From contig JAIKXM010000045.1 in NCBI GenBank assembly GCA_024684085.1, forward strand, positions 1 through 64,000: a stretch of 64,000 nt of DNA. The letters run 5' to 3'. The position numbers and the translations under genes are program-made. The notes below the pieces were generated by a model that saw only the letters and a program-made list of their open reading frames with translations, made no database searches and had not been told where the DNA came from. Source of the stretch: Lachnospiraceae bacterium. GTDB lineage: Bacteria; Bacillota; Clostridia; Lachnospirales; Lachnospiraceae. Shown here one piece after another: positions 1 through 64,000 of the stretch. The stretch's first letter is position 1. Each line of letters opens with the position of its first letter.

Positions 1-321
1 ATTCAGCTCACCAAGTTCGCAGATCACCCTCCAGCTTTCAACTCCTGCCTTCCATTTTCCCATAAGATCGTCCGCCGTAAGTAAAAGATCGCTCTCCGAG
101 GTCTTGTACGGAAAATAGTCAAAGACCGCAGACCCTGAAATACTGCCGGTATACTCGTACTTTCCAAGCAGCAGATTTAAAAATGTGGTCTTTCCCTTCC
201 CGTTTCTTCCTATGAACCCAAGTTTCCAGTCTGTGTCTACGCTAAAAGATACATCTTCAAATATATTTTCAAAGCTTCCCTCGTAGCAAAAGGTGAGATT
301 TGAAACATTGATCTGTGCCAT
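1..321 (-). CDS. ABC-F family ATPase, N-terminal part (cut by window edge)
   Basis: The first 107 codons of an ATP-binding protein run off the left edge of the window. The Walker A motif GRNGKGKTT lies at residues 38-46, preceded by WKLGFI, as in duplicated-ATPase ABC-F proteins of the Lsa/Vga-like ribosome-protection type. No membrane segment is seen. The ATG at 321 follows AAGGGAG at good spacing. ABC-F proteins act on the ribosome E site as translation factors or antibiotic-protection factors; which of the two applies cannot be decided from this fragment. Confidence 0.8.
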   Translation of the reverse strand, partial: MAQINVSNLTFCYEGSFENIFEDVSFSVDTDWKLGFIGRNGKGKTTFLNLLLGKYEYTGSISGSAVFDYFPYKTSESDLLLTADDLMGKWKAGVESWRVICELGELN

Positions 322-351
322 ATTGCGTCACTCCCTTCGCTGCAACAAAAA

Positions 352-386
352 TGAGTCTGTCTTTTCATACGCCAAAAACAGACTCA
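352..386 (-). terminator. Intrinsic terminator behind the DUF711 gene
   Basis: A perfect 9-bp stem (352-360 with 378-386) is followed, in minus-strand reading, by TTTTTG. It lies between the stop of the DUF711 gene and the start of the ABC-F gene, so it closes the polA-to-DUF711 gene run. Confidence 0.7.
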
Positions 387-502
387 CACAAATAAACCTA
401 TTCATATACTTCTTCGTTTTTTTGCCAATCCACCGTTACTGTTCACAGGTGTCTGTCCGCTACAGGAAATATATTCACCGTAACGGCATTCTTTTTTATT
501 TA

Positions 503-1867
503 TCAGTTTTTGAATGAATGTATGGGAGCGGGTATCCTTCCTCCCCTGTTGACAAAATCAGAACAGTCAAATCCATTAACGGGCATAATGGGCGCATGTC
601 CCAGCAAGCCACCGAATTCGACATTATCTCCGACGCCTTTGCCGATAACGGGAATAACTCTTACAGCCGTAGTCTTCTGATTGATCATTCCAATGGCAAG
701 TTCATCGGCAATGATCCCTGATATGGTCGTATTGGGCGTATCTCCGGGGATCGCTATCATATCAAGTCCGACCGAACATACACATGTCATTGCCTCTAAC
801 TTCTCGATTGTAAGTGCTCCGGCATTAACGGCATCTATCATACCCTGATCCTCTGAAACGGGAATAAATGCACCGCTGAGACCTCCCACATAAGAAGAAG
901 CCATAACTCCGCCCTTCTTAACCTGATCGTTGAGAAGCGCCAGAGCCGCTGTTGTTCCCGGTGCTCCAGCATGTTCAAGTCCCATCTCACATAAGATATC
1001 GGCAACACTGTCACCGACTGCAGGTGTAGGTGCAAGCGAAAGATCCACTATACCGAAAGGAATGCCAAGCCTCTTGCTCGCCTCCTTGGCCACTATCTGA
1101 CCTACTCTGGTAACCTTAAAAGCGGTCTTTTTTATAGTCTCGCACAAAACCTCAAAAGATTCTCCTCTGACCTGCTCAAGCGCGTACTTTACAACACCGG
1201 GACCGGATACACCGACATTGATGATGGCATCCGCCTCGGTAACACCGTGAAAAGCTCCTGCCATAAACGGATTATCATCGGGAGCATTGCAGAGCACCAC
1301 AAGTTTGGTACATCCCAAAGAATCCTTTTCCTTAGTCTTCTCCGCCGTCTCCTTGATCACATCCCCCATAAGCCTTACGGCATCCATATTGATACCGGTC
1401 TTGGTCGAACCAAGATTGACCGAACTCATTATACGGTCAGTTGATGCAAGCGCATCGGGTATGGATCTTATCAGCATCTCCTCAGCCGGTGTCATACCCT
1501 TAGCCACAAGAGCGCTGTAACCTCCGATAAAATTAACTCCGACCGCCTTAGCCGCCTTATCCAGAGTCAGCGCGATGGATACAAAGTCATCCGTTGACTT
1601 GCAGGCAGCACCTCCGATAAGTGCTATGGGAGTTACGGATATACGCTTGTTAACAATGGGAATACCGAATTCCGTCGAGATATCCTCTCCTACTTTTACC
1701 AGATCCCTGGCATAAGAAGTTATCTTATTGTATATCTTATCATTCAGTACCTTAATATCAGAATCGATGCAGTCCAAAAGGCTGATACCAAGCGTGATGG
1801 TACGGACATCGAGATTCTCCTTCTCCACCATCTTATTGGTCTCTGCAACTTCATATATATTGATCAT
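503..1867 (-). CDS. DUF711 (UPF0210, PFL family) protein
   Basis: A 454-residue soluble protein that matches the PFL/DUF711 (UPF0210) family across its full length. Recognisable stretches are the Gly-rich core near [11 protein letters not shown], the segment [17 protein letters not shown], and the C-terminal [14 protein letters not shown]. The biochemical role of the family is not established. It directly follows a small ACT-domain gene; this pair is conserved in many Firmicutes and Archaea, which suggests that the ACT protein senses a ligand for it (inference). An AAAGGA site lies upstream of the ATG. Confidence 0.9.
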
Positions 1868-1937
1868 TATTCAACCATTCCTTTCGCTTTGCTTGCGTAC
1901 AGACATATCTGTATATCGCCTGTAATCTGTCGTCGCC

Positions 1938-2210
1938 TTATATTCTGTGCATTGCGCTGAAAATATCCTCAGACTGACACTTGATCTGTACGCCGATCTC
2001 CTCGCCAAGAGCCGTAAGCTCGGCAGAGATATCGCCAAAAGCCTTATTTGCACCGGACATATCAGTGATCATCATCATATTGAACCATCCCTGTACGATG
2101 GTCTGTGAGATATCCAGTATATTAATGCCGTTATCGGCAAGATAAGTACACACCTTAGCTATGATACCGACTGTATCCATTCCAACTACTGTAATTATTG
2201 TCTTTTTCAT
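1938..2210 (-). CDS. ACT domain protein (UPF0237 family)
   Basis: A 90-residue single ACT domain, starting MKKTIITVVGMDTVGIIA. The strand-helix pattern GIIAKVCTYLADNGINILD is typical of glycine-cleavage-repressor-like ACT proteins. An in-frame ATG lies 12 bases further upstream, but the ATG at 2210 is preceded by GGAG at ideal spacing, so the shorter start is chosen. It presumably binds an amino acid or other small effector. It is cotranscribed with the DUF711 gene that follows and with the metallo-beta-lactamase gene before it. Confidence 0.85.
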   Translation of the reverse strand: MKKTIITVVGMDTVGIIAKVCTYLADNGINILDISQTIVQGWFNMMMITDMSGANKAFGDISAELTALGEEIGVQIKCQSEDIFSAMHRI

Positions 2211-2237
2211 GATCTTCTCCATTTTTTTATTAATATT

Positions 2238-3035
2238 TCAGGCTTCGAATATTCCGGTAGGTTCGCCCGGCTTAGCCACTACCATGTTAAAATCATCCGC
2301 ACTGTAGGGATTGTCACCCATATCGATCTCCATCCTCACCGCCTCATAGGCAAGTGCCGGATAATTATTCTCTTTGCTCAGATGCCCGAGAATAATGGTA
2401 CGGAGACCGTCATGTAACACCTCACACAGAAGCTTCCCTGCCATCTCATTGGACAGATGTCCCGCATCCGACAATATCCTACGCTTCAACTGATAAGGAT
2501 AAGGTCCCGTCTCCAGCATACGGATATCATGGTTGGCTTCCAGAAGCATGACATCCATACCTTTCAGTGCCTCAACGATATGATCGTCAAAGGTTCCGAG
2601 ATCGGTAGCGACTGCAATGCTCTTGCCATCATTACGAAGGATATAAGCAACCGAGCATGCCGCATCATGAGATGTCTTGATCACGGTCACTTCGATATCA
2701 CCTATCATGAATACCTCATCCGGATCTACAGGACAGAACTCATCGGTATCGATCTTACCGAGATATCCGCAATTCTCAATATAATCAAGAGTTGCATCCG
2801 TGCCATATACCCTCGTGGGGTATTTCCTCTCGAAGACACCGAGCCCCGATATATGATCCGAATGCTCATGTGTGATAAGAACCGCATCTATACTGTCAGG
2901 ACTAACGCCGACATAATCCAGTCCCTCTTCTATCCTCTTCTTACTGACACCCGTGTCAATTATTATATGTGTTGAATCGGTTCCCACGTACACGCAGTTA
3001 CCGCTGCTTCCGCTCGCTATAGGACAGATGATCAT
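2238..3035 (-). CDS. Metallo-beta-lactamase fold hydrolase, YycJ/WalJ-like
   Basis: A cytoplasmic MBL-fold protein of 265 residues. The metal-binding motif HEHSDH is at residues 56-61, and a later conserved stretch reads LLEANHD. The opening SGSSGNCVYV is characteristic of the YycJ/WalJ group, linked in other Firmicutes to DNA exonuclease or repair activity and to cell-wall and division coordination. The ATG overlaps the stop of the upstream FtsA-like gene as ATGA, implying translational coupling. A TTG start three codons earlier, close to GAGG, is the alternative. Confidence 0.85.
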   Translation of the reverse strand: MIICPIASGSSGNCVYVGTDSTHIIIDTGVSKKRIEEGLDYVGVSPDSIDAVLITHEHSDHISGLGVFERKYPTRVYGTDATLDYIENCGYLGKIDTDEFCPVDPDEVFMIGDIEVTVIKTSHDAACSVAYILRNDGKSIAVATDLGTFDDHIVEALKGMDVMLLEANHDIRMLETGPYPYQLKRRILSDAGHLSNEMAGKLLCEVLHDGLRTIILGHLSKENNYPALAYEAVRMEIDMGDNPYSADDFNMVVAKPGEPTGIFEA

Positions 3036-5290
3036 TTTTTCCAATATACCTCTATAACTGAATTTTCCTGAAGCGGTTCCATATACTGAGCAGGTCTTCC
3101 GTTCAAAGTTGTGATGACCGTTCCCTGAGGATGCGAAAGATCAAAATCTATAAAATCAAACACATCCACGAAGACATACGATGACTTACCGCTCAGCGTA
3201 ACTACTTTGCCATTGACTACAACATGACAATCGACCTGATTGTTCCTGGGTGAAGCCGAATGTCTCCTGCCATGAGAAGCCGATGAAGAGCTCTTCTTCT
3301 CCTCACCCTTATCACTCTGCTCTTCCTGTGAAAAATCAGAGGCATTGGCATTCTCACCGCTTGTATCAGTATCGACAGCCTCGTCCGATCCGTTTCCGGC
3401 CGTATCCTCGCCGAACAATTCTTCATAAGAATCCCCATTCGCATAAGAATCGCCGCTCTCATAAGGATCGCCGTCCTCATCAGATCCTGCCCCGTCTTCA
3501 TCATCCGAAGAAAGATTGTCATACTGCATACGCGTATATGAGTCATCGCGTAATTCCCATCTAACCGAGAAATTCTCATATACCCTGGTATCAGGTTTGG
3601 CAGGTTCATTATTGACCATGGGAACACTTCCCGGAACCACATCTATCTCCATCAGAGTTACTATCTGATCGACCAGCATATAATCAAGTATCTCTATGAC
3701 ATCACCGTCATTGATAGAGTAATACTCAGACTGGATCTTGCCGTTAACCGTAGCGAACTTCGGCAGATCCACACTGATACCGTTGACATTCACCTTAATA
3801 AAAGCCTTATATTCGCCAAGGTCACCGATCGTTGCATGTGCAGGTTCGCCCGGCTGTGACTCCACCACTTCTATTATATCATTCTCTTTAACTGCGGTAT
3901 GAAGATTGGCAGGCTGTGAATTAACCTTAATGACAGCAGGTTCACCCATTGTTCCTCTTATCATCTTAATCGTTCCGTTAACGGTAAAGTTAAGCTCCTT
4001 ACCGCTCTTAGGGAAGAGACTGCTGCTGGGGAAATCTGTCTGCATAGCCGCATCCATAACAGTCAGATTGCTGTTATCATATAGTTTTATCTTTGATCCG
4101 TTGAAATTAACGAATATAAAGTTATTACTCTCTTCGTAGAAGCTTAAGGCAATACCTATAGGCGTTACAAGCAGCGAATTGATCTCAAGGTCGGTATTCT
4201 CGAAGATGATATCGTTCATAACTTCTTTGCCCCTGAGCGCAACTCTGTTCTCGGGAAGCGAGAGCTTCTCTGCCAACATTTTGGTATAGCCGGGGATCAC
4301 ACCACCGCCGCCTACCACAAAGACAGCGCCCACACTTTTTCCACCGTTAAGTTCCATTATCTTATCGGCTGCGAGTGTTGCCATCCTATCCACATCATCA
4401 TGAACGGCCTCAGCCAATTCTTCCTTTGTGATAGTCATCGGAAGTCCCATGATATCTTCATATTCGATCACATCATCCGTATCGCCCTTACGCTTGATCT
4501 CTTCAGCCGTATTGAAGTCAACCATGCAATGATGAGCTATGCTCTCCGTAAGGCTGTCGCCTGCTGTCGGGATCATACCGAATGCTATGATGGAACCGTC
4601 CTTGGTGATGGAGATATCGGAAGTTCCGGCTCCGACATCGACAAGAGCTATATTAAGAAGTCTGAATCTCTCAGGTATCGCAAGATTTATAGCAGCTATA
4701 GGCTCCAATGTAACATTACTTACTTCAAGTCCCGCAAGTTCAACGGCTCTGTAGAGACCGTTAACAACGTCATCAGGAAGGAAGGTCGCGATCATATCGA
4801 CACCGATAGTCATTGCCTTGTGTTCCACCAGGCTGTTCATCGGAAAATCATTCAGATAATACTTAACAACACTGCTTCCTACACAATAGAATCTTGTATC
4901 CGTATTATTCTCATCAAGGAACTTCTTATATGCATCCTCGATAGCGATCGAATGAAGATCATACACATCCTCTTCCTGGATTATCCTGTCTTCCTGGAAC
5001 TTAACCTCGGAATGAGTCTGCATCGTCTTGAGCACACGTCCGGCTGCAGCGATACATGCCTTGTTAAGCTTCGAACCTATCTGTTTCTCAAGTCTCTCCT
5101 TAACTTCCTTTATAGTAGCCGCAACCTGACCGATATCATGTATCTGACCGTCAAGCATGGCTCTCGTCTCGTGTTCCTTATTGCACTGAGCGATGACCAC
5201 GAACTTCTTGCCACTCTTATATCCCACGGTTCCGACTATACTTCTGGTTCCGATATCCAATCCAAATACAAGTTGTCTTTTTTCACCCAT
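3032..5290 (-). CDS. FtsA/PilM-like actin-fold protein with long C-terminal extension
   Basis: A 752-residue protein. Residues 1-385 have an FtsA-type actin ATPase fold: phosphate-1 motif LDIGTRS at 11-17, phosphate-2 VDVGAGTSD at 217-225, and adenosine motif VVGGGGVIPG at 325-334. FtsA is usually about 420 residues. Here about 365 further residues follow: several short beta-rich modules (roughly 390-575, repeatedly containing VNG), a very acidic Ser/Asp/Glu/Gly linker (about 593-668), and a last VNG-containing module (686-752). No clear amphipathic membrane helix is seen at the end. It lies 4 bases after polA and is coupled to the MBL gene. A role in division or shape is likely, but its partners are unknown. 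Confidence 0.85.
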   Translation of the reverse strand: MGEKRQLVFGLDIGTRSIVGTVGYKSGKKFVVIAQCNKEHETRAMLDGQIHDIGQVAATIKEVKERLEKQIGSKLNKACIAAAGRVLKTMQTHSEVKFQEDRIIQEEDVYDLHSIAIEDAYKKFLDENNTDTRFYCVGSSVVKYYLNDFPMNSLVEHKAMTIGVDMIATFLPDDVVNGLYRAVELAGLEVSNVTLEPIAAINLAIPERFRLLNIALVDVGAGTSDISITKDGSIIAFGMIPTAGDSLTESIAHHCMVDFNTAEEIKRKGDTDDVIEYEDIMGLPMTITKEELAEAVHDDVDRMATLAADKIMELNGGKSVGAVFVVGGGGVIPGYTKMLAEKLSLPENRVALRGKEVMNDIIFENTDLEINSLLVTPIGIALSFYEESNNFIFVNFNGSKIKLYDNSNLTVMDAAMQTDFPSSSLFPKSGKELNFTVNGTIKMIRGTMGEPAVIKVNSQPANLHTAVKENDIIEVVESQPGEPAHATIGDLGEYKAFIKVNVNGISVDLPKFATVNGKIQSEYYSINDGDVIEILDYMLVDQIVTLMEIDVVPGSVPMVNNEPAKPDTRVYENFSVRWELRDDSYTRMQYDNLSSDDEDGAGSDEDGDPYESGDSYANGDSYEELFGEDTAGNGSDEAVDTDTSGENANASDFSQEEQSDKGEEKKSSSSASHGRRHSASPRNNQVDCHVVVNGKVVTLSGKSSYVFVDVFDFIDFDLSHPQGTVITTLNGRPAQYMEPLQENSVIEVYWKK

Positions 5291-5294
5291 AATA

Positions 5295-7928
5295 TTACTT
5301 CACCTCATACCAGTCGCTTCCGTCATGAATGTCAACTTCCAGATCCACCTTTAATCTGGCGGCGTTGACCATGCATCTGCCAAGTATCTCTTTCGCTCTG
5401 TCAAGGTCACCGACAGCCACTTCCAACAGAAGTTCATCGTGCACCTGTATCAGAATATCCGCATCTATTCCGGACTCTTTGATCTCCTTATACAGATCGA
5501 TCATAGCTATCTTCATGATATCCGCCGCAGTTCCCTGCAAAGGAGAATTCATGGCGACACGCTCGCCAAACTGGCGTACCATGTAATTACTGTTCTTAAG
5601 TTCAGGTATCGGTCTTCTCCTGCCATATTCGGTAGTGACATATCCGTCCTTGACCGCCTGCCGGACACAGTTATCAAGATAACTCTTAACACCGGGATAA
5701 GTCTTAAAATAATCCTCTATATACTGCATGGCTTCTTTCCTGCTTATTCCGAGATCCTGAGATAAGCCGAAAGAACTTATGCCGTACACCAGGCCGAAGT
5801 TAACAGCCTTGGCATCTCTTCTCTGAGATGCGGTAACCTCCTCAAACGACACCCCAAACACCCTGGAAGCCGTAAGTCTGTGTATATCCGCTTCAGACTT
5901 ATAGGCTTTGATCAGTTCTTCATCTCCTGACATATGCGCCAGAAGTCTTAATTCTATCTGTGAGTAATCCGCATCCAGGAAAACATAACCGTCCTTAGGT
6001 ACGAAACACTTCCTGATCAGTCTTCCCTGTTCCGTACGAATGGGAATATTCTGTAAGTTCGGCTCAGTTGAGCTGATACGTCCTGTAGCCGTAACGGTCT
6101 GATTGAAGGTGGTATGTATCCTTCCGTCTTCTCTGATACATGCCGCCAGTCCATCGGCATATGTACTCTTAAGCTTACTTAATCCTCTGTATTCGAGGAT
6201 ATCCTTAACTATCTCATTATCCGGCGCCAGCTTCTCAAGAACATCCGCGGCCGTTGAATAACCGCTCTTCGTCTTCTTACCTCCGGTCAGTCCCAGCTTC
6301 TCGAACAAGATCTCGCCCAACTGCTTGGGAGACTGTATATTGAACTCTGTACCTGCCAGTTCATATATGGCCTTCTCAAGTTCCGTGATCCTGATATTAA
6401 GATCTCTTCCGTACTCTTCGAGCTTATTGCGATCCGCCTTTATACCGGTCTTCTCCATGCTGTGAAGAACCCTGCAAAGCGGAAGCTCTATATCCCTGTA
6501 TATGCCTTCCATCTTGGATTCAGCTATTCTTCCGGATATAAGAGGCATGGCATCCCATAATACCTCTGCCCTGATCCCAATAAAATCAGAGATCTTATCC
6601 TGCATTCCCAAGATACAATCGGCCATACGTGTCTTGCCGAATATATCTGCAGATGACAATAACGGCATATCGAGATATTCATTGGCCACATCTTCTATCT
6701 CATAATCCGACTTAAGCGGATTATTAAGATAAGCTCCGATCAGAACATCATCTGCCCTGTCGATATCTATACTGTCTACATAAGACATCCATTTCTTAAT
6801 ATCGAAATAAACTGTTCTTACCCTTGAGACCAGACCTGATATCTTATCATAGAGATAAGGTTCAGTGATCATCATAAAGCATAAGAACACGTATGTATCC
6901 TTACCGTCGCACAAACCTATTCCGATCAGTTCATCCTTCTCAAACCTGCTGTATATACTGATCCTGTCTGCTTCTTCCAGTCTTGCAAAACAATTATCGC
7001 CTTCATCAGTATCCTGTATGATATGTATATTACGCCTTGATACAGTTGTTGCTACAGACTCCTTACTGTCAAAATACTTCATAAGACTCTTAAATCCATG
7101 CCTTACGAACAATTCCCTGGAAGCATCATTAAAGAAATCACCTATCTGCAGATCGTCCATTGTGACACCTGTGTCACAATCCGTCTTAATAGTGGCCAGT
7201 TCCTTACTTAGATACGCAAGTTCCTTATTCTCTTCGAGATTCCTGTGGAGTGCCGGCTTCGTGATCTCTCCCAGGTGTTCGTACACGCCGTCCAGATCAC
7301 CGAAGCTTACAAGAAGGCTTATCGCGGTCTTTTCTCCGACCTTGGGAACTCCCGGGATATTGTCGGATGAATCTCCCATAAGCGCCTTAAGATCGATTAT
7401 GCCGGAAGGCTTAAGCTGGTAAGTGCTTAACACATCGCTCGCATAATAGGTCACTGTCTCGGTCTTACCGCCTTTTGTCTTAGGAATACATATCTTGATC
7501 TTATCGGTAGCTATCTGCAGAAGATCCCTGTCTCCGGACACGAGACTTACCTCAAATCCTTCCTTCTCTGCCTTCCTGGCAAGAGATCCGAGAATATCAT
7601 CCGCTTCCCAGCCCGGATGCTCTACCGTTACGATATTCATGGCATGAAGCAGATCCTTGAGCATCGGAACCTGTTCATGAAGCTCGGCAGGCATCGGCTT
7701 TCTTGTGCCTTTGTACGCCTCATACATCTCATGCCTGAAAGTCTTTGCCTTAACATCAAAGGCCACACATATATGATCTGGCTTCTCCTCATCAAGGAAT
7801 CTGAACATGATATTAAGAAAACCGTATATGGCATTGGTATGTTCACCGTGCACATTGGTCATCTCCGGCATACCGTAGAATGCCCTGTTTATTATACTGT
7901 GTCCGTCAATTAATAAAAGTCTGCTCAC
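5295..7928 (-). CDS. polA: DNA polymerase I
   Basis: An 877-residue family A polymerase for gap filling and Okazaki fragment processing. The N-terminal 5'-3' exonuclease domain (MSRLLLIDGHSIINRAFYG) is complete. The middle 3'-5' exonuclease-like domain lacks the usual acidic catalytic set, as in Bacillus-type enzymes, so proofreading is probably absent. The C-terminal polymerase shows motif A DADYSQIELR, the O-helix region RRDAKAVNFGLVYG, and motif C QVHDELLLE. The start is GTG. It is the first gene of the run that continues into the FtsA-like, MBL, ACT and DUF711 genes. Confidence 0.97.
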   Translation of the reverse strand: MSRLLLIDGHSIINRAFYGMPEMTNVHGEHTNAIYGFLNIMFRFLDEEKPDHICVAFDVKAKTFRHEMYEAYKGTRKPMPAELHEQVPMLKDLLHAMNIVTVEHPGWEADDILGSLARKAEKEGFEVSLVSGDRDLLQIATDKIKICIPKTKGGKTETVTYYASDVLSTYQLKPSGIIDLKALMGDSSDNIPGVPKVGEKTAISLLVSFGDLDGVYEHLGEITKPALHRNLEENKELAYLSKELATIKTDCDTGVTMDDLQIGDFFNDASRELFVRHGFKSLMKYFDSKESVATTVSRRNIHIIQDTDEGDNCFARLEEADRISIYSRFEKDELIGIGLCDGKDTYVFLCFMMITEPYLYDKISGLVSRVRTVYFDIKKWMSYVDSIDIDRADDVLIGAYLNNPLKSDYEIEDVANEYLDMPLLSSADIFGKTRMADCILGMQDKISDFIGIRAEVLWDAMPLISGRIAESKMEGIYRDIELPLCRVLHSMEKTGIKADRNKLEEYGRDLNIRITELEKAIYELAGTEFNIQSPKQLGEILFEKLGLTGGKKTKSGYSTAADVLEKLAPDNEIVKDILEYRGLSKLKSTYADGLAACIREDGRIHTTFNQTVTATGRISSTEPNLQNIPIRTEQGRLIRKCFVPKDGYVFLDADYSQIELRLLAHMSGDEELIKAYKSEADIHRLTASRVFGVSFEEVTASQRRDAKAVNFGLVYGISSFGLSQDLGISRKEAMQYIEDYFKTYPGVKSYLDNCVRQAVKDGYVTTEYGRRRPIPELKNSNYMVRQFGERVAMNSPLQGTAADIMKIAMIDLYKEIKESGIDADILIQVHDELLLEVAVGDLDRAKEILGRCMVNAARLKVDLEVDIHDGSDWYEVK

Positions 7929-8093
7929 CTGTCTACCTGTCTATCGTATTATTAGTCACTCCCGCTGTGTTCCCCGGATCGCTCGTAACCTTCTCCGCTC
8001 GGCTACCTGATGGATCACATCCATAATCCGCTTCGCCGGGCAAGGTTATGGCCACATCCGGAAGTCCGATATCTGTATGCCCGATATGCCCGC

Positions 8094-8441
8094 TCAGAAA
8101 TTAACCAGCACCAGAGTAAGTATGAAGATCACCGCGATCACGGCAATGCCTTCCATACAGTATATGATCAGATTGCCGATCCTCTTACGCTTAAGCATTC
8201 TCTTATGCTCTTCTACCTTCCCGGCCAGTTCACCGCTAAGATTGAAGTCCGCGGCATCTTCAAGCCTTGCAATACCTTCCTTAACAAGGAACTGGATCTG
8301 CAATTCTTCGTTACATTCATCGCAAGTCTCAAAATGTTCCAGAAACCCCGGCATCTGTCTGTCCGGAAGTTCATCTTCAAGGAATCTCGGTATTGCTACG
8401 GCAAATTCCTTGCAATTCATCTTAATCTTCTTACGCATCAT
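8094..8441 (-). CDS. Small membrane protein with anti-sigma-like zinc finger
   Basis: A 115-residue protein. The N-terminal half has a Cys near residue 10 and the HFETCDECNEEL signature of the putative zinc-finger (zf-HC2) domain seen in anti-sigma factors. A single membrane helix covers about residues 88-113 (IIYCMEGIAVIAVIFIL). It lies directly behind hisS, whose stop sits in the same AAAGGA stretch that serves as its ribosome binding site. No cognate ECF sigma gene is adjacent, so the partner is unknown. Confidence 0.75.
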   Translation of the reverse strand: MMRKKIKMNCKEFAVAIPRFLEDELPDRQMPGFLEHFETCDECNEELQIQFLVKEGIARLEDAADFNLSGELAGKVEEHKRMLKRKRIGNLIIYCMEGIAVIAVIFILTLVLVNF

Positions 8442-8450
8442 TCCGATCCT

Positions 8451-9713
8451 TTATTTCAGAGGATCTCTGTAGAAATCCTTAAACTCTTTATAGCCCTGTG
8501 ACTCAAGCTGTTCTTTCTGGAATTTCTTATTCTTATTCATTCGGCTTACAAGAACCTGCTTGCCCTCAAGGCGTAATGCTGCCGCCTCCTGCATAATGGT
8601 GCACATTCTGTCTGTCGGCATATTCTTCTCTATAAGAAAAGCAACCTTTTCCTTCTCATCCGGGAGCTCGAATCCGTTCTCAAGCAGCAGAAGCACTATC
8701 CTCTCGAATCCTATGGAGAAACCGCAAGCCGGAGTATCCTGTCCCGTGAACTTGCCCACCATAAGATCGTAACGGCCACCGCCTCCGCAACTACCGCCAA
8801 ATTCAGGGATAGCTATCTCGAATATTGTTCCGGTATAATAACTCATTCCTCTTACAAGAGTGGGATCAAAGACAATATCGAATTTGGCAGCCTTTGTTGC
8901 CTCAACAGTCGACATGATCTCCGAAAGAGATTCCTTAACCTCACTGTCAAGATAATCTCCAAGCTCATCGGCAATATACTGCAAGCCGTTTTCCTTATTC
9001 TCTTCCACTCCTTTAAAAAGAGCGAGATATTTATCGGCTGAGCCTTCGGCAAATCCGTGAGCGATCAGATCCTCACGAACACCGTTTGGCCCGATCTTAT
9101 CCATCTTATCAAGTATGATAAATACCTCATCCAGACTCTCTTCCGGGAATCCTGCAAAAAGCGCCATGGCCTTAAGCAGCTTTCTCTCATTGATCCTTAT
9201 CTCAAAGTTCTCGAAACCAAGTCTTCCAAGTGTCGTCGTAGTGGCTGTGATAAGCTCGATCTCCGCAAGATTGGTAGCCTCTCCCAGAATATCTATATCA
9301 CACTGATAGAACTGACGATAACGTCCTCTCTGAGGACGATCTGCCCTCCATACCGGTCCTATCTGAAGTGCCTTAAAAGGACTTGGAAGCGAAGCTGCAT
9401 TGTTGGAATAGAATCTTACCAGCGGAACAGTAAGATCGTATCTTAAACCGTTATCGACAAGATCGTTCTCTTCCTTGGCAGCCTCCATATTCAGCTTATC
9501 TCCCCTCTTAAGTATCTTGAAGATAAGCTTCTCATTCTCACCGCCGGCCTTACAGTTAAGATTGTCAATATTCTCAACACAGGGGGTCTCAATAGGTGTG
9601 AATCCAAATTCCGAATATGTATCCTTGATGACACGGATGACATAATCTCTTATCTTCATCTCCTGGGGTAATATATCTTTCATGCCCGTTGTGGGCTTTT
9701 TACTCAATGCCAT
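8451..9713 (-). CDS. hisS: Histidyl-tRNA synthetase
   Basis: A 420-residue class II aminoacyl-tRNA synthetase that charges tRNA-His. Class II motif 2 (QIGPVWRADRPQRGRYRQF) and the histidine-specific segments LVRGMSYYTGTIFE and GGGGRYDLM are clear, and a C-terminal anticodon-binding domain is present. The ATG at 9713 (MALSKKP) is preceded by GAGGAG at ideal spacing, so the 5-residue longer reading is rejected. The upstream gap (9714-9837) has no T-box-like leader that could be recognised. Confidence 0.96.
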   Translation of the reverse strand: MALSKKPTTGMKDILPQEMKIRDYVIRVIKDTYSEFGFTPIETPCVENIDNLNCKAGGENEKLIFKILKRGDKLNMEAAKEENDLVDNGLRYDLTVPLVRFYSNNAASLPSPFKALQIGPVWRADRPQRGRYRQFYQCDIDILGEATNLAEIELITATTTTLGRLGFENFEIRINERKLLKAMALFAGFPEESLDEVFIILDKMDKIGPNGVREDLIAHGFAEGSADKYLALFKGVEENKENGLQYIADELGDYLDSEVKESLSEIMSTVEATKAAKFDIVFDPTLVRGMSYYTGTIFEIAIPEFGGSCGGGGRYDLMVGKFTGQDTPACGFSIGFERIVLLLLENGFELPDEKEKVAFLIEKNMPTDRMCTIMQEAAALRLEGKQVLVSRMNKNKKFQKEQLESQGYKEFKDFYRDPLK

Positions 9714-9837
9714 AATAACTCCTCTCATATTCGTACACTAATGCTTAACTAATTAATTGTACTATATTTTATCTGTCTGCGAAAGCCTTCATTGCTCAAT
9801 TTCATATACGCAGAATTCTCTTGCGCACAGAACCTGC

Positions 9838-10605
9838 CTAAGTCCTGTTCTTGTAATACAAAAGCGATAATCCCTTAAGTGTCAGCTCATTATCCGGTAT
9901 TATCTCATGATGACAATGCGGTATTACGGCTCCGGCCATGCCTCCTGTAGCAACTACCGCCGTCTTATATTCAAGTTCTTCCCATATCCTGTCGATCATA
10001 CCGTCCAGAGCTGATGCCTGACTGAATACGATACCGCTCTTCATGCTGTCGATAGTATTCTTGCCGACCACCTTACGCGGAGCTGTGACAGCGATGTCAG
10101 GTAACTGGGACGTTCTCTCCACAAGCGCATTAAGGGATACCATTACACCCGGAATGATAACTCCTCCCACATAGCTCTTTTTCTCATCGAGCACGGATAT
10201 CGTAGTCGCCGTTCCCATATCTATGATAACAAGAGGTGCACCGTAATACTTAAGTCCCGCTACCGCATTAACAATAAGATCCGATCCGACCTGAGCCGGA
10301 TTATCCATGAATATATTAAGTCCGGTCTTAACACCGGGTCCGACTATTATGGGAGTGATCCCCAGGAGCTTCTCAACAGCCTTGATCATCACGTTATTGA
10401 TATGCGGTACAACCGATGACAGTATTGCTCCGTCCAATTCCGAAAAAGGTATCGAATGGATCTCCAGGATCGTCTTGAAGTCGATCAGATACTGCAACTC
10501 CGTCTTATTATTCTCCGTAGCTATCCTCTCAACAAAGAATATCTTCTCATTATCTATGCATCCCACAACAATATTGGTATTACCCGCATCTATTGCCAGA
10601 ATCAT
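9838..10605 (-). CDS. coaX: Type III pantothenate kinase
   Basis: Phosphorylates pantothenate in the first committed step of coenzyme A synthesis. The 255-residue ASKHA-fold protein opens with MILAIDAGNTNIVVGC and carries GPGVKTGLNI, VIIDMGTATT and VVATGGMAG, the CoaX signature motifs. The ATG at 10605 follows AGAGG at 8 bases, so a GTG start three codons upstream is less likely. An intrinsic-terminator-like hairpin ends only about a dozen bases before the ribosome binding site. Confidence 0.95.
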   Translation of the reverse strand: MILAIDAGNTNIVVGCIDNEKIFFVERIATENNKTELQYLIDFKTILEIHSIPFSELDGAILSSVVPHINNVMIKAVEKLLGITPIIVGPGVKTGLNIFMDNPAQVGSDLIVNAVAGLKYYGAPLVIIDMGTATTISVLDEKKSYVGGVIIPGVMVSLNALVERTSQLPDIAVTAPRKVVGKNTIDSMKSGIVFSQASALDGMIDRIWEELEYKTAVVATGGMAGAVIPHCHHEIIPDNELTLKGLSLLYYKNRT

Positions 10606-10622
10606 ATCCTGCACCTCTCAAA

Positions 10623-10648
10623 AAAGGGATACCGTCAGGTATCCCTTT
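10623..10648 (-). terminator. Intrinsic terminator immediately before coaX
   Basis: A perfect 11-bp stem (10623-10633 with 10638-10648) with a GTCA loop. On the minus strand it is followed by a T6 run that runs straight into the coaX ribosome binding site. It terminates the small upstream gene; coaX would need read-through or a promoter inside this short stretch. Confidence 0.75.
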
Positions 10649-10661
10649 ATACTGAATCTTA

Positions 10662-10904
10662 TTACATGTACTGACCCTTAAGACTGTCCTCAATACCGAA
10701 TTCCTTGCTCGTCTCAGATATGAATATCTTATCTTCACCGAGTGAACAGCCCATCATATTGGATGAAAAATCGACAGCAACAAAGACCTTGGAAGCTGTA
10801 TCGCATATCATCCCGATCATCTCATCAACACTTATCTTCTCATTATCGGGTAATAACTCAACTATGGAAGCTGCGTCTCTTACCCTTGCCTTTCTAACCA
10901 TCAT
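10662..10904 (-). CDS. Short GNAT-like protein (possibly truncated)
   Basis: About 80 residues, starting MMVRKARVRDAASIVELL. This resembles the first strand and helix of GNAT acetyltransferases (xIRKAxxxDAxxIxxL), followed by VFVAVDFSSNMMGCSLG, which fits the next strands. A full GNAT fold needs about 140 residues and the acetyl-CoA loop is missing, so this is either a degenerate remnant or an unrelated small protein. The start is chosen at the ATG pair behind AGAGGTAAGGG. An open frame extends 32 codons upstream but has no ribosome binding site. Confidence 0.5.
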   Translation of the reverse strand: MMVRKARVRDAASIVELLPDNEKISVDEMIGMICDTASKVFVAVDFSSNMMGCSLGEDKIFISETSKEFGIEDSLKGQYM

Positions 10905-11121
10905 AACCCTTACCTCTTGTCGGAACAGCTTATCCGGTCTCTCCGTTATATTTGCATCCGCAAGGCTTTCGTACACACTCTTAAGATGCATTTTCAACAC
11001 TTATAGAATACCATTCTCAGGCATAATTATCAAGTCTGAGGCGTTATCTCTGCCTTTCCGTACCCTGACTGATATTATTACAAGCTCCGGTTCGATCGGT
11101 TACTTTTTACCCATGCGCTTA

Positions 11122-11727
11122 TCATCCCATCTTAAGCTTGGTCTTGATCCTGTTCAGGGCATTATCCGTAGACTTCGCATCTCTTCCAAGAACCTCTGCG
11201 ATCTCAGCATAGTTCATACCGGTCAGCCTTAGTCTGAAGACCTGAACTTCAAAAGGACTTAACATCTTCTCGAACTTATCTCGAAGTATGGACACATTCT
11301 CCCTGTCAATGATGATATTCTCGGGATTGCTGTCGGTATCGGACATAAGCGAATCCAGAAACTCGCTGTTTTCCCCTTCTTTGGTATCATCACCGTTTAT
11401 GGATATATAATCATTGAGGGGCTTGGACTTCTGAGTCTGCGATGCCTCTACAAGCTTATACATCTGCCTTGAGATGCATATATTGGCAAACGTCCGAAAA
11501 GAAGCCTCTCTGTCGGGATCATAATCCCTGATCGCCTTGAACAGACCTATCATGCCTTCCTGTATAAGATCTTCATTCTCAGCCCCCAGGATATACATGC
11601 TTCCCGCCTTGGCTTTGACAAGATACTTATACTTGGAACAGAGATATTCGGCTATATCTTCACTGCCTTCTCTCAATCTGCTTATCAGTTCTTCATCAGA
11701 TATCAGATCATATCCGCAGGCTTCCAT
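11122..11727 (-). CDS. sigH: RNA polymerase sigma factor SigH
   Basis: A 201-residue sigma-70 family protein close to the stationary-phase/sporulation factor SigH. The region 2 core reads NEDLIQEGMIGLFKAIRDYD, followed by the promoter-melting stretch SFRTFANICISRQM. Region 4 helix-turn-helix is at the C-terminus (MNYAEIAEVLGRDAKSTDNA). The ATG at 11727 lies 7 bases after GGAGG; the ATG two codons earlier abuts the site. Its position behind rlmB matches the conserved cysS-mrnC-rlmB-sigH order of Firmicutes. Confidence 0.93.
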   Translation of the reverse strand: MEACGYDLISDEELISRLREGSEDIAEYLCSKYKYLVKAKAGSMYILGAENEDLIQEGMIGLFKAIRDYDPDREASFRTFANICISRQMYKLVEASQTQKSKPLNDYISINGDDTKEGENSEFLDSLMSDTDSNPENIIIDRENVSILRDKFEKMLSPFEVQVFRLRLTGMNYAEIAEVLGRDAKSTDNALNRIKTKLKMG

Positions 11728-11740
11728 GGCCATTCCTCCA

Positions 11741-12511
11741 TCATCTCTTAGAACTCTGCATTCTCTGTCTTACTATCTCAAAACCGAGGATCCCTGCTGA
11801 AACGGATGCATTCAGACTGTCAATATCGCCCTTCATTGGGATCGAAGCGACAAAATCACACTTTTCTTTCACAAGACGGCTTACCCCGTCACCCTCATTG
11901 CCTATCACAAGTCCTATGGGACCAGTCAGATTAAGATCATACATGACCTCTCCATCCATATCACCGCAGACGAACCACATTCCTCTGTCCTTGAGTTCTT
12001 CGATCGTCTTGGCAATATTTGTAACCTTCACAACAGGTGTGAAGTTAAGAGCACCCGCACTTGTACGCGCTACGGTTGCCGTAAGCCCCACAGCCCTGTT
12101 CTTGGGGATTATCACTCCGTGTGCGCCCGAAAGATTGGCGGTTCTGATGATCGCACCAAGGTTATGCGGATCGACTATATTATCAAGGATATATACAAAG
12201 GGAGCTTCTCCCCTCTCCTCTGCGAGCCTGAATATATCCTCCATCTCGCTATACTCATATGCGGCAGTAACAGCAATAACGCCCTGATGCATACCTGTGG
12301 CAGACATTCGGTCAAGCTGTTCCTTGCTTACATATCTGACATATGTGTCATGTTTCTTGGCTTCCCTTTTAACGGTCATAACAGGGCCGTCATTACACCC
12401 ATCCTGAATATACAGTTTATCTATGACCTTACCTGCTCTGTAAGCCTCTATTACGGGATTGCGCCCTTCTATCAGATTCTCTGTTACCTTTTCTGTTGTT
12501 TTATCACTCAC
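11741..12511 (-). CDS. rlmB: 23S rRNA 2'-O-methyltransferase RlmB (SpoU/TrmH family)
   Basis: A 256-residue SPOUT methyltransferase. The N-terminal substrate-binding domain opens LIEGRNPVIEAYRAG. The SpoU domain carries motif 1 DNIVDPHNLGAIIRTA, motif 2 GLVIGNEGDGV and motif 3 SLNASVSAGILGFE, as in RlmB enzymes that methylate 23S G2251. It starts with GTG overlapping the stop of mrnC (GTGA), so translation is coupled. Lysine-rich ends are typical of the family. Confidence 0.92.
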   Translation of the reverse strand: MSDKTTEKVTENLIEGRNPVIEAYRAGKVIDKLYIQDGCNDGPVMTVKREAKKHDTYVRYVSKEQLDRMSATGMHQGVIAVTAAYEYSEMEDIFRLAEERGEAPFVYILDNIVDPHNLGAIIRTANLSGAHGVIIPKNRAVGLTATVARTSAGALNFTPVVKVTNIAKTIEELKDRGMWFVCGDMDGEVMYDLNLTGPIGLVIGNEGDGVSRLVKEKCDFVASIPMKGDIDSLNASVSAGILGFEIVRQRMQSSKR

Positions 12512-12945
12512 AATTCAATCTCCATTTTTTCCAGGCCTTTTTTGATAAGGTCAACGATCCTGTCATTCTGTCCGGTCATATACAGATATCCCATCACAGC
12601 TTCGAGCCCTGTAGCCTTGCGATAATCATTGATCTTGGCATTCTTCGCAGAAGTATAGGACTTCGCATTACGTCCTCTTCTGTAATGATCTTCCTCTTCC
12701 GCGTTAAATTCATCCGCAAGCACTTCAGCCATTCTGGCCTGAGTCGGAGCCTTAACGATATCACTTTTCTTCTTATGCAGCTTCTGCGGAGCCTGATTGG
12801 CGCGCTCCACAACAACCGTTCTAATTACGAGATCAAATACACAGTCGCCGATAAAGGCAAGTGTAAGAGGTGAATATCTGCGCATATCCACCTCTTCAAG
12901 TTCAAACCTGTCCTTGATCAGATCTAACATATCTAAATTGTCCAC
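12508..12945 (-). CDS. mrnC: Mini-ribonuclease III
   Basis: A 145-residue RNase III catalytic domain without the double-stranded RNA-binding domain, as in MrnC, which matures 23S rRNA. The motif LTLAFIGDCVFDLVIR carries the catalytic acidic signature, and the second acidic patch is at LEAVMGYLYMTGQ. The GTG start at 12945 follows AGAAGG at 6 bases and overlaps the end of cysS by 13 bases; an ATG at 12930 is the alternative. Conserved operon with cysS and rlmB. Confidence 0.92.
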   Translation of the reverse strand: MDNLDMLDLIKDRFELEEVDMRRYSPLTLAFIGDCVFDLVIRTVVVERANQAPQKLHKKKSDIVKAPTQARMAEVLADEFNAEEEDHYRRGRNAKSYTSAKNAKINDYRKATGLEAVMGYLYMTGQNDRIVDLIKKGLEKMEIEL

Positions 12946-14345
12946 ACGACACCTTCTCTTGTATCTTTGATAGTTATTCCCTTTGCCGCAAGCTCATCTC
13001 TGATCGCATCGGCCTTGGCAAAATCTTTGTTCTTCTTAGCTTCTTTACGTTCCTCTATCTTAGCCTCGATATAAGCAACAAGTTCATCATCCGCTCCCGC
13101 CTCGGCGCTTTCTTCTTTCAAAAGATCCAGAGACAGAACTTTATCATAATCCTCAATTACCGCTCTTTTCTCATTACCCGTAATATCACTCTTTAGTACA
13201 TCATATACAAGAGTTATACCCATCGAAGTATTGATATCATTACCTACACTTTCTGTGAACTTATCATGCCATTCCTTAATAACCTCGTCTCTTACCTCAC
13301 CTTCGGCCTCAATGGAAGCAATACGGTTCTTAAGCTTCCTGAAAGTACCGACTGCCTGATCAAGAGCATCATATGAGAATAACAGAGGCTTACGATAATG
13401 ACTCTGAAGACAGAAGAATCTGTAAGCAATGGGATCATAACCTTTCTCTTCAAGAAGGCTTACCGTAAGAAATTCTCCTTTAGACTTACTCATCTTGCCT
13501 GCCTTGCCATCAGCACCCTGCTCCACAAGGTGATGAACATGGAACCAGTAATTACACCATTTATGACCCGTAAAAGCTTCACTCTGAGCTATCTCATTGG
13601 TATGATGCGGGAACATATTGTCAATACCGCCGCAATGAATATCCATTGACTCACCGAGATGCTTCATGCTGATGCACGAACACTCAATATGCCATCCGGG
13701 ATATCCGACACCCCAGGGGCTGTCCCACTTAAGAGCCTGATCCTCGAACTTGGACTTGGTGAACCATAATACGAAGTCATTACGGTTACGCTTGTTGGTA
13801 TCCTCGGATACATCATCCCTGACGCCCACCATCAGTTCTTCCTCAGACTGATTACCGAACACATAGTATGACTTAAGCTTGGAGGTATCAAAATAGATAT
13901 TCTCTCCGGCCTTATAAGCATAGCCCTTATCAAGAAGAGTCCCTATCATATTGATGAACTCATCTATACAATTTGTGGCAGGTTCCACAACATCGGGGAC
14001 CTTGATATTCAGTTTGGCACAATCATCAAAAAAAGCATCGGTATAGAATTTGGCGATCTCCATGACCGTCTTGTGCTCACGCTTGGCACCCTTTATCATC
14101 TTATCTTCGCCAGTATCGGCATCGCTTGATAAGTGTCCGACATCGGTAATATTCATCACTCGCTTAACGTCATAACCCGAGTAGCGTAATGTTTTTTCAA
14201 GAACATCTTCCATGATATAGCTTCTGAGATTACCGATATGCGCATAATGATATACGGTCGGGCCACAGGTATACATATTGACCTTACCCGGTTCATTGGT
14301 TACAAATTCTTCAACATTCTTGGTTAACGAATTAAATATCTTCAT
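12933..14345 (-). CDS. cysS: Cysteinyl-tRNA synthetase
   Basis: A 470-residue class I synthetase charging tRNA-Cys. The HIGH-type motif is HYAHIGNLRS and the KMSKS-type motif is GKMSKSKGEF. Zinc ligands of the family are visible in TCGPTVY, HIECSC and the downstream His. The C-terminal helical domain ends DTREGVVWTI. It begins the cysS-mrnC-rlmB-sigH operon. A strong ribosome binding site directly in front of the ATG is not seen. Confidence 0.96.
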   Translation of the reverse strand: MKIFNSLTKNVEEFVTNEPGKVNMYTCGPTVYHYAHIGNLRSYIMEDVLEKTLRYSGYDVKRVMNITDVGHLSSDADTGEDKMIKGAKREHKTVMEIAKFYTDAFFDDCAKLNIKVPDVVEPATNCIDEFINMIGTLLDKGYAYKAGENIYFDTSKLKSYYVFGNQSEEELMVGVRDDVSEDTNKRNRNDFVLWFTKSKFEDQALKWDSPWGVGYPGWHIECSCISMKHLGESMDIHCGGIDNMFPHHTNEIAQSEAFTGHKWCNYWFHVHHLVEQGADGKAGKMSKSKGEFLTVSLLEEKGYDPIAYRFFCLQSHYRKPLLFSYDALDQAVGTFRKLKNRIASIEAEGEVRDEVIKEWHDKFTESVGNDINTSMGITLVYDVLKSDITGNEKRAVIEDYDKVLSLDLLKEESAEAGADDELVAYIEAKIEERKEAKKNKDFAKADAIRDELAAKGITIKDTREGVVWTI

Positions 14346-14430
14346 ATACTGTCTTATGTGATGAACGTACAGATACTCACCACAACTCCTTTTCTGTATT
14401 TTTCAAAAAAAATCCGGCCACTAAGTATCA

Positions 14431-14480
14431 TCCGATCCGTGATCCGCCGGGATACTCCTGCGGAACAACTTATCACGGAT
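14431..14480 (-). repeat. Long stem-loop between ispF and cysS
   Basis: A perfect 10-bp inverted repeat (14431-14440 with 14471-14480, GATCCGTGAT and its complement) encloses a 30-base loop that itself contains a short CCGC/GCGG pairing. No clear T-run follows, so a terminator role behind ispF is uncertain. Confidence 0.45.
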
Positions 14481-14485
14481 CATCT

Positions 14486-15049
14486 TCATTGATCGCGTAG
14501 CATCTTACACCCGCTACAACCGCTGCATCCGGACATCTGTTCTGACGCAGTTGTCATGTCCGAGAGAGCCACTTCTCTTACGGAATATATACAGGCTATG
14601 GCCTGCGCGGATATTCCCAGCTTCTCTCCGGTGAATCCAAGACCTTCCTCGGTAGTCGCCTTGACACTGACCTGTGATATATCAAGTCCGAGTGCTCCCG
14701 CGATGTTAGCTCTCATTGTATCTATGTGAGGTCTCATCTTTGGCGCCTGTGCGATTATCGTTGCATCTATATTGCCGATAACATAAGCTTCTTCCTCTAA
14801 CAGTTCACCCACATGCTCTAACAGTTTCAGACTGTCGGCGCCTTTATACCTCTCATCCGTATCCGGAAAATGCTTACCGATATCACCGAGCGCCGCCGCT
14901 CCCAAAAGTGCATCACTTATGGCATGCAGCAGAACATCCGCATCGGAATGTCCCAGAAGTCCCATCTCATACGGAATATCAACACCGCCTATGATAAGCT
15001 TCCTGTCCGGCACCAGTCGGTGAACATCATATCCCATTCCAACTCTCAT
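14486..15049 (-). CDS. ispF: 2-C-methyl-D-erythritol 2,4-cyclodiphosphate synthase
   Basis: An MEP-pathway enzyme for isoprenoid precursors. The metal-binding motif is GYDVHR (6-11), with [19 protein letters not shown] (34-52) and the [10 protein letters not shown] loop. The enzyme is normally about 157 residues; this one has 187. The extra C-terminal tail contains CSGCSGC at 175-181, a CxxCxxC pattern not known to me in IspF. No other MEP gene is adjacent. A weak AGG site precedes the ATG. Confidence 0.93.
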
Positions 15050-15377
15050 AATCTAACCTGCCGTTTTCTGTTAATATTAACTATCTGCAATTCATTACAA
15101 TATTAATCTAAGATATCAATAGCCCGATCATCATTACGAATATAAGGCCTTCTGACATGCAAAATACCCTCTCAGACTACATCAATTGTTTATTATAACA
15201 TAAAGAAGCGTAATTAATCGAGAGCAAAGCACAAAATCGGTCATTACAGAAGCACACGATCCATTCATCTTCACTTCTGCGATTGGGCCCGGGCTCGTTG
15301 CCATACAAACAACAGAGGGTATCCGCATCGCAGATACCCTCTGTTGTCTATATCAAATATACTCAGTTGTTAAGCCA
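15050..15377. other. Intergenic region between ispF and the TerB-like gene
   Basis: It holds an extended -10 promoter element pointing at ispF (TGTTATAAT on the minus strand, -10 at 15192-15197) with no convincing -35. It also holds the strong terminator of the TerB-like gene at 15309-15347. Nothing else was recognised. Confidence 0.5.
15309..15347 (-). terminator. Intrinsic terminator of the TerB-like gene
   Basis: A perfect 15-bp stem (15309-15323 with 15333-15347) with a 9-base loop, followed on the minus strand by TTTG. It lies 30 bases after the stop of the TerB-like gene. Confidence 0.75.
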
Positions 15378-15776
15378 TCACTCTATAATTCTCGATAAAT
15401 TCATACTTGCGGTGTAATATTCCACAACAGCTCTCTCGATCACTTCAAAGAGATCCTTGTCCATTCCCATCTTCCCCGCAAACTTCTTAATGAAATCGTA
15501 CTTCTCAAAATCCAACTCGGCATCCGCATACACCAGACCCATCATCTCAAGAATTACGATACTCTTAACCTTATCATCCGCATCTGAGAAAAACTCAGTA
15601 ACCTTCTCGATCGGTTCAACCTCCAAAAAGACAACTGCCTGCATATCGCTTTCTTTGCAATATCTGTTGATAAGATTCTTCTCTTCGAATGACAACCTGC
15701 CGTTTGACATGGCAACATGGACACTCAGGCTCAAGAACATCCTTTTTTCCTGATAGCTCAACTGACTAAGAAACAT
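15378..15776 (-). CDS. TerB-like helical protein
   Basis: A 132-residue, all-helical soluble protein. The pattern SVHVAMSNGRLSFEEKNLI followed by a second LVYADAELDFEKYDFI unit resembles the duplicated acidic metal-binding helices of TerB-like proteins (YxAxADGxxxxEE). TerB domains occur in tellurite and stress systems and often in stand-alone proteins of unknown role. It is a single-gene unit: GGGAGG lies before the ATG and a strong terminator follows. Confidence 0.65.
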   Translation of the reverse strand: MFLSQLSYQEKRMFLSLSVHVAMSNGRLSFEEKNLINRYCKESDMQAVVFLEVEPIEKVTEFFSDADDKVKSIVILEMMGLVYADAELDFEKYDFIKKFAGKMGMDKDLFEVIERAVVEYYTASMNLSRIIE

Positions 15777-15902
15777 ATAATCGTCCTCCCGTATTATTCA
15801 TTGTGGCACTGTAATATGAATAATATTCTCAGTATTTTTTAACATTTTGTTAATTGTGCGAATAATTGCGCTATATCCCGTTATAATCTTACAATAGTTC
15901 GC

Positions 15903-16556
15903 TTAATCAATTTCTTCCGGCTTAAGATAGCCCCACACTGTCCCAAAAGCCTTCTCCATAATTTTATCACATTCTTTCAGTAAAATTAAAGCCTTTTTGT
16001 TATAATTTTCTGCCAATTTTCTGTCTTTTAACATTTTTGTGTTAATAAATACATTTAAAATGGCAGATTTTGCCGCTGCGGAAGCAAGAGCCGCACCAAC
16101 TCCGGCATCGCTTAAGACAAGTTTAGATCCGATGACCGATAATCTGTCCAGTATAACCAGCGTATCTCTTAAGAGCTCCATCATAGCAATGGGCGCTTCC
16201 GCCGCCGCCGTAAGAGCCTTCTCCATAACCTCTTCCTTATGAGCCTTCTCTTCCTCGGTATCGGCCTTCATACCATAAGCTTCCGACAATGGCTCGAAAA
16301 CTTCTGCATCTTTGTCGGCTGCCGCCAGCAAGTCTGCCGTAAGACCTGTAAGCTTCTTCAACAGTTCGGCATATTCATCTTCATATTCGGCGAACTTCTT
16401 CTTGCCCGATGTCAGATTGATGACCATACATCCAAGAGAAGAAGCAAGCGCTCCTGTTACTCCGGCCACGCCGCCACCGCCCGGCACAGGTGCCTTCGAA
16501 GACAATTCCCTCATGAATTCTTCTATTTCCATTGTCTCAACATGCAGCTTACTCAT
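15903..16556 (-). CDS. Cyclodeaminase/cyclohydrolase family protein (FTCD-like)
   Basis: A 217-residue helical protein of the formiminotransferase-cyclodeaminase family. The motif APVPGGGGVAGVTGALASSL is the folate-binding signature, and the C-terminal helices carry AAAKSAILNVFIN. Members are formimino-THF cyclodeaminase or methenyl-THF cyclohydrolase in one-carbon metabolism; which reaction this one catalyses is not visible. It stands 73 bases behind trkA. No ribosome binding site is obvious before the ATG. Confidence 0.88.
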   Translation of the reverse strand: MSKLHVETMEIEEFMRELSSKAPVPGGGGVAGVTGALASSLGCMVINLTSGKKKFAEYEDEYAELLKKLTGLTADLLAAADKDAEVFEPLSEAYGMKADTEEEKAHKEEVMEKALTAAAEAPIAMMELLRDTLVILDRLSVIGSKLVLSDAGVGAALASAAAKSAILNVFINTKMLKDRKLAENYNKKALILLKECDKIMEKAFGTVWGYLKPEEID

Positions 16557-16629
16557 TTTTTACAATTATTCCGTGCGATAAGTCCCGCCGGAACCTCTCC
16601 TTTCTACTGATCTTATCTTCCATCTGTAT

Positions 16630-18009
16630 TTATTTAAAAATATCGTCGACTGTATTAAGATGCTTATTATCCTTTTTCTCCGATATCACGACCAACCTGT
16701 CGCCCTCAAGGATCTCCGTCTTGCCGGTGGGAATGATACATTCGCCGTTCCTGATGATAAGAGCCAGCAGAACACCCTTCCTGATCTTCTTACCGAGAGA
16801 TGCTATCGTTTGATCAACGCACTTACTGTTATCATAGACATTGAACTCGATTGCCTCTCCTTTTCCATCCGACAGGAAAGTAATGCTTCTGATATCATTG
16901 CCTTTCTCATTGAATACGGCCATATTCCTGATAAATCCCATAATGGCTGCGGCTGTTATTTTGGCCGGCGAGATCGTCACATCCATGCTTACCTTATCAA
17001 GAAGCTTCTCATATTCCACAGCTCCGACCTTAGTCAGGATCGAAGGTATTCCTTTTGACCATGCAAAAAGCGAGGTTACCAGATTGTGCTCATCGCTTCC
17101 TGTAAGTGAGATACATACATCTGCATCGGCTATGCCCTCTTTCTCAAGATCTTCTTCCTTAAGACCGTTCGCAAGGCACACGCTCGCCTTAGGATAAGCC
17201 CGCAGGACTTCTTCACATATGTCTATATCGCGGTCAAGAAGTGTGACCTTCTTGCCTTCTTCAAGAAGCTTACCGGTCAGATAATAAGCGATATCTCCGG
17301 CGCCTATTATGAATATATTATTGGCCTTATTCGCCTTGAATCCAAGCACCTGAAGAATGGAATTGATGTTATTCCTTGAACCTATGATACCGATGACATC
17401 TCCTGTTCTTATCTCAAAATCACCCTTCGGCACATAAAGCTTGTCTTCACGCACAACGGTACCCACCAGCATATCGCAGTCAAAGAACTGCCTTAAACCG
17501 GCAAGTGTTATGGTATCCTGCGGCAACATTCCGTCTTCAAGCTTGACTCTTACCATGCATGCTTCATTATCGAAGAATGCATCTGCCTTAACCTTACCCG
17601 GCAGACCTATCTGATTGAGTATCATATCGGCGGTCAGCATCTTGGGATTGATAAGGAAGTCAACCGAGAACTCTCCGGCAAGTTCCTTCTCTTCGGAACT
17701 GATCTCAGGCTGACTGATCCTTGCTGCCTGATATCTTGTTCCAAGGGCGGCAGCCAGCTTACATACCATAAGATTGACTTCATCTATTCCTGTCAGGGCA
17801 ACTATCACATCGGCAGTATCCGCGCCGGCCTTCAGTAATATCTGTCTTGATATGCAGCTGCCGCACACACCGCTGACGCTGTACTTATTTGTAATCTCCT
17901 CTATTTTTCGATGATCATTATCTATAACGACAACATCATGTCCGCTTCCGGCCAGAATATCCGCAAGCATTTCCCCCGTCTGACCCATACCGCTTATTAT
18001 TATCTTCAT
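16630..18009 (-). CDS. trkA: Trk system potassium uptake regulatory protein TrkA
   Basis: A 459-residue cytoplasmic gating subunit with two RCK units. The first NAD-binding fold opens with IISGMGQTGEMLADIL; the second, around residue 235, has IFIIGAGDIAYYLTG. A TrkA-C domain follows each (for example DTITLAGLRQFF and the C-terminal GDRLVVISEKKD). It normally gates the TrkH/TrkG channel, which is not in this window. Here it follows a Na+/H+ antiporter gene at 42 bases, suggesting joint control of ion homeostasis. Confidence 0.93.
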   Translation of the reverse strand: MKIIISGMGQTGEMLADILAGSGHDVVVIDNDHRKIEEITNKYSVSGVCGSCISRQILLKAGADTADVIVALTGIDEVNLMVCKLAAALGTRYQAARISQPEISSEEKELAGEFSVDFLINPKMLTADMILNQIGLPGKVKADAFFDNEACMVRVKLEDGMLPQDTITLAGLRQFFDCDMLVGTVVREDKLYVPKGDFEIRTGDVIGIIGSRNNINSILQVLGFKANKANNIFIIGAGDIAYYLTGKLLEEGKKVTLLDRDIDICEEVLRAYPKASVCLANGLKEEDLEKEGIADADVCISLTGSDEHNLVTSLFAWSKGIPSILTKVGAVEYEKLLDKVSMDVTISPAKITAAAIMGFIRNMAVFNEKGNDIRSITFLSDGKGEAIEFNVYDNSKCVDQTIASLGKKIRKGVLLALIIRNGECIIPTGKTEILEGDRLVVISEKKDNKHLNTVDDIFK

Positions 18010-18051
18010 CTCTACTCTTACATACCGTTATACCGGTATGCCTCCCCTTCT

Positions 18052-19359
18052 TTATTTTCTAACCATATTCTTAAGGCTTTCCCGCCTAATCCTTCTTGCC
18101 TTATGGCGCTCTATTATCATATAACCCTTTGATACGCTCAACCCCTGTACAACGACAGTGAAGAAAATGGTTATATATGTCACGGTAACCACTATCTGAT
18201 ATACCTGATCATCCAGAAAAGCCGCGGTACTGAATGCAAGTGCTAACGACAATCCGCCCTTAAGAGCGCTCCATGTCATCAGTACAACGAACTCACCCAT
18301 ACTGTAACTGCTCGGGATCTTCTTTCTGCCGGTAATAATGCCCGACAGCATAACCCCAAGAAATCTTGAGATTATGACCGATGCTATTGCCAGCGGTATC
18401 AGATACATCGCATATCCCGAGAGCCTTGCATCTATTATCGTCAATCCTATCATCACGAACAGGATGGCGTTGAAGATATAATCAAGCACTTCCCAGAAAT
18501 CATTATATAATTCCGCTCTGTCATATACCGCACGCTGATTCTTCAGTCTGTCGGTAACCGAAGCAAAATACATTCCGCAGATAACCGACGCGATAACTCC
18601 GGAGAAACCAAACCTCTCACAGATCGCATAACTTAAGGCCACATCAAGGATACTGATGAATATCTGTCTCACAGGATCCTTGGTAAGCTCCATACACTTG
18701 CCGAAGCACCATGAAACAACAAAGGCCACGACTACGGCCCCAAGAACTTCCTTAGCCATTACCGTAAGGAAATTACTGCTTCCTGATCTTGATACGATGC
18801 TCTTAACAAAGACAAAGAGCGCAACGCCCGTTCCGTCATTAAAAAGGGATTCACTCTCTATGACACTTGTAACGTTCTTGGACAATCCGAGCTTATTGAG
18901 TATTCCGGTTGCCGCGATCGGATCGGTCGGCGATACGATACATCCGAGCATAACGCATGTCCAGATATCCATCGGCAGCCCTATAAGCTGTCCACCAAGA
19001 TAGAACAATCCGCCATAGATGAAAGACGACACTACGGTAGTAAGAAGTGCCAGCAAGCTGATCGCTTTGATATTAGTCTTGAACTTACCCATATTGACCT
19101 TGCTGGAACCGGCAAAGAGCATGAAGCAAAGGACGTAATCCATAAGGTATTCTTCAAACTCAAAATCTCCCAGTTTTGTGATAAACTCACCAACTTCAGG
19201 AAAGATGCCAAGACTCCTTATCACCACCAGCACAATACTCACCAGCAAAGACAACAACAGCAAAGCTATGTCGCTCTGAAGATGAAAGACTTTCTCATTC
19301 AACAATCCTATTACCACAATAAACAGCAATAATACGATCATCATCTCAATTAGACTCAT
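18052..19359 (-). CDS. Na+(K+)/H+ antiporter, CPA1 family (NhaP-type)
   Basis: A 435-residue membrane protein with about 12 hydrophobic segments. The ion-site motif CIVSPTDPIAATGIL and the following ESESLFNDGTGVALFVFV are the hallmarks of CPA1/NhaP antiporters. It exports Na+ or K+ in exchange for protons. GGGGAG lies before the ATG. It sits just upstream of trkA in the same direction and probably shares its message. Confidence 0.92.
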   Translation of the reverse strand: MSLIEMMIVLLLFIVVIGLLNEKVFHLQSDIALLLLSLLVSIVLVVIRSLGIFPEVGEFITKLGDFEFEEYLMDYVLCFMLFAGSSKVNMGKFKTNIKAISLLALLTTVVSSFIYGGLFYLGGQLIGLPMDIWTCVMLGCIVSPTDPIAATGILNKLGLSKNVTSVIESESLFNDGTGVALFVFVKSIVSRSGSSNFLTVMAKEVLGAVVVAFVVSWCFGKCMELTKDPVRQIFISILDVALSYAICERFGFSGVIASVICGMYFASVTDRLKNQRAVYDRAELYNDFWEVLDYIFNAILFVMIGLTIIDARLSGYAMYLIPLAIASVIISRFLGVMLSGIITGRKKIPSSYSMGEFVVLMTWSALKGGLSLALAFSTAAFLDDQVYQIVVTVTYITIFFTVVVQGLSVSKGYMIIERHKARRIRRESLKNMVRK

Positions 19360-19529
19360 TTACTCTCCCCTGCGACCACACAATATATTGTATTCAAAAG
19401 TGCGGTCACTCACATATTTCATACAAATTCTATCACTTACAGGTGATTATCGCAATCCTTCCCACTACCGGGCGGATTCGGGACTTTAACCCGTTAGAAA
19501 CGTGCACCGCCAAGCGCACAAACCTAAAA

Positions 19530-19559
19530 AGGACATGACCAAATGAATGATCATGTCCT
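19530..19559 (-). terminator. Intrinsic terminator of the GlsB-like gene
   Basis: A 9-bp stem (19530-19538 with 19551-19559), followed on the minus strand by TTTTTAGGTTT. It lies 49 bases behind the GlsB-like gene stop. Confidence 0.7.
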
Positions 19560-19608
19560 CAACATTCTGATTGCTAATTAGGATCCGGACGATCCCGCTC
19601 TGCTTAAA

Positions 19609-19857
19609 TCACTTTTTAGCAAGCTTGGCAACTCCCAATACTATGCATGCACCGATAACTGCGGCAACGATATTGCCAATGATACCATTTGCATGTAAGT
19701 CGATAAGAGCAAGAACTGCGTTACCGACAACGCCACCGATAAGACCAAGGACGATGCTCCATAAAAGACCGAATCCTGTCTTCATTATCACACCTGTGAT
19801 CCATCCTGCGATAGCTGCAACAACAAGTGATAATAAAATTCCGCTAATACTGATCAT
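19609..19857 (-). CDS. GlsB/YeaQ/YmgE family stress membrane protein
   Basis: An 82-residue protein with three membrane helices and Gly-rich turns (GWITGVIMKTGFGLLWSI and LGLIGGVVGN), as in the transglycosylase-associated/GlsB family of small envelope stress proteins. The ATG at 19857 lies 8 bases behind AAAGGAG; a 26-residue upstream extension has no support and looks non-coding. It is divergent from the receptor-like gene at 20108 and is a monocistronic unit with its own terminator. Confidence 0.85.
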   Translation of the reverse strand: MISISGILLSLVVAAIAGWITGVIMKTGFGLLWSIVLGLIGGVVGNAVLALIDLHANGIIGNIVAAVIGACIVLGVAKLAKK

Positions 19858-20003
19858 AACTAATTCTCCTTTCAACCTAAACCCCTGCGACCCTTCATTA
19901 ACGGGCCTTTTCCCAGCCGAAGAAAATTGTATCACAATTATAACGTTATTTTCAATAACTTTTTTATCGGAAGCGTTTCTGTTTTCTTAAGTCATCCACT
20001 TTA

Positions 20004-20012
20004 TGATATAAT
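20004..20012 (+). promoter_or_regulatory. Extended -10 promoter for the 7TM-PAS gene
   Basis: TGATATAAT gives a perfect -10 hexamer (20007-20012) with the extended TGn element. The -35 at 17-bp spacing (TTCTTA, 19984-19989) is weak. It lies 95 bases before the ATG at 20108. Confidence 0.5.
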
Positions 20013-20107
20013 GATACCTGTTATCGGCATAATCCGGCTTTGGCTTCAGACTTATAAGTCACATCCGGAGCCCCTTTAACGCGTATCACAGATCGGAGGA
20101 TTGACAC

Positions 20108-21121
20108 ATGATCTTTTTAATATCATTTATCTTATCAATCGCAATACTTTTATGGACTATAAGCAACGGCAATAAATTCAGTATTAATTCCGTTCTTCTT
20201 AATTTAATGGTAGCAATAGGTAACGGAGGACACTATGCACTATACTGTTCCACCAAACTCGAGGAAGCAGTTCTTGCCAACAAGATCATCTACCTTATCG
20301 GTATCTTCGTTCCGCTGTTATTATTCCTTACGATCGGCGAATTATGCAAGGTCAAGATCCATCCTCTGCTCACCACCGCACTTTTTACCCTTCAGTTACT
20401 CATCTACGGATGTGTATGCAGTACAGGCCACAACTCTCTGTTCTATAAGACCGTGGAAATCCATTTTGTTGACGGACACGCATATCTTACCAAGACTTAC
20501 GGTCCCGTTCACACCTTATACCTGCTTACACTTCTGCTGTATATGATGGCCGGTATAATCGTTACATTTATAGCAAGATCTCATAAAAATGTGGTTAGTT
20601 CACGTATAGTCGATTCCCTCATATTTACCTACCTTATCACGGTCGTCTATTATCTAGGGGAACGTCTCCTTCATATCAAGACTGACTATATGTCGATCTG
20701 CCTTACTCTGGCCGTCTTCGTTGCCATAGTTGCGATAACCAGATTTCACAGGTACTCGATCAGTGAGAATAATGAACTCCTGTCACGCAGAATGAACTCT
20801 ACGGGATATATCATATTCAGCAAAAAACTCTGTTACATGAATTCCAATTCTTTTGCAGCAGAGCTTTTCCCTGAGCTTACCGAATGGGAGATCGATAAGA
20901 AGATCCCCGGCAACGGAGCCCGCTTTAATACCTATCTCAGACAGCCTTTTATGAGGTTCGTCAATGATCCTCAGAATGAAAGCCTTTCTAAAAAGACCTT
21001 CAGTATCAAAGACAAACATTACCGTTTATTATTCGACTGTATGAAGAATCATTACGGTCGCGTATACGGATATGTTATCGGGATCGAGGATATCACTAAT
21101 ATTATTGATAAGTCTGAATAA
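20108..21121 (+). CDS. Receptor-like membrane protein: 7TM sensor plus PAS-like domain, no output domain
   Basis: A 337-residue protein. Residues 1-215 hold seven hydrophobic segments arranged like the N-terminal 7TM region of many Firmicutes histidine kinases and diguanylate cyclases. Residues about 222-337 look like a PAS domain (NSTGYIIFSKKLCYMNSNSFAAELFP ends in VYGYVIGIEDIT; shown here as landmarks YIIFSKKL and YVIGIEDIT). It stops exactly where a kinase or GGDEF module would begin. GGAGG is ideally placed before the ATG. It is a solitary plus-strand gene with unknown ligand and partner. Confidence 0.7.
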   Translation: MIFLISFILSIAILLWTISNGNKFSINSVLLNLMVAIGNGGHYALYCSTKLEEAVLANKIIYLIGIFVPLLLFLTIGELCKVKIHPLLTTALFTLQLLIYGCVCSTGHNSLFYKTVEIHFVDGHAYLTKTYGPVHTLYLLTLLLYMMAGIIVTFIARSHKNVVSSRIVDSLIFTYLITVVYYLGERLLHIKTDYMSICLTLAVFVAIVAITRFHRYSISENNELLSRRMNSTGYIIFSKKLCYMNSNSFAAELFPELTEWEIDKKIPGNGARFNTYLRQPFMRFVNDPQNESLSKKTFSIKDKHYRLLFDCMKNHYGRVYGYVIGIEDITNIIDKSE

Positions 21122-21125
21122 TCCA

Positions 21126-22751
21126 TCAATTCAGATGAGAAGTAAGCAGCGGCGCACACAGCCACAGATAGAGGACATATCGCACAAGATAAGTAGGCCC
21201 TAACATCACAGTAAGCAAAGTGAGTATCATGGGCAGAAACGGCAAGATACCCTCAAATCTCTTCTTATACAATCTGTATATCATAACAAACAGATATATC
21301 CATACCAAGAATCCCGGTGAGAACGGCATATATAAAACCGGCATATCATCATGGAAGCTGCCGATCGAGATATATCTGTAGAACCTGTCTATCACAGGGA
21401 TCAGACTGTGCCTCTCTCCCGGAAGTTCTGTCTCATATCCGAAGTAGGAACTCTCTTCATAAGTAATAGTAAATACCGAATTACCCTTATATACATTAAT
21501 AAGCGCCGGTGGATACACATAACCGTAGGACGTCAGAAGCCAGGCATTAAGGTATGTGGCCGGATGCTCCTTAAACTGCGCAAGCCATATCCGTATAAAT
21601 CCGGCGGGATCCTCTTCATACAGCTCATTATTAAATCCCACTTTTACCATATCCGACACCCTCGGAGTATAATGTGCCAGATTCTCAGCAGGAATATATG
21701 CCTCAATCATCTCTCTTTCCTCTTCGGATAGAGACTCCGATTCATAGTTATACACCCTCGCCAGTTGCATTATAGGCACAGTCAGCATCTCCTGATGATG
21801 CGTCACCTCATCACAGAAGATCGCGCCAAGAAGCGACGACAATAACAGGTAGAATGCCAACGGCACTGTCAACATAAGAGGCAGTATCGACTTAAGATAT
21901 CTTCTGAAATATATCAGCAGAAAAAATACCGCAACTAAATATGCATAAAACCCGTTATGCCTGAACATCGGCACAAGTACAGCCACGATGATAAAAGCGA
22001 CCACATTTCGTCTCCTGCTTAAGAAAACCTCCGGCTCCCTGATCAGACGAATAAGCATACAGGTTAGGAGCAGCAAAAAAGCCGAGAACAGTCCATCTTT
22101 GCAAGAGCAGATGCTGTACATAACGACGACGGGAAAAGCGCCGTAATAAATAAGCACCGCGATACTCTTCTTTCTTCCTATGCCATATCTGTTAAGGAAG
22201 AGAATGACATAAGCGTATATCCCCGTGATCATAAGCATCTGAATGAACAGATAGACAAAGATAGCGATATTCCATGATCCGATCACATTATGAAGAAAGG
22301 CTATCGTCTCACCCATTAGCAGTACATGAAGCAAAGGATGATGCGTGGAAAAAGTCTTTGTAAGCACTTCATTCAGTTCATCGTAAGCATCATATACGAA
22401 GAATCCGGGATACACACCAAGAAGTACGACAAGTCCCATAACGGCCATTATACCCCAGTATATGAAGAACCTTCGCTTCTCTTCTGCAGGTGGCACGGAT
22501 ATGACACTATTGTCACTTTTATTCAGCATCCCGCCTTCCGACGTCAAATGTTCATATAAGATGTACAGTAATCTTGTGATCACCGTCACTGCCAGCGCAG
22601 CGATCAATACCCCCAGCCATGTCGAACTGGCCCGAAGATCGATCCTGTCAGTGTTCTCAAGCTGATATCCAAATATTGAGAATAAACCGCATAACACTCC
22701 GAACAGGCCTGCACACAGCCATGCCCGCAGAGAATCTCTGTTTTTTTCCAT
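21126..22751 (-). CDS. DUF6020-like polytopic membrane protein
   Basis: About 541 residues with about 12 hydrophobic segments and a large extracytoplasmic loop near residues 320-440. The pattern YPGFFVYDAYDELNEV followed by FSTHHPLLHVLLMG is typical of the DUF6020 family, large envelope proteins of Clostridia that resemble GT-C-type lipid-linked sugar transferases. Function unproven. The ATG at 22751 is preferred over a GTG four codons earlier because that GTG abuts the AAAGGG. It is convergent with the receptor-like gene, only 4 bases away. Confidence 0.75.
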   Translation of the reverse strand: MEKNRDSLRAWLCAGLFGVLCGLFSIFGYQLENTDRIDLRASSTWLGVLIAALAVTVITRLLYILYEHLTSEGGMLNKSDNSVISVPPAEEKRRFFIYWGIMAVMGLVVLLGVYPGFFVYDAYDELNEVLTKTFSTHHPLLHVLLMGETIAFLHNVIGSWNIAIFVYLFIQMLMITGIYAYVILFLNRYGIGRKKSIAVLIYYGAFPVVVMYSICSCKDGLFSAFLLLLTCMLIRLIREPEVFLSRRRNVVAFIIVAVLVPMFRHNGFYAYLVAVFFLLIYFRRYLKSILPLMLTVPLAFYLLLSSLLGAIFCDEVTHHQEMLTVPIMQLARVYNYESESLSEEEREMIEAYIPAENLAHYTPRVSDMVKVGFNNELYEEDPAGFIRIWLAQFKEHPATYLNAWLLTSYGYVYPPALINVYKGNSVFTITYEESSYFGYETELPGERHSLIPVIDRFYRYISIGSFHDDMPVLYMPFSPGFLVWIYLFVMIYRLYKKRFEGILPFLPMILTLLTVMLGPTYLVRYVLYLWLCAPLLTSHLN

Positions 22752-22787
22752 AACAATTACCACGACCCTTTGATCGCATCCCTTTTA

Positions 22788-23258
22788 CTAAAGTATCTCT
22801 ACAACTTCGCCTATATACATATCGTGCAGATCATTATCGGCATACATGGAATCGGCAACATCTGACGGCATATTCTCCTTGAGAAGTCTCTGGCGGAACA
22901 ACTTCCTGCACACGAGCGTAACTTCCGCTTCTTCAAAAGTCACAGTGCCGGCTGTTTTTACAGGAGTAAGTCCTGAAGCGTTCATCTTGTCCATATCTCT
23001 TCCCGAAACCGAGCCCAGAACCTTAAGTTCATTCTTATTCTCTTCAGGATAGAAGCTTACGGTAAAGTAATCGTTATTATCCATATATTCGTGGGTAAGC
23101 CTTGATCCTCTCACGTATACTGTAGCCACAGGCTTATTCCAGATCGTACCCAGACCGCCCCAGCTTATTGTCATCGTGTTGAAATCATTCTCCGTCCCTG
23201 CGGTAAGAAGCGCCCACTTCTTATCAAACTGTTTGAAGATATCCATTGTTAATTCCAT
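22788..23258 (-). CDS. Flavin reductase-like protein
   Basis: A 156-residue FMN-binding split-barrel protein. NTMTISWGGLGTIWNKPVA and VYVRGSRLTHEYMDN match the flavin reductase-like domain family, whose members bind FMN and reduce flavins or small substrates. The second ATG (23258) is chosen because it lies 7 bases behind GAGGG, whereas the first is only one base away. It stands 36 bases upstream of the DUF6020 gene. Confidence 0.88.
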   Translation of the reverse strand: MELTMDIFKQFDKKWALLTAGTENDFNTMTISWGGLGTIWNKPVATVYVRGSRLTHEYMDNNDYFTVSFYPEENKNELKVLGSVSGRDMDKMNASGLTPVKTAGTVTFEEAEVTLVCRKLFRQRLLKENMPSDVADSMYADNDLHDMYIGEVVEIL

Positions 23259-23293
23259 GTTCATTCCCTCTTTTCACTTATATATTGATCGCT

Positions 23294-24376
23294 CTAATGA
23301 ATCGCAACGCCAATGCACCACGGGTTGTTATAGATCAGATGATTGCAGATGTCATATTCATAGTCATTCTTCCAGCAGGCATAATCGAAGCTCATCTGAT
23401 CTCTGTTATGATCATAAGAATTAAGCTCCGTCCACCAGTCTTCCATAACTTTTCTCAGTTTCTCATCATGATGATCCCTGACAAGGCAGGCGGTCTCCAC
23501 AAGATAACCCTTGCCCTGATATCCGTCTTTACTGTATTTAGCGATCTGCGCCTCAAGAACCGGCATATCAGCCTTTCCACACATAGCTATCGCCTTCGCC
23601 TGTTCTTCCAGATCATTGGTATCATAATGCGGGAAGCATATCATCCCGCTCTTTCTTCCGAAATAGCTTATGTAATCATGAAAATCGCCTATGACCATCA
23701 GCTTCCCGTCTACATATACCGACCAGTCATAATCCGTAAGATACTCCCACGGATGCATCTTAACATACCTCGCGAGCCTGCCGGCAGACAGTCCTTTCGG
23801 ATTGTCGACCACCCTTATCTTCCACTTTCCGCTATAACCCTTGGGAGCCTTATCGGTCAGCATAATATACTCCAAACCGCAATCCGCTTCAGGTTCGGCT
23901 ATGGTATCATACCCTCCGGTGATGACACTGTATATCACGCCCTTTCCCTTAAAATGCGTTGTTTCCTCCCTGTATCGCTTATTATAGATCCTGGTGATAT
24001 TATAAATATGCTCATATCTTGTCTCAAGCTTATCGATAAGCTCTTTGTCACTCTTTACCTGATCCATCAGGAAACTCATCTTCTCAACATACTGCTTATC
24101 CACCCCTTGTCTTCCGTCTGTCCCCGAAGTCAGATATCCTACCAATATCTTCATTGCACTCCTGTAAAAAAGCAGGACATTGATATCTCCGCTCTTTATC
24201 ATATCTTCTATGGCGCGCAGATCATCTTCCCCAGCCTCATTACCGAATGAGGTTCTGAGAATATCGGACACCGAAGTAATGACCGCCTCAAAATCCCGAT
24301 CACTTAAGCTATCTCCATTATCCATCATATAATCCAGCAGTGTAATGACCTGATGGATCAACTCTTTTTCTTTCAT
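23294..24376 (-). CDS. DUF616 glycosyltransferase-domain protein
   Basis: A 360-residue protein. Residues 1-140 are helical and acidic and look like a separate N-terminal module. Residues about 140-360 match the DUF616/TOD1-like glycosyltransferase domain: VIYSVITGGYDTI, YIMLTD, YVKMHPWEYLTDYDWSVYVDG (a DxD-like YDWSVYVDG) and C-terminal RDQMSFDYACWK. Probably adds a sugar to a surface glycan. GGAGG precedes the ATG. It is the upstream gene of the flavin reductase and DUF6020 run. Confidence 0.78.
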   Translation of the reverse strand: MKEKELIHQVITLLDYMMDNGDSLSDRDFEAVITSVSDILRTSFGNEAGEDDLRAIEDMIKSGDINVLLFYRSAMKILVGYLTSGTDGRQGVDKQYVEKMSFLMDQVKSDKELIDKLETRYEHIYNITRIYNKRYREETTHFKGKGVIYSVITGGYDTIAEPEADCGLEYIMLTDKAPKGYSGKWKIRVVDNPKGLSAGRLARYVKMHPWEYLTDYDWSVYVDGKLMVIGDFHDYISYFGRKSGMICFPHYDTNDLEEQAKAIAMCGKADMPVLEAQIAKYSKDGYQGKGYLVETACLVRDHHDEKLRKVMEDWWTELNSYDHNRDQMSFDYACWKNDYEYDICNHLIYNNPWCIGVAIH

Positions 24377-24509
24377 ATGCTCATACCTCCGATCAAAGGA
24401 TTAAGATATAATACGGTAATATAAGTTATTGACTAATCCTCAACCTAACGTATATTTTACCAAAAAACAACAGGAAGCGATACAAAAAGCACAGACTTAT
24501 TCTAATAAC

Positions 24510-24538
24510 TTGTAGCTTTGGCTGTGATGTATTACTAT
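24510..24538 (+). promoter_or_regulatory. Possible promoter for the acyltransferase gene
   Basis: TTGTAG (24510-24515) and TACTAT (24533-24538) are 17 bp apart. An inverted repeat (CATTAGCC near 24554 and GGCTAATG near 24600) lies between it and the gene at 24650. No other feature was seen in the 273-base gap. Confidence 0.4.
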
Positions 24539-24649
24539 TGTATATAGTGACCGCATTAGCCGCTCGCTGTTATATACGATGCTGGCAGGAGCTTTTCTGG
24601 CTAATGTGAACTTTAATCCGGCATTTTTTCAAGTAAGGTAAGTTAAAAG

Positions 24650-25576
24650 ATGGACAGAAAACCCGAATATGATCTCATTAGAATAGTCGCCATGTTGCAG
24701 GTCATAGCACTGCATTCAGTTTCATATACACCGGTCAAGATCATATCCTCTTCCTGTGTTGTTTTGTTTGTTATGCTCAGCGGAGCTCTCAGATTACGCG
24801 ATGGCGTTGTTTTTTCCCGGAGCAAGTGGACAAGATCCCTGCTCCGCCTTCTTATCGCATTCTTCGTAACTTCTGTCTGCTACGCGATCATAATTGAGCC
24901 ACACGGCGATATCAGACAAACTGTCACCAACATAGTGATCGGTTATTACCACCTGTGGTTCCTCTATATGATCGCCGGACTTTACCTTTGTATTCCGATT
25001 CTTCTTCAATTAAAAAAGGACAGAAATGTATATCGTTTATTTCTGTCCATTAGTATCATAACTTCAATCCTGATCCCTACATTTGACTCTATAACTTGTA
25101 CAGACATCGTTGGCAATATCATGAAGAATCTTGCCTTCCTTAATATCGGCCTGGGTTATATCGTATTCTTTGTTATAGGTGACATCATCAGTAGCAGGCG
25201 TTTTTCCAAAATACAGGTATCAATGTTGATCTCAGCAGGAATACTGTCCAAAATCCTCCTATCAGTCTTCGGGATCGGCGTTGGCGATTTCGACTTAAGA
25301 CAGGTCTTATATTCCGTGGCCTGTTATCTGCTATTACTGACGATCGGCAGACTGATAAATCCGAACGGTGTTTTAAGCAAGTCGCTTAGAAGCCTGTCTA
25401 AACAGTGCTTTCTTGTATATCTCCTCCATGCCGGAATAATAGTATTCCTTAACAAAGGAGAAATTGACAATAATTGGTTGCGTTTTGGTCTGACCACCCT
25501 TATAAGCTTCATTATGGCTTATATCATCAACGGTATGACAGGCCGATTCCGCCGGATCAATACCGGGAAACAGTAA
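24650..25576 (+). CDS. Acyltransferase 3 family membrane protein
   Basis: A 308-residue protein with about ten membrane helices. The N-terminal YDLIRIVAMLQVIALHSVS contains the R-x10-H signature of acyltransferase-3 proteins, which O-acylate surface polysaccharides or peptidoglycan. HLWFLYMIAGLYLCIPIL is the next conserved block. It is slightly shorter than the usual 330-370 residues. A plus-strand single gene beside a glycosyltransferase, consistent with surface glycan decoration (inference). No strong ribosome binding site is seen; AAGGTAAG is the nearest purine stretch. Confidence 0.82.
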   Translation: MDRKPEYDLIRIVAMLQVIALHSVSYTPVKIISSSCVVLFVMLSGALRLRDGVVFSRSKWTRSLLRLLIAFFVTSVCYAIIIEPHGDIRQTVTNIVIGYYHLWFLYMIAGLYLCIPILLQLKKDRNVYRLFLSISIITSILIPTFDSITCTDIVGNIMKNLAFLNIGLGYIVFFVIGDIISSRRFSKIQVSMLISAGILSKILLSVFGIGVGDFDLRQVLYSVACYLLLLTIGRLINPNGVLSKSLRSLSKQCFLVYLLHAGIIVFLNKGEIDNNWLRFGLTTLISFIMAYIINGMTGRFRRINTGKQ

Positions 25577-25604
25577 TACCCCTTATATTAAGCAAAAGTT
25601 ATGT

Positions 25605-27068
25605 CTACTCCGCAAATCCCATAAACAGATTCTTCTTACGTTCTATCATATCATCCAGCTTCTCGATATACAGATTAACATCCTTCACACTGTCACAACG
25701 CTCTATCCTGCCGTCGGGGAATACTCTCTTTGATACTGTTCCGGCTCCGATAGCCACGATAGACTGAACTTCCTCCATGATGAGGATATTGTAGATACCG
25801 AACTTACCCGGCCTTGCATATCCCACATTCTCGAAATTCCCCGACATATTCTTCTGCCTGTACAGATAATACGGCTCCATACCAAGATTGGCTGCGGCAT
25901 CTTCCGTCATCTTCATGATCTCATCGGTATTCTTCATGGTCTCATAACCCATATCATCGATCATCTGGGCAAGTCTGCTTGCACGCTTAATGGCAAGTGA
26001 ATGTACCGTCAGGCTGTCAGGTGACAGTCGTGTCACTTTTTCAAGAGTGTCTCTTACTTCCACTGTACCTTCATTAGGCAGTCCCATGATAAGATCCATA
26101 TTGATATTGTCATGACCGCAGTCTCTTGCAAGCTCATACGCCTCTATGGTTGCGGCAGCCGTTGCCTTACGCCCTATTATCCCGAGTGTCTCCTCATTCA
26201 TCGTCTGCGGATTGACACTGATCCTTGTTATGCCGAGTTTTCTCAGTCGCTCCAGTTTTTCCCTTGTGATACTGTCAGCTCGTCCGGCTTCAACGGTAAA
26301 TTCCTTAATACCACTGATATCGATCTTCGCCCTTAGGTAATTGATTATTTCTTCCAGCTCATCGGCAGATAATGTTGTGGGTGTTCCTCCACCCATGTAT
26401 ACTGTGTCCGGAACCCTGCCCTTCATATATTCTGCCACATGATCTATCTCTTTCTTCAGAGCCTCAATATAACTTCCAACCTTTTTGCGATACGCCGCTA
26501 TAGGATAAGAGGTGAAGCTACAATACAGACAGGTGCTGGGACAGAACGGAATACCAATATAAAGACTGTACCCCTTTTCATAGTCAATATCCTTCAGGAG
26601 TTCAAGCTCATTATGAGCGATCCTCACTGCAAGCCTGCACTTCTCATCACTGACATAATAAGTATCCTTCATGAACCTCATTACATCTTCATCACTGTCG
26701 CCGTTCTTGATCCGCTCACATGCGATCTTGGTCGGTCTGATACCCGTAAGATCTCCCCAGGGAAGTTCGACACCTGTATACGATGACAGTATCCTGTAAA
26801 GAGCCTTTTTCAGTTCATTTTTATAAGCGATACGTTCTGAGAGATCTAAGTCTCCGGTTTCCTCGGTAAGTTCCCTCTCCCCATCACTTAATCTTATCCT
26901 CAGTCCGTTTTCTTCCATATACAAAAATAATTCCGGCAGTCCTTCGGTGGAATCCAGCTCAGTCTCTCCCTCCCTGAATACCTTTACCTCTTCTGCCGGA
27001 AAAAACGCCTTGACCAAGGAATGAATATCATATGAGTATATATCCTCATTTATCCTTACTGCTATCAT
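25605..27068 (-). CDS. hemZ: Coproporphyrinogen dehydrogenase HemZ (radical SAM)
   Basis: A 487-residue HemN/HemZ-like radical SAM protein. The iron-sulfur motif CPSTCLYC has Cys at 176, 180 and 183, followed by MGGGTPTTL (SAM binding). HemZ proteins have an N-terminal domain of about 160 residues that HemN lacks, as here. Other heme genes are not nearby, and many Clostridia carry hemZ without a full pathway, so the true substrate is uncertain. It is the last gene of the apt-relA-MBL-hemZ run. Confidence 0.88.
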   Translation of the reverse strand: MIAVRINEDIYSYDIHSLVKAFFPAEEVKVFREGETELDSTEGLPELFLYMEENGLRIRLSDGERELTEETGDLDLSERIAYKNELKKALYRILSSYTGVELPWGDLTGIRPTKIACERIKNGDSDEDVMRFMKDTYYVSDEKCRLAVRIAHNELELLKDIDYEKGYSLYIGIPFCPSTCLYCSFTSYPIAAYRKKVGSYIEALKKEIDHVAEYMKGRVPDTVYMGGGTPTTLSADELEEIINYLRAKIDISGIKEFTVEAGRADSITREKLERLRKLGITRISVNPQTMNEETLGIIGRKATAAATIEAYELARDCGHDNINMDLIMGLPNEGTVEVRDTLEKVTRLSPDSLTVHSLAIKRASRLAQMIDDMGYETMKNTDEIMKMTEDAAANLGMEPYYLYRQKNMSGNFENVGYARPGKFGIYNILIMEEVQSIVAIGAGTVSKRVFPDGRIERCDSVKDVNLYIEKLDDMIERKKNLFMGFAE

Positions 27069-27107
27069 TCTTGTTCTCTTTCCCGTTATCGATCGATCCG
27101 ATCATCC

Positions 27108-27740
27108 TTAATTCCAAAAATAATTATACTCACGTTCATGGCCTATCGTAGTCATATCGCCATGCCCCGGATATACCTTAACCTTATCATCCAGCGGATC
27201 AAGCTTCTCTCTTATGGAACGCGCCAGTTCTCCGCCATTACCTGTAGGCAGATCCGTTCTTCCCACGCTTTCTTCAAAAAGCGTATCGCCACTGAACAGA
27301 ATATCCTCATCCAAAAGAAGATAACAGCACGAACCGCTCGTATGCCCCGGAGTCGCAAGCACCTGAATCCTGAAGTCACCAAGTTCCATGACCTCAAGAT
27401 CGCTTACGAGTACATCCGCCTTAACAGTACAGGGTCTGCCGACTTCAGCCGAAGCATTAAGCGAAGGATCGCCAAGAAGCATCTCTTCCTTATCCAGCGC
27501 ATACACCCCGGCCCCGCTAAGCTTCCTTAACTCATCGCATCCCCAGATATGATCAAAATGTCCGTGAGTCAGGAGTATATTCCCTACATTAAGTCCCTTA
27601 GACCTTAACACCTCATATATCTGATCGCCTCTGTCCGCAGGGTCGATCACAATACACTCCGTACTGCCTTCGCGATAGATATAATAACAATTGGTCGCAC
27701 ATATGCTAAGCACTATCCTTCCGACCTTAATATCACTCAT
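27108..27740 (-). CDS. Metallo-beta-lactamase fold hydrolase (glyoxalase II-like)
   Basis: A 210-residue protein with metal ligands HGHFDH at 59-64 and later GHTSGSCCYLL and PGHGDMTTIGHE. This is the pattern of small glyoxalase II-like hydrolases that commonly follow relA in Firmicutes. The substrate, possibly a thioester, is not known. GGAGGAAAG precedes the ATG. It is cotranscribed with hemZ downstream. Confidence 0.87.
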   Translation of the reverse strand: MSDIKVGRIVLSICATNCYYIYREGSTECIVIDPADRGDQIYEVLRSKGLNVGNILLTHGHFDHIWGCDELRKLSGAGVYALDKEEMLLGDPSLNASAEVGRPCTVKADVLVSDLEVMELGDFRIQVLATPGHTSGSCCYLLLDEDILFSGDTLFEESVGRTDLPTGNGGELARSIREKLDPLDDKVKVYPGHGDMTTIGHEREYNYFWN

Positions 27741-27856
27741 GCACTTTCCTCCGTGCCACCTTTTTCACTTCATCCCGAAACTACTATTACTAATACCACA
27801 CAGCCCGCTACGAGACTCTCGTCGAACCGCTTGCATCCTTACGCTGTCCAACAACC

Positions 27857-30187
27857 TCAGCCCATTCTTCTGTCGATGTCTATCACGCCGTCAATGGCAT
27901 TAAGCTTCTCCACAACCGACTTGAACTGATCCTTGCCTGTTATCTCAAAAGATAATGACATTGTAACAATGCCCTGCTTGGAAGTCCTTGAATTAACTCC
28001 CACGATCGATATATTCCGCTCAGTCAATGTCCTTGAGACATCAACAAGAAGTCCCTTACGGTTATTGGCATATATCACTATCTCTGCAACAAATACTTCA
28101 TCGGGACTTGTCTCGCTTGCCTGCCATTCGGCATCTATAAGCCTTACCCTGTCGGTCACATTCATTGACAGGATATTAACACAGTCATTACGATGGATCG
28201 ATACGCCTCTTCCACGCGTAACGAATCCCACTATCTCATCACCCGGAAGCGGATTACAACACTTAGAGAACCTTACAGATACATCCGTGATACCCTTGAC
28301 CACGATACCGCTGGCCTTCCTGTTACCGCGCATATGAGCCGGCTTCTGGGCATTCTCAGCGATCTCTTTAGCCACTTCCTCATCCGACGCCTCGACCTTA
28401 TGATCCTGATCATAATATTCGAGCATCTTATTGATGATCTGACCTTCCTTAAGACCACCGTGTCCAACAGCCGCCAGTACACTGTCCCAATCATGAAAGC
28501 CGTACTTATGCATTATGGCTTCTTCATATCGAGGCTGTTTGATCAGATTCACATCAATACTGTGAGCCTTACAATAATTGATCATTGTATCGCGGCCCTT
28601 ATTGATATTATCCTCTTTAAGCTCGGCCTTGAACCACTGGTTGATCTTATTCCTTGCCTGTGAACTCTTGGCTATCTTAAGCCAGTCACGGCTCGGTCCC
28701 CTTGAATTATTGGAAGTGATGATCTCGATCTTATCACCGTTGCATATCTGATAATCCATATGCACAAGTCGACCGTTGACCCTCGCTCCGACCATCTTAT
28801 TGCCTACCGCACTGTGAATCGCATAAGCAAAATCTATAGGTGTACTGCCAAAAGGCAGATTCTTAACTTCTCCTGTAGGAGTGAAGCAATAGACGCTATC
28901 GGAAAAGAGATCGAGATCGCTTTTCAGGACTTCCATAAATTCCTTATTATCCGACATATCTCTCTGCCACTCGAGTATCTGACGCAACCAGCTTAACTTC
29001 TCTTCTTCACCGAAGTTGTTCTTCTTGCCGTCAGAAGCCTCCTTATATTTCCAGTGAGCGGCGATACCGTACTCAGCCGCCTTATGCATCTCCCAGGTCC
29101 TTATCTGTATCTCAAAAGGCTGTCCCGAAGAACCGATAAGTGTAGTATGAATAGACTGATACATATTAGGCTTGGGCATCGCTATATAATCCTTAAAGCG
29201 CCCCGGAACAGGCGTATACATCTCGTGTATGACACCGAGCGCCGCATAGCAGTCCCTTACCGAATCAACGACTATTCGAACAGCAAACAGATCATATATC
29301 TGTTCGAGAGTCTTATCCTGATTCTTCATCTTCTTATATATCGAGAAGAAATGCTTGATCCTTCCGTCGATAGAAGCCTTAATACCCGCATGCTGGATAT
29401 GCTCTCTGACTTCACGTACGATAGTCTCAATATTCCTTTCACGTTCACTTTTTCTTGTGGCTATCTTATCTACAAGATCATAATATACCTCCGGCTCAAG
29501 ATACTTAAGAGAGAGGTCATCGAGCTCGACCTTGATCTTGCTGATACCGAGTCTCTGAGCGATAGGACTGTATATATCAAGAGTCTCTCTTGCTATTCTC
29601 TGCTGTTTCTCAACCGACATATGCTTAAGTGTACGCATATTATGAAGTCGGTCCGCAAGCTTAATGATGATAACTCTTATATCCTTAGCCATCGCCAGGA
29701 ACATCTTACGCATATTCTCAGCCTGGATCTCGTCACGGTCGGTGATCTTGGTATTGCCGGTCGCCGGATCCATCTGCAACTGCTGTAACTTGGTAACACC
29801 GTCTACGAGTCTGGCAACATCTTCGCCGAACTCTTCCTTAATATCATCAAGAGTCCAATCCGTATCTTCCACAACATCATGCAGAAGCCCCGCAGCAATG
29901 GTCTCTTTATCCATCTCAAGACCTGCCAGGATAATGGCCACATAAAGCGGATGAATGATATACGGTTCACCTGACTTACGCACCTGTCCGGCATGAGCCG
30001 AACCTGCAATCTCATAAGCCTTCTCTATAAGGCTTATATCATCCGACGGATGATACTTGCGCACTCTGTCTATAAGGTCAAGGTAGAGATCCTCGGCAGA
30101 ATCATAATTCAGCGACTCGATACGTCCGTCATCAAGTATGAATCTTCCATCTTCAGTTGTAGTATTAAGAACGATCATGTCTTTCAT
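27857..30187 (-). CDS. relA: Bifunctional (p)ppGpp synthetase/hydrolase
   Basis: A 776-residue Rel enzyme of the stringent response. The N-terminal HD hydrolase (SGEPYIIHPLYVAIIL, GLLHDVVEDTDWT) is intact, followed by the synthetase (DLFAVRIV, YIAMPKPNMYQSIHTT), TGS (YCFTPTGEVKNLPFGSTPIDFAYAIHS shown by landmark TPIDFAYAIHS), a zinc-finger/helical part (VRFSKCCNPLPGDEIVGF) and a C-terminal ACT domain. All catalytic blocks are present, so both activities are expected. It sits directly behind apt, the standard Firmicutes arrangement. Confidence 0.96.
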   Translation of the reverse strand: MKDMIVLNTTTEDGRFILDDGRIESLNYDSAEDLYLDLIDRVRKYHPSDDISLIEKAYEIAGSAHAGQVRKSGEPYIIHPLYVAIILAGLEMDKETIAAGLLHDVVEDTDWTLDDIKEEFGEDVARLVDGVTKLQQLQMDPATGNTKITDRDEIQAENMRKMFLAMAKDIRVIIIKLADRLHNMRTLKHMSVEKQQRIARETLDIYSPIAQRLGISKIKVELDDLSLKYLEPEVYYDLVDKIATRKSERERNIETIVREVREHIQHAGIKASIDGRIKHFFSIYKKMKNQDKTLEQIYDLFAVRIVVDSVRDCYAALGVIHEMYTPVPGRFKDYIAMPKPNMYQSIHTTLIGSSGQPFEIQIRTWEMHKAAEYGIAAHWKYKEASDGKKNNFGEEEKLSWLRQILEWQRDMSDNKEFMEVLKSDLDLFSDSVYCFTPTGEVKNLPFGSTPIDFAYAIHSAVGNKMVGARVNGRLVHMDYQICNGDKIEIITSNNSRGPSRDWLKIAKSSQARNKINQWFKAELKEDNINKGRDTMINYCKAHSIDVNLIKQPRYEEAIMHKYGFHDWDSVLAAVGHGGLKEGQIINKMLEYYDQDHKVEASDEEVAKEIAENAQKPAHMRGNRKASGIVVKGITDVSVRFSKCCNPLPGDEIVGFVTRGRGVSIHRNDCVNILSMNVTDRVRLIDAEWQASETSPDEVFVAEIVIYANNRKGLLVDVSRTLTERNISIVGVNSRTSKQGIVTMSLSFEITGKDQFKSVVEKLNAIDGVIDIDRRMG

Positions 30188-30280
30188 ACTTCATCACCTT
30201 CAGATCATACGCTTCACTTCTCAGCGAACCAATCCAAGCCACTTAACTCAATCCTGTATACCCCAACTCACATCTTCCCT

Positions 30281-30802
30281 TTACTTACCCTCATACGTTA
30301 TCGCGGCAAAAAGCGGGCAACTGAGCTTTTCTCTTCCCTTAAGTCCCGCAAGCTCCATGAGTACAACAACACCCACGGTCTCACCGCCAAGCTTCTCTAT
30401 AAGCTTGCACATAGCCTCGGTAGTACCACCCGTAGCTATAAGATCGTCCACTACGAGTACCTTATCACCGGGCTTGATGGAATCCTTATGCATCTCGATC
30501 GTAGCCGTGCCGTATTCGAGTTCATATGACTCCTCAACAGTCTCACAGGGCAGCTTACCCTTCTTACGTATAAGTACAAATGATTTATTATTATTATATG
30601 CCAGAGGAGCACCGAAAATGAAGCCTCTTGACTCTGCTCCTACAACAACATCATAATCCAGATCTTTCACAAGATCCGCCATGGTATCAACCGCCAGACG
30701 AAAACCATCCGGGTCCTGAATAACTGTAGTCACATCTCTGAACATTATTCCCGGTTCAGGGAAATCAGGTATTGTCCTGACATAGTCTTCCAATCTCTTC
30801 AT
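30281..30802 (-). CDS. apt: Adenine phosphoribosyltransferase
   Basis: Salvages adenine to AMP using PRPP. The 173-residue protein opens MKRLEDYVRTIPDFPEPG, characteristic of Apt, and contains the PRPP motif VLVVDDLIATGGTTEA and GAESRGFIFGAPLA. The ATG at 30802 follows GGAG at 6 bases; an 8-codon longer frame lacks support. It is the first gene of the apt-relA run. A tandem repeat array lies upstream. Confidence 0.95.
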   Translation of the reverse strand: MKRLEDYVRTIPDFPEPGIMFRDVTTVIQDPDGFRLAVDTMADLVKDLDYDVVVGAESRGFIFGAPLAYNNNKSFVLIRKKGKLPCETVEESYELEYGTATIEMHKDSIKPGDKVLVVDDLIATGGTTEAMCKLIEKLGGETVGVVVLMELAGLKGREKLSCPLFAAITYEGK

Positions 30803-31159
30803 ATTAATCTCCAATCTCCCTGACATATGTCAGATCATCCCAAAATCAACCACATATAGTAGAAAAACTACCATTATTATATTACCGGTGACAATATGTA
30901 GTCAACCAAACAATGTATACTTTATCATCCATGTGTTTTACCATCTGCCTGTTAACAAACCGCGGATAACCTCATCCCACAACGCATGCATGGCGCCATC
31001 GGCCGGTAGCAAACATCGGATAACCTCATCCCACAATGCATGCATGGCGCCATCGTCCGTTAGCGAACCACGGATAACCTCATCCCACAACGCATGTATG
31101 GCGCCATCGCCCGGTAGCAAACCACGTCTCAGATCATTCCTTAAACAATTTGATTCTCG
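30803..31159. other. Intergenic region between apt and the ABC exporter
   Basis: A 357-base gap that contains the three-copy 54-bp tandem array (30963-31124) and an AT-rich stretch (30840-30950) that would fit the apt promoter. No further gene was recognised. Confidence 0.5.
30963..31124. repeat. 54-bp tandem repeat, three units
   Basis: Units start at 30963, 31017 and 31071, exactly 54 bp apart, with about 85-90 percent identity by eye. Each unit contains the 10-bp palindrome ATGGCGCCAT and, just before it, a GCATGC- or GCATGT-type palindrome. Because 54 is a multiple of 3, open frames run through on both strands, but neither has a ribosome binding site. A partial match to the unit end precedes the first copy. 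Confidence 0.9.
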
Positions 31160-32884
31160 TTAACCGGCGAACTGACTCATAAAGAGTTCCGAATAGAACC
31201 CGCCCTTTTCCAGCAGCTCCTCATGCGAACCCTGTTCCATTATATGACCATCCTTCATAACGATGATAACATCTGCATCCATAATGGTTGAGAGCCTGTG
31301 AGCCACAATAAAACTCGTTCTGCCTTCCATCAATTTATGAAAAGCCTTCTGTATCCTTATCTCTGTTCTCGTATCTATACTTGAGGTAGCCTCGTCAAGT
31401 ATAAGTATGGGAGGCAGAGCCAGCATAACTCTCGTAATACACAGCAACTGCTTCTGCCCCTGACTCAACTCTCCGCCGCCTTCACTTAAGACTGTATCAT
31501 ACCCCTTCGGCAGCCTTCTTATAAAGGAATGGGCATGCGCAGCCTTAGCAGCTTCAATTGCCTCTTCCCTTGTGGCATTCTTTCTTCCCAGCATTATATT
31601 ATCAAGTACCGTCCCGCTCATGATCCAGGTATCCTGAAGCACCATACCGAAGTTGCTCCTCAGCTCATGCCTTGAGACCTTCCTTATATCCACTCCGTCA
31701 ACACATATACTTCCCCCATTAACATCATAGAATCGCATAAGCAGATTGATCAGAGTGGTCTTTCCGCATCCCGTTGGACCTACGATAGCCACAGTCTGAC
31801 CTTTTTGCACATTAAGATCAAAGTCGCCTATAAGAGGCTTCTCCGGAACATATGAAAAAGCCACATCCTTAATGGTAATATTACCTTCAACGCATTTAAG
31901 TTGCCCTGCCAGATCAAGACATTCCGCCTCTTCCTGTTCATTCAATAATTCAAAAACTCTTGACACGCAGGCTACGGCGTTCTGAAGCTCGGTAAGCACA
32001 CCCGAGATCTCATTGAAGGGCTTCGTATACTGTGTTGCATAAGCCAAAAGTGCTGTAAGAGAACCAATACTCATAAGTCCGCTAAGGGCTCTGAAGCCGC
32101 CAACCAATGCTACCAGTGCATATACTACGGAATTAACGAACCTTGTGGAAGGATTCACCAATGAGGAATAGAAAAGCGCCTTGAGACTGATCTTACCAAG
32201 TCTCTCATTGACTTCATCGAATTCCTCTATCGCCTTCTTCTCATATCCAAGTGACTTAACAGTTCTCTCTTCACCGATCATCTCATCTATTATAGCTGTC
32301 TGTTCGCCTCTGACCTTGGACTGGGCTATGAACAGATCATGCGTCCTTGTAGCAATGAACCTTGCTACAAAAAGTGACAATGGTGTCACAACAACTACTA
32401 CGACAGTGGTCACCCGGCTAAGCGACCACATATAGATAAGAGTTCCTATTATAGTCACTATACCGGTGAAGCCCTGGGTAAAGCCCAGCAAAAGTCCGTC
32501 GGCAAAGGTATCCGTATCGCTTATCATTCTGCTCACTATCTCACCTGTAGGATGGATATCAAGATATCCCAAAGGCAGCTTTTGAAGCTTCACAAATACA
32601 TCATTGCGGATCTCTTTTACTACTTCATAAGTTATTTTATTATTGATGATCGCGGTGAGCCATTGCATTAATGCCGTGATCAGCACTATAACTCCTGCCA
32701 GCGCAAGCTTATAGACGATCTTCTCAAGTCTGTTGCCGTCTTCTGCCAATATATCAATGGCATCACCGAAGATTATCGGCACATAAAGAGCCGTAAGACT
32801 CGATCCAAGTGCGAATAATATCGATGCTATCACTAATGGCATTCTTTTTTTTAAATATCTGAATATATATCTGTATGTGTTCAT
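31160..32884 (-). CDS. ABC exporter half-transporter, canonical-site subunit
   Basis: A 574-residue half-transporter: six membrane helices (about 15-310), then an ATPase with Walker A GPTGCGKTT, signature LSQGQ, Walker B LILDEATSS (catalytic Glu present) and H-loop FIVAHRLST. With the neighbouring gene it should form a heterodimeric exporter of the BmrCD/TmrAB type with one regular and one degenerate ATP site. The substrate is unknown (drugs, lipids or peptides). It lies 68 bases behind its partner. Confidence 0.88.
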   Translation of the reverse strand: MNTYRYIFRYLKKRMPLVIASILFALGSSLTALYVPIIFGDAIDILAEDGNRLEKIVYKLALAGVIVLITALMQWLTAIINNKITYEVVKEIRNDVFVKLQKLPLGYLDIHPTGEIVSRMISDTDTFADGLLLGFTQGFTGIVTIIGTLIYMWSLSRVTTVVVVVVTPLSLFVARFIATRTHDLFIAQSKVRGEQTAIIDEMIGEERTVKSLGYEKKAIEEFDEVNERLGKISLKALFYSSLVNPSTRFVNSVVYALVALVGGFRALSGLMSIGSLTALLAYATQYTKPFNEISGVLTELQNAVACVSRVFELLNEQEEAECLDLAGQLKCVEGNITIKDVAFSYVPEKPLIGDFDLNVQKGQTVAIVGPTGCGKTTLINLLMRFYDVNGGSICVDGVDIRKVSRHELRSNFGMVLQDTWIMSGTVLDNIMLGRKNATREEAIEAAKAAHAHSFIRRLPKGYDTVLSEGGGELSQGQKQLLCITRVMLALPPILILDEATSSIDTRTEIRIQKAFHKLMEGRTSFIVAHRLSTIMDADVIIVMKDGHIMEQGSHEELLEKGGFYSELFMSQFAG

Positions 32885-32952
32885 AACTTTCCCAAGTCTG
32901 TATTAATAGTATTCTGCCTTGCATGATCATCTCATCATTGCGAAAGAGCACT

Positions 32953-34806
32953 CTAACCGGCAGCTTCATCTTCCTTACGTAATTGAGATTCATATATCTC
33001 CCTGTATGTCTCGCAATCTCTTAAGAGATCGGCATGTCTGCCGAGCCCTACCATCTTGCCATCATCCATTACGATTATCTGATCGGCATGACTGATAGAG
33101 GATGTCCTCTGTGATATTATGAAGACCGTCGCCTTATATGGAAGAGCGGCAAGAGCCCGTCTGAGCTTAAGGTCGGTTGCGTAATCAAGTGCCGAAGCGC
33201 TATCATCCAGCACCAATATATCCGGTCTGCCGGCAAGCGTTCTGGCGATGGATAATCTCTGTCGCTGGCCGCCGGAGAAATTCCTTCCTCCCTGTTCCAC
33301 TTCGGAATCAAGTCCGCCTTTGCTATCCACTACTTCCTTGGCCTGAGAGCTTATACAGGCTGATATCAGCTCTTCATCCGAGACCTCACGGCGACTTCCC
33401 ATCAGGAGGTTACTTCTTATAGTCCCCTTAAAAAGAACAGATTTCTGAAGCACGATACCCACAAGGCTGTGTAGCTCTTCCTCTGTTAACTCCTTAATAT
33501 TCTTGCCATTAATATATACATTACCTTCTGTAGCATCATAAAACCTGCCAAGGAGATTGACGATCGAACTCTTTCCCGAGCCGGTTCCGCCGATGATACC
33601 AACTGTCTCCCCCCGCTTCACCTTAAATGTGATATTGGTCAGAGCCTCATCCGCCCCTTCATTATATCTCAATGAGACGTCATCAAAATAACATATATAT
33701 TCCGCTCCATCGGAATCACCATCCCCTGTCGCAGTTACTTCATTACCGATCTTTCCCGGGATCATACCGGTCGAGCCGGCGGTCTTACTGTCACTGAGAT
33801 CTTTTTCCTTAATATCATCTTCTTTACCCGACACATCACCCTCAGAAGTCGCATATATCATTCCGGGTTCCATATCGAAGATCTCACTGATCCTGTTGGC
33901 CGATGCAAGCCCTCTGTTAAGAGTGACTACGAGATTGGCAAGCTTAACAAGCTCCACAAGTATCTGCGACATGTAATTGTACAGAGCCACGACCATACCC
34001 TGTGTAAGGATCCCAAGTTCAAGTCGTATGGCGCCTACATATATAAGAATACATATACCTAGATTGATAAGTATAAATGTAAGAGGATTCATAAGTGCGG
34101 ATATATGTCCTGCAGACTTGGCCTTATCCGCAAGCTCTCCATTCACTTCGATGAATGAAGCTGTCTTAACTTCCTCAAGTCTGAATGCCCTCAGTACTCT
34201 GACACCATTAAGATTCTCTCTTATAGAACCGGTTACATGATCAAGCCGTTTCTGAACCTCTTTAAGTGCCGGTATATTAAGGAACATCAACACGCCTACT
34301 ACTATACCGAGAGCAACTATCGTTCCGACGAAGACAAGTGCCGCCTTTACATCTATAGTAAAGGCCATGACCATAGCACCAAATACTACAAAAGGACTCC
34401 TTAAAAAGAGTCTGAGGAACATATTAACACCATTTTGAGTTATATTAACATCGCTTGTTATACGCGTAACCATTGTAGAAGTCCCGATACCATCTATCTG
34501 AGAATGAGACAGCTTCATAAGATGAGAGAATAATTCATGACGCAGTTCAGTCGAGAATCCTACTGCCGCCCTTGCAGCATAATATTGAGCTGTTATGGAT
34601 GCAACAAGCCCTACAAGGGCAAGTCCCGCAAGTTCCAATACAGATCTTATAATGATCCACTTATCATTACCGCCTATTCCCCCATCGATCAGTTTTGCAA
34701 TGACCAAAGGAACTATCAACTCAAAAGAAGCTTCCAGCATCTTGAATAAAGGAGACAGTATGCACTGTATTTTATAATTACTTAAAAATCTCAATAGTTT
34801 TTTCAT
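32953..34806 (-). CDS. ABC exporter half-transporter, degenerate-site subunit
   Basis: A 617-residue half-transporter with six membrane helices and an ATPase: Walker A GGTGSGKSS, signature FSGGQRQRLS. The Walker B reads LVLDDSASALD, with Asp in place of the catalytic Glu, and the H-loop reads FIISQRTSS, with Gln in place of His. Such changes are the normal mark of the BmrC-type partner in heterodimeric exporters. An extra charged linker of about 50 residues (GKEDDIKEKDLSDSKT and onward) separates the membrane and ATPase parts. AAGGA lies before the ATG. Confidence 0.88.
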   Translation of the reverse strand: MKKLLRFLSNYKIQCILSPLFKMLEASFELIVPLVIAKLIDGGIGGNDKWIIIRSVLELAGLALVGLVASITAQYYAARAAVGFSTELRHELFSHLMKLSHSQIDGIGTSTMVTRITSDVNITQNGVNMFLRLFLRSPFVVFGAMVMAFTIDVKAALVFVGTIVALGIVVGVLMFLNIPALKEVQKRLDHVTGSIRENLNGVRVLRAFRLEEVKTASFIEVNGELADKAKSAGHISALMNPLTFILINLGICILIYVGAIRLELGILTQGMVVALYNYMSQILVELVKLANLVVTLNRGLASANRISEIFDMEPGMIYATSEGDVSGKEDDIKEKDLSDSKTAGSTGMIPGKIGNEVTATGDGDSDGAEYICYFDDVSLRYNEGADEALTNITFKVKRGETVGIIGGTGSGKSSIVNLLGRFYDATEGNVYINGKNIKELTEEELHSLVGIVLQKSVLFKGTIRSNLLMGSRREVSDEELISACISSQAKEVVDSKGGLDSEVEQGGRNFSGGQRQRLSIARTLAGRPDILVLDDSASALDYATDLKLRRALAALPYKATVFIISQRTSSISHADQIIVMDDGKMVGLGRHADLLRDCETYREIYESQLRKEDEAAG

Positions 34807-34873
34807 CGGTTACGTCCTTCCACGCGGCTCTTGAATAACTCATATAACTTTAACACAAATGAATATAATAAAA

Positions 34874-34911
34874 AAGAGACTTTGCTCCTTTTGAAGGGAA
34901 CAAAGTCTCTT
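34874..34911 (-). terminator. Intrinsic terminator of the chitinase gene
   Basis: An 11-bp perfect outer stem (34874-34884 with 34901-34911) with further pairing inside, followed on the minus strand by TTTTTTATT. It lies about 75 bases behind the chitinase stop. Confidence 0.85.
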
Positions 34912-34985
34912 AATAAACATTTTTTTAACTGACATTCAAGTCATACCGATACAGACCTTTTGTATCGAAGACCTTATTCAGATGA

Positions 34986-37900
34986 TTACTGACGTCTCCA
35001 AACGCCCCACTCACCGCAGTTCTCGGGATTCTCACCACGAGTCCACCACTGAGCCTTGTATACAACTCCGTTGTAGGTTACGAAGTCTCCACCAACATAT
35101 ACCTGATTAGCATCCCATGCAGCATAATCATTGGCAGGCTGTGTAGGCTGAGGTGTGGGTGTAGGTGTAGGTGCCTGTGTAGGCTCTACTGTAGGAGTAG
35201 GAGCCTGTGTAGGTTCCGGAGTAGGCTGAGGTGTGCTTCCACCGTAAGGTCCAACATACTTCCAAGGACCCCAAGCACCCTGTGATTCCGGATTATCTCC
35301 CTGTGTCCACCACTGAGCCTTGTAGATGTTGCCGTTGTATACTACCATATCGCCGCCAACGTATACTGAAGAAGCATTCCATACAGCGTAGTCTCCTTCA
35401 ACAGGAGTAGGAGTAGGTGTAGGTGCCTGTGTAGGTGCTACAGTAGGTGTAGGAACCTTAGTAGGCGTAGGTGTAGGAACCTTGGTAGGCTTGGGTGTAG
35501 GTGTAGCGCCACCTGTAGGAAGGCTATCCATCAGATCTGACATTGCCTTAGCCCAAGCGTAGTTATTGGTAGCATCCCAGTTGATTGACCATGTCATCAC
35601 GCCTCTGATAGTAGGATAAGCGTTAGGAGCTGTGAAACTTCCTGATGATGTACCATATGCAAGAGCCTTAACAGCCTTCTCTAATGTCTCATTAGATACA
35701 TAGCCGCTACCAGCTGCTCTTGAAGTAGCAGGTACACCAATACCTACCTGATCAGGACGTAAGCCGTTCTCAACAAGCAGTGTGTAAATAGATGTAATGA
35801 AATCTGCTGTTCCCGGCTGATAAATTGTTCCGTTATAACCACCCATAGAGCCTGTGTTATAGAACTGAGGCTGACAAATTGTAAGGATATCCTTGATCTC
35901 AAGTGCCAGTCTGAAGTAAGAAGTTGTAATATCCTTCTGTGAAGCTCTGTCTGCCTGGATATAGAATGTCTCAGGAGCCATTGTGATTATAAAGTCATCA
36001 CCGAAGTGATCATGTACTGTACGAAGAGCTGCTGCAATGTTCTCAACGCCTGATACTGCTGAACCTTCAAGGTCGATATCTACGCCTTCAAAACCGTACT
36101 CTTCGATAATGTCTATAAGACCGTTAGCGAATCTTGTTGCATCTGTACTGTTGTTAATAGTGATTCTGCCTTCAGCACCACCTACAGAGATGATAACGTG
36201 CTGACCATTAGCTCTAAGATTCTGAATATCATTGATGAATTCCTGCTTGGTATATCCACCGAGTGCTCTGCTAAGATCAGGATCAAGCTCGAAAGTTACC
36301 TCGCCACTTGTTGCTGTATTACCTGTGAATGAAACACAGATCATATCATAATACTCAGGTACATCACTGAGCTTAAGATTGGTTGAACCATTAACAAAAT
36401 TGTGCCAGTAACCTGTAACCATATGCTCAGGAAGTACTGTAGCAGGTGCATCCCAAGGTGTAGGTGTAGGAACTACAATTTCTGTGGGCTGAGGTGTGGG
36501 GGTAGGAACCTTTGTAGGCTTGGGTGTAGGTGTAGGCACCTTTGTAGGCTTAGGTGTAGGTGTAGGCACCTTAGTCGGCTTAGGTGTCGGTGTGGGTACC
36601 TTTGTAGGTACAGGTGTAGGTACTACATTAGAATCTCCATAGACAACATGCATGCCAAACTCATCAAGAGAAGTAAGGATACGCTGTGACATAGAGATGC
36701 TTGTAATCTTAGTATCCTCAGATGAAGATCTAAGGGTAAAGGTATGTGAAGCTCCGGGCTTAAGCGACTTTGCTGCATATACGCTTGAAAGATCAAGAAC
36801 TGTCTCACTACCGTTAGTTGATACCATACCACACTCTGAGCCTGCTGTTAATGTGCTTCCGTCAGAAGTAGTAATATAAAGCTTAGGATTAACTACAGTC
36901 TTCTTGAAGAGCTCAGCATCCTTAAGAGCTGTATTAGACTCAACAGCCGTCTCATTATTCTTAATTGTAATAGTATATGTTGTGCCACTCTGGCTAACCT
37001 GGACATCAGCATTAGGATTAGCTGTTACTATCTGCTGTGCAGGAAGAGGTGCACTACCGTAAAGAGACTCTTTCATAGCCCTTGTAATTGTTCCGTTGCT
37101 GTCAAGAGAAGCCATCCATGCAATAAGACCACCAAGGCCGTTCTCTCTAACATACTGACCCTTAGCTGCTACTGAACGCTCATTATCACATGTGAAGAAG
37201 TATCCCTTCTCAGGGCTGTAATAGTAAGCTGCTTCAGCTTCTTCATCGTAATACTCCTTAAGACCATACTTAGCCTTAACTGATTCGATGTCGCCATAAG
37301 CGAATGTTCCGCTCATTACGCCGTCATCTGCCTTAACACTGTTAGGATCAGCTGTAGCGTATAATCCGGGATTCTCAGGATCAAGACCGTCGTTCTGAAC
37401 GTTAGCCCAACCACGTGTATAAGGAGCTACACCGATAACGATCTTAGAGTAATCAATCTTGTTGCCGTATGTATCCTTAAGATACTGAACACAGCTGTCA
37501 ACAGAGAAAGCACCACTCGGCATTGTCTGAGGATCATAAGAATCATTGGTATAAAGAGCTGTCTGATGAGCTGTGAATCCGCCCCATGCACCATTGAGAT
37601 CATATGTCATCATGTTAGCGAAGTCGAGAATGTTAAGAACCTTATCATACTCGATCTTAGACATCATAGCAGGTGAAGCTGACATAGCAGATGAAAGTTC
37701 ATAGTACTTACCGTTCTTTGCACCTAACTCATCAAGCTCATCTCTGATAGCCTGAAGGAAATAAGTGAAGTTAGCTGTATCTGCAGCAGAGCCCTTGCAA
37801 CCTTCATCGATCGCTACGCCGTTGCCTTCAGCATCAGACGCACGATAGTCTGTAGGATACTCCCAGTCAATATCAACAAAGTCGAAACCAAGATAGTCAA

Positions 37901-38387
37901 CGAACTTTGCGATGTTCTCTGCGAAGTGCTGTCTCTTAGCGGGTGAAGCAGCAACTTCTGCGAAGTCACCTGATCTTGTCCATCCACCAACTGAGATACC
38001 GATCTTCATATTAGGATACTTAGATCTGAGGATTGTCATTGCTCCAAGTACGCCGGCATAAGGCTCACCGTATGTGATACCGCTCTGCTCGGGAAGTACT
38101 GCAAGGAAGTCTGCGTGCTCATCACATAATACAAGATCGCCGTTGGCATCCATGTCCATGAAAGCGAAGTTAAGATGTGTGATCTGGCTTCCGTCAATTC
38201 TGCTGGGATAGAAGTTCTTCTGTCCTGCGTAAATCGACCATTCCCCATAATACATGACGTTTCTGTACTGAGTGTTGCCGGCAGCGTCGGCTTTGATGGC
38301 GGTCGGTACAGACATACCGCCCAGTATTGTTGTAAGTGCAACTACGAATGCTGTAACAATACTGATGATTCGTTTTTTGCTTTGCAT
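34986..38387 (-). CDS. Secreted chitinase with two GH18 domains and two chitin-binding modules
   Basis: A 1133-residue protein. Signal peptide 1-36 (KKR, hydrophobic core, AxA site). GH18 domain 1, about 41-445: SVGGW 132-136 and catalytic D169-x-x-D172-x-D174-x-E176. A beta-sandwich-like region 452-583. Thr/Pro/Lys linker 588-645 with repeated KVPTPTPKPT. GH18 domain 2, about 653-957: SVGGAEG 734-740 and E767-x-x-D770-x-D772-x-E774, so the first Asp is Glu. Linkers 960-996 and 1050-1086 surround two CBM5/12-like modules (about 997-1047, 1087-1133) sharing YKAQWWT. AGGAGG precedes the ATG. Its own terminator makes it a monocistronic unit for chitin breakdown outside the cell. Confidence 0.93.
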   Translation of the reverse strand: MQSKKRIISIVTAFVVALTTILGGMSVPTAIKADAAGNTQYRNVMYYGEWSIYAGQKNFYPSRIDGSQITHLNFAFMDMDANGDLVLCDEHADFLAVLPEQSGITYGEPYAGVLGAMTILRSKYPNMKIGISVGGWTRSGDFAEVAASPAKRQHFAENIAKFVDYLGFDFVDIDWEYPTDYRASDAEGNGVAIDEGCKGSAADTANFTYFLQAIRDELDELGAKNGKYYELSSAMSASPAMMSKIEYDKVLNILDFANMMTYDLNGAWGGFTAHQTALYTNDSYDPQTMPSGAFSVDSCVQYLKDTYGNKIDYSKIVIGVAPYTRGWANVQNDGLDPENPGLYATADPNSVKADDGVMSGTFAYGDIESVKAKYGLKEYYDEEAEAAYYYSPEKGYFFTCDNERSVAAKGQYVRENGLGGLIAWMASLDSNGTITRAMKESLYGSAPLPAQQIVTANPNADVQVSQSGTTYTITIKNNETAVESNTALKDAELFKKTVVNPKLYITTSDGSTLTAGSECGMVSTNGSETVLDLSSVYAAKSLKPGASHTFTLRSSSEDTKITSISMSQRILTSLDEFGMHVVYGDSNVVPTPVPTKVPTPTPKPTKVPTPTPKPTKVPTPTPKPTKVPTPTPQPTEIVVPTPTPWDAPATVLPEHMVTGYWHNFVNGSTNLKLSDVPEYYDMICVSFTGNTATSGEVTFELDPDLSRALGGYTKQEFINDIQNLRANGQHVIISVGGAEGRITINNSTDATRFANGLIDIIEEYGFEGVDIDLEGSAVSGVENIAAALRTVHDHFGDDFIITMAPETFYIQADRASQKDITTSYFRLALEIKDILTICQPQFYNTGSMGGYNGTIYQPGTADFITSIYTLLVENGLRPDQVGIGVPATSRAAGSGYVSNETLEKAVKALAYGTSSGSFTAPNAYPTIRGVMTWSINWDATNNYAWAKAMSDLMDSLPTGGATPTPKPTKVPTPTPTKVPTPTVAPTQAPTPTPTPVEGDYAVWNASSVYVGGDMVVYNGNIYKAQWWTQGDNPESQGAWGPWKYVGPYGGSTPQPTPEPTQAPTPTVEPTQAPTPTPTPQPTQPANDYAAWDANQVYVGGDFVTYNGVVYKAQWWTRGENPENCGEWGVWRRQ

Positions 38388-38786
38388 AATACCTCCTAGA
38401 AAATATACTATATTACCCTATGATGCCCCACGCATCATTCCACGTATTAGTATATATTTTAACACCTTTAAATAGAATGTACAATCTTGTTCATTTTTGT
38501 CTATTTTTGGCATTTTCATGTGCATCATGGCGCAAAACAGGCGTTATCTATTTATGTTTTTTGTGCAATTTTGATAAATTCGCAATCGTATAAAAAATAC
38601 TACACAATTTTAAATCGTTTTCACAAAAACAATGATTATGTCCACTTTATTATACTTTTCAGAATGCCCTTTTTACGTAAATATACGCTTTTATACGACA
38701 TTAGAAGTGACATTACCGCCACTCCCCCCTTATAAAAACGATTGGATTTGCCCTAAAAATCCCCTAAGATCAGCTTCAATATCTAC

Positions 38787-38818
38787 CTTTCGCGCGAGTG
38801 CGCATCCTTAGCAGAGCG
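38787..38818. repeat. Dispersed GC-rich repeat, copy 1
   Basis: The core CGCGCGAGTGCGCATCCTTA (starting 38791) is shared almost exactly with the copies at 43157 and 60994. It is flanked downstream by an imperfect AT-rich inverted repeat (TTTTTATA and TAATAAAAA). Confidence 0.8.
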
Positions 38819-38856
38819 TTTTTATATAATAATAAGCTATTTCCTCGTATTGTAAT

Positions 38857-38894
38857 AAAAAATGCGCCCAGCCCTAAGGTTGAACGCATTTTTT
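38857..38894 (-). terminator. Intrinsic terminator of groESL
   Basis: A 10-bp stem, AAAAAATGCG with CGCATTTTTT (38857-38866 and 38885-38894), with T-rich ends in both directions. It lies 14 bases after the groEL stop. Confidence 0.8.
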
Positions 38895-38907
38895 TATTGT
38901 TCACGGC

Positions 38908-40560
<1,653 letters not shown>

Positions 40561-40646
40561 TTATATTGAACCTTTCTCCCGGTTCGGCCTTAAAATATCT
40601 GACTTTAGTCTGTCAATATAAGTCTATGATCGACTTACCATCGCCG

Positions 40647-40683
40647 GATGTACGTTTGTAGTAGTCAAACAAGTACGCACATC
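40647..40683 (-). repeat. Hairpin in the groES-groEL gap
   Basis: Nested pairings GATG/CATC, TAC/GTA and GTTTG/CAAAC enclose a TAGTAGT loop. It sits in a 168-base spacer between groES and groEL, longer than the usual tens of bases. It may mark an RNA processing or attenuation site (inference). Confidence 0.5.
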
Positions 40684-40701
40684 TGTAAAAGACCGACTAT
40701 A

Positions 40702-40986
40702 CTATTTGATGATCGCAAGGATATCAGACTGCTTAACAATGATATATTCTTCCTCGTCGAGCTTAACATCAGTTCCCGAATACTTAGAGTAGATAACGTT
40801 GTCGCCAACGCTGACTTCCATCTTAACTTCCTTGCCGTCCACGATACCGCCGGGACCTACCGCAACTACTTCTGCCTGCTGAGGCTTCTCCTTATTCTGA
40901 CCCGGTAATACGATTCCGGATTTGGTTGTCTCTTCAGCAACTAACTGCTTCAATACGACTCTGTCGCCCAATGGAACTAAATTCAT
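40702..40986 (-). CDS. groES: Co-chaperonin GroES (10 kDa)
   Basis: A 94-residue lid of the GroEL chamber. MNLVPLGDRVVLKQL, the mobile-loop region around TKSGIVLPG, and GDNVIYSKYSGT are family hallmarks. AGGAGG lies before the ATG. It is the first gene of the groESL operon; a CIRCE element and a good promoter lie immediately upstream. Confidence 0.98.
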   Translation of the reverse strand: MNLVPLGDRVVLKQLVAEETTKSGIVLPGQNKEKPQQAEVVAVGPGGIVDGKEVKMEVSVGDNVIYSKYSGTDVKLDEEEYIIVKQSDILAIIK

Positions 40987-41033
40987 AACATTACCTCCTA
41001 TTCTTCAATGGGATGACCCATTCATATACTATG

Positions 41034-41060
41034 TTGTCACTCGCTTAATGAGAGTGCTAA
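41034..41060 (-). promoter_or_regulatory. CIRCE element (HrcA operator) of groESL
   Basis: Plus-strand TTGTCACTC, 9-base spacer, GAGTGCTAA. The right half is the perfect consensus and the left half differs at two positions. It is placed between the promoter and the groES ribosome binding site, so binding of the repressor HrcA would block transcription until heat stress. Confidence 0.93.
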
Positions 41061-41081
41061 CAACCATCTCAACAATTACTA

Positions 41082-41109
41082 ATTGTAGCCACTTTTATTT
41101 TTTTTGCAA
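41082..41109 (-). promoter_or_regulatory. Vegetative promoter of groESL
   Basis: On the minus strand TTGCAA (-35, 41104-41109) and TACAAT (-10, 41082-41087) are 16 bp apart. Transcription would start a few bases before the CIRCE element. Confidence 0.75.
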
Positions 41110-41289
41110 GCTTTTATCTCAAATTTATATTTTTTTAATAATTCACATTTTGACCCATTCGGTCATCTATTCCCTCTTGCAAAATATCCCGCACTCGGAT
41201 ATCGGCCGGCTTCGGTCATACACCCCTTCGTTCACGGATCATACATCCCGGTCTATTACACCGCCTGCCGGGCATTCCTAACTCACAAT

Positions 41290-42165
41290 TCACCCCAAAT
41301 GCATCTCAGTGTATCCCAACGCATCACAATGCGTTCCATATACATTTCCAGTACATCCGATGATCTCTTTCTCTATAAATCTGGCGAGACCGTCCTCATC
41401 ATTGGTAAACTCGGTGATGAACTCAGCCGCCTCGAATATCGCAGGATCTGCATTTTTCATCGCAACTCCATGCCCTGCCGCCTTGAGCATCGACATATCA
41501 TTCATCGCATCCCCCGCAGCATATGAGTCGGCAACAGGTATTCCAAGGTGATCGCACAGCCATACAAGTGCCGTTCCCTTTCCTGCCTTGCGATTGAATA
41601 TCTCAAGATAATTGACCTGTGAAAAAACAGCCTGAACTTCATCTCCGTACATCGCATTAATATCATCGCACAATCTTCTTATCTTAGCATGATCGTGAAG
41701 TTCTATCCCAAGAAGCTTGAAGGGCGGATTATCCAAGAGTTCCACAGGTTTTTCAGTTACCTTAACAGGCATATGTATCCTTGAAGTATATACCTCCAGC
41801 GCTTCATCCTCGGCACAGCTGATTATGCCCGTATCGTCATAAGTCTGGATGTGGACGCCGTATTCTATGGACATCTTCCAGAGTATATCCGTCATCTCCC
41901 TGGAGACTCTGTATTCGCATATATTCTTATGTGTAGCGCAGTCATAGACCACCGAGCCGTTGTTAGCTGTTATATAGAGTCCGGGGATATCGATATCCGC
42001 TGCTTTAACAACATCCATCACACTCGCCTGATGGCGTCCGCTGCTGAAGACCAGCTTATGTCCCGCTTCCACCATCCTTATCAGAACATCTTTGGAGTAG
42101 GCAGATATCTCGCTCGCATCATTGAGCAGAGTGCCATCCAGATCGGTAAATAATATCTTAGTCAT
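41290..42165 (-). CDS. Cof-type HAD phosphatase
   Basis: A 291-residue member of the Cof/HAD-IIB family. Motif I FTDLDGTLL has the nucleophile Asp8 and acid Asp10; motif II lies in KLVFSSGRH; the C-terminal GDAMNDMSMLKAAGHGVAM holds motif IV with its two Asp residues. These cytosolic enzymes dephosphorylate sugar phosphates, nucleotides or cofactors; the substrate here is not evident. AAGGAAG lies before the ATG. It is 33 bases behind the PHP gene. Confidence 0.9.
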   Translation of the reverse strand: MTKILFTDLDGTLLNDASEISAYSKDVLIRMVEAGHKLVFSSGRHQASVMDVVKAADIDIPGLYITANNGSVVYDCATHKNICEYRVSREMTDILWKMSIEYGVHIQTYDDTGIISCAEDEALEVYTSRIHMPVKVTEKPVELLDNPPFKLLGIELHDHAKIRRLCDDINAMYGDEVQAVFSQVNYLEIFNRKAGKGTALVWLCDHLGIPVADSYAAGDAMNDMSMLKAAGHGVAMKNADPAIFEAAEFITEFTNDEDGLARFIEKEIIGCTGNVYGTHCDALGYTEMHLG

Positions 42166-42197
42166 TTTTCTTCCTTATTCTTGTCCTTAATCTATCC

Positions 42198-43049
42198 CTA
42201 ACTTCCGTACACTTCTTTCTGCTTTTCCAATAGTTTCTCAAGTATCTCTTCATCCACATAGAGCTTTCCTCTGCCCGTCCCCAGATCTATATCAGGCTTA
42301 ACTACTCCATGATAATCTGAGCCTCCGCTTATAAGGATACCTTTATCGGCAGCGAACTGTCTGCTCCTTGCTTCATCTCCAGAGGTATTGGTGCTGTAGA
42401 CCGCTTCCATTGCAAGAAGCCCTTCCGGTATCAGCTCATCCACCAGTTCCTCGATCCTGTCCCAGCTCATTTTGTACAGAAGAGGATGGGCAAGAACAGG
42501 GATGCCTTTTGCCTTCCTGATAAGTGCAACGCCTTCCATGGCGGTTATCTTCTCTCTCGGCAGATAACAGGGTCCCTGATCGCCGATATATCTCTCGAAC
42601 GCTTCCTTAAGGTAAGTCGTATATCCTTTCATAAACAGATACCTTGCCATATGAGCTCTTGTTATGACGCTTCCCGGAAATGTCTCTTTAAGTTCATCAT
42701 AGGTCACAGGCATGCCTGCCTCTGTAAGAAGCGCACACATCTTCTCATTACGGATATCCCTGCTCTCAACAAAACGCTTAAGGTAATCTGCGAACTCTTC
42801 AGCTTCCTTATCGATATTCAATCCCACTATATGGATATCCTTGCCATGATATTCTGTGCCAAGCTCTATTCCGGGTATGAGACGAATGCCCTTATCTTTG
42901 GCATGATTGATCGCTCTGTCAAGTCCGTCAACAGTATCATGATCGGTTATGGCAAGAGCCGTCAATCCCTTGGCAACTGCTTTATCTATCAGTTCTTCCG
43001 GGCTGTCGCTTCCGTCCGAACAATTGGTATGTGTATGCAGATCTATCAT
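42198..43049 (-). CDS. PHP-domain phosphoesterase (RNase AM/YciV-like)
   Basis: A 283-residue protein starting MIDLHTHTNCSDGSDSPEEL, the metal-binding HxH of the PHP domain, followed by AITDHDTVDGLDRA and a C-terminal GSDYHG. This organisation matches the YciV/TrpH-like group (3',5'-nucleoside bisphosphate phosphatase or 5'-3' exoribonuclease). The ATG at 43049 lies 5 bases behind GGAGG; the upstream in-frame ATG overlaps that site. Adjacent to a Cof phosphatase gene. Confidence 0.88.
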   Translation of the reverse strand: MIDLHTHTNCSDGSDSPEELIDKAVAKGLTALAITDHDTVDGLDRAINHAKDKGIRLIPGIELGTEYHGKDIHIVGLNIDKEAEEFADYLKRFVESRDIRNEKMCALLTEAGMPVTYDELKETFPGSVITRAHMARYLFMKGYTTYLKEAFERYIGDQGPCYLPREKITAMEGVALIRKAKGIPVLAHPLLYKMSWDRIEELVDELIPEGLLAMEAVYSTNTSGDEARSRQFAADKGILISGGSDYHGVVKPDIDLGTGRGKLYVDEEILEKLLEKQKEVYGS

Positions 43050-43156
43050 TCCTGCCTCCATTCGGTCCGCTCCGCTTTTACGGAGGGATTCCCTGTTTAA
43101 TATAAGTTTTGCCTGCTAAACTTCCGCACCGAGCGCGGATGCCCTTGCATCATTTT

Positions 43157-43188
43157 CCTTACGCGCGAGTGTGCATCTTAAGCGAAGC
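43157..43188. repeat. Dispersed GC-rich repeat, copy 2
   Basis: ACGCGCGAGTGTGCATCTTA starting 43161 differs from the other two copies at a few positions. It runs directly into the long hairpin at 43189-43234. Confidence 0.75.
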
Positions 43189-43234
43189 TTTATATTGAAC
43201 AGAGAATCCGTAAGGATTCCCTGTTCAATATAAA
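43189..43234. repeat. Long hairpin next to the dispersed repeat
   Basis: A 21-position stem with one mismatch (43189-43209 with 43214-43234) and a GTAA loop. It is flanked by AT pairs and could terminate in either direction; a classical terminator follows at 43236. Confidence 0.75.
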
Positions 43235-43235
43235 A

Positions 43236-43260
43236 GCCGGGCATCTATATTCTGCCCGGC
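43236..43260 (-). terminator. Intrinsic terminator of the ABC-F gene
   Basis: GCCGGGC (43236-43242) pairs with GCCCGGC (43254-43260), and one further A-T pair forms inside. On the minus strand it is followed by TTTTA. It lies 30 bases after the ABC-F stop. Confidence 0.75.
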
Positions 43261-43290
43261 CATAATACAACTCTGATCCGCAGCTAACGA

Positions 43291-44928
43291 TCAATCATTA
43301 TCATCTTCTCTGTCAGCTGTATAGACTGTACGCTTACGAGCCATCTCATCACTCTCGAGATACTCGTCATAAGTTGTAATCTTATCAATAATATTACCAT
43401 CCGGCATGATCTCGATGATCCTGTTGGCGGTCGTCTGAACTATCTGATGATCTCTGCAGGCGAACAACTCAATGCCGGGGAATTTCTTCATACCCTCATT
43501 AAGAGCTGTTATGGATTCCATATCAAGGTGGTTGGTCGGCTCATCGAAGATAAGACAGTTGGCACCGGATATCATCATCTTGGACAGAAGACATCTCACC
43601 TTCTCTCCTCCTGATAAGACCTTAACCTTCTTGATACCATCCTCTCCGGCAAACAGCATTCGTCCCAGGAAACCTCTTACATAGGTAACATCCTTAACCG
43701 GCGAATAGCCTGTAAGCCACTCGGTAATGGTATAATCATTATTGAACTCATCCGTATTATCCTTAGGGAAATACGACTGCGATGTGGTAACTCCCCACTT
43801 GTAGGTACCTTCATCAGGCTCGATCTCACCCATCAGGATCTTGAAGAGAGTGGTCTTGGCCAGCTCGTTACTGCCGACAAAAGCTATCTTATCATCATGG
43901 CCTACGATGAATGACACATTATCAAGTACTTTCTTACCGTCAACAGTCTTGCTGATGCCTTCAACGGTAAGTACTTCGTTACCAATCTCACGATCGGGTC
44001 TGAAATCTATATAAGGATATTTACGGCTTGAGGGCTTAATGGTATCAAGCTCGATCTTCTCAAGTGCTCTCTTTCTTGATGTAGCCTGCTTAGACTTGGA
44101 GGCATTGGCTGAGAAACGAGAGATGAACTCCTGCAACTCCTTGATCTTCTCTTCCTTCTTCTTATTGGCCTCCTTCATCTGCTTAATTAGCAGCTGGCTT
44201 GACTCATACCAGAAATCATAATTACCTGCATAGAGCTGAATCTTGCCGTAATCGATATCTGCAGTATGTGTACAAACCTTATTAAGGAAATACCTGTCGT
44301 GGCTGACTACTATAACAGTATTATTAAAATTGATAAGGAACTCTTCAAGCCATGAGATCGCATCCAGATCAAGGTGGTTGGTAGGCTCGTCCAGAAGCAG
44401 GATATCCGGATTACCGAAAAGTGCTCTTGCAAGCAACACCTTCACCTTCTGATTACCGTCAAGCTCAGACATAAGTGAATAATGAAGATCGGTATCTATT
44501 CCGAGACCGTTGAGCAGCATTGCCGCATTAGACTCAGCTTCCCATCCGTCCATCTCTGCGAACTCAGCCTCAAGCTCAGCCGCTCTTACGCCATCCTCAT
44601 CAGAGAAATCTTCCTTGGCATAGATGGCATCCTTCTCCTTCATTATATCGTACAGGCGCTGATTACCCATTATAACGGTATCCATTACCGAATATGCGTC
44701 GTATTTGAAGTGATCCTGTTCAAGGACTGACAGACGCTGTCCGGGTGTGATGGCTATCTCACCGTTGGTGGTATCAAGCTCACCTGATAATATCTTAAGG
44801 AAGGTAGACTTACCTGCACCGTTGGCACCGATAAGACCGTAACAGTTACCTTCCGTGAACTTAATATTAACATCCTCAAAAAGAGCTTTCTTGCCCAGTC
44901 TGAGAGTTACATTATTAGCACTGATCAT
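43291..44928 (-). CDS. ABC-F ATPase, YbiT/YkpA-like
   Basis: A 545-residue duplicated ATPase without membrane helices. Domain 1: Walker A GANGAGKST, Walker B LLLDEPTNHLD. The inter-domain linker is Lys/Glu-rich (KKKEEKIKEL). Domain 2: its P-loop reads GSNELAKTT, without the usual second Gly, yet the signature LSGGEKVR and Walker B LIFDEPTNHLD are intact. This matches the YbiT/YkpA branch of ribosome-associated ABC-F factors. The ATG at 44928 follows GGAG at 6 bases. Confidence 0.9.
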   Translation of the reverse strand: MISANNVTLRLGKKALFEDVNIKFTEGNCYGLIGANGAGKSTFLKILSGELDTTNGEIAITPGQRLSVLEQDHFKYDAYSVMDTVIMGNQRLYDIMKEKDAIYAKEDFSDEDGVRAAELEAEFAEMDGWEAESNAAMLLNGLGIDTDLHYSLMSELDGNQKVKVLLARALFGNPDILLLDEPTNHLDLDAISWLEEFLINFNNTVIVVSHDRYFLNKVCTHTADIDYGKIQLYAGNYDFWYESSQLLIKQMKEANKKKEEKIKELQEFISRFSANASKSKQATSRKRALEKIELDTIKPSSRKYPYIDFRPDREIGNEVLTVEGISKTVDGKKVLDNVSFIVGHDDKIAFVGSNELAKTTLFKILMGEIEPDEGTYKWGVTTSQSYFPKDNTDEFNNDYTITEWLTGYSPVKDVTYVRGFLGRMLFAGEDGIKKVKVLSGGEKVRCLLSKMMISGANCLIFDEPTNHLDMESITALNEGMKKFPGIELFACRDHQIVQTTANRIIEIMPDGNIIDKITTYDEYLESDEMARKRTVYTADREDDND

Positions 44929-45081
44929 AATTCTCTCCATTCATTAACAATCAATTACCCGTCATTAAGACATGCAACGCCACTATTGTAATAAACTAAC
45001 GGATAAAAATCAACTGTATATATTGAGAGAATTACATATCCTCATACCGCTTATCCGAATGAAACCACCCTTCAGGCCAGC

Positions 45082-45342
45082 TTACGCTTCAACGATCAGA
45101 TACCTTCCGTCGCCGATCTCGAAGACTTCCTCAATATCGAGTACGCTCTGTCTGTCAACATCTTCCATATCGATGCCTTCTTCCTCAAAGTACTCCCATA
45201 CTTCTTCTTCGCTGTTGACCACCACAGCCATGCATTCCGCCAGAAAATCATCAGCTTCTTCTCTGTTGGCGGCCACTTCCTCAGGAAATAACTTACACTG
45301 ATCCTTCAGAAAAACATCCAGAACTTTACCATCATATTCCAT
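45082..45342 (-). CDS. Small acidic protein of unknown function
   Basis: An 86-residue, very acidic soluble protein (many Glu/Asp, for example SEEEVWEYFEEEGIDMED). GAGAGG lies at good spacing before the ATG, so it is probably real. No known domain was recognised. It is 42 bases behind maf in the same direction and may share its transcript. Two Cys (near residues 16 and 37) do not form a metal motif. Confidence 0.6.
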   Translation of the reverse strand: MEYDGKVLDVFLKDQCKLFPEEVAANREEADDFLAECMAVVVNSEEEVWEYFEEEGIDMEDVDRQSVLDIEEVFEIGDGRYLIVEA

Positions 45343-45384
45343 ATAAGTTACCTCTCTCCGACTTTACTCCGACTTTACTCTGTC

Positions 45385-45954
45385 TTATATTATCTCTTTA
45401 AGGAACTGATACAGGCTTCCGATCGGAAGACCCACAACATTATTGTAATCGCCCTTGATCTCTTCTATGAATTTGGCAAAAGGTCCCTGAATACCGTATC
45501 CGCCCGCTTTATCGAAGGGATTCTCCACTGCGATATAATCCATGATCTCATCACTGCTCAAGGGATAAACGCTGACATCCGTCTTAACCGCCCATGTTTT
45601 CTTATTGACCTTATCATCTTCGGAATAAATGACACATACGCCGGTATATACCTGATGTGTCTTACCGGACAGGGATGTGAGCATACCGAAGCATTCCTTG
45701 TCATCCACCGGTTTGCCGAGAATCTTGCCGTCATTATAGACGATGGTATCGGCACCTATTACGATAGCGTCTTCCTTCTGATCACCAAAGACTCTCATCG
45801 CCTTACGGCTTGCCAGATCTATTACGACATCTTCGGGTTCGGTCTTATCCGTAACTTCGTCAGCATCGCATATAACAACCTCAAACTCAAGATCGAGTCT
45901 CTCCATCAAATCTCTTCTTCTGGGAGAGGCAGAAGCCAAAATTATCTTTTTCAT
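45385..45954 (-). CDS. maf: Maf nucleotide pyrophosphatase
   Basis: A 189-residue house-cleaning pyrophosphatase that removes non-canonical or excess pyrimidine nucleotides. IILASASPRRRDLMERLDL is the Maf signature; IVIGADTIVYNDGKILGKP carries the catalytic Asp; DKAGGYGIQGP and YNNVVGLPI complete the family blocks. AAAGGAAAGG before the ATG. It follows ppk at 17 bases. Confidence 0.95.
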   Translation of the reverse strand: MKKIILASASPRRRDLMERLDLEFEVVICDADEVTDKTEPEDVVIDLASRKAMRVFGDQKEDAIVIGADTIVYNDGKILGKPVDDKECFGMLTSLSGKTHQVYTGVCVIYSEDDKVNKKTWAVKTDVSVYPLSSDEIMDYIAVENPFDKAGGYGIQGPFAKFIEEIKGDYNNVVGLPIGSLYQFLKEII

Positions 45955-45971
45955 AAGCCTTTCCTTTCATA

Positions 45972-48113
45972 TTACACAAAAGAAGTCTCTGGGGTGAACC
46001 GGCGGGTATAATTGACATCACCGCGTCCCTTGCTCTTCTTATAATCAAGTGCCGCCGCTGCCGCTTCCTCAGCGAATACCTCCTGCGAGTTGACCTTCTT
46101 TCTGTTGGTCATGATCTTACTGTAGGAACCGTCATCCTGCATCATATGTGCTTTGCGGTTATCCTTAAGTTCCACGTCGAGGATATGGATAAGCCTCTGC
46201 ACCAGCTCCGGTTCTTCCACAGGGAAGAGTATCTCAACTCTCCTCTCAAGATTCCTGGGCATCCAGTCGGCACTTCCGCAATATACTTCGGGACGACCTT
46301 CATTCTCGAAATAGAATATCCTGCTGTGTTCAAGGTAATTACCGACGATCGAACGCACCTTGATATTATCGCTTACGCCCTTGATCCCGGTCTTTAAAGA
46401 ACATATACCTCTTACTATAAGATCTATCTGAACTCCGGCTGAGCTTGCTTCATAGAGAGCTGCGATCATATCCGGATCGCAGAGCGAGTTCATCTTGGCG
46501 ATGATCCTTGCCCGCCTTCCGTTGATGGCATTATCCCTCTCCCTGCCTATCAGATAGAGGAATCTGTCTTTAAGCCACAAGGGAGCAACACTTAACTTAT
46601 TCCAACCTGTCGGCTCCGAATAACCCGACAGCATATTGAATACGGCGGTAGCATCCTCACCAAAGGGCTCCTTACCCGTGAAGAGTCCGACATCCGTGTA
46701 GAGCTTGGCAGTCGCATCGTTATAATTGCCGGTACCCAGGTGAACGTACCTGTGTATACCGTCTTCTTCCAGCCTTACAACGAGTGTTATCTTACTGTGC
46801 GTCTTAAGACCTACAAGTCCGTAGATAACATGGCATCCTGCCTGCTCAAGCTTCTTGGCCCATACGATGTTATTCTCTTCATCGAATCTCGCCTTAAGCT
46901 CTACCAAAACCGTTACCTGCTTGCCGTTCTCGGCAGCCGCAGCCAGGGCCGCTACTATGGGAGAATTACCGCTCACTCTGTATAATGTCTGCTTAATGGC
47001 AAGTACTTTGGGATCTTCACTTGCCTTCCTTACAAATTCTATTACAGGTTCAAATGACTGATAAGGATGATGAACAAGTATATCTTTCTTCCTTATCGCA
47101 GCAAAGAAATCTGTGCCCTCTTCAAACTCCGGAACGGGACAGGCAGCATTGGCACTGATCTTAAGCCCGGGCTTGTTCACCATTCCGTACAGCTTCATCA
47201 AAAAGGTAAGATCGAGAGGTCCGTTGATCTTGAACACCTCTCCCTTCTTAATGCCGAGTTCCTGTTTCAGTCTCTGCATCAGACGCATGTCAGCTCCGGC
47301 CTGAATCTCAAGCCTTATGGCCGCTCCCCACTGTCTCTTCTTAACGAGCTTCTCTATCTCTTTCAGCAGATCCTCCGCCTCTTCCTCCTCAATGGACAGG
47401 TCGGCATTACGCATGACTCTGAATCTGCAGGTCGTCACAATATCATAATTAAGGAATAATTTATCCATATTCCTCTCGATTATCTGTTCAAGGAGCATAT
47501 ATGTATGCCCGCTTCCCTCAGACGGAACTTCAACGAGTCGCGGAAGCACACTCGGTACCTGAACAGCCGCAAAATCATACATCTCCGAAGAGCCCGATTT
47601 CTTACCGCGCACAAGTGCTCCGATATTAAGCGACTTATTCCTGATAAGCGGGAACGGTCTTGAGCTGTCAACCGCCATCGGTGTCAGAACCGGATAGACC
47701 ATATCCCTGAAATAAATGTCCACAAATTCCTTCTGGGCATCATTCAGCTTATAATCATCCTCCATGATCTCAATATCATTCTTCTTTAATTCGGCGGAAA
47801 GAAGATTATATGCACTGTACTGCTCATCCACCAGTTCATGCACTGTCACATTAAGTGCCCTCAGCTGCTGCTTGGGTGTCATACCTGCGATATCCGGCTT
47901 CTTGTAACCGGCATTGCACATATCCATCAGCGAAGCCACTCTTATCATAAAGAACTCATCAAGATTGGATGCCGTGATACTAAGGAACTTGCCTCGCTCA
48001 AGCAGAGGAATGCTCTCATCCACCGCCTCGCTCAGCACCCTCTTATCAAAGAGCACCCAGCTCAGTTCTCTGTTGTAATAATTGTTGGGATCTCTGTAAT
48101 CTGTTTCCTGCAT
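45972..48113 (-). CDS. ppk: Polyphosphate kinase
   Basis: A 713-residue PPK1 enzyme polymerising ATP gamma-phosphate to polyphosphate. The N-terminal NRELSWVLFDKRVLSEA, the catalytic histidine region HLGTGNYNDATA (autophosphorylated His) and the second active-site block VDLIVRGICSLKTG (as IDLIVRGICSLKTG) are clear. GGGGG lies before the ATG. It is 12 bases behind the ppx/gppA gene, so synthesis and degradation of polyphosphate are encoded together. Confidence 0.96.
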   Translation of the reverse strand: MQETDYRDPNNYYNRELSWVLFDKRVLSEAVDESIPLLERGKFLSITASNLDEFFMIRVASLMDMCNAGYKKPDIAGMTPKQQLRALNVTVHELVDEQYSAYNLLSAELKKNDIEIMEDDYKLNDAQKEFVDIYFRDMVYPVLTPMAVDSSRPFPLIRNKSLNIGALVRGKKSGSSEMYDFAAVQVPSVLPRLVEVPSEGSGHTYMLLEQIIERNMDKLFLNYDIVTTCRFRVMRNADLSIEEEEAEDLLKEIEKLVKKRQWGAAIRLEIQAGADMRLMQRLKQELGIKKGEVFKINGPLDLTFLMKLYGMVNKPGLKISANAACPVPEFEEGTDFFAAIRKKDILVHHPYQSFEPVIEFVRKASEDPKVLAIKQTLYRVSGNSPIVAALAAAAENGKQVTVLVELKARFDEENNIVWAKKLEQAGCHVIYGLVGLKTHSKITLVVRLEEDGIHRYVHLGTGNYNDATAKLYTDVGLFTGKEPFGEDATAVFNMLSGYSEPTGWNKLSVAPLWLKDRFLYLIGRERDNAINGRRARIIAKMNSLCDPDMIAALYEASSAGVQIDLIVRGICSLKTGIKGVSDNIKVRSIVGNYLEHSRIFYFENEGRPEVYCGSADWMPRNLERRVEILFPVEEPELVQRLIHILDVELKDNRKAHMMQDDGSYSKIMTNRKKVNSQEVFAEEAAAAALDYKKSKGRGDVNYTRRFTPETSFV

Positions 48114-48125
48114 ACTACCCCCGTT

Positions 48126-49667
48126 CTATAGCCTTGCGATATGATTGATCTCCGGCCTGATATTATATACTTCTTCAAAAAAATCCGCGCGCCTTACGAA
48201 TATTCCCCTTTCGAAACTGATGTCCTCATTCGTACGAACAGTTATGACAAGTCTGTCATTTTTTAATTCTGACTTAATACCCTCGAACTTCTTCTTCCGG
48301 CTTTTATCAAGTCCGTTGGCGATCCTTAAGATCGCTGTAAGCTTCACTATCCTCATATAGGCATCTTCATCCATCCCAAGCTCCCTCGGAATATCGGTCA
48401 CACTGCCTCCGAGAAGATACGTATACTTAACGACATTGGCAACGATCTCCCTCTCCTTATGCGAGAGTCCGATAATCTCAGTCGACATGATGATATCATA
48501 TGAACAGGTTGCCAGATTATACAGGCTGATATACTTGCCGCAATCGTGTAAGATGGTCGAAAGTCTAAGACACAATCTGTCTCTGTCATTCATTCCGTGA
48601 ATAGACTTCATGCTGTCATAGATCGTCGTAGCGATACGCTCAAGAGTATGCGACCTGTCCTCGTCCGACATATATCTTCCCGCTATGTTAAAAGCGCAGG
48701 CAACTATGTCTTCCTCAAAGTTATGCTCGTTGCTGATCAGCATATTCTGTTCGGCATATTCATATGCGATGCCGTCCGTTAGTTCAGACTTTGGACACCA
48801 TATATTGCCCGCTCCCGTCATCGTGACCGCATTACGGATAATGGCCGCTGATACGAAGACAAGCGGTATATTCTCTTCCGGTATGCTGTATTTCCTTGAG
48901 AAATCAACCGGATTCATCTCTGCCAGTCTGTTAAAAAAAGCATCGAATCTCTCAGCTGTTACAAATCCCCTCTTCTCCGAATCCCTCGTACGATTATCGA
49001 TGATGGGTGATACATAATCATCAACGATCAAAAGATTCCTTATCTTCCTGTTCTTAAGATATAACTTATCGAAGATCCTGAGCTGGGTTCCTATCATCTC
49101 ATCGAGTATGGTCTTACGCTGTCCCGACTTAACATTGAATTCATTAAGACTCTCCCTGAGTCTCATTACGCCAAGCTTGATATTCTGTGTAACATTAAGT
49201 CTGTCATTATCAAACAGGGATATCTGTATACTACCTCCTCCGATATCTATAATGGCAGTTCCCTTGGTAATGGTATCGGTAAATTCCCTGCCTACGGAAG
49301 CCGCTGCCTTGTAATTAAGGAATCTCTGCTCTGAATTGCTTAACACATCTATTCTGATACCGGTACGCTGCTCGATCTGATCAAGGAGTATATGGGTATT
49401 TCTTGTCTCTCTTATGGCAGAAGTGCCGTATGCCTTATATTCCGTTATATGATAAGACTTCATGATATCTGCGAACTTCTTAAGAAGACTGCACAGTTCA
49501 TTGACCTTATCCATGGGAAGCTTACCCGTTGAATAAGTGTAACTGCCAAGATCAAGACGATATCTTACGCAATCCACCACCTTCATCGTACCGTTGGTGA
49601 ACTCCACTATCTTCATTACGATCTCATATGATCCGACATCGAGTGCTGCAAATAACCGAGTATTCAT
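48126..49667 (-). CDS. ppx: Exopolyphosphatase/pppGpp phosphatase with HD domain
   Basis: A 513-residue Ppx/GppA protein. The actin-like part opens FAALDVGSYEIVMKI, with YGTSAIRETRN and the phosphate-binding GTAIIDIGGGSIQISLF. Residues about 320-430 form an HD-type domain (STILHDCGKYI, GLSHKEREIV), as in long E. coli-type Ppx. The ATG at 49667 lies 6 bases behind GGAG. It is paired with ppk downstream. Whether it prefers polyphosphate or pppGpp cannot be read from the sequence. Confidence 0.9.
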   Translation of the reverse strand: MNTRLFAALDVGSYEIVMKIVEFTNGTMKVVDCVRYRLDLGSYTYSTGKLPMDKVNELCSLLKKFADIMKSYHITEYKAYGTSAIRETRNTHILLDQIEQRTGIRIDVLSNSEQRFLNYKAAASVGREFTDTITKGTAIIDIGGGSIQISLFDNDRLNVTQNIKLGVMRLRESLNEFNVKSGQRKTILDEMIGTQLRIFDKLYLKNRKIRNLLIVDDYVSPIIDNRTRDSEKRGFVTAERFDAFFNRLAEMNPVDFSRKYSIPEENIPLVFVSAAIIRNAVTMTGAGNIWCPKSELTDGIAYEYAEQNMLISNEHNFEEDIVACAFNIAGRYMSDEDRSHTLERIATTIYDSMKSIHGMNDRDRLCLRLSTILHDCGKYISLYNLATCSYDIIMSTEIIGLSHKEREIVANVVKYTYLLGGSVTDIPRELGMDEDAYMRIVKLTAILRIANGLDKSRKKKFEGIKSELKNDRLVITVRTNEDISFERGIFVRRADFFEEVYNIRPEINHIARL

Positions 49668-49711
49668 ATCAAGCTCCAATCACAGCAGATGATACCTTCT
49701 CATCCATATGA

Positions 49712-50998
49712 TCATCTGCCTATGCTCAAAAGATAATCTATAAACTGCTGGGCGCATCTGCCGGAAGGTCCTCCGGAAGTCACTTCCCACTTATTGGCCT
49801 CTGCCAGAAGCTCTTCTTCCGGCATATCAATATTATTGCGCTTAGCCAACTGTTTAACTATATTGATAAATTCCTTCTTATCCGGTGCCCCGAAATAGAT
49901 GGAACATCCGAATCTTGCCACAAGGGACAATCTCTCCTGAAGAGTATCTCCCTCATGAACCGCATCCTCTCTCTCCGAGAATCTCTCGTTAATGAGATGT
50001 CTGCGGTTAGAGGTTGCATAGATCAGTACATTCTTCGGTTTTTTCTCCAGACCGCCTTCTATAACGGCCTTAAGATACTTGTATTCAATCTCATATTCTT
50101 CGAAGCTTAAGTCATCCATATAGATGATGAACTTATAATTACGGTTCTTGATCTGGGCTATAACATCATTCAGATCCTTGAACTGATGCTTATATACCTC
50201 TATTATTCTTAAGCCCCTGTCATAATAGGCATTGGCAATGGCCTTGATACTGGAAGACTTACCGGTTCCCGCATCACCGTACAGGATACAGTTATTGGCC
50301 TTGCGTCCCATGACAAAGGCTTCGGTATTATCCGTAAGCTTCTTCTTGGCTATCTCATATCCCACAAGATCATCGAGATTGACATGTGCGATATTAAGGA
50401 TGGGCTCGATGGTAACATTATCATCGGCATCATGTGATACTCTGAAAGCCTTATGGAGACCGAACTTACCGACACCGTAATCCTTATAGAACTCGGTAAG
50501 AGTATCCTTCATCTCAAGAGGTGTATTGTTCTCCCGAAACTTGGCGGCAAGGGTACATATCCTCGTCTTTATTCTCTCGTTATATACCTTACTCTCTTCA
50601 TTGGATGAGATATAATTCTCTATCAGTTCAAATCCTTCAAGAGATAAGGTCTTCACCATATCCGAGAAATCATAATCATAGAGCTCCTTGAATATAACTA
50701 TATCATGCAGAACCGCTTCATTAATGGTACCGTTAATGGCTCCGAGTATCTCTGTCGAACGGCTGTAACTGTTCTCATTATTGACTAAGAGGTTAGCCAG
50801 ATAACAATGCCAGAGATTACCGGAGAATCCGTGGTTGCCTGCCATCTCAAGTAACCTGTGGATACAATCGTAGGCAAGGCTTCTCATCTCCTCTTTATCT
50901 ACTCGATCACTCTTGTAATCGGTCATCAGACGGGACATATCATATAACAGATCTCCCTCGTCAAAGTTCTTATATACTATTAATTCTTTCTCTCTCAC
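49712..50998 (-). CDS. DUF815-type AAA ATPase
   Basis: A 428-residue protein. The C-terminal half is a AAA module of the DUF815 family: Walker A YGDAGTGKSSS, Walker B FIIYMDDLSFEEYE, sensor-like LIYATSNRRHLI, and a final helical lid GGPSGRCAQQFID. The N-terminal 200 residues are helical without recognised motifs. The function of the family is unknown. GTG start behind AAGGAG. It heads the run with ppx, ppk and maf (gap 44), suggesting a link to polyphosphate metabolism (inference). Confidence 0.85.
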   Translation of the reverse strand: MREKELIVYKNFDEGDLLYDMSRLMTDYKSDRVDKEEMRSLAYDCIHRLLEMAGNHGFSGNLWHCYLANLLVNNENSYSRSTEILGAINGTINEAVLHDIVIFKELYDYDFSDMVKTLSLEGFELIENYISSNEESKVYNERIKTRICTLAAKFRENNTPLEMKDTLTEFYKDYGVGKFGLHKAFRVSHDADDNVTIEPILNIAHVNLDDLVGYEIAKKKLTDNTEAFVMGRKANNCILYGDAGTGKSSSIKAIANAYYDRGLRIIEVYKHQFKDLNDVIAQIKNRNYKFIIYMDDLSFEEYEIEYKYLKAVIEGGLEKKPKNVLIYATSNRRHLINERFSEREDAVHEGDTLQERLSLVARFGCSIYFGAPDKKEFINIVKQLAKRNNIDMPEEELLAEANKWEVTSGGPSGRCAQQFIDYLLSIGR

Positions 50999-51147
50999 AA
51001 TAGCTCCTTGATCACAGCCTGTCTGCTATCGAAAAAAATAAATGACAGTTATGTCATAATCCGGCAAGGAACAAGTCCCTGATCTCAGGGCTCTCTGCCA
51101 CTTGCAAAACAGGCGATTATATAAGAGAATTTTACTCCATTTCACAC

Positions 51148-51177
51148 TTGAAAAGCAAGTAAAACACAGTCTATAAT
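51148..51177 (+). promoter_or_regulatory. Vegetative promoter of the DUF5050 gene
   Basis: TTGAAA (51148-51153) and TATAAT (51172-51177) are 18 bp apart, 33 bases before the ATG at 51211. Confidence 0.75.
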
Positions 51178-51210
51178 TTACTCATAGATACTATACGAGG
51201 GGAGGTCATT

Positions 51211-52227
51211 ATGAGCGAAACCGGTAGAAAAATTCTGATCGCCGCAGGGCTGGTGGTCTTTTTCGTGATATTGGGCATAATCTATGTCTTTATAGCCAAT
51301 TCGAAGCCTGATAACGATGTCACGCTCACAGGTAATACGGCGGGCAACATCAACAATGGCGGGCTTTTTTGCGAGATGGGTGATAAGGTCTACTTCGCCA
51401 ATTCAACCGACGGCGGTTCGCTCTATTCAATGAACAGTGATGAGACGGGATTCAAGAAGATAACCAATGTATCGGTTTCGTCGCTCAATGTCGATAACGA
51501 CCGTATCTATTACGTGATGAAGGGCGGCAACGGCGGTTCCGGACTTGGATATATCCGTAAGTCTGCAGGGCTCTACAGCATCAGGCATAACGGCAGTGAT
51601 TCCATCTGCTATACGATGGATGCCGTAGGACTTGCCTCACTCTCAGGCAATCACATCTTATATCAGCATTACCGCAACAACAAGGGAACCGATCTTGATA
51701 AGATAAGGATCGATAAGAAAGATAATGTGACTATCGCTTCCAATATGGTATCCCCCGCGTCCGTAGCTAACGGCAGTCTCTACTACTCCGGCGAAGGCAG
51801 GGATCACTATCTCTATATGATGGACGTTGTAACAGGGGCATCCATGTGCATATATGAGCACAATATGTACAATCCCGTATACCAGAACGGCAATGTCTAC
51901 TATATGGATCTTGAAGGCAATTATAATCTCAGAAAATATAATATAAGCACCGGTGAGGATGTCCTTCTCACCGATGCCGCTATTGATTGTTTTAACGTAT
52001 ATGATAATGTTGTTGTCTATCAGACTGCTTCGGCATCTTCATCCCCCGCCCTTTACCGAATGGATACGGACGGTTTGGGAGTCGAGATGATAGCCGAGGG
52101 AATCTATTGTGACATCAATATCACTTCCCATTATATCTATTACAGGGAGTTCAATCTCGAAGGAGTGACCTATCATCAGTCACTCTATGGTGCTATTGCG
52201 CCCTCTCCATTCTTACCGTTTGAATGA
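51211..52227 (+). CDS. Membrane-anchored DUF5050 beta-propeller-like protein
   Basis: A 338-residue protein with an N-terminal membrane helix (IAAGLVVFFVILGIIYVFIA) and an extracytoplasmic domain of repeated units such as VYFANSTDGGSLYSMNSD, IYYVMKGGNG and VYYMDLEGNYNLRKYN. This is the repeating pattern of DUF5050 proteins, probably a beta-propeller. Role unknown; often a surface sensor or binding protein. GGGGAGG lies 6 bases before the ATG. It is a single plus-strand gene with its own promoter. Confidence 0.85.
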   Translation: MSETGRKILIAAGLVVFFVILGIIYVFIANSKPDNDVTLTGNTAGNINNGGLFCEMGDKVYFANSTDGGSLYSMNSDETGFKKITNVSVSSLNVDNDRIYYVMKGGNGGSGLGYIRKSAGLYSIRHNGSDSICYTMDAVGLASLSGNHILYQHYRNNKGTDLDKIRIDKKDNVTIASNMVSPASVANGSLYYSGEGRDHYLYMMDVVTGASMCIYEHNMYNPVYQNGNVYYMDLEGNYNLRKYNISTGEDVLLTDAAIDCFNVYDNVVVYQTASASSSPALYRMDTDGLGVEMIAEGIYCDINITSHYIYYREFNLEGVTYHQSLYGAIAPSPFLPFE

Positions 52228-52334
52228 TCATCATCACTTTTCATATCACTGTACAGTTTAACAGCTATAATCAGTATCACCACTGCACATACAGCGATCC
52301 AGACTTCAGTAAGCCACAGGGGCGCTGCACTTCC
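52185..52334 (-). other. Open frame with one membrane helix, in the folK frame after its stop
   Basis: After the TAG of folBK the same frame stays open for 49 codons and encodes a convincing membrane helix (VWIAVCAVVILIIAVKLY) with an acidic, hydrophilic tail. There is no ATG, GTG or TTG before the helix. It overlaps the end of the DUF5050 gene on the other strand. It may be a remnant, a small protein with a non-standard start, or a read-through tail. Confidence 0.3.
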
Positions 52335-53165
52335 CTACTCTCTGCTCGCAAGATCAGCCATAAGTTCCCTCATATTCTTATGACAGATCGGATGTATCAC
52401 AAACGGCGCGATCTCACACATAGGCTCCAATACGAACTTACGATTGATCATATCGGCATGCGGTATTATAAGATCACTCTCTGAGATGACCTCATCGCCA
52501 TACAGAAGAATATCCATATCCAGCGTTCTCGGTCCCCAGTGGATCAGCCTCTCGCGTCCGGCCTCCGCCTCAATCTTATGCAGACAGTCGAGCAATTCAT
52601 GCGGTCGAAACAGCGTATCGATCCTGCACGCCCCATTAAGAAAATCCGGCTGTTCCACACCGCCATAAGGCTTGGTCACTATAAGCTTTGACTTCTCTCC
52701 CATTCGCACATAAGGACTCTCTTCAAGCTTACGAAGACCCTCTTCGATCAGCTCCCTGCTCTCGCCAAGATTAGACCCGTAAGATAGGTAACATCTTGTC
52801 CACTCCCGATGAATGCTGACCGCAATATCAGCCACTTCCATCCCGACAGGTGCCTCAGGCTTGCTCACCTTAACATCGACACCCTTCACATCCGGATACT
52901 CTTGCAAAACAGCAGCGGCTACAGTTTCGGCCACTTTTTCAATAAGATCGTAAGACTCTTCTGTAACAACCCTGCGAACGGTCTCACACACTTCGGCATA
53001 ATTGACCGATGCATCCAGACTGTCCGTAAGACCGGCCCGTTGCGTATCAAGATACATCGTAAGCGTTATATAGAAGTTCTGCCCCTTCTCCTTCTCTTCC
53101 GGCAGAACTCCGTGATATGCATAGACATGAAGTCTTTCGATTGTAATATGATCTTCTGTCATCAT
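52335..53165 (-). CDS. folK: Bifunctional dihydroneopterin aldolase / HPPK (FolB-FolK)
   Basis: A 276-residue fusion for two successive folate steps. Residues 1-120 are FolB (dihydroneopterin aldolase: ITIERLHVYAYHGVLPEEK, KVSKPEAP). Residues about 127-276 are FolK (6-hydroxymethyl-dihydropterin pyrophosphokinase: CYLSYGSNLGESRELI, GPRTLDMDILLYGDEVI, IPHADMINRKFVLEP). GGAG lies 6 bases before the first ATG. It follows folP at 171 bases, with a repeat copy in the gap. Confidence 0.95.
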   Translation of the reverse strand: MMTEDHITIERLHVYAYHGVLPEEKEKGQNFYITLTMYLDTQRAGLTDSLDASVNYAEVCETVRRVVTEESYDLIEKVAETVAAAVLQEYPDVKGVDVKVSKPEAPVGMEVADIAVSIHREWTRCYLSYGSNLGESRELIEEGLRKLEESPYVRMGEKSKLIVTKPYGGVEQPDFLNGACRIDTLFRPHELLDCLHKIEAEAGRERLIHWGPRTLDMDILLYGDEVISESDLIIPHADMINRKFVLEPMCEIAPFVIHPICHKNMRELMADLASRE

Positions 53166-53219
53166 TTTTATCTCCGATCATTCGTCACCACTAATATAGT
53201 GCTTCCGTTCAAAGCTCAA

Positions 53220-53300
53220 CGGACACTAAGCTCGCAAGAATGCTCGCTAAGTGCCGATGCTCACACAAGCGTTTCTTGTGAATATTTTGTCCTTCATTAT
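53220..53300 (-). repeat. Half copy of a MITE-like element, inverted relative to the copy at 56393
   Basis: Read on the minus strand it matches the first 75 or so bases of the element at 56393-56524, including CAAGAAACGC, GGCACTTAGCGAGCA and GCGAGCTTAGTGTCCGTTG. The second half of the element is absent or diverged. It lies between folP and folBK. Confidence 0.7.
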
Positions 53301-53336
53301 GAAAATGATACGCCTGTGAACAATAACTTCAGCAAT

Positions 53337-54128
53337 CTATCTAACTGAATCCCGAATAGCTTCAGTCAACCTTATAGCCTGTACATTGGCGGCTACATCA
53401 TGAACTCTTATGAATGTCACTCCCGCATTAACTCCCAGTACCGAAGTGGCTATCGTACCGTTAAGTCTCTCCTCAACAGGAAGGTCAAGCGTATTGCCGA
53501 TGAATGACTTACGGCTCGCTCCGAGGAGTACCGGAAGCCCCAGAGCCGTCAGCTCATTAAGCTTAGCCATTGCCACAAGATTGCCGTGTGTATCCTTACC
53601 GAAGCCGAGTCCCGGATCAAGGATAAGCTTATCACGGGCTATTCCATGATTCTCCGCATTGGCTATAAGATCAAGATTATCCTGTATCATATTGTCATGA
53701 GGTCCGGTATGCATTATACATACAGGCACTCCTGCCTCGGCCACAACGCCTGCCATATCCGGGTCGCCCAGAAGTCCCGTAACATCATTGGCTATATCAG
53801 CGCCGGCCTTAATGCCTTCACGCATAACTTCCGCCTTATAACTATCCAACGAGATAACAACATCCATCCGGCTCCTTATGGCTTCAATAACGGGCAGCAC
53901 CCTTGCGGCCTCTTCATCCGCCGATACCTTCTGCGCCCCGGGTCTGGTGCTCTCACCGCCTATATCAATGACCGAAGCCCCTTCCTCTATCATCTGTTCA
54001 CAATGTCTCAGATGCTCATCCAGAGCTTTCCTTGCATTTCCATCATAAAAAGAATCCGGCGTAACATTAAGTATACCCCAAATCCCAATTTTATCTTTAT
54101 TGCCTATATCAATCCCTCTGACTAACAT
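53337..54128 (-). CDS. folP: Dihydropteroate synthase
   Basis: A 263-residue TIM-barrel enzyme joining p-aminobenzoate to the pterin pyrophosphate; the target of sulfonamides. GILNVTPDSFYDG, DIGGESTRPGA, ILDPGLGFGK and LLGASRKSFIG are the standard signatures. AGGAGG lies 5 bases before the ATG. It is separated from folE by the insert carrying the AbiE-like module and the CRISPR remnant. Confidence 0.96.
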   Translation of the reverse strand: MLVRGIDIGNKDKIGIWGILNVTPDSFYDGNARKALDEHLRHCEQMIEEGASVIDIGGESTRPGAQKVSADEEAARVLPVIEAIRSRMDVVISLDSYKAEVMREGIKAGADIANDVTGLLGDPDMAGVVAEAGVPVCIMHTGPHDNMIQDNLDLIANAENHGIARDKLILDPGLGFGKDTHGNLVAMAKLNELTALGLPVLLGASRKSFIGNTLDLPVEERLNGTIATSVLGVNAGVTFIRVHDVAANVQAIRLTEAIRDSVR

Positions 54129-54171
54129 ATAGCCCTCCTAAAAACTCTCATATAGATAACTCTGTGGGATT

Positions 54172-54915
54172 CTACGAATACATCTTCTCGAATATATTCA
54201 ATACTTCTCCCATGGATTCATTTATTCCAAGTTGCTCAGTTCTAACAGGTTCATCTTTGACAGTATCAATAAAGAGTCGAATGCTCTCCTTCACCAAACC
54301 ATCTACCGAAATATGGCTATCAGGATCAATAATAGCATATAATCTGAACACATCATTTTTGTGTTTCTTATAATCCCGCTCATTAACATGTTCTCCGGCT
54401 GCTTTGCGCCTTCTTAAATCTATCCAGGCATACATCTTGAACGGAATTAAATACTCTGCCCCCAAAACAGTAATACCTGCAACTGTACGACGGCCTCTTA
54501 ACATGAAGTTATAAAAATCATCATTCAACAGAATCGCCGACAGACTGGATGTATCATCATCAATATAAATTGGAATTATTCCTTCTTCAACTTCCAAATG
54601 GTATCCCGGTTTGCGTGAAAACAATTCAATCATAACAGGATAACCTTCCGACGGATTCGTAAACCGATAGAAATGCATATCGCCACTATTCTTCCAGCCG
54701 CACCTATATCCGCCAGTTTTAATATATTCCCAAAAAACCTTTGCAAATTCTGCTTGTCGATCTTCAAGGATTAAGATTATATCTATATCCTTCGTCAAAC
54801 GAAATTCTATATTGGCTTCTGACATCAGAATATCACATGCAGTTCCACCAATAACAGTATAGCAATCTTCAAAACCTTGAAATTGATTTTTAAATGAGTC
54901 TAATCCAACTACCAT
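54172..54915 (-). CDS. AbiEii-like nucleotidyltransferase (putative toxin)
   Basis: A 247-residue protein with a DNA polymerase beta-type nucleotidyltransferase core: VIGGTACDIL (Gly23-Gly24), TKDIDIIL with Asp43 and Asp45, and a third acidic residue in VMIELFSR (Glu97). Downstream motifs IPFKMYAWIDLRRRK and RDYKKHKNDVFRL fit the AbiEii family, the toxin of type IV toxin-antitoxin systems. It overlaps the upstream wHTH gene by 7 bases, as toxin and antitoxin genes do. Its base composition is AT-richer than that of the fol genes. Toxicity is an inference. Confidence 0.65.
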   Translation of the reverse strand: MVVGLDSFKNQFQGFEDCYTVIGGTACDILMSEANIEFRLTKDIDIILILEDRQAEFAKVFWEYIKTGGYRCGWKNSGDMHFYRFTNPSEGYPVMIELFSRKPGYHLEVEEGIIPIYIDDDTSSLSAILLNDDFYNFMLRGRRTVAGITVLGAEYLIPFKMYAWIDLRRRKAAGEHVNERDYKKHKNDVFRLYAIIDPDSHISVDGLVKESIRLFIDTVKDEPVRTEQLGINESMGEVLNIFEKMYS

Positions 54916-55868
54916 TCATAATTCTCCAAGTATTCTTCCAATTCACCAAGTACTCGCTCATCCGCACCATTCGCTAAAGATTTAGAAAGTGAAACAACAT
55001 CAACACCATTCTTAGTTGTAAAAAAAGCAGGATTATATTTCCACAATTCAATCCGATAATACATTGAATTAGATGTCCACTGCGGATCAATAATATCAAA
55101 ATCTTTTACTGCAGAATTACCTTTATATACTGCAAAGCATCTCACGCCTGGTTCAGCCAGCATCGAATTACGACTCAATGCCGATTCTCCCGCTTCATAT
55201 AGATCATCCATATCTTTAACTCCGGCAACATATATCGTTTTTTGAACTGGATTAATCAAATATGGTTTAGCCGACTCATAGTAATCCCTACCGGTAGAAA
55301 CCGGGCGCATATATACTGTTTTACCTTCACTTTCTTCGGTAATAAGCCCCATAGCTTTTAACTGTTCTGAAGCTCGAGTAATTGAGGTCTTGGTTAGCCT
55401 AAGATCTTTTGCAGCTTCAGATTTCTTAACCGCTTCTTTTTTACCATACAAAAGATAAAGGAAAAGGCTCTGTGTTGCAGGCATCATTTTATCTACACAT
55501 ATTTCTTTTACTCTTTTAAAATGATTCCGCAACGCTATTCCCATCACCGGCAAATAAAACTGATCAGGCAAACATACAAAAGAAATCCTATTCGAAACCA
55601 ATGCATCTCTTTGGACCTTACTTACACTTTTAAATGCATAGATAACATTCAATCCGGACTTCTCACTGTATTGAATAGCCTGCTTCTTAAGTGCAATCGT
55701 TCCGAATCTGTCCGATATCGATAATTCAACTAACAGAAATGTATCATCTTCATAGCGAAGTGTATACATCTTCCTGCCGCTCTTCATATATACCGGTAGG
55801 CCTTTTATATTTGTTTCCTCGATCAAACAATCAATCCCAAAGGATTCCTTCAATGCAGTCTTAATCAT
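54909..55868 (-). CDS. Winged-helix AbiEi-like regulator (putative antitoxin)
   Basis: A 319-residue protein. Residues 1-120 form an alpha/beta domain (LLVELSISDRFG, LNVIYAFKSV, ISFVCLPDQFYLPV). Residues 128-190 form a winged helix (KSEAAKDLRLTKTSITRASE with wing MRP). Residues 200-319 include YEAGESALSRNSMLAEPG, which resembles the C-terminal part of AbiEi/MarR-like partners of nucleotidyltransferase toxins. AGGAG before the ATG. The promoter region holds a four-half-site operator, fitting autorepression. Classic AbiEi has its wHTH at the N-terminus, so this is a variant architecture. Confidence 0.6.
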   Translation of the reverse strand: MIKTALKESFGIDCLIEETNIKGLPVYMKSGRKMYTLRYEDDTFLLVELSISDRFGTIALKKQAIQYSEKSGLNVIYAFKSVSKVQRDALVSNRISFVCLPDQFYLPVMGIALRNHFKRVKEICVDKMMPATQSLFLYLLYGKKEAVKKSEAAKDLRLTKTSITRASEQLKAMGLITEESEGKTVYMRPVSTGRDYYESAKPYLINPVQKTIYVAGVKDMDDLYEAGESALSRNSMLAEPGVRCFAVYKGNSAVKDFDIIDPQWTSNSMYYRIELWKYNPAFFTTKNGVDVVSLSKSLANGADERVLGELEEYLENYEW

Positions 55869-55878
55869 ACAATCTCCT

Positions 55879-55939
55879 ATGTAACATCTTTTATATATAG
55901 TAACATTTTATATGTTACTATGCAATATTTATGTTACAT
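55879..55939 (-). promoter_or_regulatory. Symmetric four-half-site operator over the AbiE-like promoter
   Basis: Half sites ATGTAACAT (55879-55887), TAGTAACAT (55898-55906), ATGTTACTA (55912-55920) and ATGTTACAT (55931-55939) form two nested palindromes with gaps of 10, 5 and 10 bases. A possible promoter (minus strand TTGCAT at 55920-55925, 17 bp, TACTAT at 55897-55902) lies inside. Confidence 0.75.
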
Positions 55940-55953
55940 ACACCCTCAAATTC

Positions 55954-56055
55954 GCCTAAGCCCCCTATGAATTTGCACTGCTCTCAAACATATGATCAAG
56001 GTTGTTGATGGCTATATAAGCTTGAGCCCCCTATGAATTTGCACTGCGAGTTCAA
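55954..56055 (-). CRISPR. Type II CRISPR remnant: one repeat, 30-nt spacer-sized gap, repeat-like anti-repeat
   Basis: The minus strand carries a 36-nt repeat at 55989-55954 that begins GTTTGAGAGCAGTGCAAATT, the form seen in type II repeats. Exactly 30 bases away, 56055-56020 holds a second 36-nt block identical over the central 22 positions but different at the first nine or so. That block is the anti-repeat of the tracrRNA. No cas1, cas2, cas9 or further repeats are in the window. Confidence 0.75.
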
Positions 56056-56133
56056 ATAAAAGTTTACTCAAATCGCCGGTTCGTCCGGCCACACAGTGTG
56101 TGTGACTAATAGAGTTCTTCGGAAGTCTTTTTT
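56020..56133 (+). ncRNA. tracrRNA of a type II CRISPR system
   Basis: The plus-strand transcript would begin with a full anti-repeat (56020-56057). It pairs with the repeat by 22 perfect base pairs plus 5 outer pairs including wobbles. Then comes an asymmetric bulge (CGAG-side against GAG) and a 6-bp lower stem (TCAAAT with GTTTGA), the classical crRNA:tracrRNA layout. Next follow a GCCGG/CCGGC hairpin (56075-56089), a CACAC/GTGTG hairpin (56090-56102), and a terminator hairpin with a TTCG loop and T6 (56112-56133). A TATATAA box just upstream may be the -10. Confidence 0.75.
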
Positions 56134-56392
56134 GTTTTGTCAGAATTATTACTACTCACTCTTCCATTTTATCAGATGACAGACATAAATACAGTATTTT
56201 TAATATTTTCAATATTTTCGGATTTTTAATACATTATTCATTCTTCGTTACAATAAAAAAAGATCTCACGGAGAGATCCTATAGATATACTACAATTAAT
56301 ATTCTTTAGCTTAGCCTCTGAAGCTGATCATATATTATCAAGCCCCACACGATCTTTTGCAAATGATCGTTTTCTTTGCTTTTCTTAAATCA

Positions 56393-56524
56393 GATTCATG
56401 ACAATATATTCGCAAGAAACGCCTATGGGAACGCCGGCACTTAGCGAGCAGTATGCGAGCTTAGTGTCCGTTGCGTTCACATCGGAGCGAAAGCGCCGTT
56501 TCGGTGAATATATTGTCCTGAATC
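56393..56524. mobile_element. MITE-like element with 19-bp terminal inverted repeats
   Basis: The left end 56393-56411 (GATTCATGACAATATATTC) and right end 56506-56524 are inverted repeats matching at 18 of 19 positions; pairing continues imperfectly inward (AAACG). The middle contains a second imperfect palindrome around GGCACTTAGC and GCTTAGTGTCC. It has no coding capacity. A half copy lies at 53220-53300. Confidence 0.65.
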
Positions 56525-56550
56525 GTGAATATGTCAATAAAAAGTATCAA

Positions 56551-57120
56551 TCAATTGATCCTGAAGTTCCTTACGCGACCGTAGAAAGTGCTCTGGAGCT
56601 TATCATTATTAACAAAATCACCTCTGGTAGCAACCGTCACCGTACTGCTTCCCGGCTTCTTAACACCTCTCATGGTCATACACATATGCTCAGCCTCCAG
56701 CATGACCATAACGCCCTTGGGATTGAGTTCCTTCATTATGGCATCGGCGATCTCTGCAGTCATCCTCTCCTGAATCTGAGGTCTTCTTGCATAGACCTCA
56801 ACCGTCCTTGCCAGCTTACTGATACCTACAACTTCACCATTGGGGATATATGCCACATGAGCCTTGCCATAGAAAGGCATAAGATGATGCTCGCACATTG
56901 AGTAGAAAGTAATATCCCTCTCGACAACCATCTCATTATTATCGACAATGAATCTCTTGCTGAGTATCTCATGGCAGTCCTGACCCATACCGCTGAATAT
57001 CTCTTCATACATACGTGCGATACGGTCCGGCGTATCCTTAAGACCGTCTCTCTGCGTATCCTCACCTATTGCTTCCAGCAGCATAGTAACTGCCTGCATT
57101 ATCTTCTCTCTATCTGCCAT
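56551..57120 (-). CDS. folE: GTP cyclohydrolase I
   Basis: The first enzyme of folate synthesis (GTP to dihydroneopterin triphosphate). 189 residues; the zinc ligands Cys76 and His79 lie in [10 protein letters not shown], and Cys147 in [19 protein letters not shown] is the substrate-site block. The ATG at 57120 follows AGAGGAG at 5 bases; a 9-codon longer frame is rejected. Coded behind folC; the MITE-like element starts 27 bases after its stop. Confidence 0.96.
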
Positions 57121-57152
57121 CTTTGCTCCTCTACACCACTTGCTCAAATTGT

Positions 57153-57202
57153 TCTATAACCGTCGGATGTCCGTTTTTGTAATGTCGCGCAGAAAACGCG
57201 CG
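57153..57202. repeat. Second copy of the folC 3'-end repeat
   Basis: CGTCGGATGTCCGTTTTTGT and the following AATGTCGCGCAGAAAACGCG match the block at 57247-57293 that forms the folC 3' end, at about 80 percent. It lies between folC and folE. Confidence 0.7.
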
Positions 57203-57238
57203 CCAACAAAAAAGGCTCCTCAGTTAAATCTATTGCTT

Positions 57239-58594
57239 TTATTTTCTTCTATCGTCGGATGTCCATTTTTGTAATGCCGCGCATGAGACGCGGCTGAGAT
57301 AAGCAAGTGAGCCGAAGCATATTATGACACCTGTGTCACCTGCCATCAATCCTGCCATCTCAACAGCTTCTTCAACGCTGTCACACGAGGTGGTATTGGG
57401 ATTGATCTCACCTGCGATCTGCGCGAGCTTAACACTCTCAAGTGCCCTCTTGTTCCCGGGCGTTGCTACCGTGAATACCATCTCTCCGTCCTTGATCATG
57501 ATATCAAGGACTTCCTTTACGGGCTTATCCCTGAACATCCCGACAATATATATCTTCCTTCTGTCATGATACAGCTCATCAACAGTCTCTCTAAGTCGCA
57601 TTGCCGCATCCACGTTATGCGCTCCGTCTATTATCAACAACGGCTTATCATTAACCTTCTGGAATCTTCCACGCCACTCAACCAGCGCGAGTTCATCCCT
57701 TATCCTGTCGGCAGTGAGCCTGCCAAGCCTGATGATCTCCTTACCATACCGGTTCTTAAGGCAAAAAAGCGCGGCAACTGCAACAGCTGTATTCTCTACC
57801 TGACAACTTCCCATTAACGGAGTCTCATAGACGGTTCCCTCGGGGATACCGAACTGTGAAGGCAGACCAATAAGCCTGAATCGCCGTTTGTTTTTCAGTA
57901 GACGAATACCCGTTATATTATCAGGATATACTTCACAGAGACTGCAATTAAGCCTGTCAGAAGTCTCTCTTATAACTGCGCTCACCTCTTCGGACTGGGG
58001 ACCGGTTACAACAACAGTATCCGGCTTGATGATCCCTGCCTTGCAGGAGGCTATCTCTCGAAGAGTTTCGCCTAAGTACTGCATATGATCGAGATCGATA
58101 TGAGCCATGACCTCCATCAGAGTGGTCGTCACTATATTGGTAGCATCGAGAGTTCCGCCCATACCTGTCTCAAGCAGTACTATCTCAGCCTTACTGTCAT
58201 AAAAGTACTTGAACGCAATGGCCGTCTCAATCTCGAACTGGGTAGGATGCGGATAGCCGTCTTCTACCATCCTGTCACATATGTCTCTTAGCAGACTGAT
58301 ATAGGAAGCCAGCTTATTGCGACTGATCATGCGCCCGTTGATCTCATAACGCTCCCTATAATCAAAAACTGCGGGAGATGTATACCTTGCCGTCCTGATA
58401 CCAACACCCGAAAGAACGGATGAAATATTGGCCACGATCGAGCCCTTACCGTTCGTGCCGGCTATATGTATGAACTTAAGCGCATCCTGCGGATCCGATA
58501 ATCTGTGCATGAGTTCACGCATATTATCAAGTCCGGGAACTATCCCGTAGGCGGCACATTCGTCCATATATTCCAATGCTTCTTCGTATTTCAT
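57239..58594 (-). CDS. folC: Dihydrofolate synthase / folylpolyglutamate synthase
   Basis: A 451-residue Mur-ligase-like enzyme that adds glutamate to dihydropteroate and folates. The P-loop IAGTNGKGSIVANISS, TSPAVFDYRER and LLIDGAHNVDAAMRLRE are diagnostic. GGAG lies before the ATG. The last codons (from about CAALQKWTSDDRRK) are encoded by a repeat whose second copy lies in the following intergenic gap, so the natural C-terminus has probably been altered or extended by the repeat. First gene of the fol run. Confidence 0.94.
   Translation of the reverse strand: MKYEEALEYMDECAAYGIVPGLDNMRELMHRLSDPQDALKFIHIAGTNGKGSIVANISSVLSGVGIRTARYTSPAVFDYRERYEINGRMISRNKLASYISLLRDICDRMVEDGYPHPTQFEIETAIAFKYFYDSKAEIVLLETGMGGTLDATNIVTTTLMEVMAHIDLDHMQYLGETLREIASCKAGIIKPDTVVVTGPQSEEVSAVIRETSDRLNCSLCEVYPDNITGIRLLKNKRRFRLIGLPSQFGIPEGTVYETPLMGSCQVENTAVAVAALFCLKNRYGKEIIRLGRLTADRIRDELALVEWRGRFQKVNDKPLLIIDGAHNVDAAMRLRETVDELYHDRRKIYIVGMFRDKPVKEVLDIMIKDGEMVFTVATPGNKRALESVKLAQIAGEINPNTTSCDSVEEAVEMAGLMAGDTGVIICFGSLAYLSRVSCAALQKWTSDDRRK
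57247..57293. repeat. Repeat forming the 3' end of folC
   Basis: CGTCGGATGTCCATTTTTGT with a trailing GCCGCG/CGCGGC inverted repeat. On the minus strand it encodes the final residues of FolC. A sister copy is at 57153-57202. Confidence 0.7.
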
Positions 58595-58622
58595 AATACT
58601 CTCCAGCGACCGTTACCTAATA

Positions 58623-58657
58623 AAAGTGCCTCTACTCTCTATGAACAGAGGCACTTT
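58623..58657 (-). terminator. Intrinsic terminator between the PH-domain gene and folC
   Basis: A perfect 11-bp stem, AAAGTGCCTCT with AGAGGCACTTT (58623-58633 and 58647-58657), and a 13-base loop. On the minus strand TTTTA follows. It separates the PH-domain gene from the fol run. Confidence 0.75.
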
Positions 58658-58723
58658 ATATATCCGTAGTCAGTTTTGACTTCTCCTATCACTCAAGCAG
58701 AATAGTCAAAGTCCAAGACTGTA

Positions 58724-59104
58724 TTAATTAAGATCGACAGGATCCAGGTCAGCCATATCTCCTGCACCTATATCAAGCATATTGACCGTTCTTCTCCTGA
58801 TCCTTGCTTCCTCGGAAGCCTTGATTATATAATCCTTGATCTCCTTGGCGTGCTTGATATGAACAAGCTTAAGACAGCTGTCTGTTACATCACCTGTCAT
58901 ACATACTACTGTTCCAAGGCCGACGATCCTCTCAAAAAGGCTTCTCTGAAGCTGAACATCTGTTACTTTATACATATAGCAGTCATCTTCTACAGTGTTA
59001 AAGAAACCTTTGTCCGTTGTGATAAGATCCTCTCCTATCGTATATACTGTAAATGTAAATGGAAGTCCAAAGAACAACCATCTCTTTCTCTCTCTAAATC
59101 CCAT
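58724..59104 (-). CDS. PH-like domain protein (bPH_2/YdbS-type)
   Basis: A 126-residue protein. The segment FTFTVYTIGEDLITTDKGFFNTVEDDCYMYKVTDVQL resembles the bacterial PH-like strand order (YTIGEDLITTDKG, then YKVTDVQL), followed by ERIVGLGTVVCMTGD. Unlike most YdbS-type proteins it has no membrane helix. The ATG at 59104 lies 4-5 bases behind GGAGGAG; an 11-codon longer frame is rejected. Function unknown. It ends at a terminator. Confidence 0.65.
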   Translation of the reverse strand: MGFRERKRWLFFGLPFTFTVYTIGEDLITTDKGFFNTVEDDCYMYKVTDVQLQRSLFERIVGLGTVVCMTGDVTDSCLKLVHIKHAKEIKDYIIKASEEARIRRRTVNMLDIGAGDMADLDPVDLN

Positions 59105-59196
59105 ACTGCTCCTCCCTCGAGTGATCAACAACTTCAAACACTTACGATTATCCTATCTCAGATATAGATTTGTCAACTGTATCAGGATCCGTATCC

Positions 59197-59306
59197 TGTA
59201 ATCCTTGTAATCCCGTATCGCGATCCATGTAATCCCGTATCGCAATCCTTGTAATCCCGTACCGCGATCCTTGTAATCCTGCATCGCGATCCTGCTAATC
59301 CCGTAC
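59197..59306. repeat. 22-bp tandem repeat, five units
   Basis: Units begin at 59197, 59219, 59241, 59263 and 59285, each close to CGCGATCCTTGTAATCCCGT plus two bases; the first is partly diverged, and a partial sixth begins at 59307. The array lies between the PH-protein gene start and the pyrI stop. Confidence 0.9.
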
Positions 59307-59322
59307 CGCGATCTGCCATAGC

Positions 59323-59766
59323 CTATTCCCAGGAAAGATTACGATTATCAAACTTCTCTTCGCAGTAACGGCATCTGTATATTTCTTTCTCCTCATCCGC
59401 AAGGAAGAACTCATGAGGAAGCTCCTGCTCGATGGATGTGATACATCTCGGATTACGACACTTGAACACATTGGTGATTTTGGCAGGAAGTGTAAGTTCC
59501 TTCTTAGCCACGATCTCGCCTGCCTTGATCACATTAACAGTTATGTTATGATCGATAACGGCAAGCACATCCATATTCAGCTTATCTATCTCACATTCAA
59601 CCTTAAGGATGTCCTTCTTACCCATCTTATTGGACTTGGCATTCTTAATGATGGCAACGGTACAGTCCATCTTATCCAACTGGAGGTGATGATACAGACT
59701 GAGTGACTTACCAGCCTTAATATGATCCAATACAAATCCTTCTTCTATCTTACCTACATTTAACAT
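59323..59766 (-). CDS. pyrI: Aspartate carbamoyltransferase regulatory subunit
   Basis: A 147-residue PyrI that binds nucleotide effectors and the PyrB catalytic trimer. The N-terminal allosteric domain starts MLNVGKIEEGFVLDHI. The C-terminal zinc domain has Cys103, Cys108, Cys132 and Cys135 (CRNPRC and CRYC). The ATG at 59766 has GGAGAG about 10 bases upstream; a 14-codon longer frame looks non-coding. It is separated from pyrB by a 34-bp tandem repeat array. Confidence 0.95.
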   Translation of the reverse strand: MLNVGKIEEGFVLDHIKAGKSLSLYHHLQLDKMDCTVAIIKNAKSNKMGKKDILKVECEIDKLNMDVLAVIDHNITVNVIKAGEIVAKKELTLPAKITNVFKCRNPRCITSIEQELPHEFFLADEEKEIYRCRYCEEKFDNRNLSWE

Positions 59767-59808
59767 AAGCCCAATCTCTCCATTATTTCTTATGTACTCT
59801 ACACACAA

Positions 59809-60010
59809 TAACCGTTGTCACAGGGACTGACTCTGCACGAAATATCCGTTGTCACAACGACTGACTCTGCACGAAATATCCGTTATCACAGCGACTGACT
59901 CTGCACGAAATATCCGTTATCACAACGACTGACTCTGCACGAAATATCCGTTATCACAGGGACTGACTCTGCACGAAATATCCGTTACCATATAGACTGA
60001 CTCAGCAAGA
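59809..60010. repeat. 34-bp tandem repeat, about six units, between pyrB and pyrI
   Basis: The word GACTGACTC(T/A)GCA recurs at 59825, 59859, 59893, 59927, 59961 and 59995, exactly 34 bp apart. Units are nearly identical (for example GCACGAAATATCCGTT), with small changes in the CACAAC/CACAGG segment. The array fills almost the whole 267-base gap. Confidence 0.95.
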
Positions 60011-60033
60011 CTTAACGGTGTTATCATAAGATC

Positions 60034-60951
60034 TTAGTCCGCAAGTCCCAACAAAGTCATGATAAGTGCCATTCTGACATAAACACCGTACTGCGCCTGC
60101 TTGAAGTAGACCGCTCTTGGATCATCGTCCACCTCAACAGATATCTCATTTACTCTGGGAAGGGGATGCAGTACAAGCATATCCGGCTTGGCCAGTTCCA
60201 TCTTCTCCTTGGTAAGAATATAGAAATTCTTAAGTCTTACATAATCTTCTTCATTGAAGAATCTCTCACGCTGAACTCGTGTCATATAAAGGATATCAAG
60301 ATCCGGCATCACATCTTCCAACTTCTCAACTTCTTCATAAGTTATTCCCTTATCCTTAAGCATCTCTGTGATATAATCAGGAACCTTAAGCTCAACAGGC
60401 GAAATAAAGATAAACTTAATACCGCTGTATCTGCTAAGGGCATTGATAAGCGAATGAACGGTTCTGCCGAACTTAAGATCACCACACATTCCGATAGTGA
60501 AGTTATTAAGATCGCCCTTAAGACTCTTGATCGTCAACAGATCCGTAAGAGTCTGAGTTGGATGCTGATGTCCGCCGTCTCCCGCATTGATAACGGGTAT
60601 TGAAGACTTTGAAGCCGCTACATATGCCGCACCTTCCTTGGGATGACGGATCGCACAGATATCGGCATAACACGATATAACCCGTATGGTATCCGAAACA
60701 CTCTCTCCCTTAGCAGCCGAAGAACTTCCGGCATCGGAGAATCCAAGAACATTACCTCCGAGATTAAGCATGGCTGCTTCAAAACTCAATCTTGTTCTGG
60801 TACTCGGTTCGTAAAAACAGGTAGCCAGCTTCTTGCCGTCACAGATATGTGCATATCTTTCGGGTTCCTTCTCAATATTGGCCGCCAGACTAAAAAGCCT
60901 GTCCAGTTCCTCTACTGAAAAATCAAGGGGATTCATTAAATGTCTTGGCAT
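60034..60951 (-). CDS. pyrB: Aspartate carbamoyltransferase catalytic subunit
   Basis: A 305-residue enzyme of pyrimidine synthesis (carbamoyl phosphate plus aspartate). The carbamoyl-phosphate motif [16 protein letters not shown], the loop [20 protein letters not shown] and the aspartate-site [11 protein letters not shown] are intact. The ATG at 60951 follows AAAGGAG at 6 bases; the 8-codon longer frame is rejected. It should be cotranscribed with pyrI through the tandem repeat array. No PyrR-type leader was recognised in the short upstream region. Confidence 0.96.
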
Positions 60952-60993
60952 GTGTTTCTCCTTTTCTTGATACATACTTCTATAAGAGATTGT

Positions 60994-61022
60994 CTTTCGC
61001 GCGAGTGCGCATCCTTAGCGGA
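60994..61022. repeat. Dispersed GC-rich repeat, copy 3
   Basis: CGCGCGAGTGCGCATCCTTA starting 60998 is identical to copy 1 at 38791. A perfect hairpin follows at 61032. Confidence 0.8.
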
Positions 61023-61031
61023 GTATACTTC

Positions 61032-61060
61032 GTGTAATAGGAAGAAACTTCCTATTACAC
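61032..61060. repeat. Perfect 13-bp hairpin next to repeat copy 3
   Basis: GTGTAATAGGAAG (61032-61044) and CTTCCTATTACAC (61048-61060) with an AAA loop. Together with the copy 2 hairpin it suggests a composite element of repeat core plus hairpin. Confidence 0.8.
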
Positions 61061-61066
61061 AAAGTA

Positions 61067-61098
61067 AACACCATGATAACAACGATTATCATGGTGTT
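61067..61098 (-). terminator. Hairpin terminator of ftsZ
   Basis: A perfect 13-bp stem, AACACCATGATAA with its complement (61067-61079 and 61086-61098), 6 bases after the ftsZ stop. The T-run is weak on the minus strand (TTTACTTTG). Confidence 0.6.
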
Positions 61099-61103
61099 AT
61101 ATT

Positions 61104-62372
61104 TTATTTATTCTGCTGAAGAAAATCAGGAATATTAAGGGACTTATTATGTACCTTACTCTCAATATTCTCGGGTCTCTCGACAAATGACTTTATCGCC
61201 GGACGGGGTTCAACACTCTGAGCGGGCTTAACTGCCTGGTTGATCTCACCTGTAGGGATAGTTGAAGTATTGGGAAGAGATCCTAAAAGCGAAGCCTTGC
61301 CACGAAGACCGTCAGCCGCTCTGATTGCATCGATAGGTCTGAATGAAGCTCCCGGTGCTCTTCCGTCTCTGCCACCGCCTAATCTGTCCTGATAAGCGGG
61401 TCTTTCCTGAGGCTTAGCATAATTGTCATTAAGTCCTGTAGCGATAACAGTGATCTTAACAACATCCGGCTCTGTATTGTCATACTTAGAACCATATATA
61501 AGATTGATATTATCACCTGTGATCTGCTCGATATAATTAGCTGCGATATAAGGATCCTGAATACTAACATCACCATATACGTTAAGGATAATGTCTGTAG
61601 CGCCCTTGATCGTAGTCTCAAGCAGGGGTGACTCAACGGCATTCTTAACAGCCTCAAGCGCTCTGTCTTCGCCCTTACCGTATCCAATACCTATATGAGC
61701 GATACCCTTATCACGCATAGCTGTCTGTACATCAGCGAAATCAAGGTTGATATCCGCAGGTACATTGATAAGGTCTGTAATACCCTGAACAGACTGCTGA
61801 AGAACCTCATCAGCCTTTTTAAGAGCTTCGGGCATAGAAGTTCTGTGATCAACGATCTCCATGATCTTATCATTGGGGATCACGATCAGCGTATCAACAT
61901 TCTCTCTGAGTTTCTCAATACCGCCGAGGGCATTGTTCATTCTCGTCTTAGCTTCGAAAGAAAACGGCTTGGTAACAACACCTACAGTAAGGATACCCAT
62001 GTCCTTAGCGATCTTGGCAACAACGGGAGCCGCTCCGGTTCCTGTTCCGCCACCCATACCGCAGGTAACAAATACCATATTATAAGACTGAATGAAGTTA
62101 GCTATATCATCATAACTCTCTTCCGCAGCCTTCTCACCGATCTCCGGTCTTGCGCCTGCACCGAGACCCTTGGTAAGCTTCTCTCCAATCTGCAGAAGGT
62201 TGGGTGCCTTACAAAGTGCAAGTGCCTGCTTATCTGTATTCAAGCCGATGAAATCTGCTCCACCGACGCTCTCTGTTATCATTCTATTAACGGCATTGTT
62301 ACCGGCTCCGCCAACACCTACAACGAGGATCTTGGCGCCGAACTCTGCCTCATTTGTCTTTATTTCCAACAA
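61104..62372 (-). CDS. ftsZ: Cell division protein FtsZ
   Basis: A 422-residue tubulin-like GTPase forming the division ring. [15 protein letters not shown], the tubulin signature [13 protein letters not shown] and NIDLIVIP-like [11 protein letters not shown] are present. The C-terminal tail peptide [11 protein letters not shown] is the FtsA/SepF-binding type. The start is taken as TTG at 62372 ([11 protein letters not shown]), 8 bases behind AAGGAGG; the longer frame with a GTG further upstream has no matching site. It has its own promoter (62405-62433). Confidence 0.96.
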
Positions 62373-62404
62373 GAGTCCATCCTCCTTATTCCCATACACT
62401 CTAT

Positions 62405-62433
62405 ATAATATAATCATTTATCTGTTTACGCAA
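62405..62433 (-). promoter_or_regulatory. Promoter of ftsZ
   Basis: On the minus strand TTGCGT (62428-62433), 17 bp, TATTAT (62405-62410), about 33 bases before the TTG start. It lies in the 153-base gap between divIB and ftsZ. Confidence 0.65.
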
Positions 62434-62525
62434 CAGTTTTTATCATATTTTTCAACGCCTTTTTCAGACATACAATAATCCCATTACAAGGCATAATCTT
62501 ATCATGTCCCCTGTAAAAACAGCCC

Positions 62526-63542
62526 TTACTGATCTTCCCTGTCCAGTTCAAAAGTGATGATATCGGACGAACCGTCGAAATTTTCAAGTCTCAACACACC
62601 CTTCTTTCCTTCCATCTCAGGCAAGATCGCCTTAAGACGTATTATCTTCTCATCGATATCCTTGGAATCACCGAGTTTTACTCTGGCATCTCCAAAATAC
62701 AGAGTAGCCTTCATATCACTGTCGAAATACAGCTTATCCGCAGCGATCCCATATTTATCGAGCAGCTGTGATATCTCAAGTATCTCTCGGAATATCTTAT
62801 CATCTCCCACAGGTAGATCTTCATAGATCACCACATGATCGAACTTAAGTCCAAGCACCTGCGGTATGCCCTTCGTCTTGACATTAGACGCTTCCACCAC
62901 TGTTCCGTCTTTGTCGAAATAGAAGTAAGTTCCCATATATTCAACAAAACCCGCCAGTGCTTTCTCATATACCACGATCCTTATCGTATCTCTTGACTCG
63001 ATCCTTACATTCAGCGCCTGAATGAACGGTATATCCTCAACATCTTTATTCCGATACTTGAATCTTAAATATATCGAACTCTTAGCGATAGGATTGTCCC
63101 CTATCACCATATTGTAGATCTCTTCATTGGAATAGTGGGTACTGCCTTCGATTATGACATTCTCCACGGTATACAGCTTAAGAACTATTGCACAGGCAAT
63201 GATCAGCAGCAGAATGGCAAGTGCCGTAAGCCTTATCGTCTTATGTACGCTGAAATTGATATCAGGCTTCGGCAGTCTGATATCTTTCCACGGTCTTCTG
63301 TCCGGCCCGTCAAGACGACCACCGCCAAGGATCGGAAGTTCACTGGTAAGATTACCGAGTATCTGAGTGTTCTCTATTTTCTTTTTTCTCTCATAGGAAC
63401 GTACTGTTGCAGAAGTCTTATCCGGCTTATTACCATTCTTAACCCTGCCGGAAGAAGATCTCTTACTACCGGTCTTCGTATTCACCTTCCCGACAGAAGT
63501 GCTTCTGCGAACCTCTTTCCTCTTCTTCGCATCCTTTTGCAT
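62526..63542 (-). CDS. divIB: Cell division protein DivIB/FtsQ
   Basis: A 338-residue bitopic divisome protein. A strongly basic N-terminal region of about 100 residues (KKRKEVRRS, KTGSKRSSSG) precedes one membrane helix (about 104-124: IRLTALAILLLIIACAIVL). A POTRA domain follows (VENVIIEGSTHYSNEEIYN) and then the FtsQ beta domain. It lies 18 bases behind ftsW. The charged cytoplasmic head is longer than in E. coli FtsQ, as in Gram-positives. No good ribosome binding site is visible. Confidence 0.9.
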   Translation of the reverse strand: MQKDAKKRKEVRRSTSVGKVNTKTGSKRSSSGRVKNGNKPDKTSATVRSYERKKKIENTQILGNLTSELPILGGGRLDGPDRRPWKDIRLPKPDINFSVHKTIRLTALAILLLIIACAIVLKLYTVENVIIEGSTHYSNEEIYNMVIGDNPIAKSSIYLRFKYRNKDVEDIPFIQALNVRIESRDTIRIVVYEKALAGFVEYMGTYFYFDKDGTVVEASNVKTKGIPQVLGLKFDHVVIYEDLPVGDDKIFREILEISQLLDKYGIAADKLYFDSDMKATLYFGDARVKLGDSKDIDEKIIRLKAILPEMEGKKGVLRLENFDGSSDIITFELDREDQ

Positions 63543-63560
63543 CTTAAGTTACCGTTAATA

Positions 63561-64000
63561 TCAATTCTCAAAAATGATAGATTTTGACACACTTGTCACA
63601 AGTCCAAATTCGATCAGCAGGAACATTACCGAGGAACCTCCGTAACTTATAAAAGGAAGAGAGATTCCTGTATTGGGGATAACTCCCGTTACAACCGCGA
63701 TATTAAGGATCACCTGAACAGCGATATGCCCCATAACTCCTACCACAATAAGACTTCCGTATAGGTCGGGAGCATTCATCGCAATGATAAGAAGTCTCCA
63801 CAGGAGGAGAAGGAACAGAGCTATGATACATACTCCTCCGAATACACCGAGTTCTTCGCAAATGATCGAGAATATCATATCATTCTGGGCTTCGGGCAGA
63901 AAACCAAGCTTCTGAGTTGACTGTCCTATACCCTTACCGAAGACTCCACCGCTTCCTATCGCATACAGCGCCTGGGTGGTCTGGAACGAATAAGTAGATG
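63561..64000 (-). CDS. ftsW: Cell division protein FtsW (C-terminal part, cut by window edge)
   Basis: The last 146 or so residues of a SEDS-family peptidoglycan polymerase. QALYAIGSGGVFGKGIGQS followed by KLGFLPEAQNDMIFSIICEELG is the FtsW/SpoVE/RodA signature; the rest contains membrane helices, ending GGSSVMFLLIEFGLVTSVSK. Its place before divIB and ftsZ identifies it as the division paralogue. The N-terminal half is outside the window. murG, often found between ftsW and divIB, is absent here. Confidence 0.9.
   Translation of the reverse strand, partial: STYSFQTTQALYAIGSGGVFGKGIGQSTQKLGFLPEAQNDMIFSIICEELGVFGGVCIIALFLLLLWRLLIIAMNAPDLYGSLIVVGVMGHIAVQVILNIAVVTGVIPNTGISLPFISYGGSSVMFLLIEFGLVTSVSKSIIFEN

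Follow-up and report, generated by a model that had tools for sequence, protein, structure and literature searches.

A tracrRNA fused to a repeat end in a Lachnospiraceae genome: the probable scar of an excised type II-A CRISPR-Cas9 system

The stretch of 64,000 nucleotides that was analyzed (hereafter the window) contains a gap of 2.4 kb between folP and folE, which is filled by an AbiE-like gene pair and by a short CRISPR-like element consisting of a single repeat, a spacer and a tracrRNA-like sequence (Table 1). The initial annotation had placed a repeat on the minus strand and its anti-repeat on the plus strand, 30 bp apart, and this arrangement was confirmed by sequence comparison. Read in the same direction the two form a direct repeat of 28 nt at 93% identity, with 22 nt identical and a start-to-start distance of 66. 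The outer end of the window repeat reads CTTAGGC, where CTCAAGC is found in the arrays of a genus mate (G017, locus L038) and of another member of the family (G436, locus L142).

Table 1. Features at the tracrRNA-like element of the window and the genes around it
Feature	Position	Strand	Remarks
CRISPR repeat GTTTGAGAGCAGTGCAAATTCATAGGGGGCTTAGGC, 36 nt	55954-55989	-	read as the last repeat of a former array
Spacer, 30 bp	55990-56019	-	same length as in the G017 array
Hybrid segment/anti-repeat	56020-56047	+	repeat-type end GCTTGAG (56020-56026) continued by sequence that repeat and anti-repeat have in common; proposed site of the recombination
tracrRNA core GAGTTCAAATAAAAGTTTACTCAAATCG (bulge, lower stem, linker)	56048-56075	+	26 nt identical in genus mate G017
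Nexus-like hairpin	56075-56089	+	fold prediction
Second hairpin	56090-56104	+	fold prediction; covarying pairs in alignment A2
Former terminator hairpin and T run	56111-56133 (hairpin 56111-56128)	+	G:G mismatch in the stem (56114/56125)
AbiEii-like nucleotidyltransferase	54172-54915	-	PF08843 at 20.4 bits, under the cut-off of 22.5
Putative regulator of the AbiE-like pair	54909-55868	-	no Pfam match; homologues in 2 of 19 other genus genomes
folP	53337-54128		context of the insertion
folE	56551-57147		context of the insertion

Folded together, repeat and tracrRNA are predicted to form 28 continuous upper-stem pairs, an asymmetric bulge and a lower stem of 7 bp, rather than the 22 perfect pairs and the 6-bp lower stem that had been claimed. 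The stability expected of such a duplex was borne out, as its predicted energy is -58.7 kcal/mol, whereas random pieces of the window (up to 2000) averaged -20.4 kcal/mol, with an sd of 3.5 and a lowest value of -33.8. The element thus shows the anti-repeat pairing, lower stem, bulge and 3' hairpins that characterize type II tracrRNAs structurally. Folded alone, the window tracrRNA is modestly more stable than its shuffled versions (z -1.7; 15 of 200 shuffles were as good). The covariance model R1 scores the window at 90.5 bits, the window itself being among the 27 sequences of that model, and a scan of the window against Rfam returned no family at its gathering score.

The description of the element as a complete tracrRNA gene did not hold. 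Its 5' part is derived from a repeat, it has no -10-like box of the kind present in the nearest intact relatives and, although both of the proposed hairpins were recovered, the proposed terminator was not: its stem is mismatched and the pattern scan called no plus-strand terminator at the end of the tracrRNA. Neither was a sigma-70-type promoter called just upstream on the plus strand of the window; the one promoter-like match is located at 56226-56254. Judged by pattern only, the own promoter and the working terminator of a type II tracrRNA are thus both missing. In the Cas9-adjacent relatives an uninterrupted stem with a T-rich tail of 7-15 pairs was found in all 35 cases (median 9), while the best stem of the Cas9-less tracrRNAs had 0-11 pairs (median 6, with at least 5 pairs in 8 of 11); the script picks the longest uninterrupted stem that is followed by a T-rich tail, which is not always the terminator. 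The altered end of the last repeat, the G:G mismatch and the lack of promoter and terminator calls favour decay in the window; the changes in repeat and terminator suggest a certain age, and the residue would appear to be non-functional and decaying.

Searches of the window and of the draft genome it belongs to (G000; 2.36 Mb in 46 contigs, 85.7% complete) gave no match to Cas9, and the window gave none to the Cas9, Cas1, Cas2 and Csn2 of G436 either, the search in the rest of the genome covering Cas9. The type II-A hallmarks cas9 and csn2, accompanied by cas1 and cas2, are therefore absent from the locus, and in place of an array of two or more repeats there is one full repeat plus the hybrid. 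A BLAST search of the genome with a 201-bp query yielded no second good copy, the three other matches having E values of 0.4-5. The early statement that no cas9, cas1 or cas2 lies in the 64 kb is consequently upheld, and the same holds for the suggestion of a Cas-less type II relic or decayed locus: the proposed search for cas9 and for further repeat copies found neither of them in this genome, given its 85.7% completeness.

A comparison with the tracrRNAs of Cas9 systems from the family, likewise proposed at the outset, was informative. Over 79 nt, the body of the window tracrRNA shares 86% identity with the Cas9-linked tracrRNA of G017, which is oriented divergently to the gene for a Cas9 of 1345 amino acids (TIGR01865, 846 bits), with an array of GTTTGAGAGCAGTGTAATTCTATAGGGGTCTCAAGC behind it. 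In G436 (L142) and in G293 (L137) the order is tracrRNA, cas9, cas1, cas2, csn2, array, the Cas2 of G293 being detected by tblastn only, and in G436 the distance from the tracrRNA to the first repeat amounts to 6.05 kb. Given this gene order, the anti-repeat and the array repeats constitute direct repeats (~20-28 bp) that flank every cas gene. The window locus resembles these two type II-A loci in its repeat, the 30-bp spacer, the tracrRNA core, the nexus-like hairpin, the anti-repeat and the relative orientation of tracrRNA and repeat. It differs from them in having a single repeat, in lacking cas9, cas1, cas2, csn2 and the leader, and in an anti-repeat whose outer end is repeat-derived and is not preceded by the -10-like box. 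The locus of G017 itself (L038 12377-16683) is a Cas9 locus in mid-decay, in which tracrRNA, cas9, the array and a csn2 remnant are kept; cas1, cas2 and codons 1-131 of csn2 gave no match in the 33 kb fetched. Upstream of it (L038 949-7199) lie genes for a Dynamin_N GTPase and a HerA-like ATPase, and such genes also adjoin an orphan tracrRNA in G196 (L109 12847-18999); they perhaps represent a common defence cassette.

Related elements were collected in two ways. A scan of the genome_contigs collection with the 28-nt core (partly degenerate) recovered 26 stretches, in 21 of which the tracrRNA adjoins a Cas9 match; the stretches without Cas9 beside the tracrRNA are L074, L075, L085, L088 and L091. 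The R1 model identified 17 loci in as many genomes among 397 genomes of the window's family, 14 of them Cas9-adjacent and three not (the window, G111 and G619). Among 137 genomes of the order of G195 (Lentisphaerota-group) it identified 7 loci in 6 genomes. In six of these loci, from five genomes, the 1.5-kb flanks contain no Cas9 match and the sequence opens with the full repeat end GTTTGAG; the seventh, in G293, has cas9 and no GTTTGAG start. The layout of the window, i.e. a repeat or repeat end, 30 bp and an anti-repeat with a start-to-start distance of exactly 66 (36+30), recurs in L085, which is one of the six Cas9-less loci of the Lentisphaerota-group, and in L141. The leftover repeat of L141, which stems from G619 in the window's family, has survived in part only, and similar ends occur on the Cas9-adjacent tracrRNAs of this subgroup, so that the tracrRNA end of L141 is not diagnostic and the locus is placed by layout and spacing only. 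The stretch of L085 also carries an integrase and a D5-type primase-like gene. The flanks of the scars that were fetched gave no match to Cas9, Cas1, Cas2 and Csn2 of G436, and no Cas9 over the cut-off was found in G000, G195, G292, G275, G619 and the hosts of L088 and L075, some of the Cas9-less hosts having short matches of 21-33 bits below it. The Cas9-less loci L140 (G111), L088 and L075 have no hybrid end. Since L140 still has its -10-like box along with the initial codons of a Cas9, it must have been lost in another way, and other routes of loss hence exist. In two genomes of the Lentisphaerota-group the orphan tracrRNA is adjoined, in opposite orientations, by very similar predicted regulators (L091 3677-4690 and L138 9811-10794), which we take to be of the WYL type.

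The most telling comparison is that of the tracrRNA end with the end of the repeat. Ten intact loci had one or more array repeats within the DNA fetched, and in all 10 of them the bases just outside the common core of the tracrRNA are not identical to those of the own repeat. In G017, for instance, the tracrRNA reads TTTATAG-ACCCC and the repeat GCTTGAG-ACCCC, although in G293 the two differ at 2 of 7 bases only. The window anti-repeat starts with GCTTGAG, which is the repeat end of G017 and G436; against its origin as a scar it can be argued that this sequence differs from the GCCTAAG of its own leftover repeat. A repeat-type end of the form G[CT]TTGA[GTC] was seen in none of the 35 readable Cas9-adjacent tracrRNAs (36 in total, L134 being unreadable) and in 7 of the 10 readable Cas9-less ones (11 in total, L136 being unreadable). 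Given that this pattern was written post hoc, when the scars had already been seen, and that the repeats of some Cas9-adjacent subgroups end differently (GTTTTAG, GTTTAAG), the locus-by-locus comparison is the fairer test. In G017, G436 and G293 an extended -10-like motif begins 47-48 nt upstream of the core; all seven hybrids lack it. As it is present in 15 of 35 Cas9-adjacent loci (in 14 of these at 45-48 nt), its absence on its own is weak evidence. Five of the hybrids have no leftover repeat and were judged against G293; with that reference four hybrids carry CACTAC with the tracrRNA-type A and two CACTGC with the repeat-type G, a split that is consistent with different crossover points. 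A repeat-type outer end fused to a tracrRNA body, with no cas genes between them, is the mark that we propose for such scars, and it is present in the window.

Considering the anatomy of the residue, its hybrid end, the intact architecture of the relatives, the lack of a detectable Cas9 and the repeated occurrence of such elements, we regard the window locus as a scar left by the excision of a type II-A CRISPR-Cas9 system, with a probability of around 0.83; the recombination event itself is inferred from sequence. The ancestral order would have been a divergent tracrRNA, then cas9, cas1, cas2, csn2, the leader and the array. A single event of recombination or replication slippage between the anti-repeat and, in the window, the next-to-last repeat of the array would have removed the promoter of the tracrRNA together with the complete set of cas genes, the leader and almost all of the array, a loss of at least 6 kb. 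It would have left the array flank, the last repeat, the last spacer, a hybrid of the outer end of a repeat and the common core, the tracrRNA body and the terminator. With the next-to-last repeat as partner one repeat and one spacer would remain (the window, L085, L141), and with the last repeat nothing else (L074, L091, L108, L115, L118). Every scar has 0 or 1 full repeats, which speaks against this scheme in that a randomly chosen partner should often leave more; shrinkage of the residual array after the loss of cas1-cas2 may be guessed at as the cause. The system's own anti-repeat thus appears to have served as deletion site repeatedly, in two putative phylum-level groups.

The alternative that survives best, albeit as an improbable one, is that the hybrid tracrRNA, with or without its one-spacer mini-array, is kept as an orphan RNA with a role that needs no Cas9 of the same locus; it might decoy or prime a Cas9 that enters the cell, or terminate a transcript that starts upstream. 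The numbers in the Lentisphaerota-group order, where the 7 matches in 137 genomes comprise six Cas9-less hybrids or scars and one intact locus, would fit such a role, as would the location of the hybrids L074, L091, L108 and L115 downstream of co-directional open frames, the stem of L108, both sides of which deviate from those of its relatives (GCCC/GGGC in place of GCAC/GTGC), and the stems of 8 and 11 pairs that are kept in L074 and L108. The conservation of the core carries less weight here, because the searches used that core, by the search pattern and by a model built from its matches, and detection bias thus accounts for part of it. The missing -10-like box, the lack of a sigma-70-type promoter call just upstream on the window's plus strand and the median best stem of 6 pairs, against 9 in the Cas9-adjacent tracrRNAs, argue against a retained function. 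The early suggestion of an RNA kept for another role is therefore disfavoured rather than refuted, the deletion anatomy and the signs of decay weighing against it.

Given that the genomes are drafts, it is conceivable that a contig with Cas9 is missing or that a join is chimeric. A short-read assembler could have joined the array end to the tracrRNA across their 22-28 bp of identity, with the cas genes ending up on a lost contig; the junction does lie exactly in the sequence that both partners share, and G000 is incomplete and fragmented (85.7%, 46 contigs). Such an artefact is nevertheless unlikely, as the same error would have to recur at eight loci from seven genomes, with loss of the matching Cas9 in every case, including that of G619 at 98% completeness, as three of the joins are in the correct 66-nt register, and as the altered last repeat and terminator of the window suggest age. 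The use of the window repeat and tracrRNA in trans by a Cas9 elsewhere in the cell, or in the terms of the initial annotation an array remnant serving such a Cas9, was rejected as highly improbable, since G000 has neither a Cas9 match nor a second copy of the repeat and since the Lentisphaerota-group hosts that do have a Cas9 elsewhere, G196 and G197, carry it (~1035 amino acids, no Csn2 match) beside arrays of a different repeat, no array matching the scar repeat being found in G195-G197.

The scar probably lies in a genomic island. FolP was detected in 18 other genomes of the genus; in 9 of them FolE is its neighbour, and in the other 9, G017 included, no FolE match was obtained within about 1.5 kb or less on each side of FolP. 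As folE and folP are parted in the window by 2.4 kb with the AbiE-like pair and the scar, the CRISPR locus probably arrived in an island and was later lost; there is some indication that the AbiE-like pair on the minus strand (54172-55868) is another part of that island. A relative with an intact CRISPR locus at the folE-folP site was not found, and the window's own ancestor is thus unseen. The surroundings contain further repeats: an element of ~75 bp occurs in inverted copies (85%) between the scar and folE (56400-56473) and between folP and a folB-folK-like gene (53217-53291). A 34-bp tandem repeat of six copies (59796-60007) is located between two genes, presumably an aspartate carbamoyltransferase-like gene and the gene of its regulatory-subunit-like partner, and a 22-bp tandem repeat of five copies (59201-59313) just past the latter.

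The spacer gave no clue to a target. The 27-nt core of the window spacer had no exact match in viral_contigs, and the best matches of the spacer among phages (E 0.6; 32 records at E up to 10) and plasmids (E 2; 5 records) were not convincing. The possibility of spacers directed against cas genes, as in the I-F orphan arrays of E. coli, was dismissed: compared with 40 cas-bearing loci, the spacers of the window, L085 and L141 reached at most 23, 21 and 20 matching bases out of 30, respectively, values that the best of 20 shuffled versions of each spacer attained as well. Orphan CRISPR arrays, e.g. CRISPR2 of Enterococcus faecalis and the I-F remnants of E. coli, are similar to the window in that cas genes are lost and an array residue is kept (PMC5491264, PMC5972030, PMC8616872), but the window also keeps a tracrRNA, fused to a repeat end, and its spacer has no above-chance match to cas-bearing loci. 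The solitary repeat units or Racr anti-CRISPRs (PMC10651486, in whose searched text no word begins with 'tracr') share the single repeat without cas genes, whereas the window has a spacer and a tracrRNA body. A Racr or phage-borne RNA was rejected as an explanation, there being no match in the viral or phage collections and three matches of 27 nt at E 0.5 to plasmids. These units are virus-encoded and often lie just downstream of a promoter; no promoter was called beside the window repeat, and the window, with provirus status judged by the gene neighbours, does not conform to this type. Loss of a whole locus, partly by recombination between similar flanking sequences, has been described for type III-A deletion mutants of Staphylococcus epidermidis. 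There the loss involved IS elements, a transposon, paralogous genes and cassette excision (PMC3784566), as opposed to the system's own tracrRNA and array in the window. In a literature collection outside which most subscription papers lie, none of the matches listed by title and abstract opening dealt with recombination scars between tracrRNA and repeat.

Overall, the locus represents an ordinary fate, that of a decayed CRISPR locus, with an informative anatomy. The anti-repeat provides all type II-A loci with this gene order with built-in direct repeats around the whole cas operon. It is a tempting, if doubtful, extension that the tracrRNA gene doubles as an excision site, such that Cas9 immunity is lost in a single precise event which leaves a readable fossil, and that scars may outlast the systems they derive from, there being six scars and one intact locus in one order. 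A still more daring idea is that the promoterless hybrid could serve an incoming related system as docking site or act on it as a decoy. One practical consequence is that finding a tracrRNA does not by itself indicate a working Cas9. In many cases a patchy distribution is the only ground on which a loss of CRISPR immunity is inferred. Excision at the anti-repeat would explain the clean disappearance of a whole cas operon without mobile elements, and a repeat end fused to a tracrRNA body would provide a signature by which losses of Cas9 systems can be counted and placed on trees, so that the rate and route of CRISPR-Cas9 loss would become directly testable.
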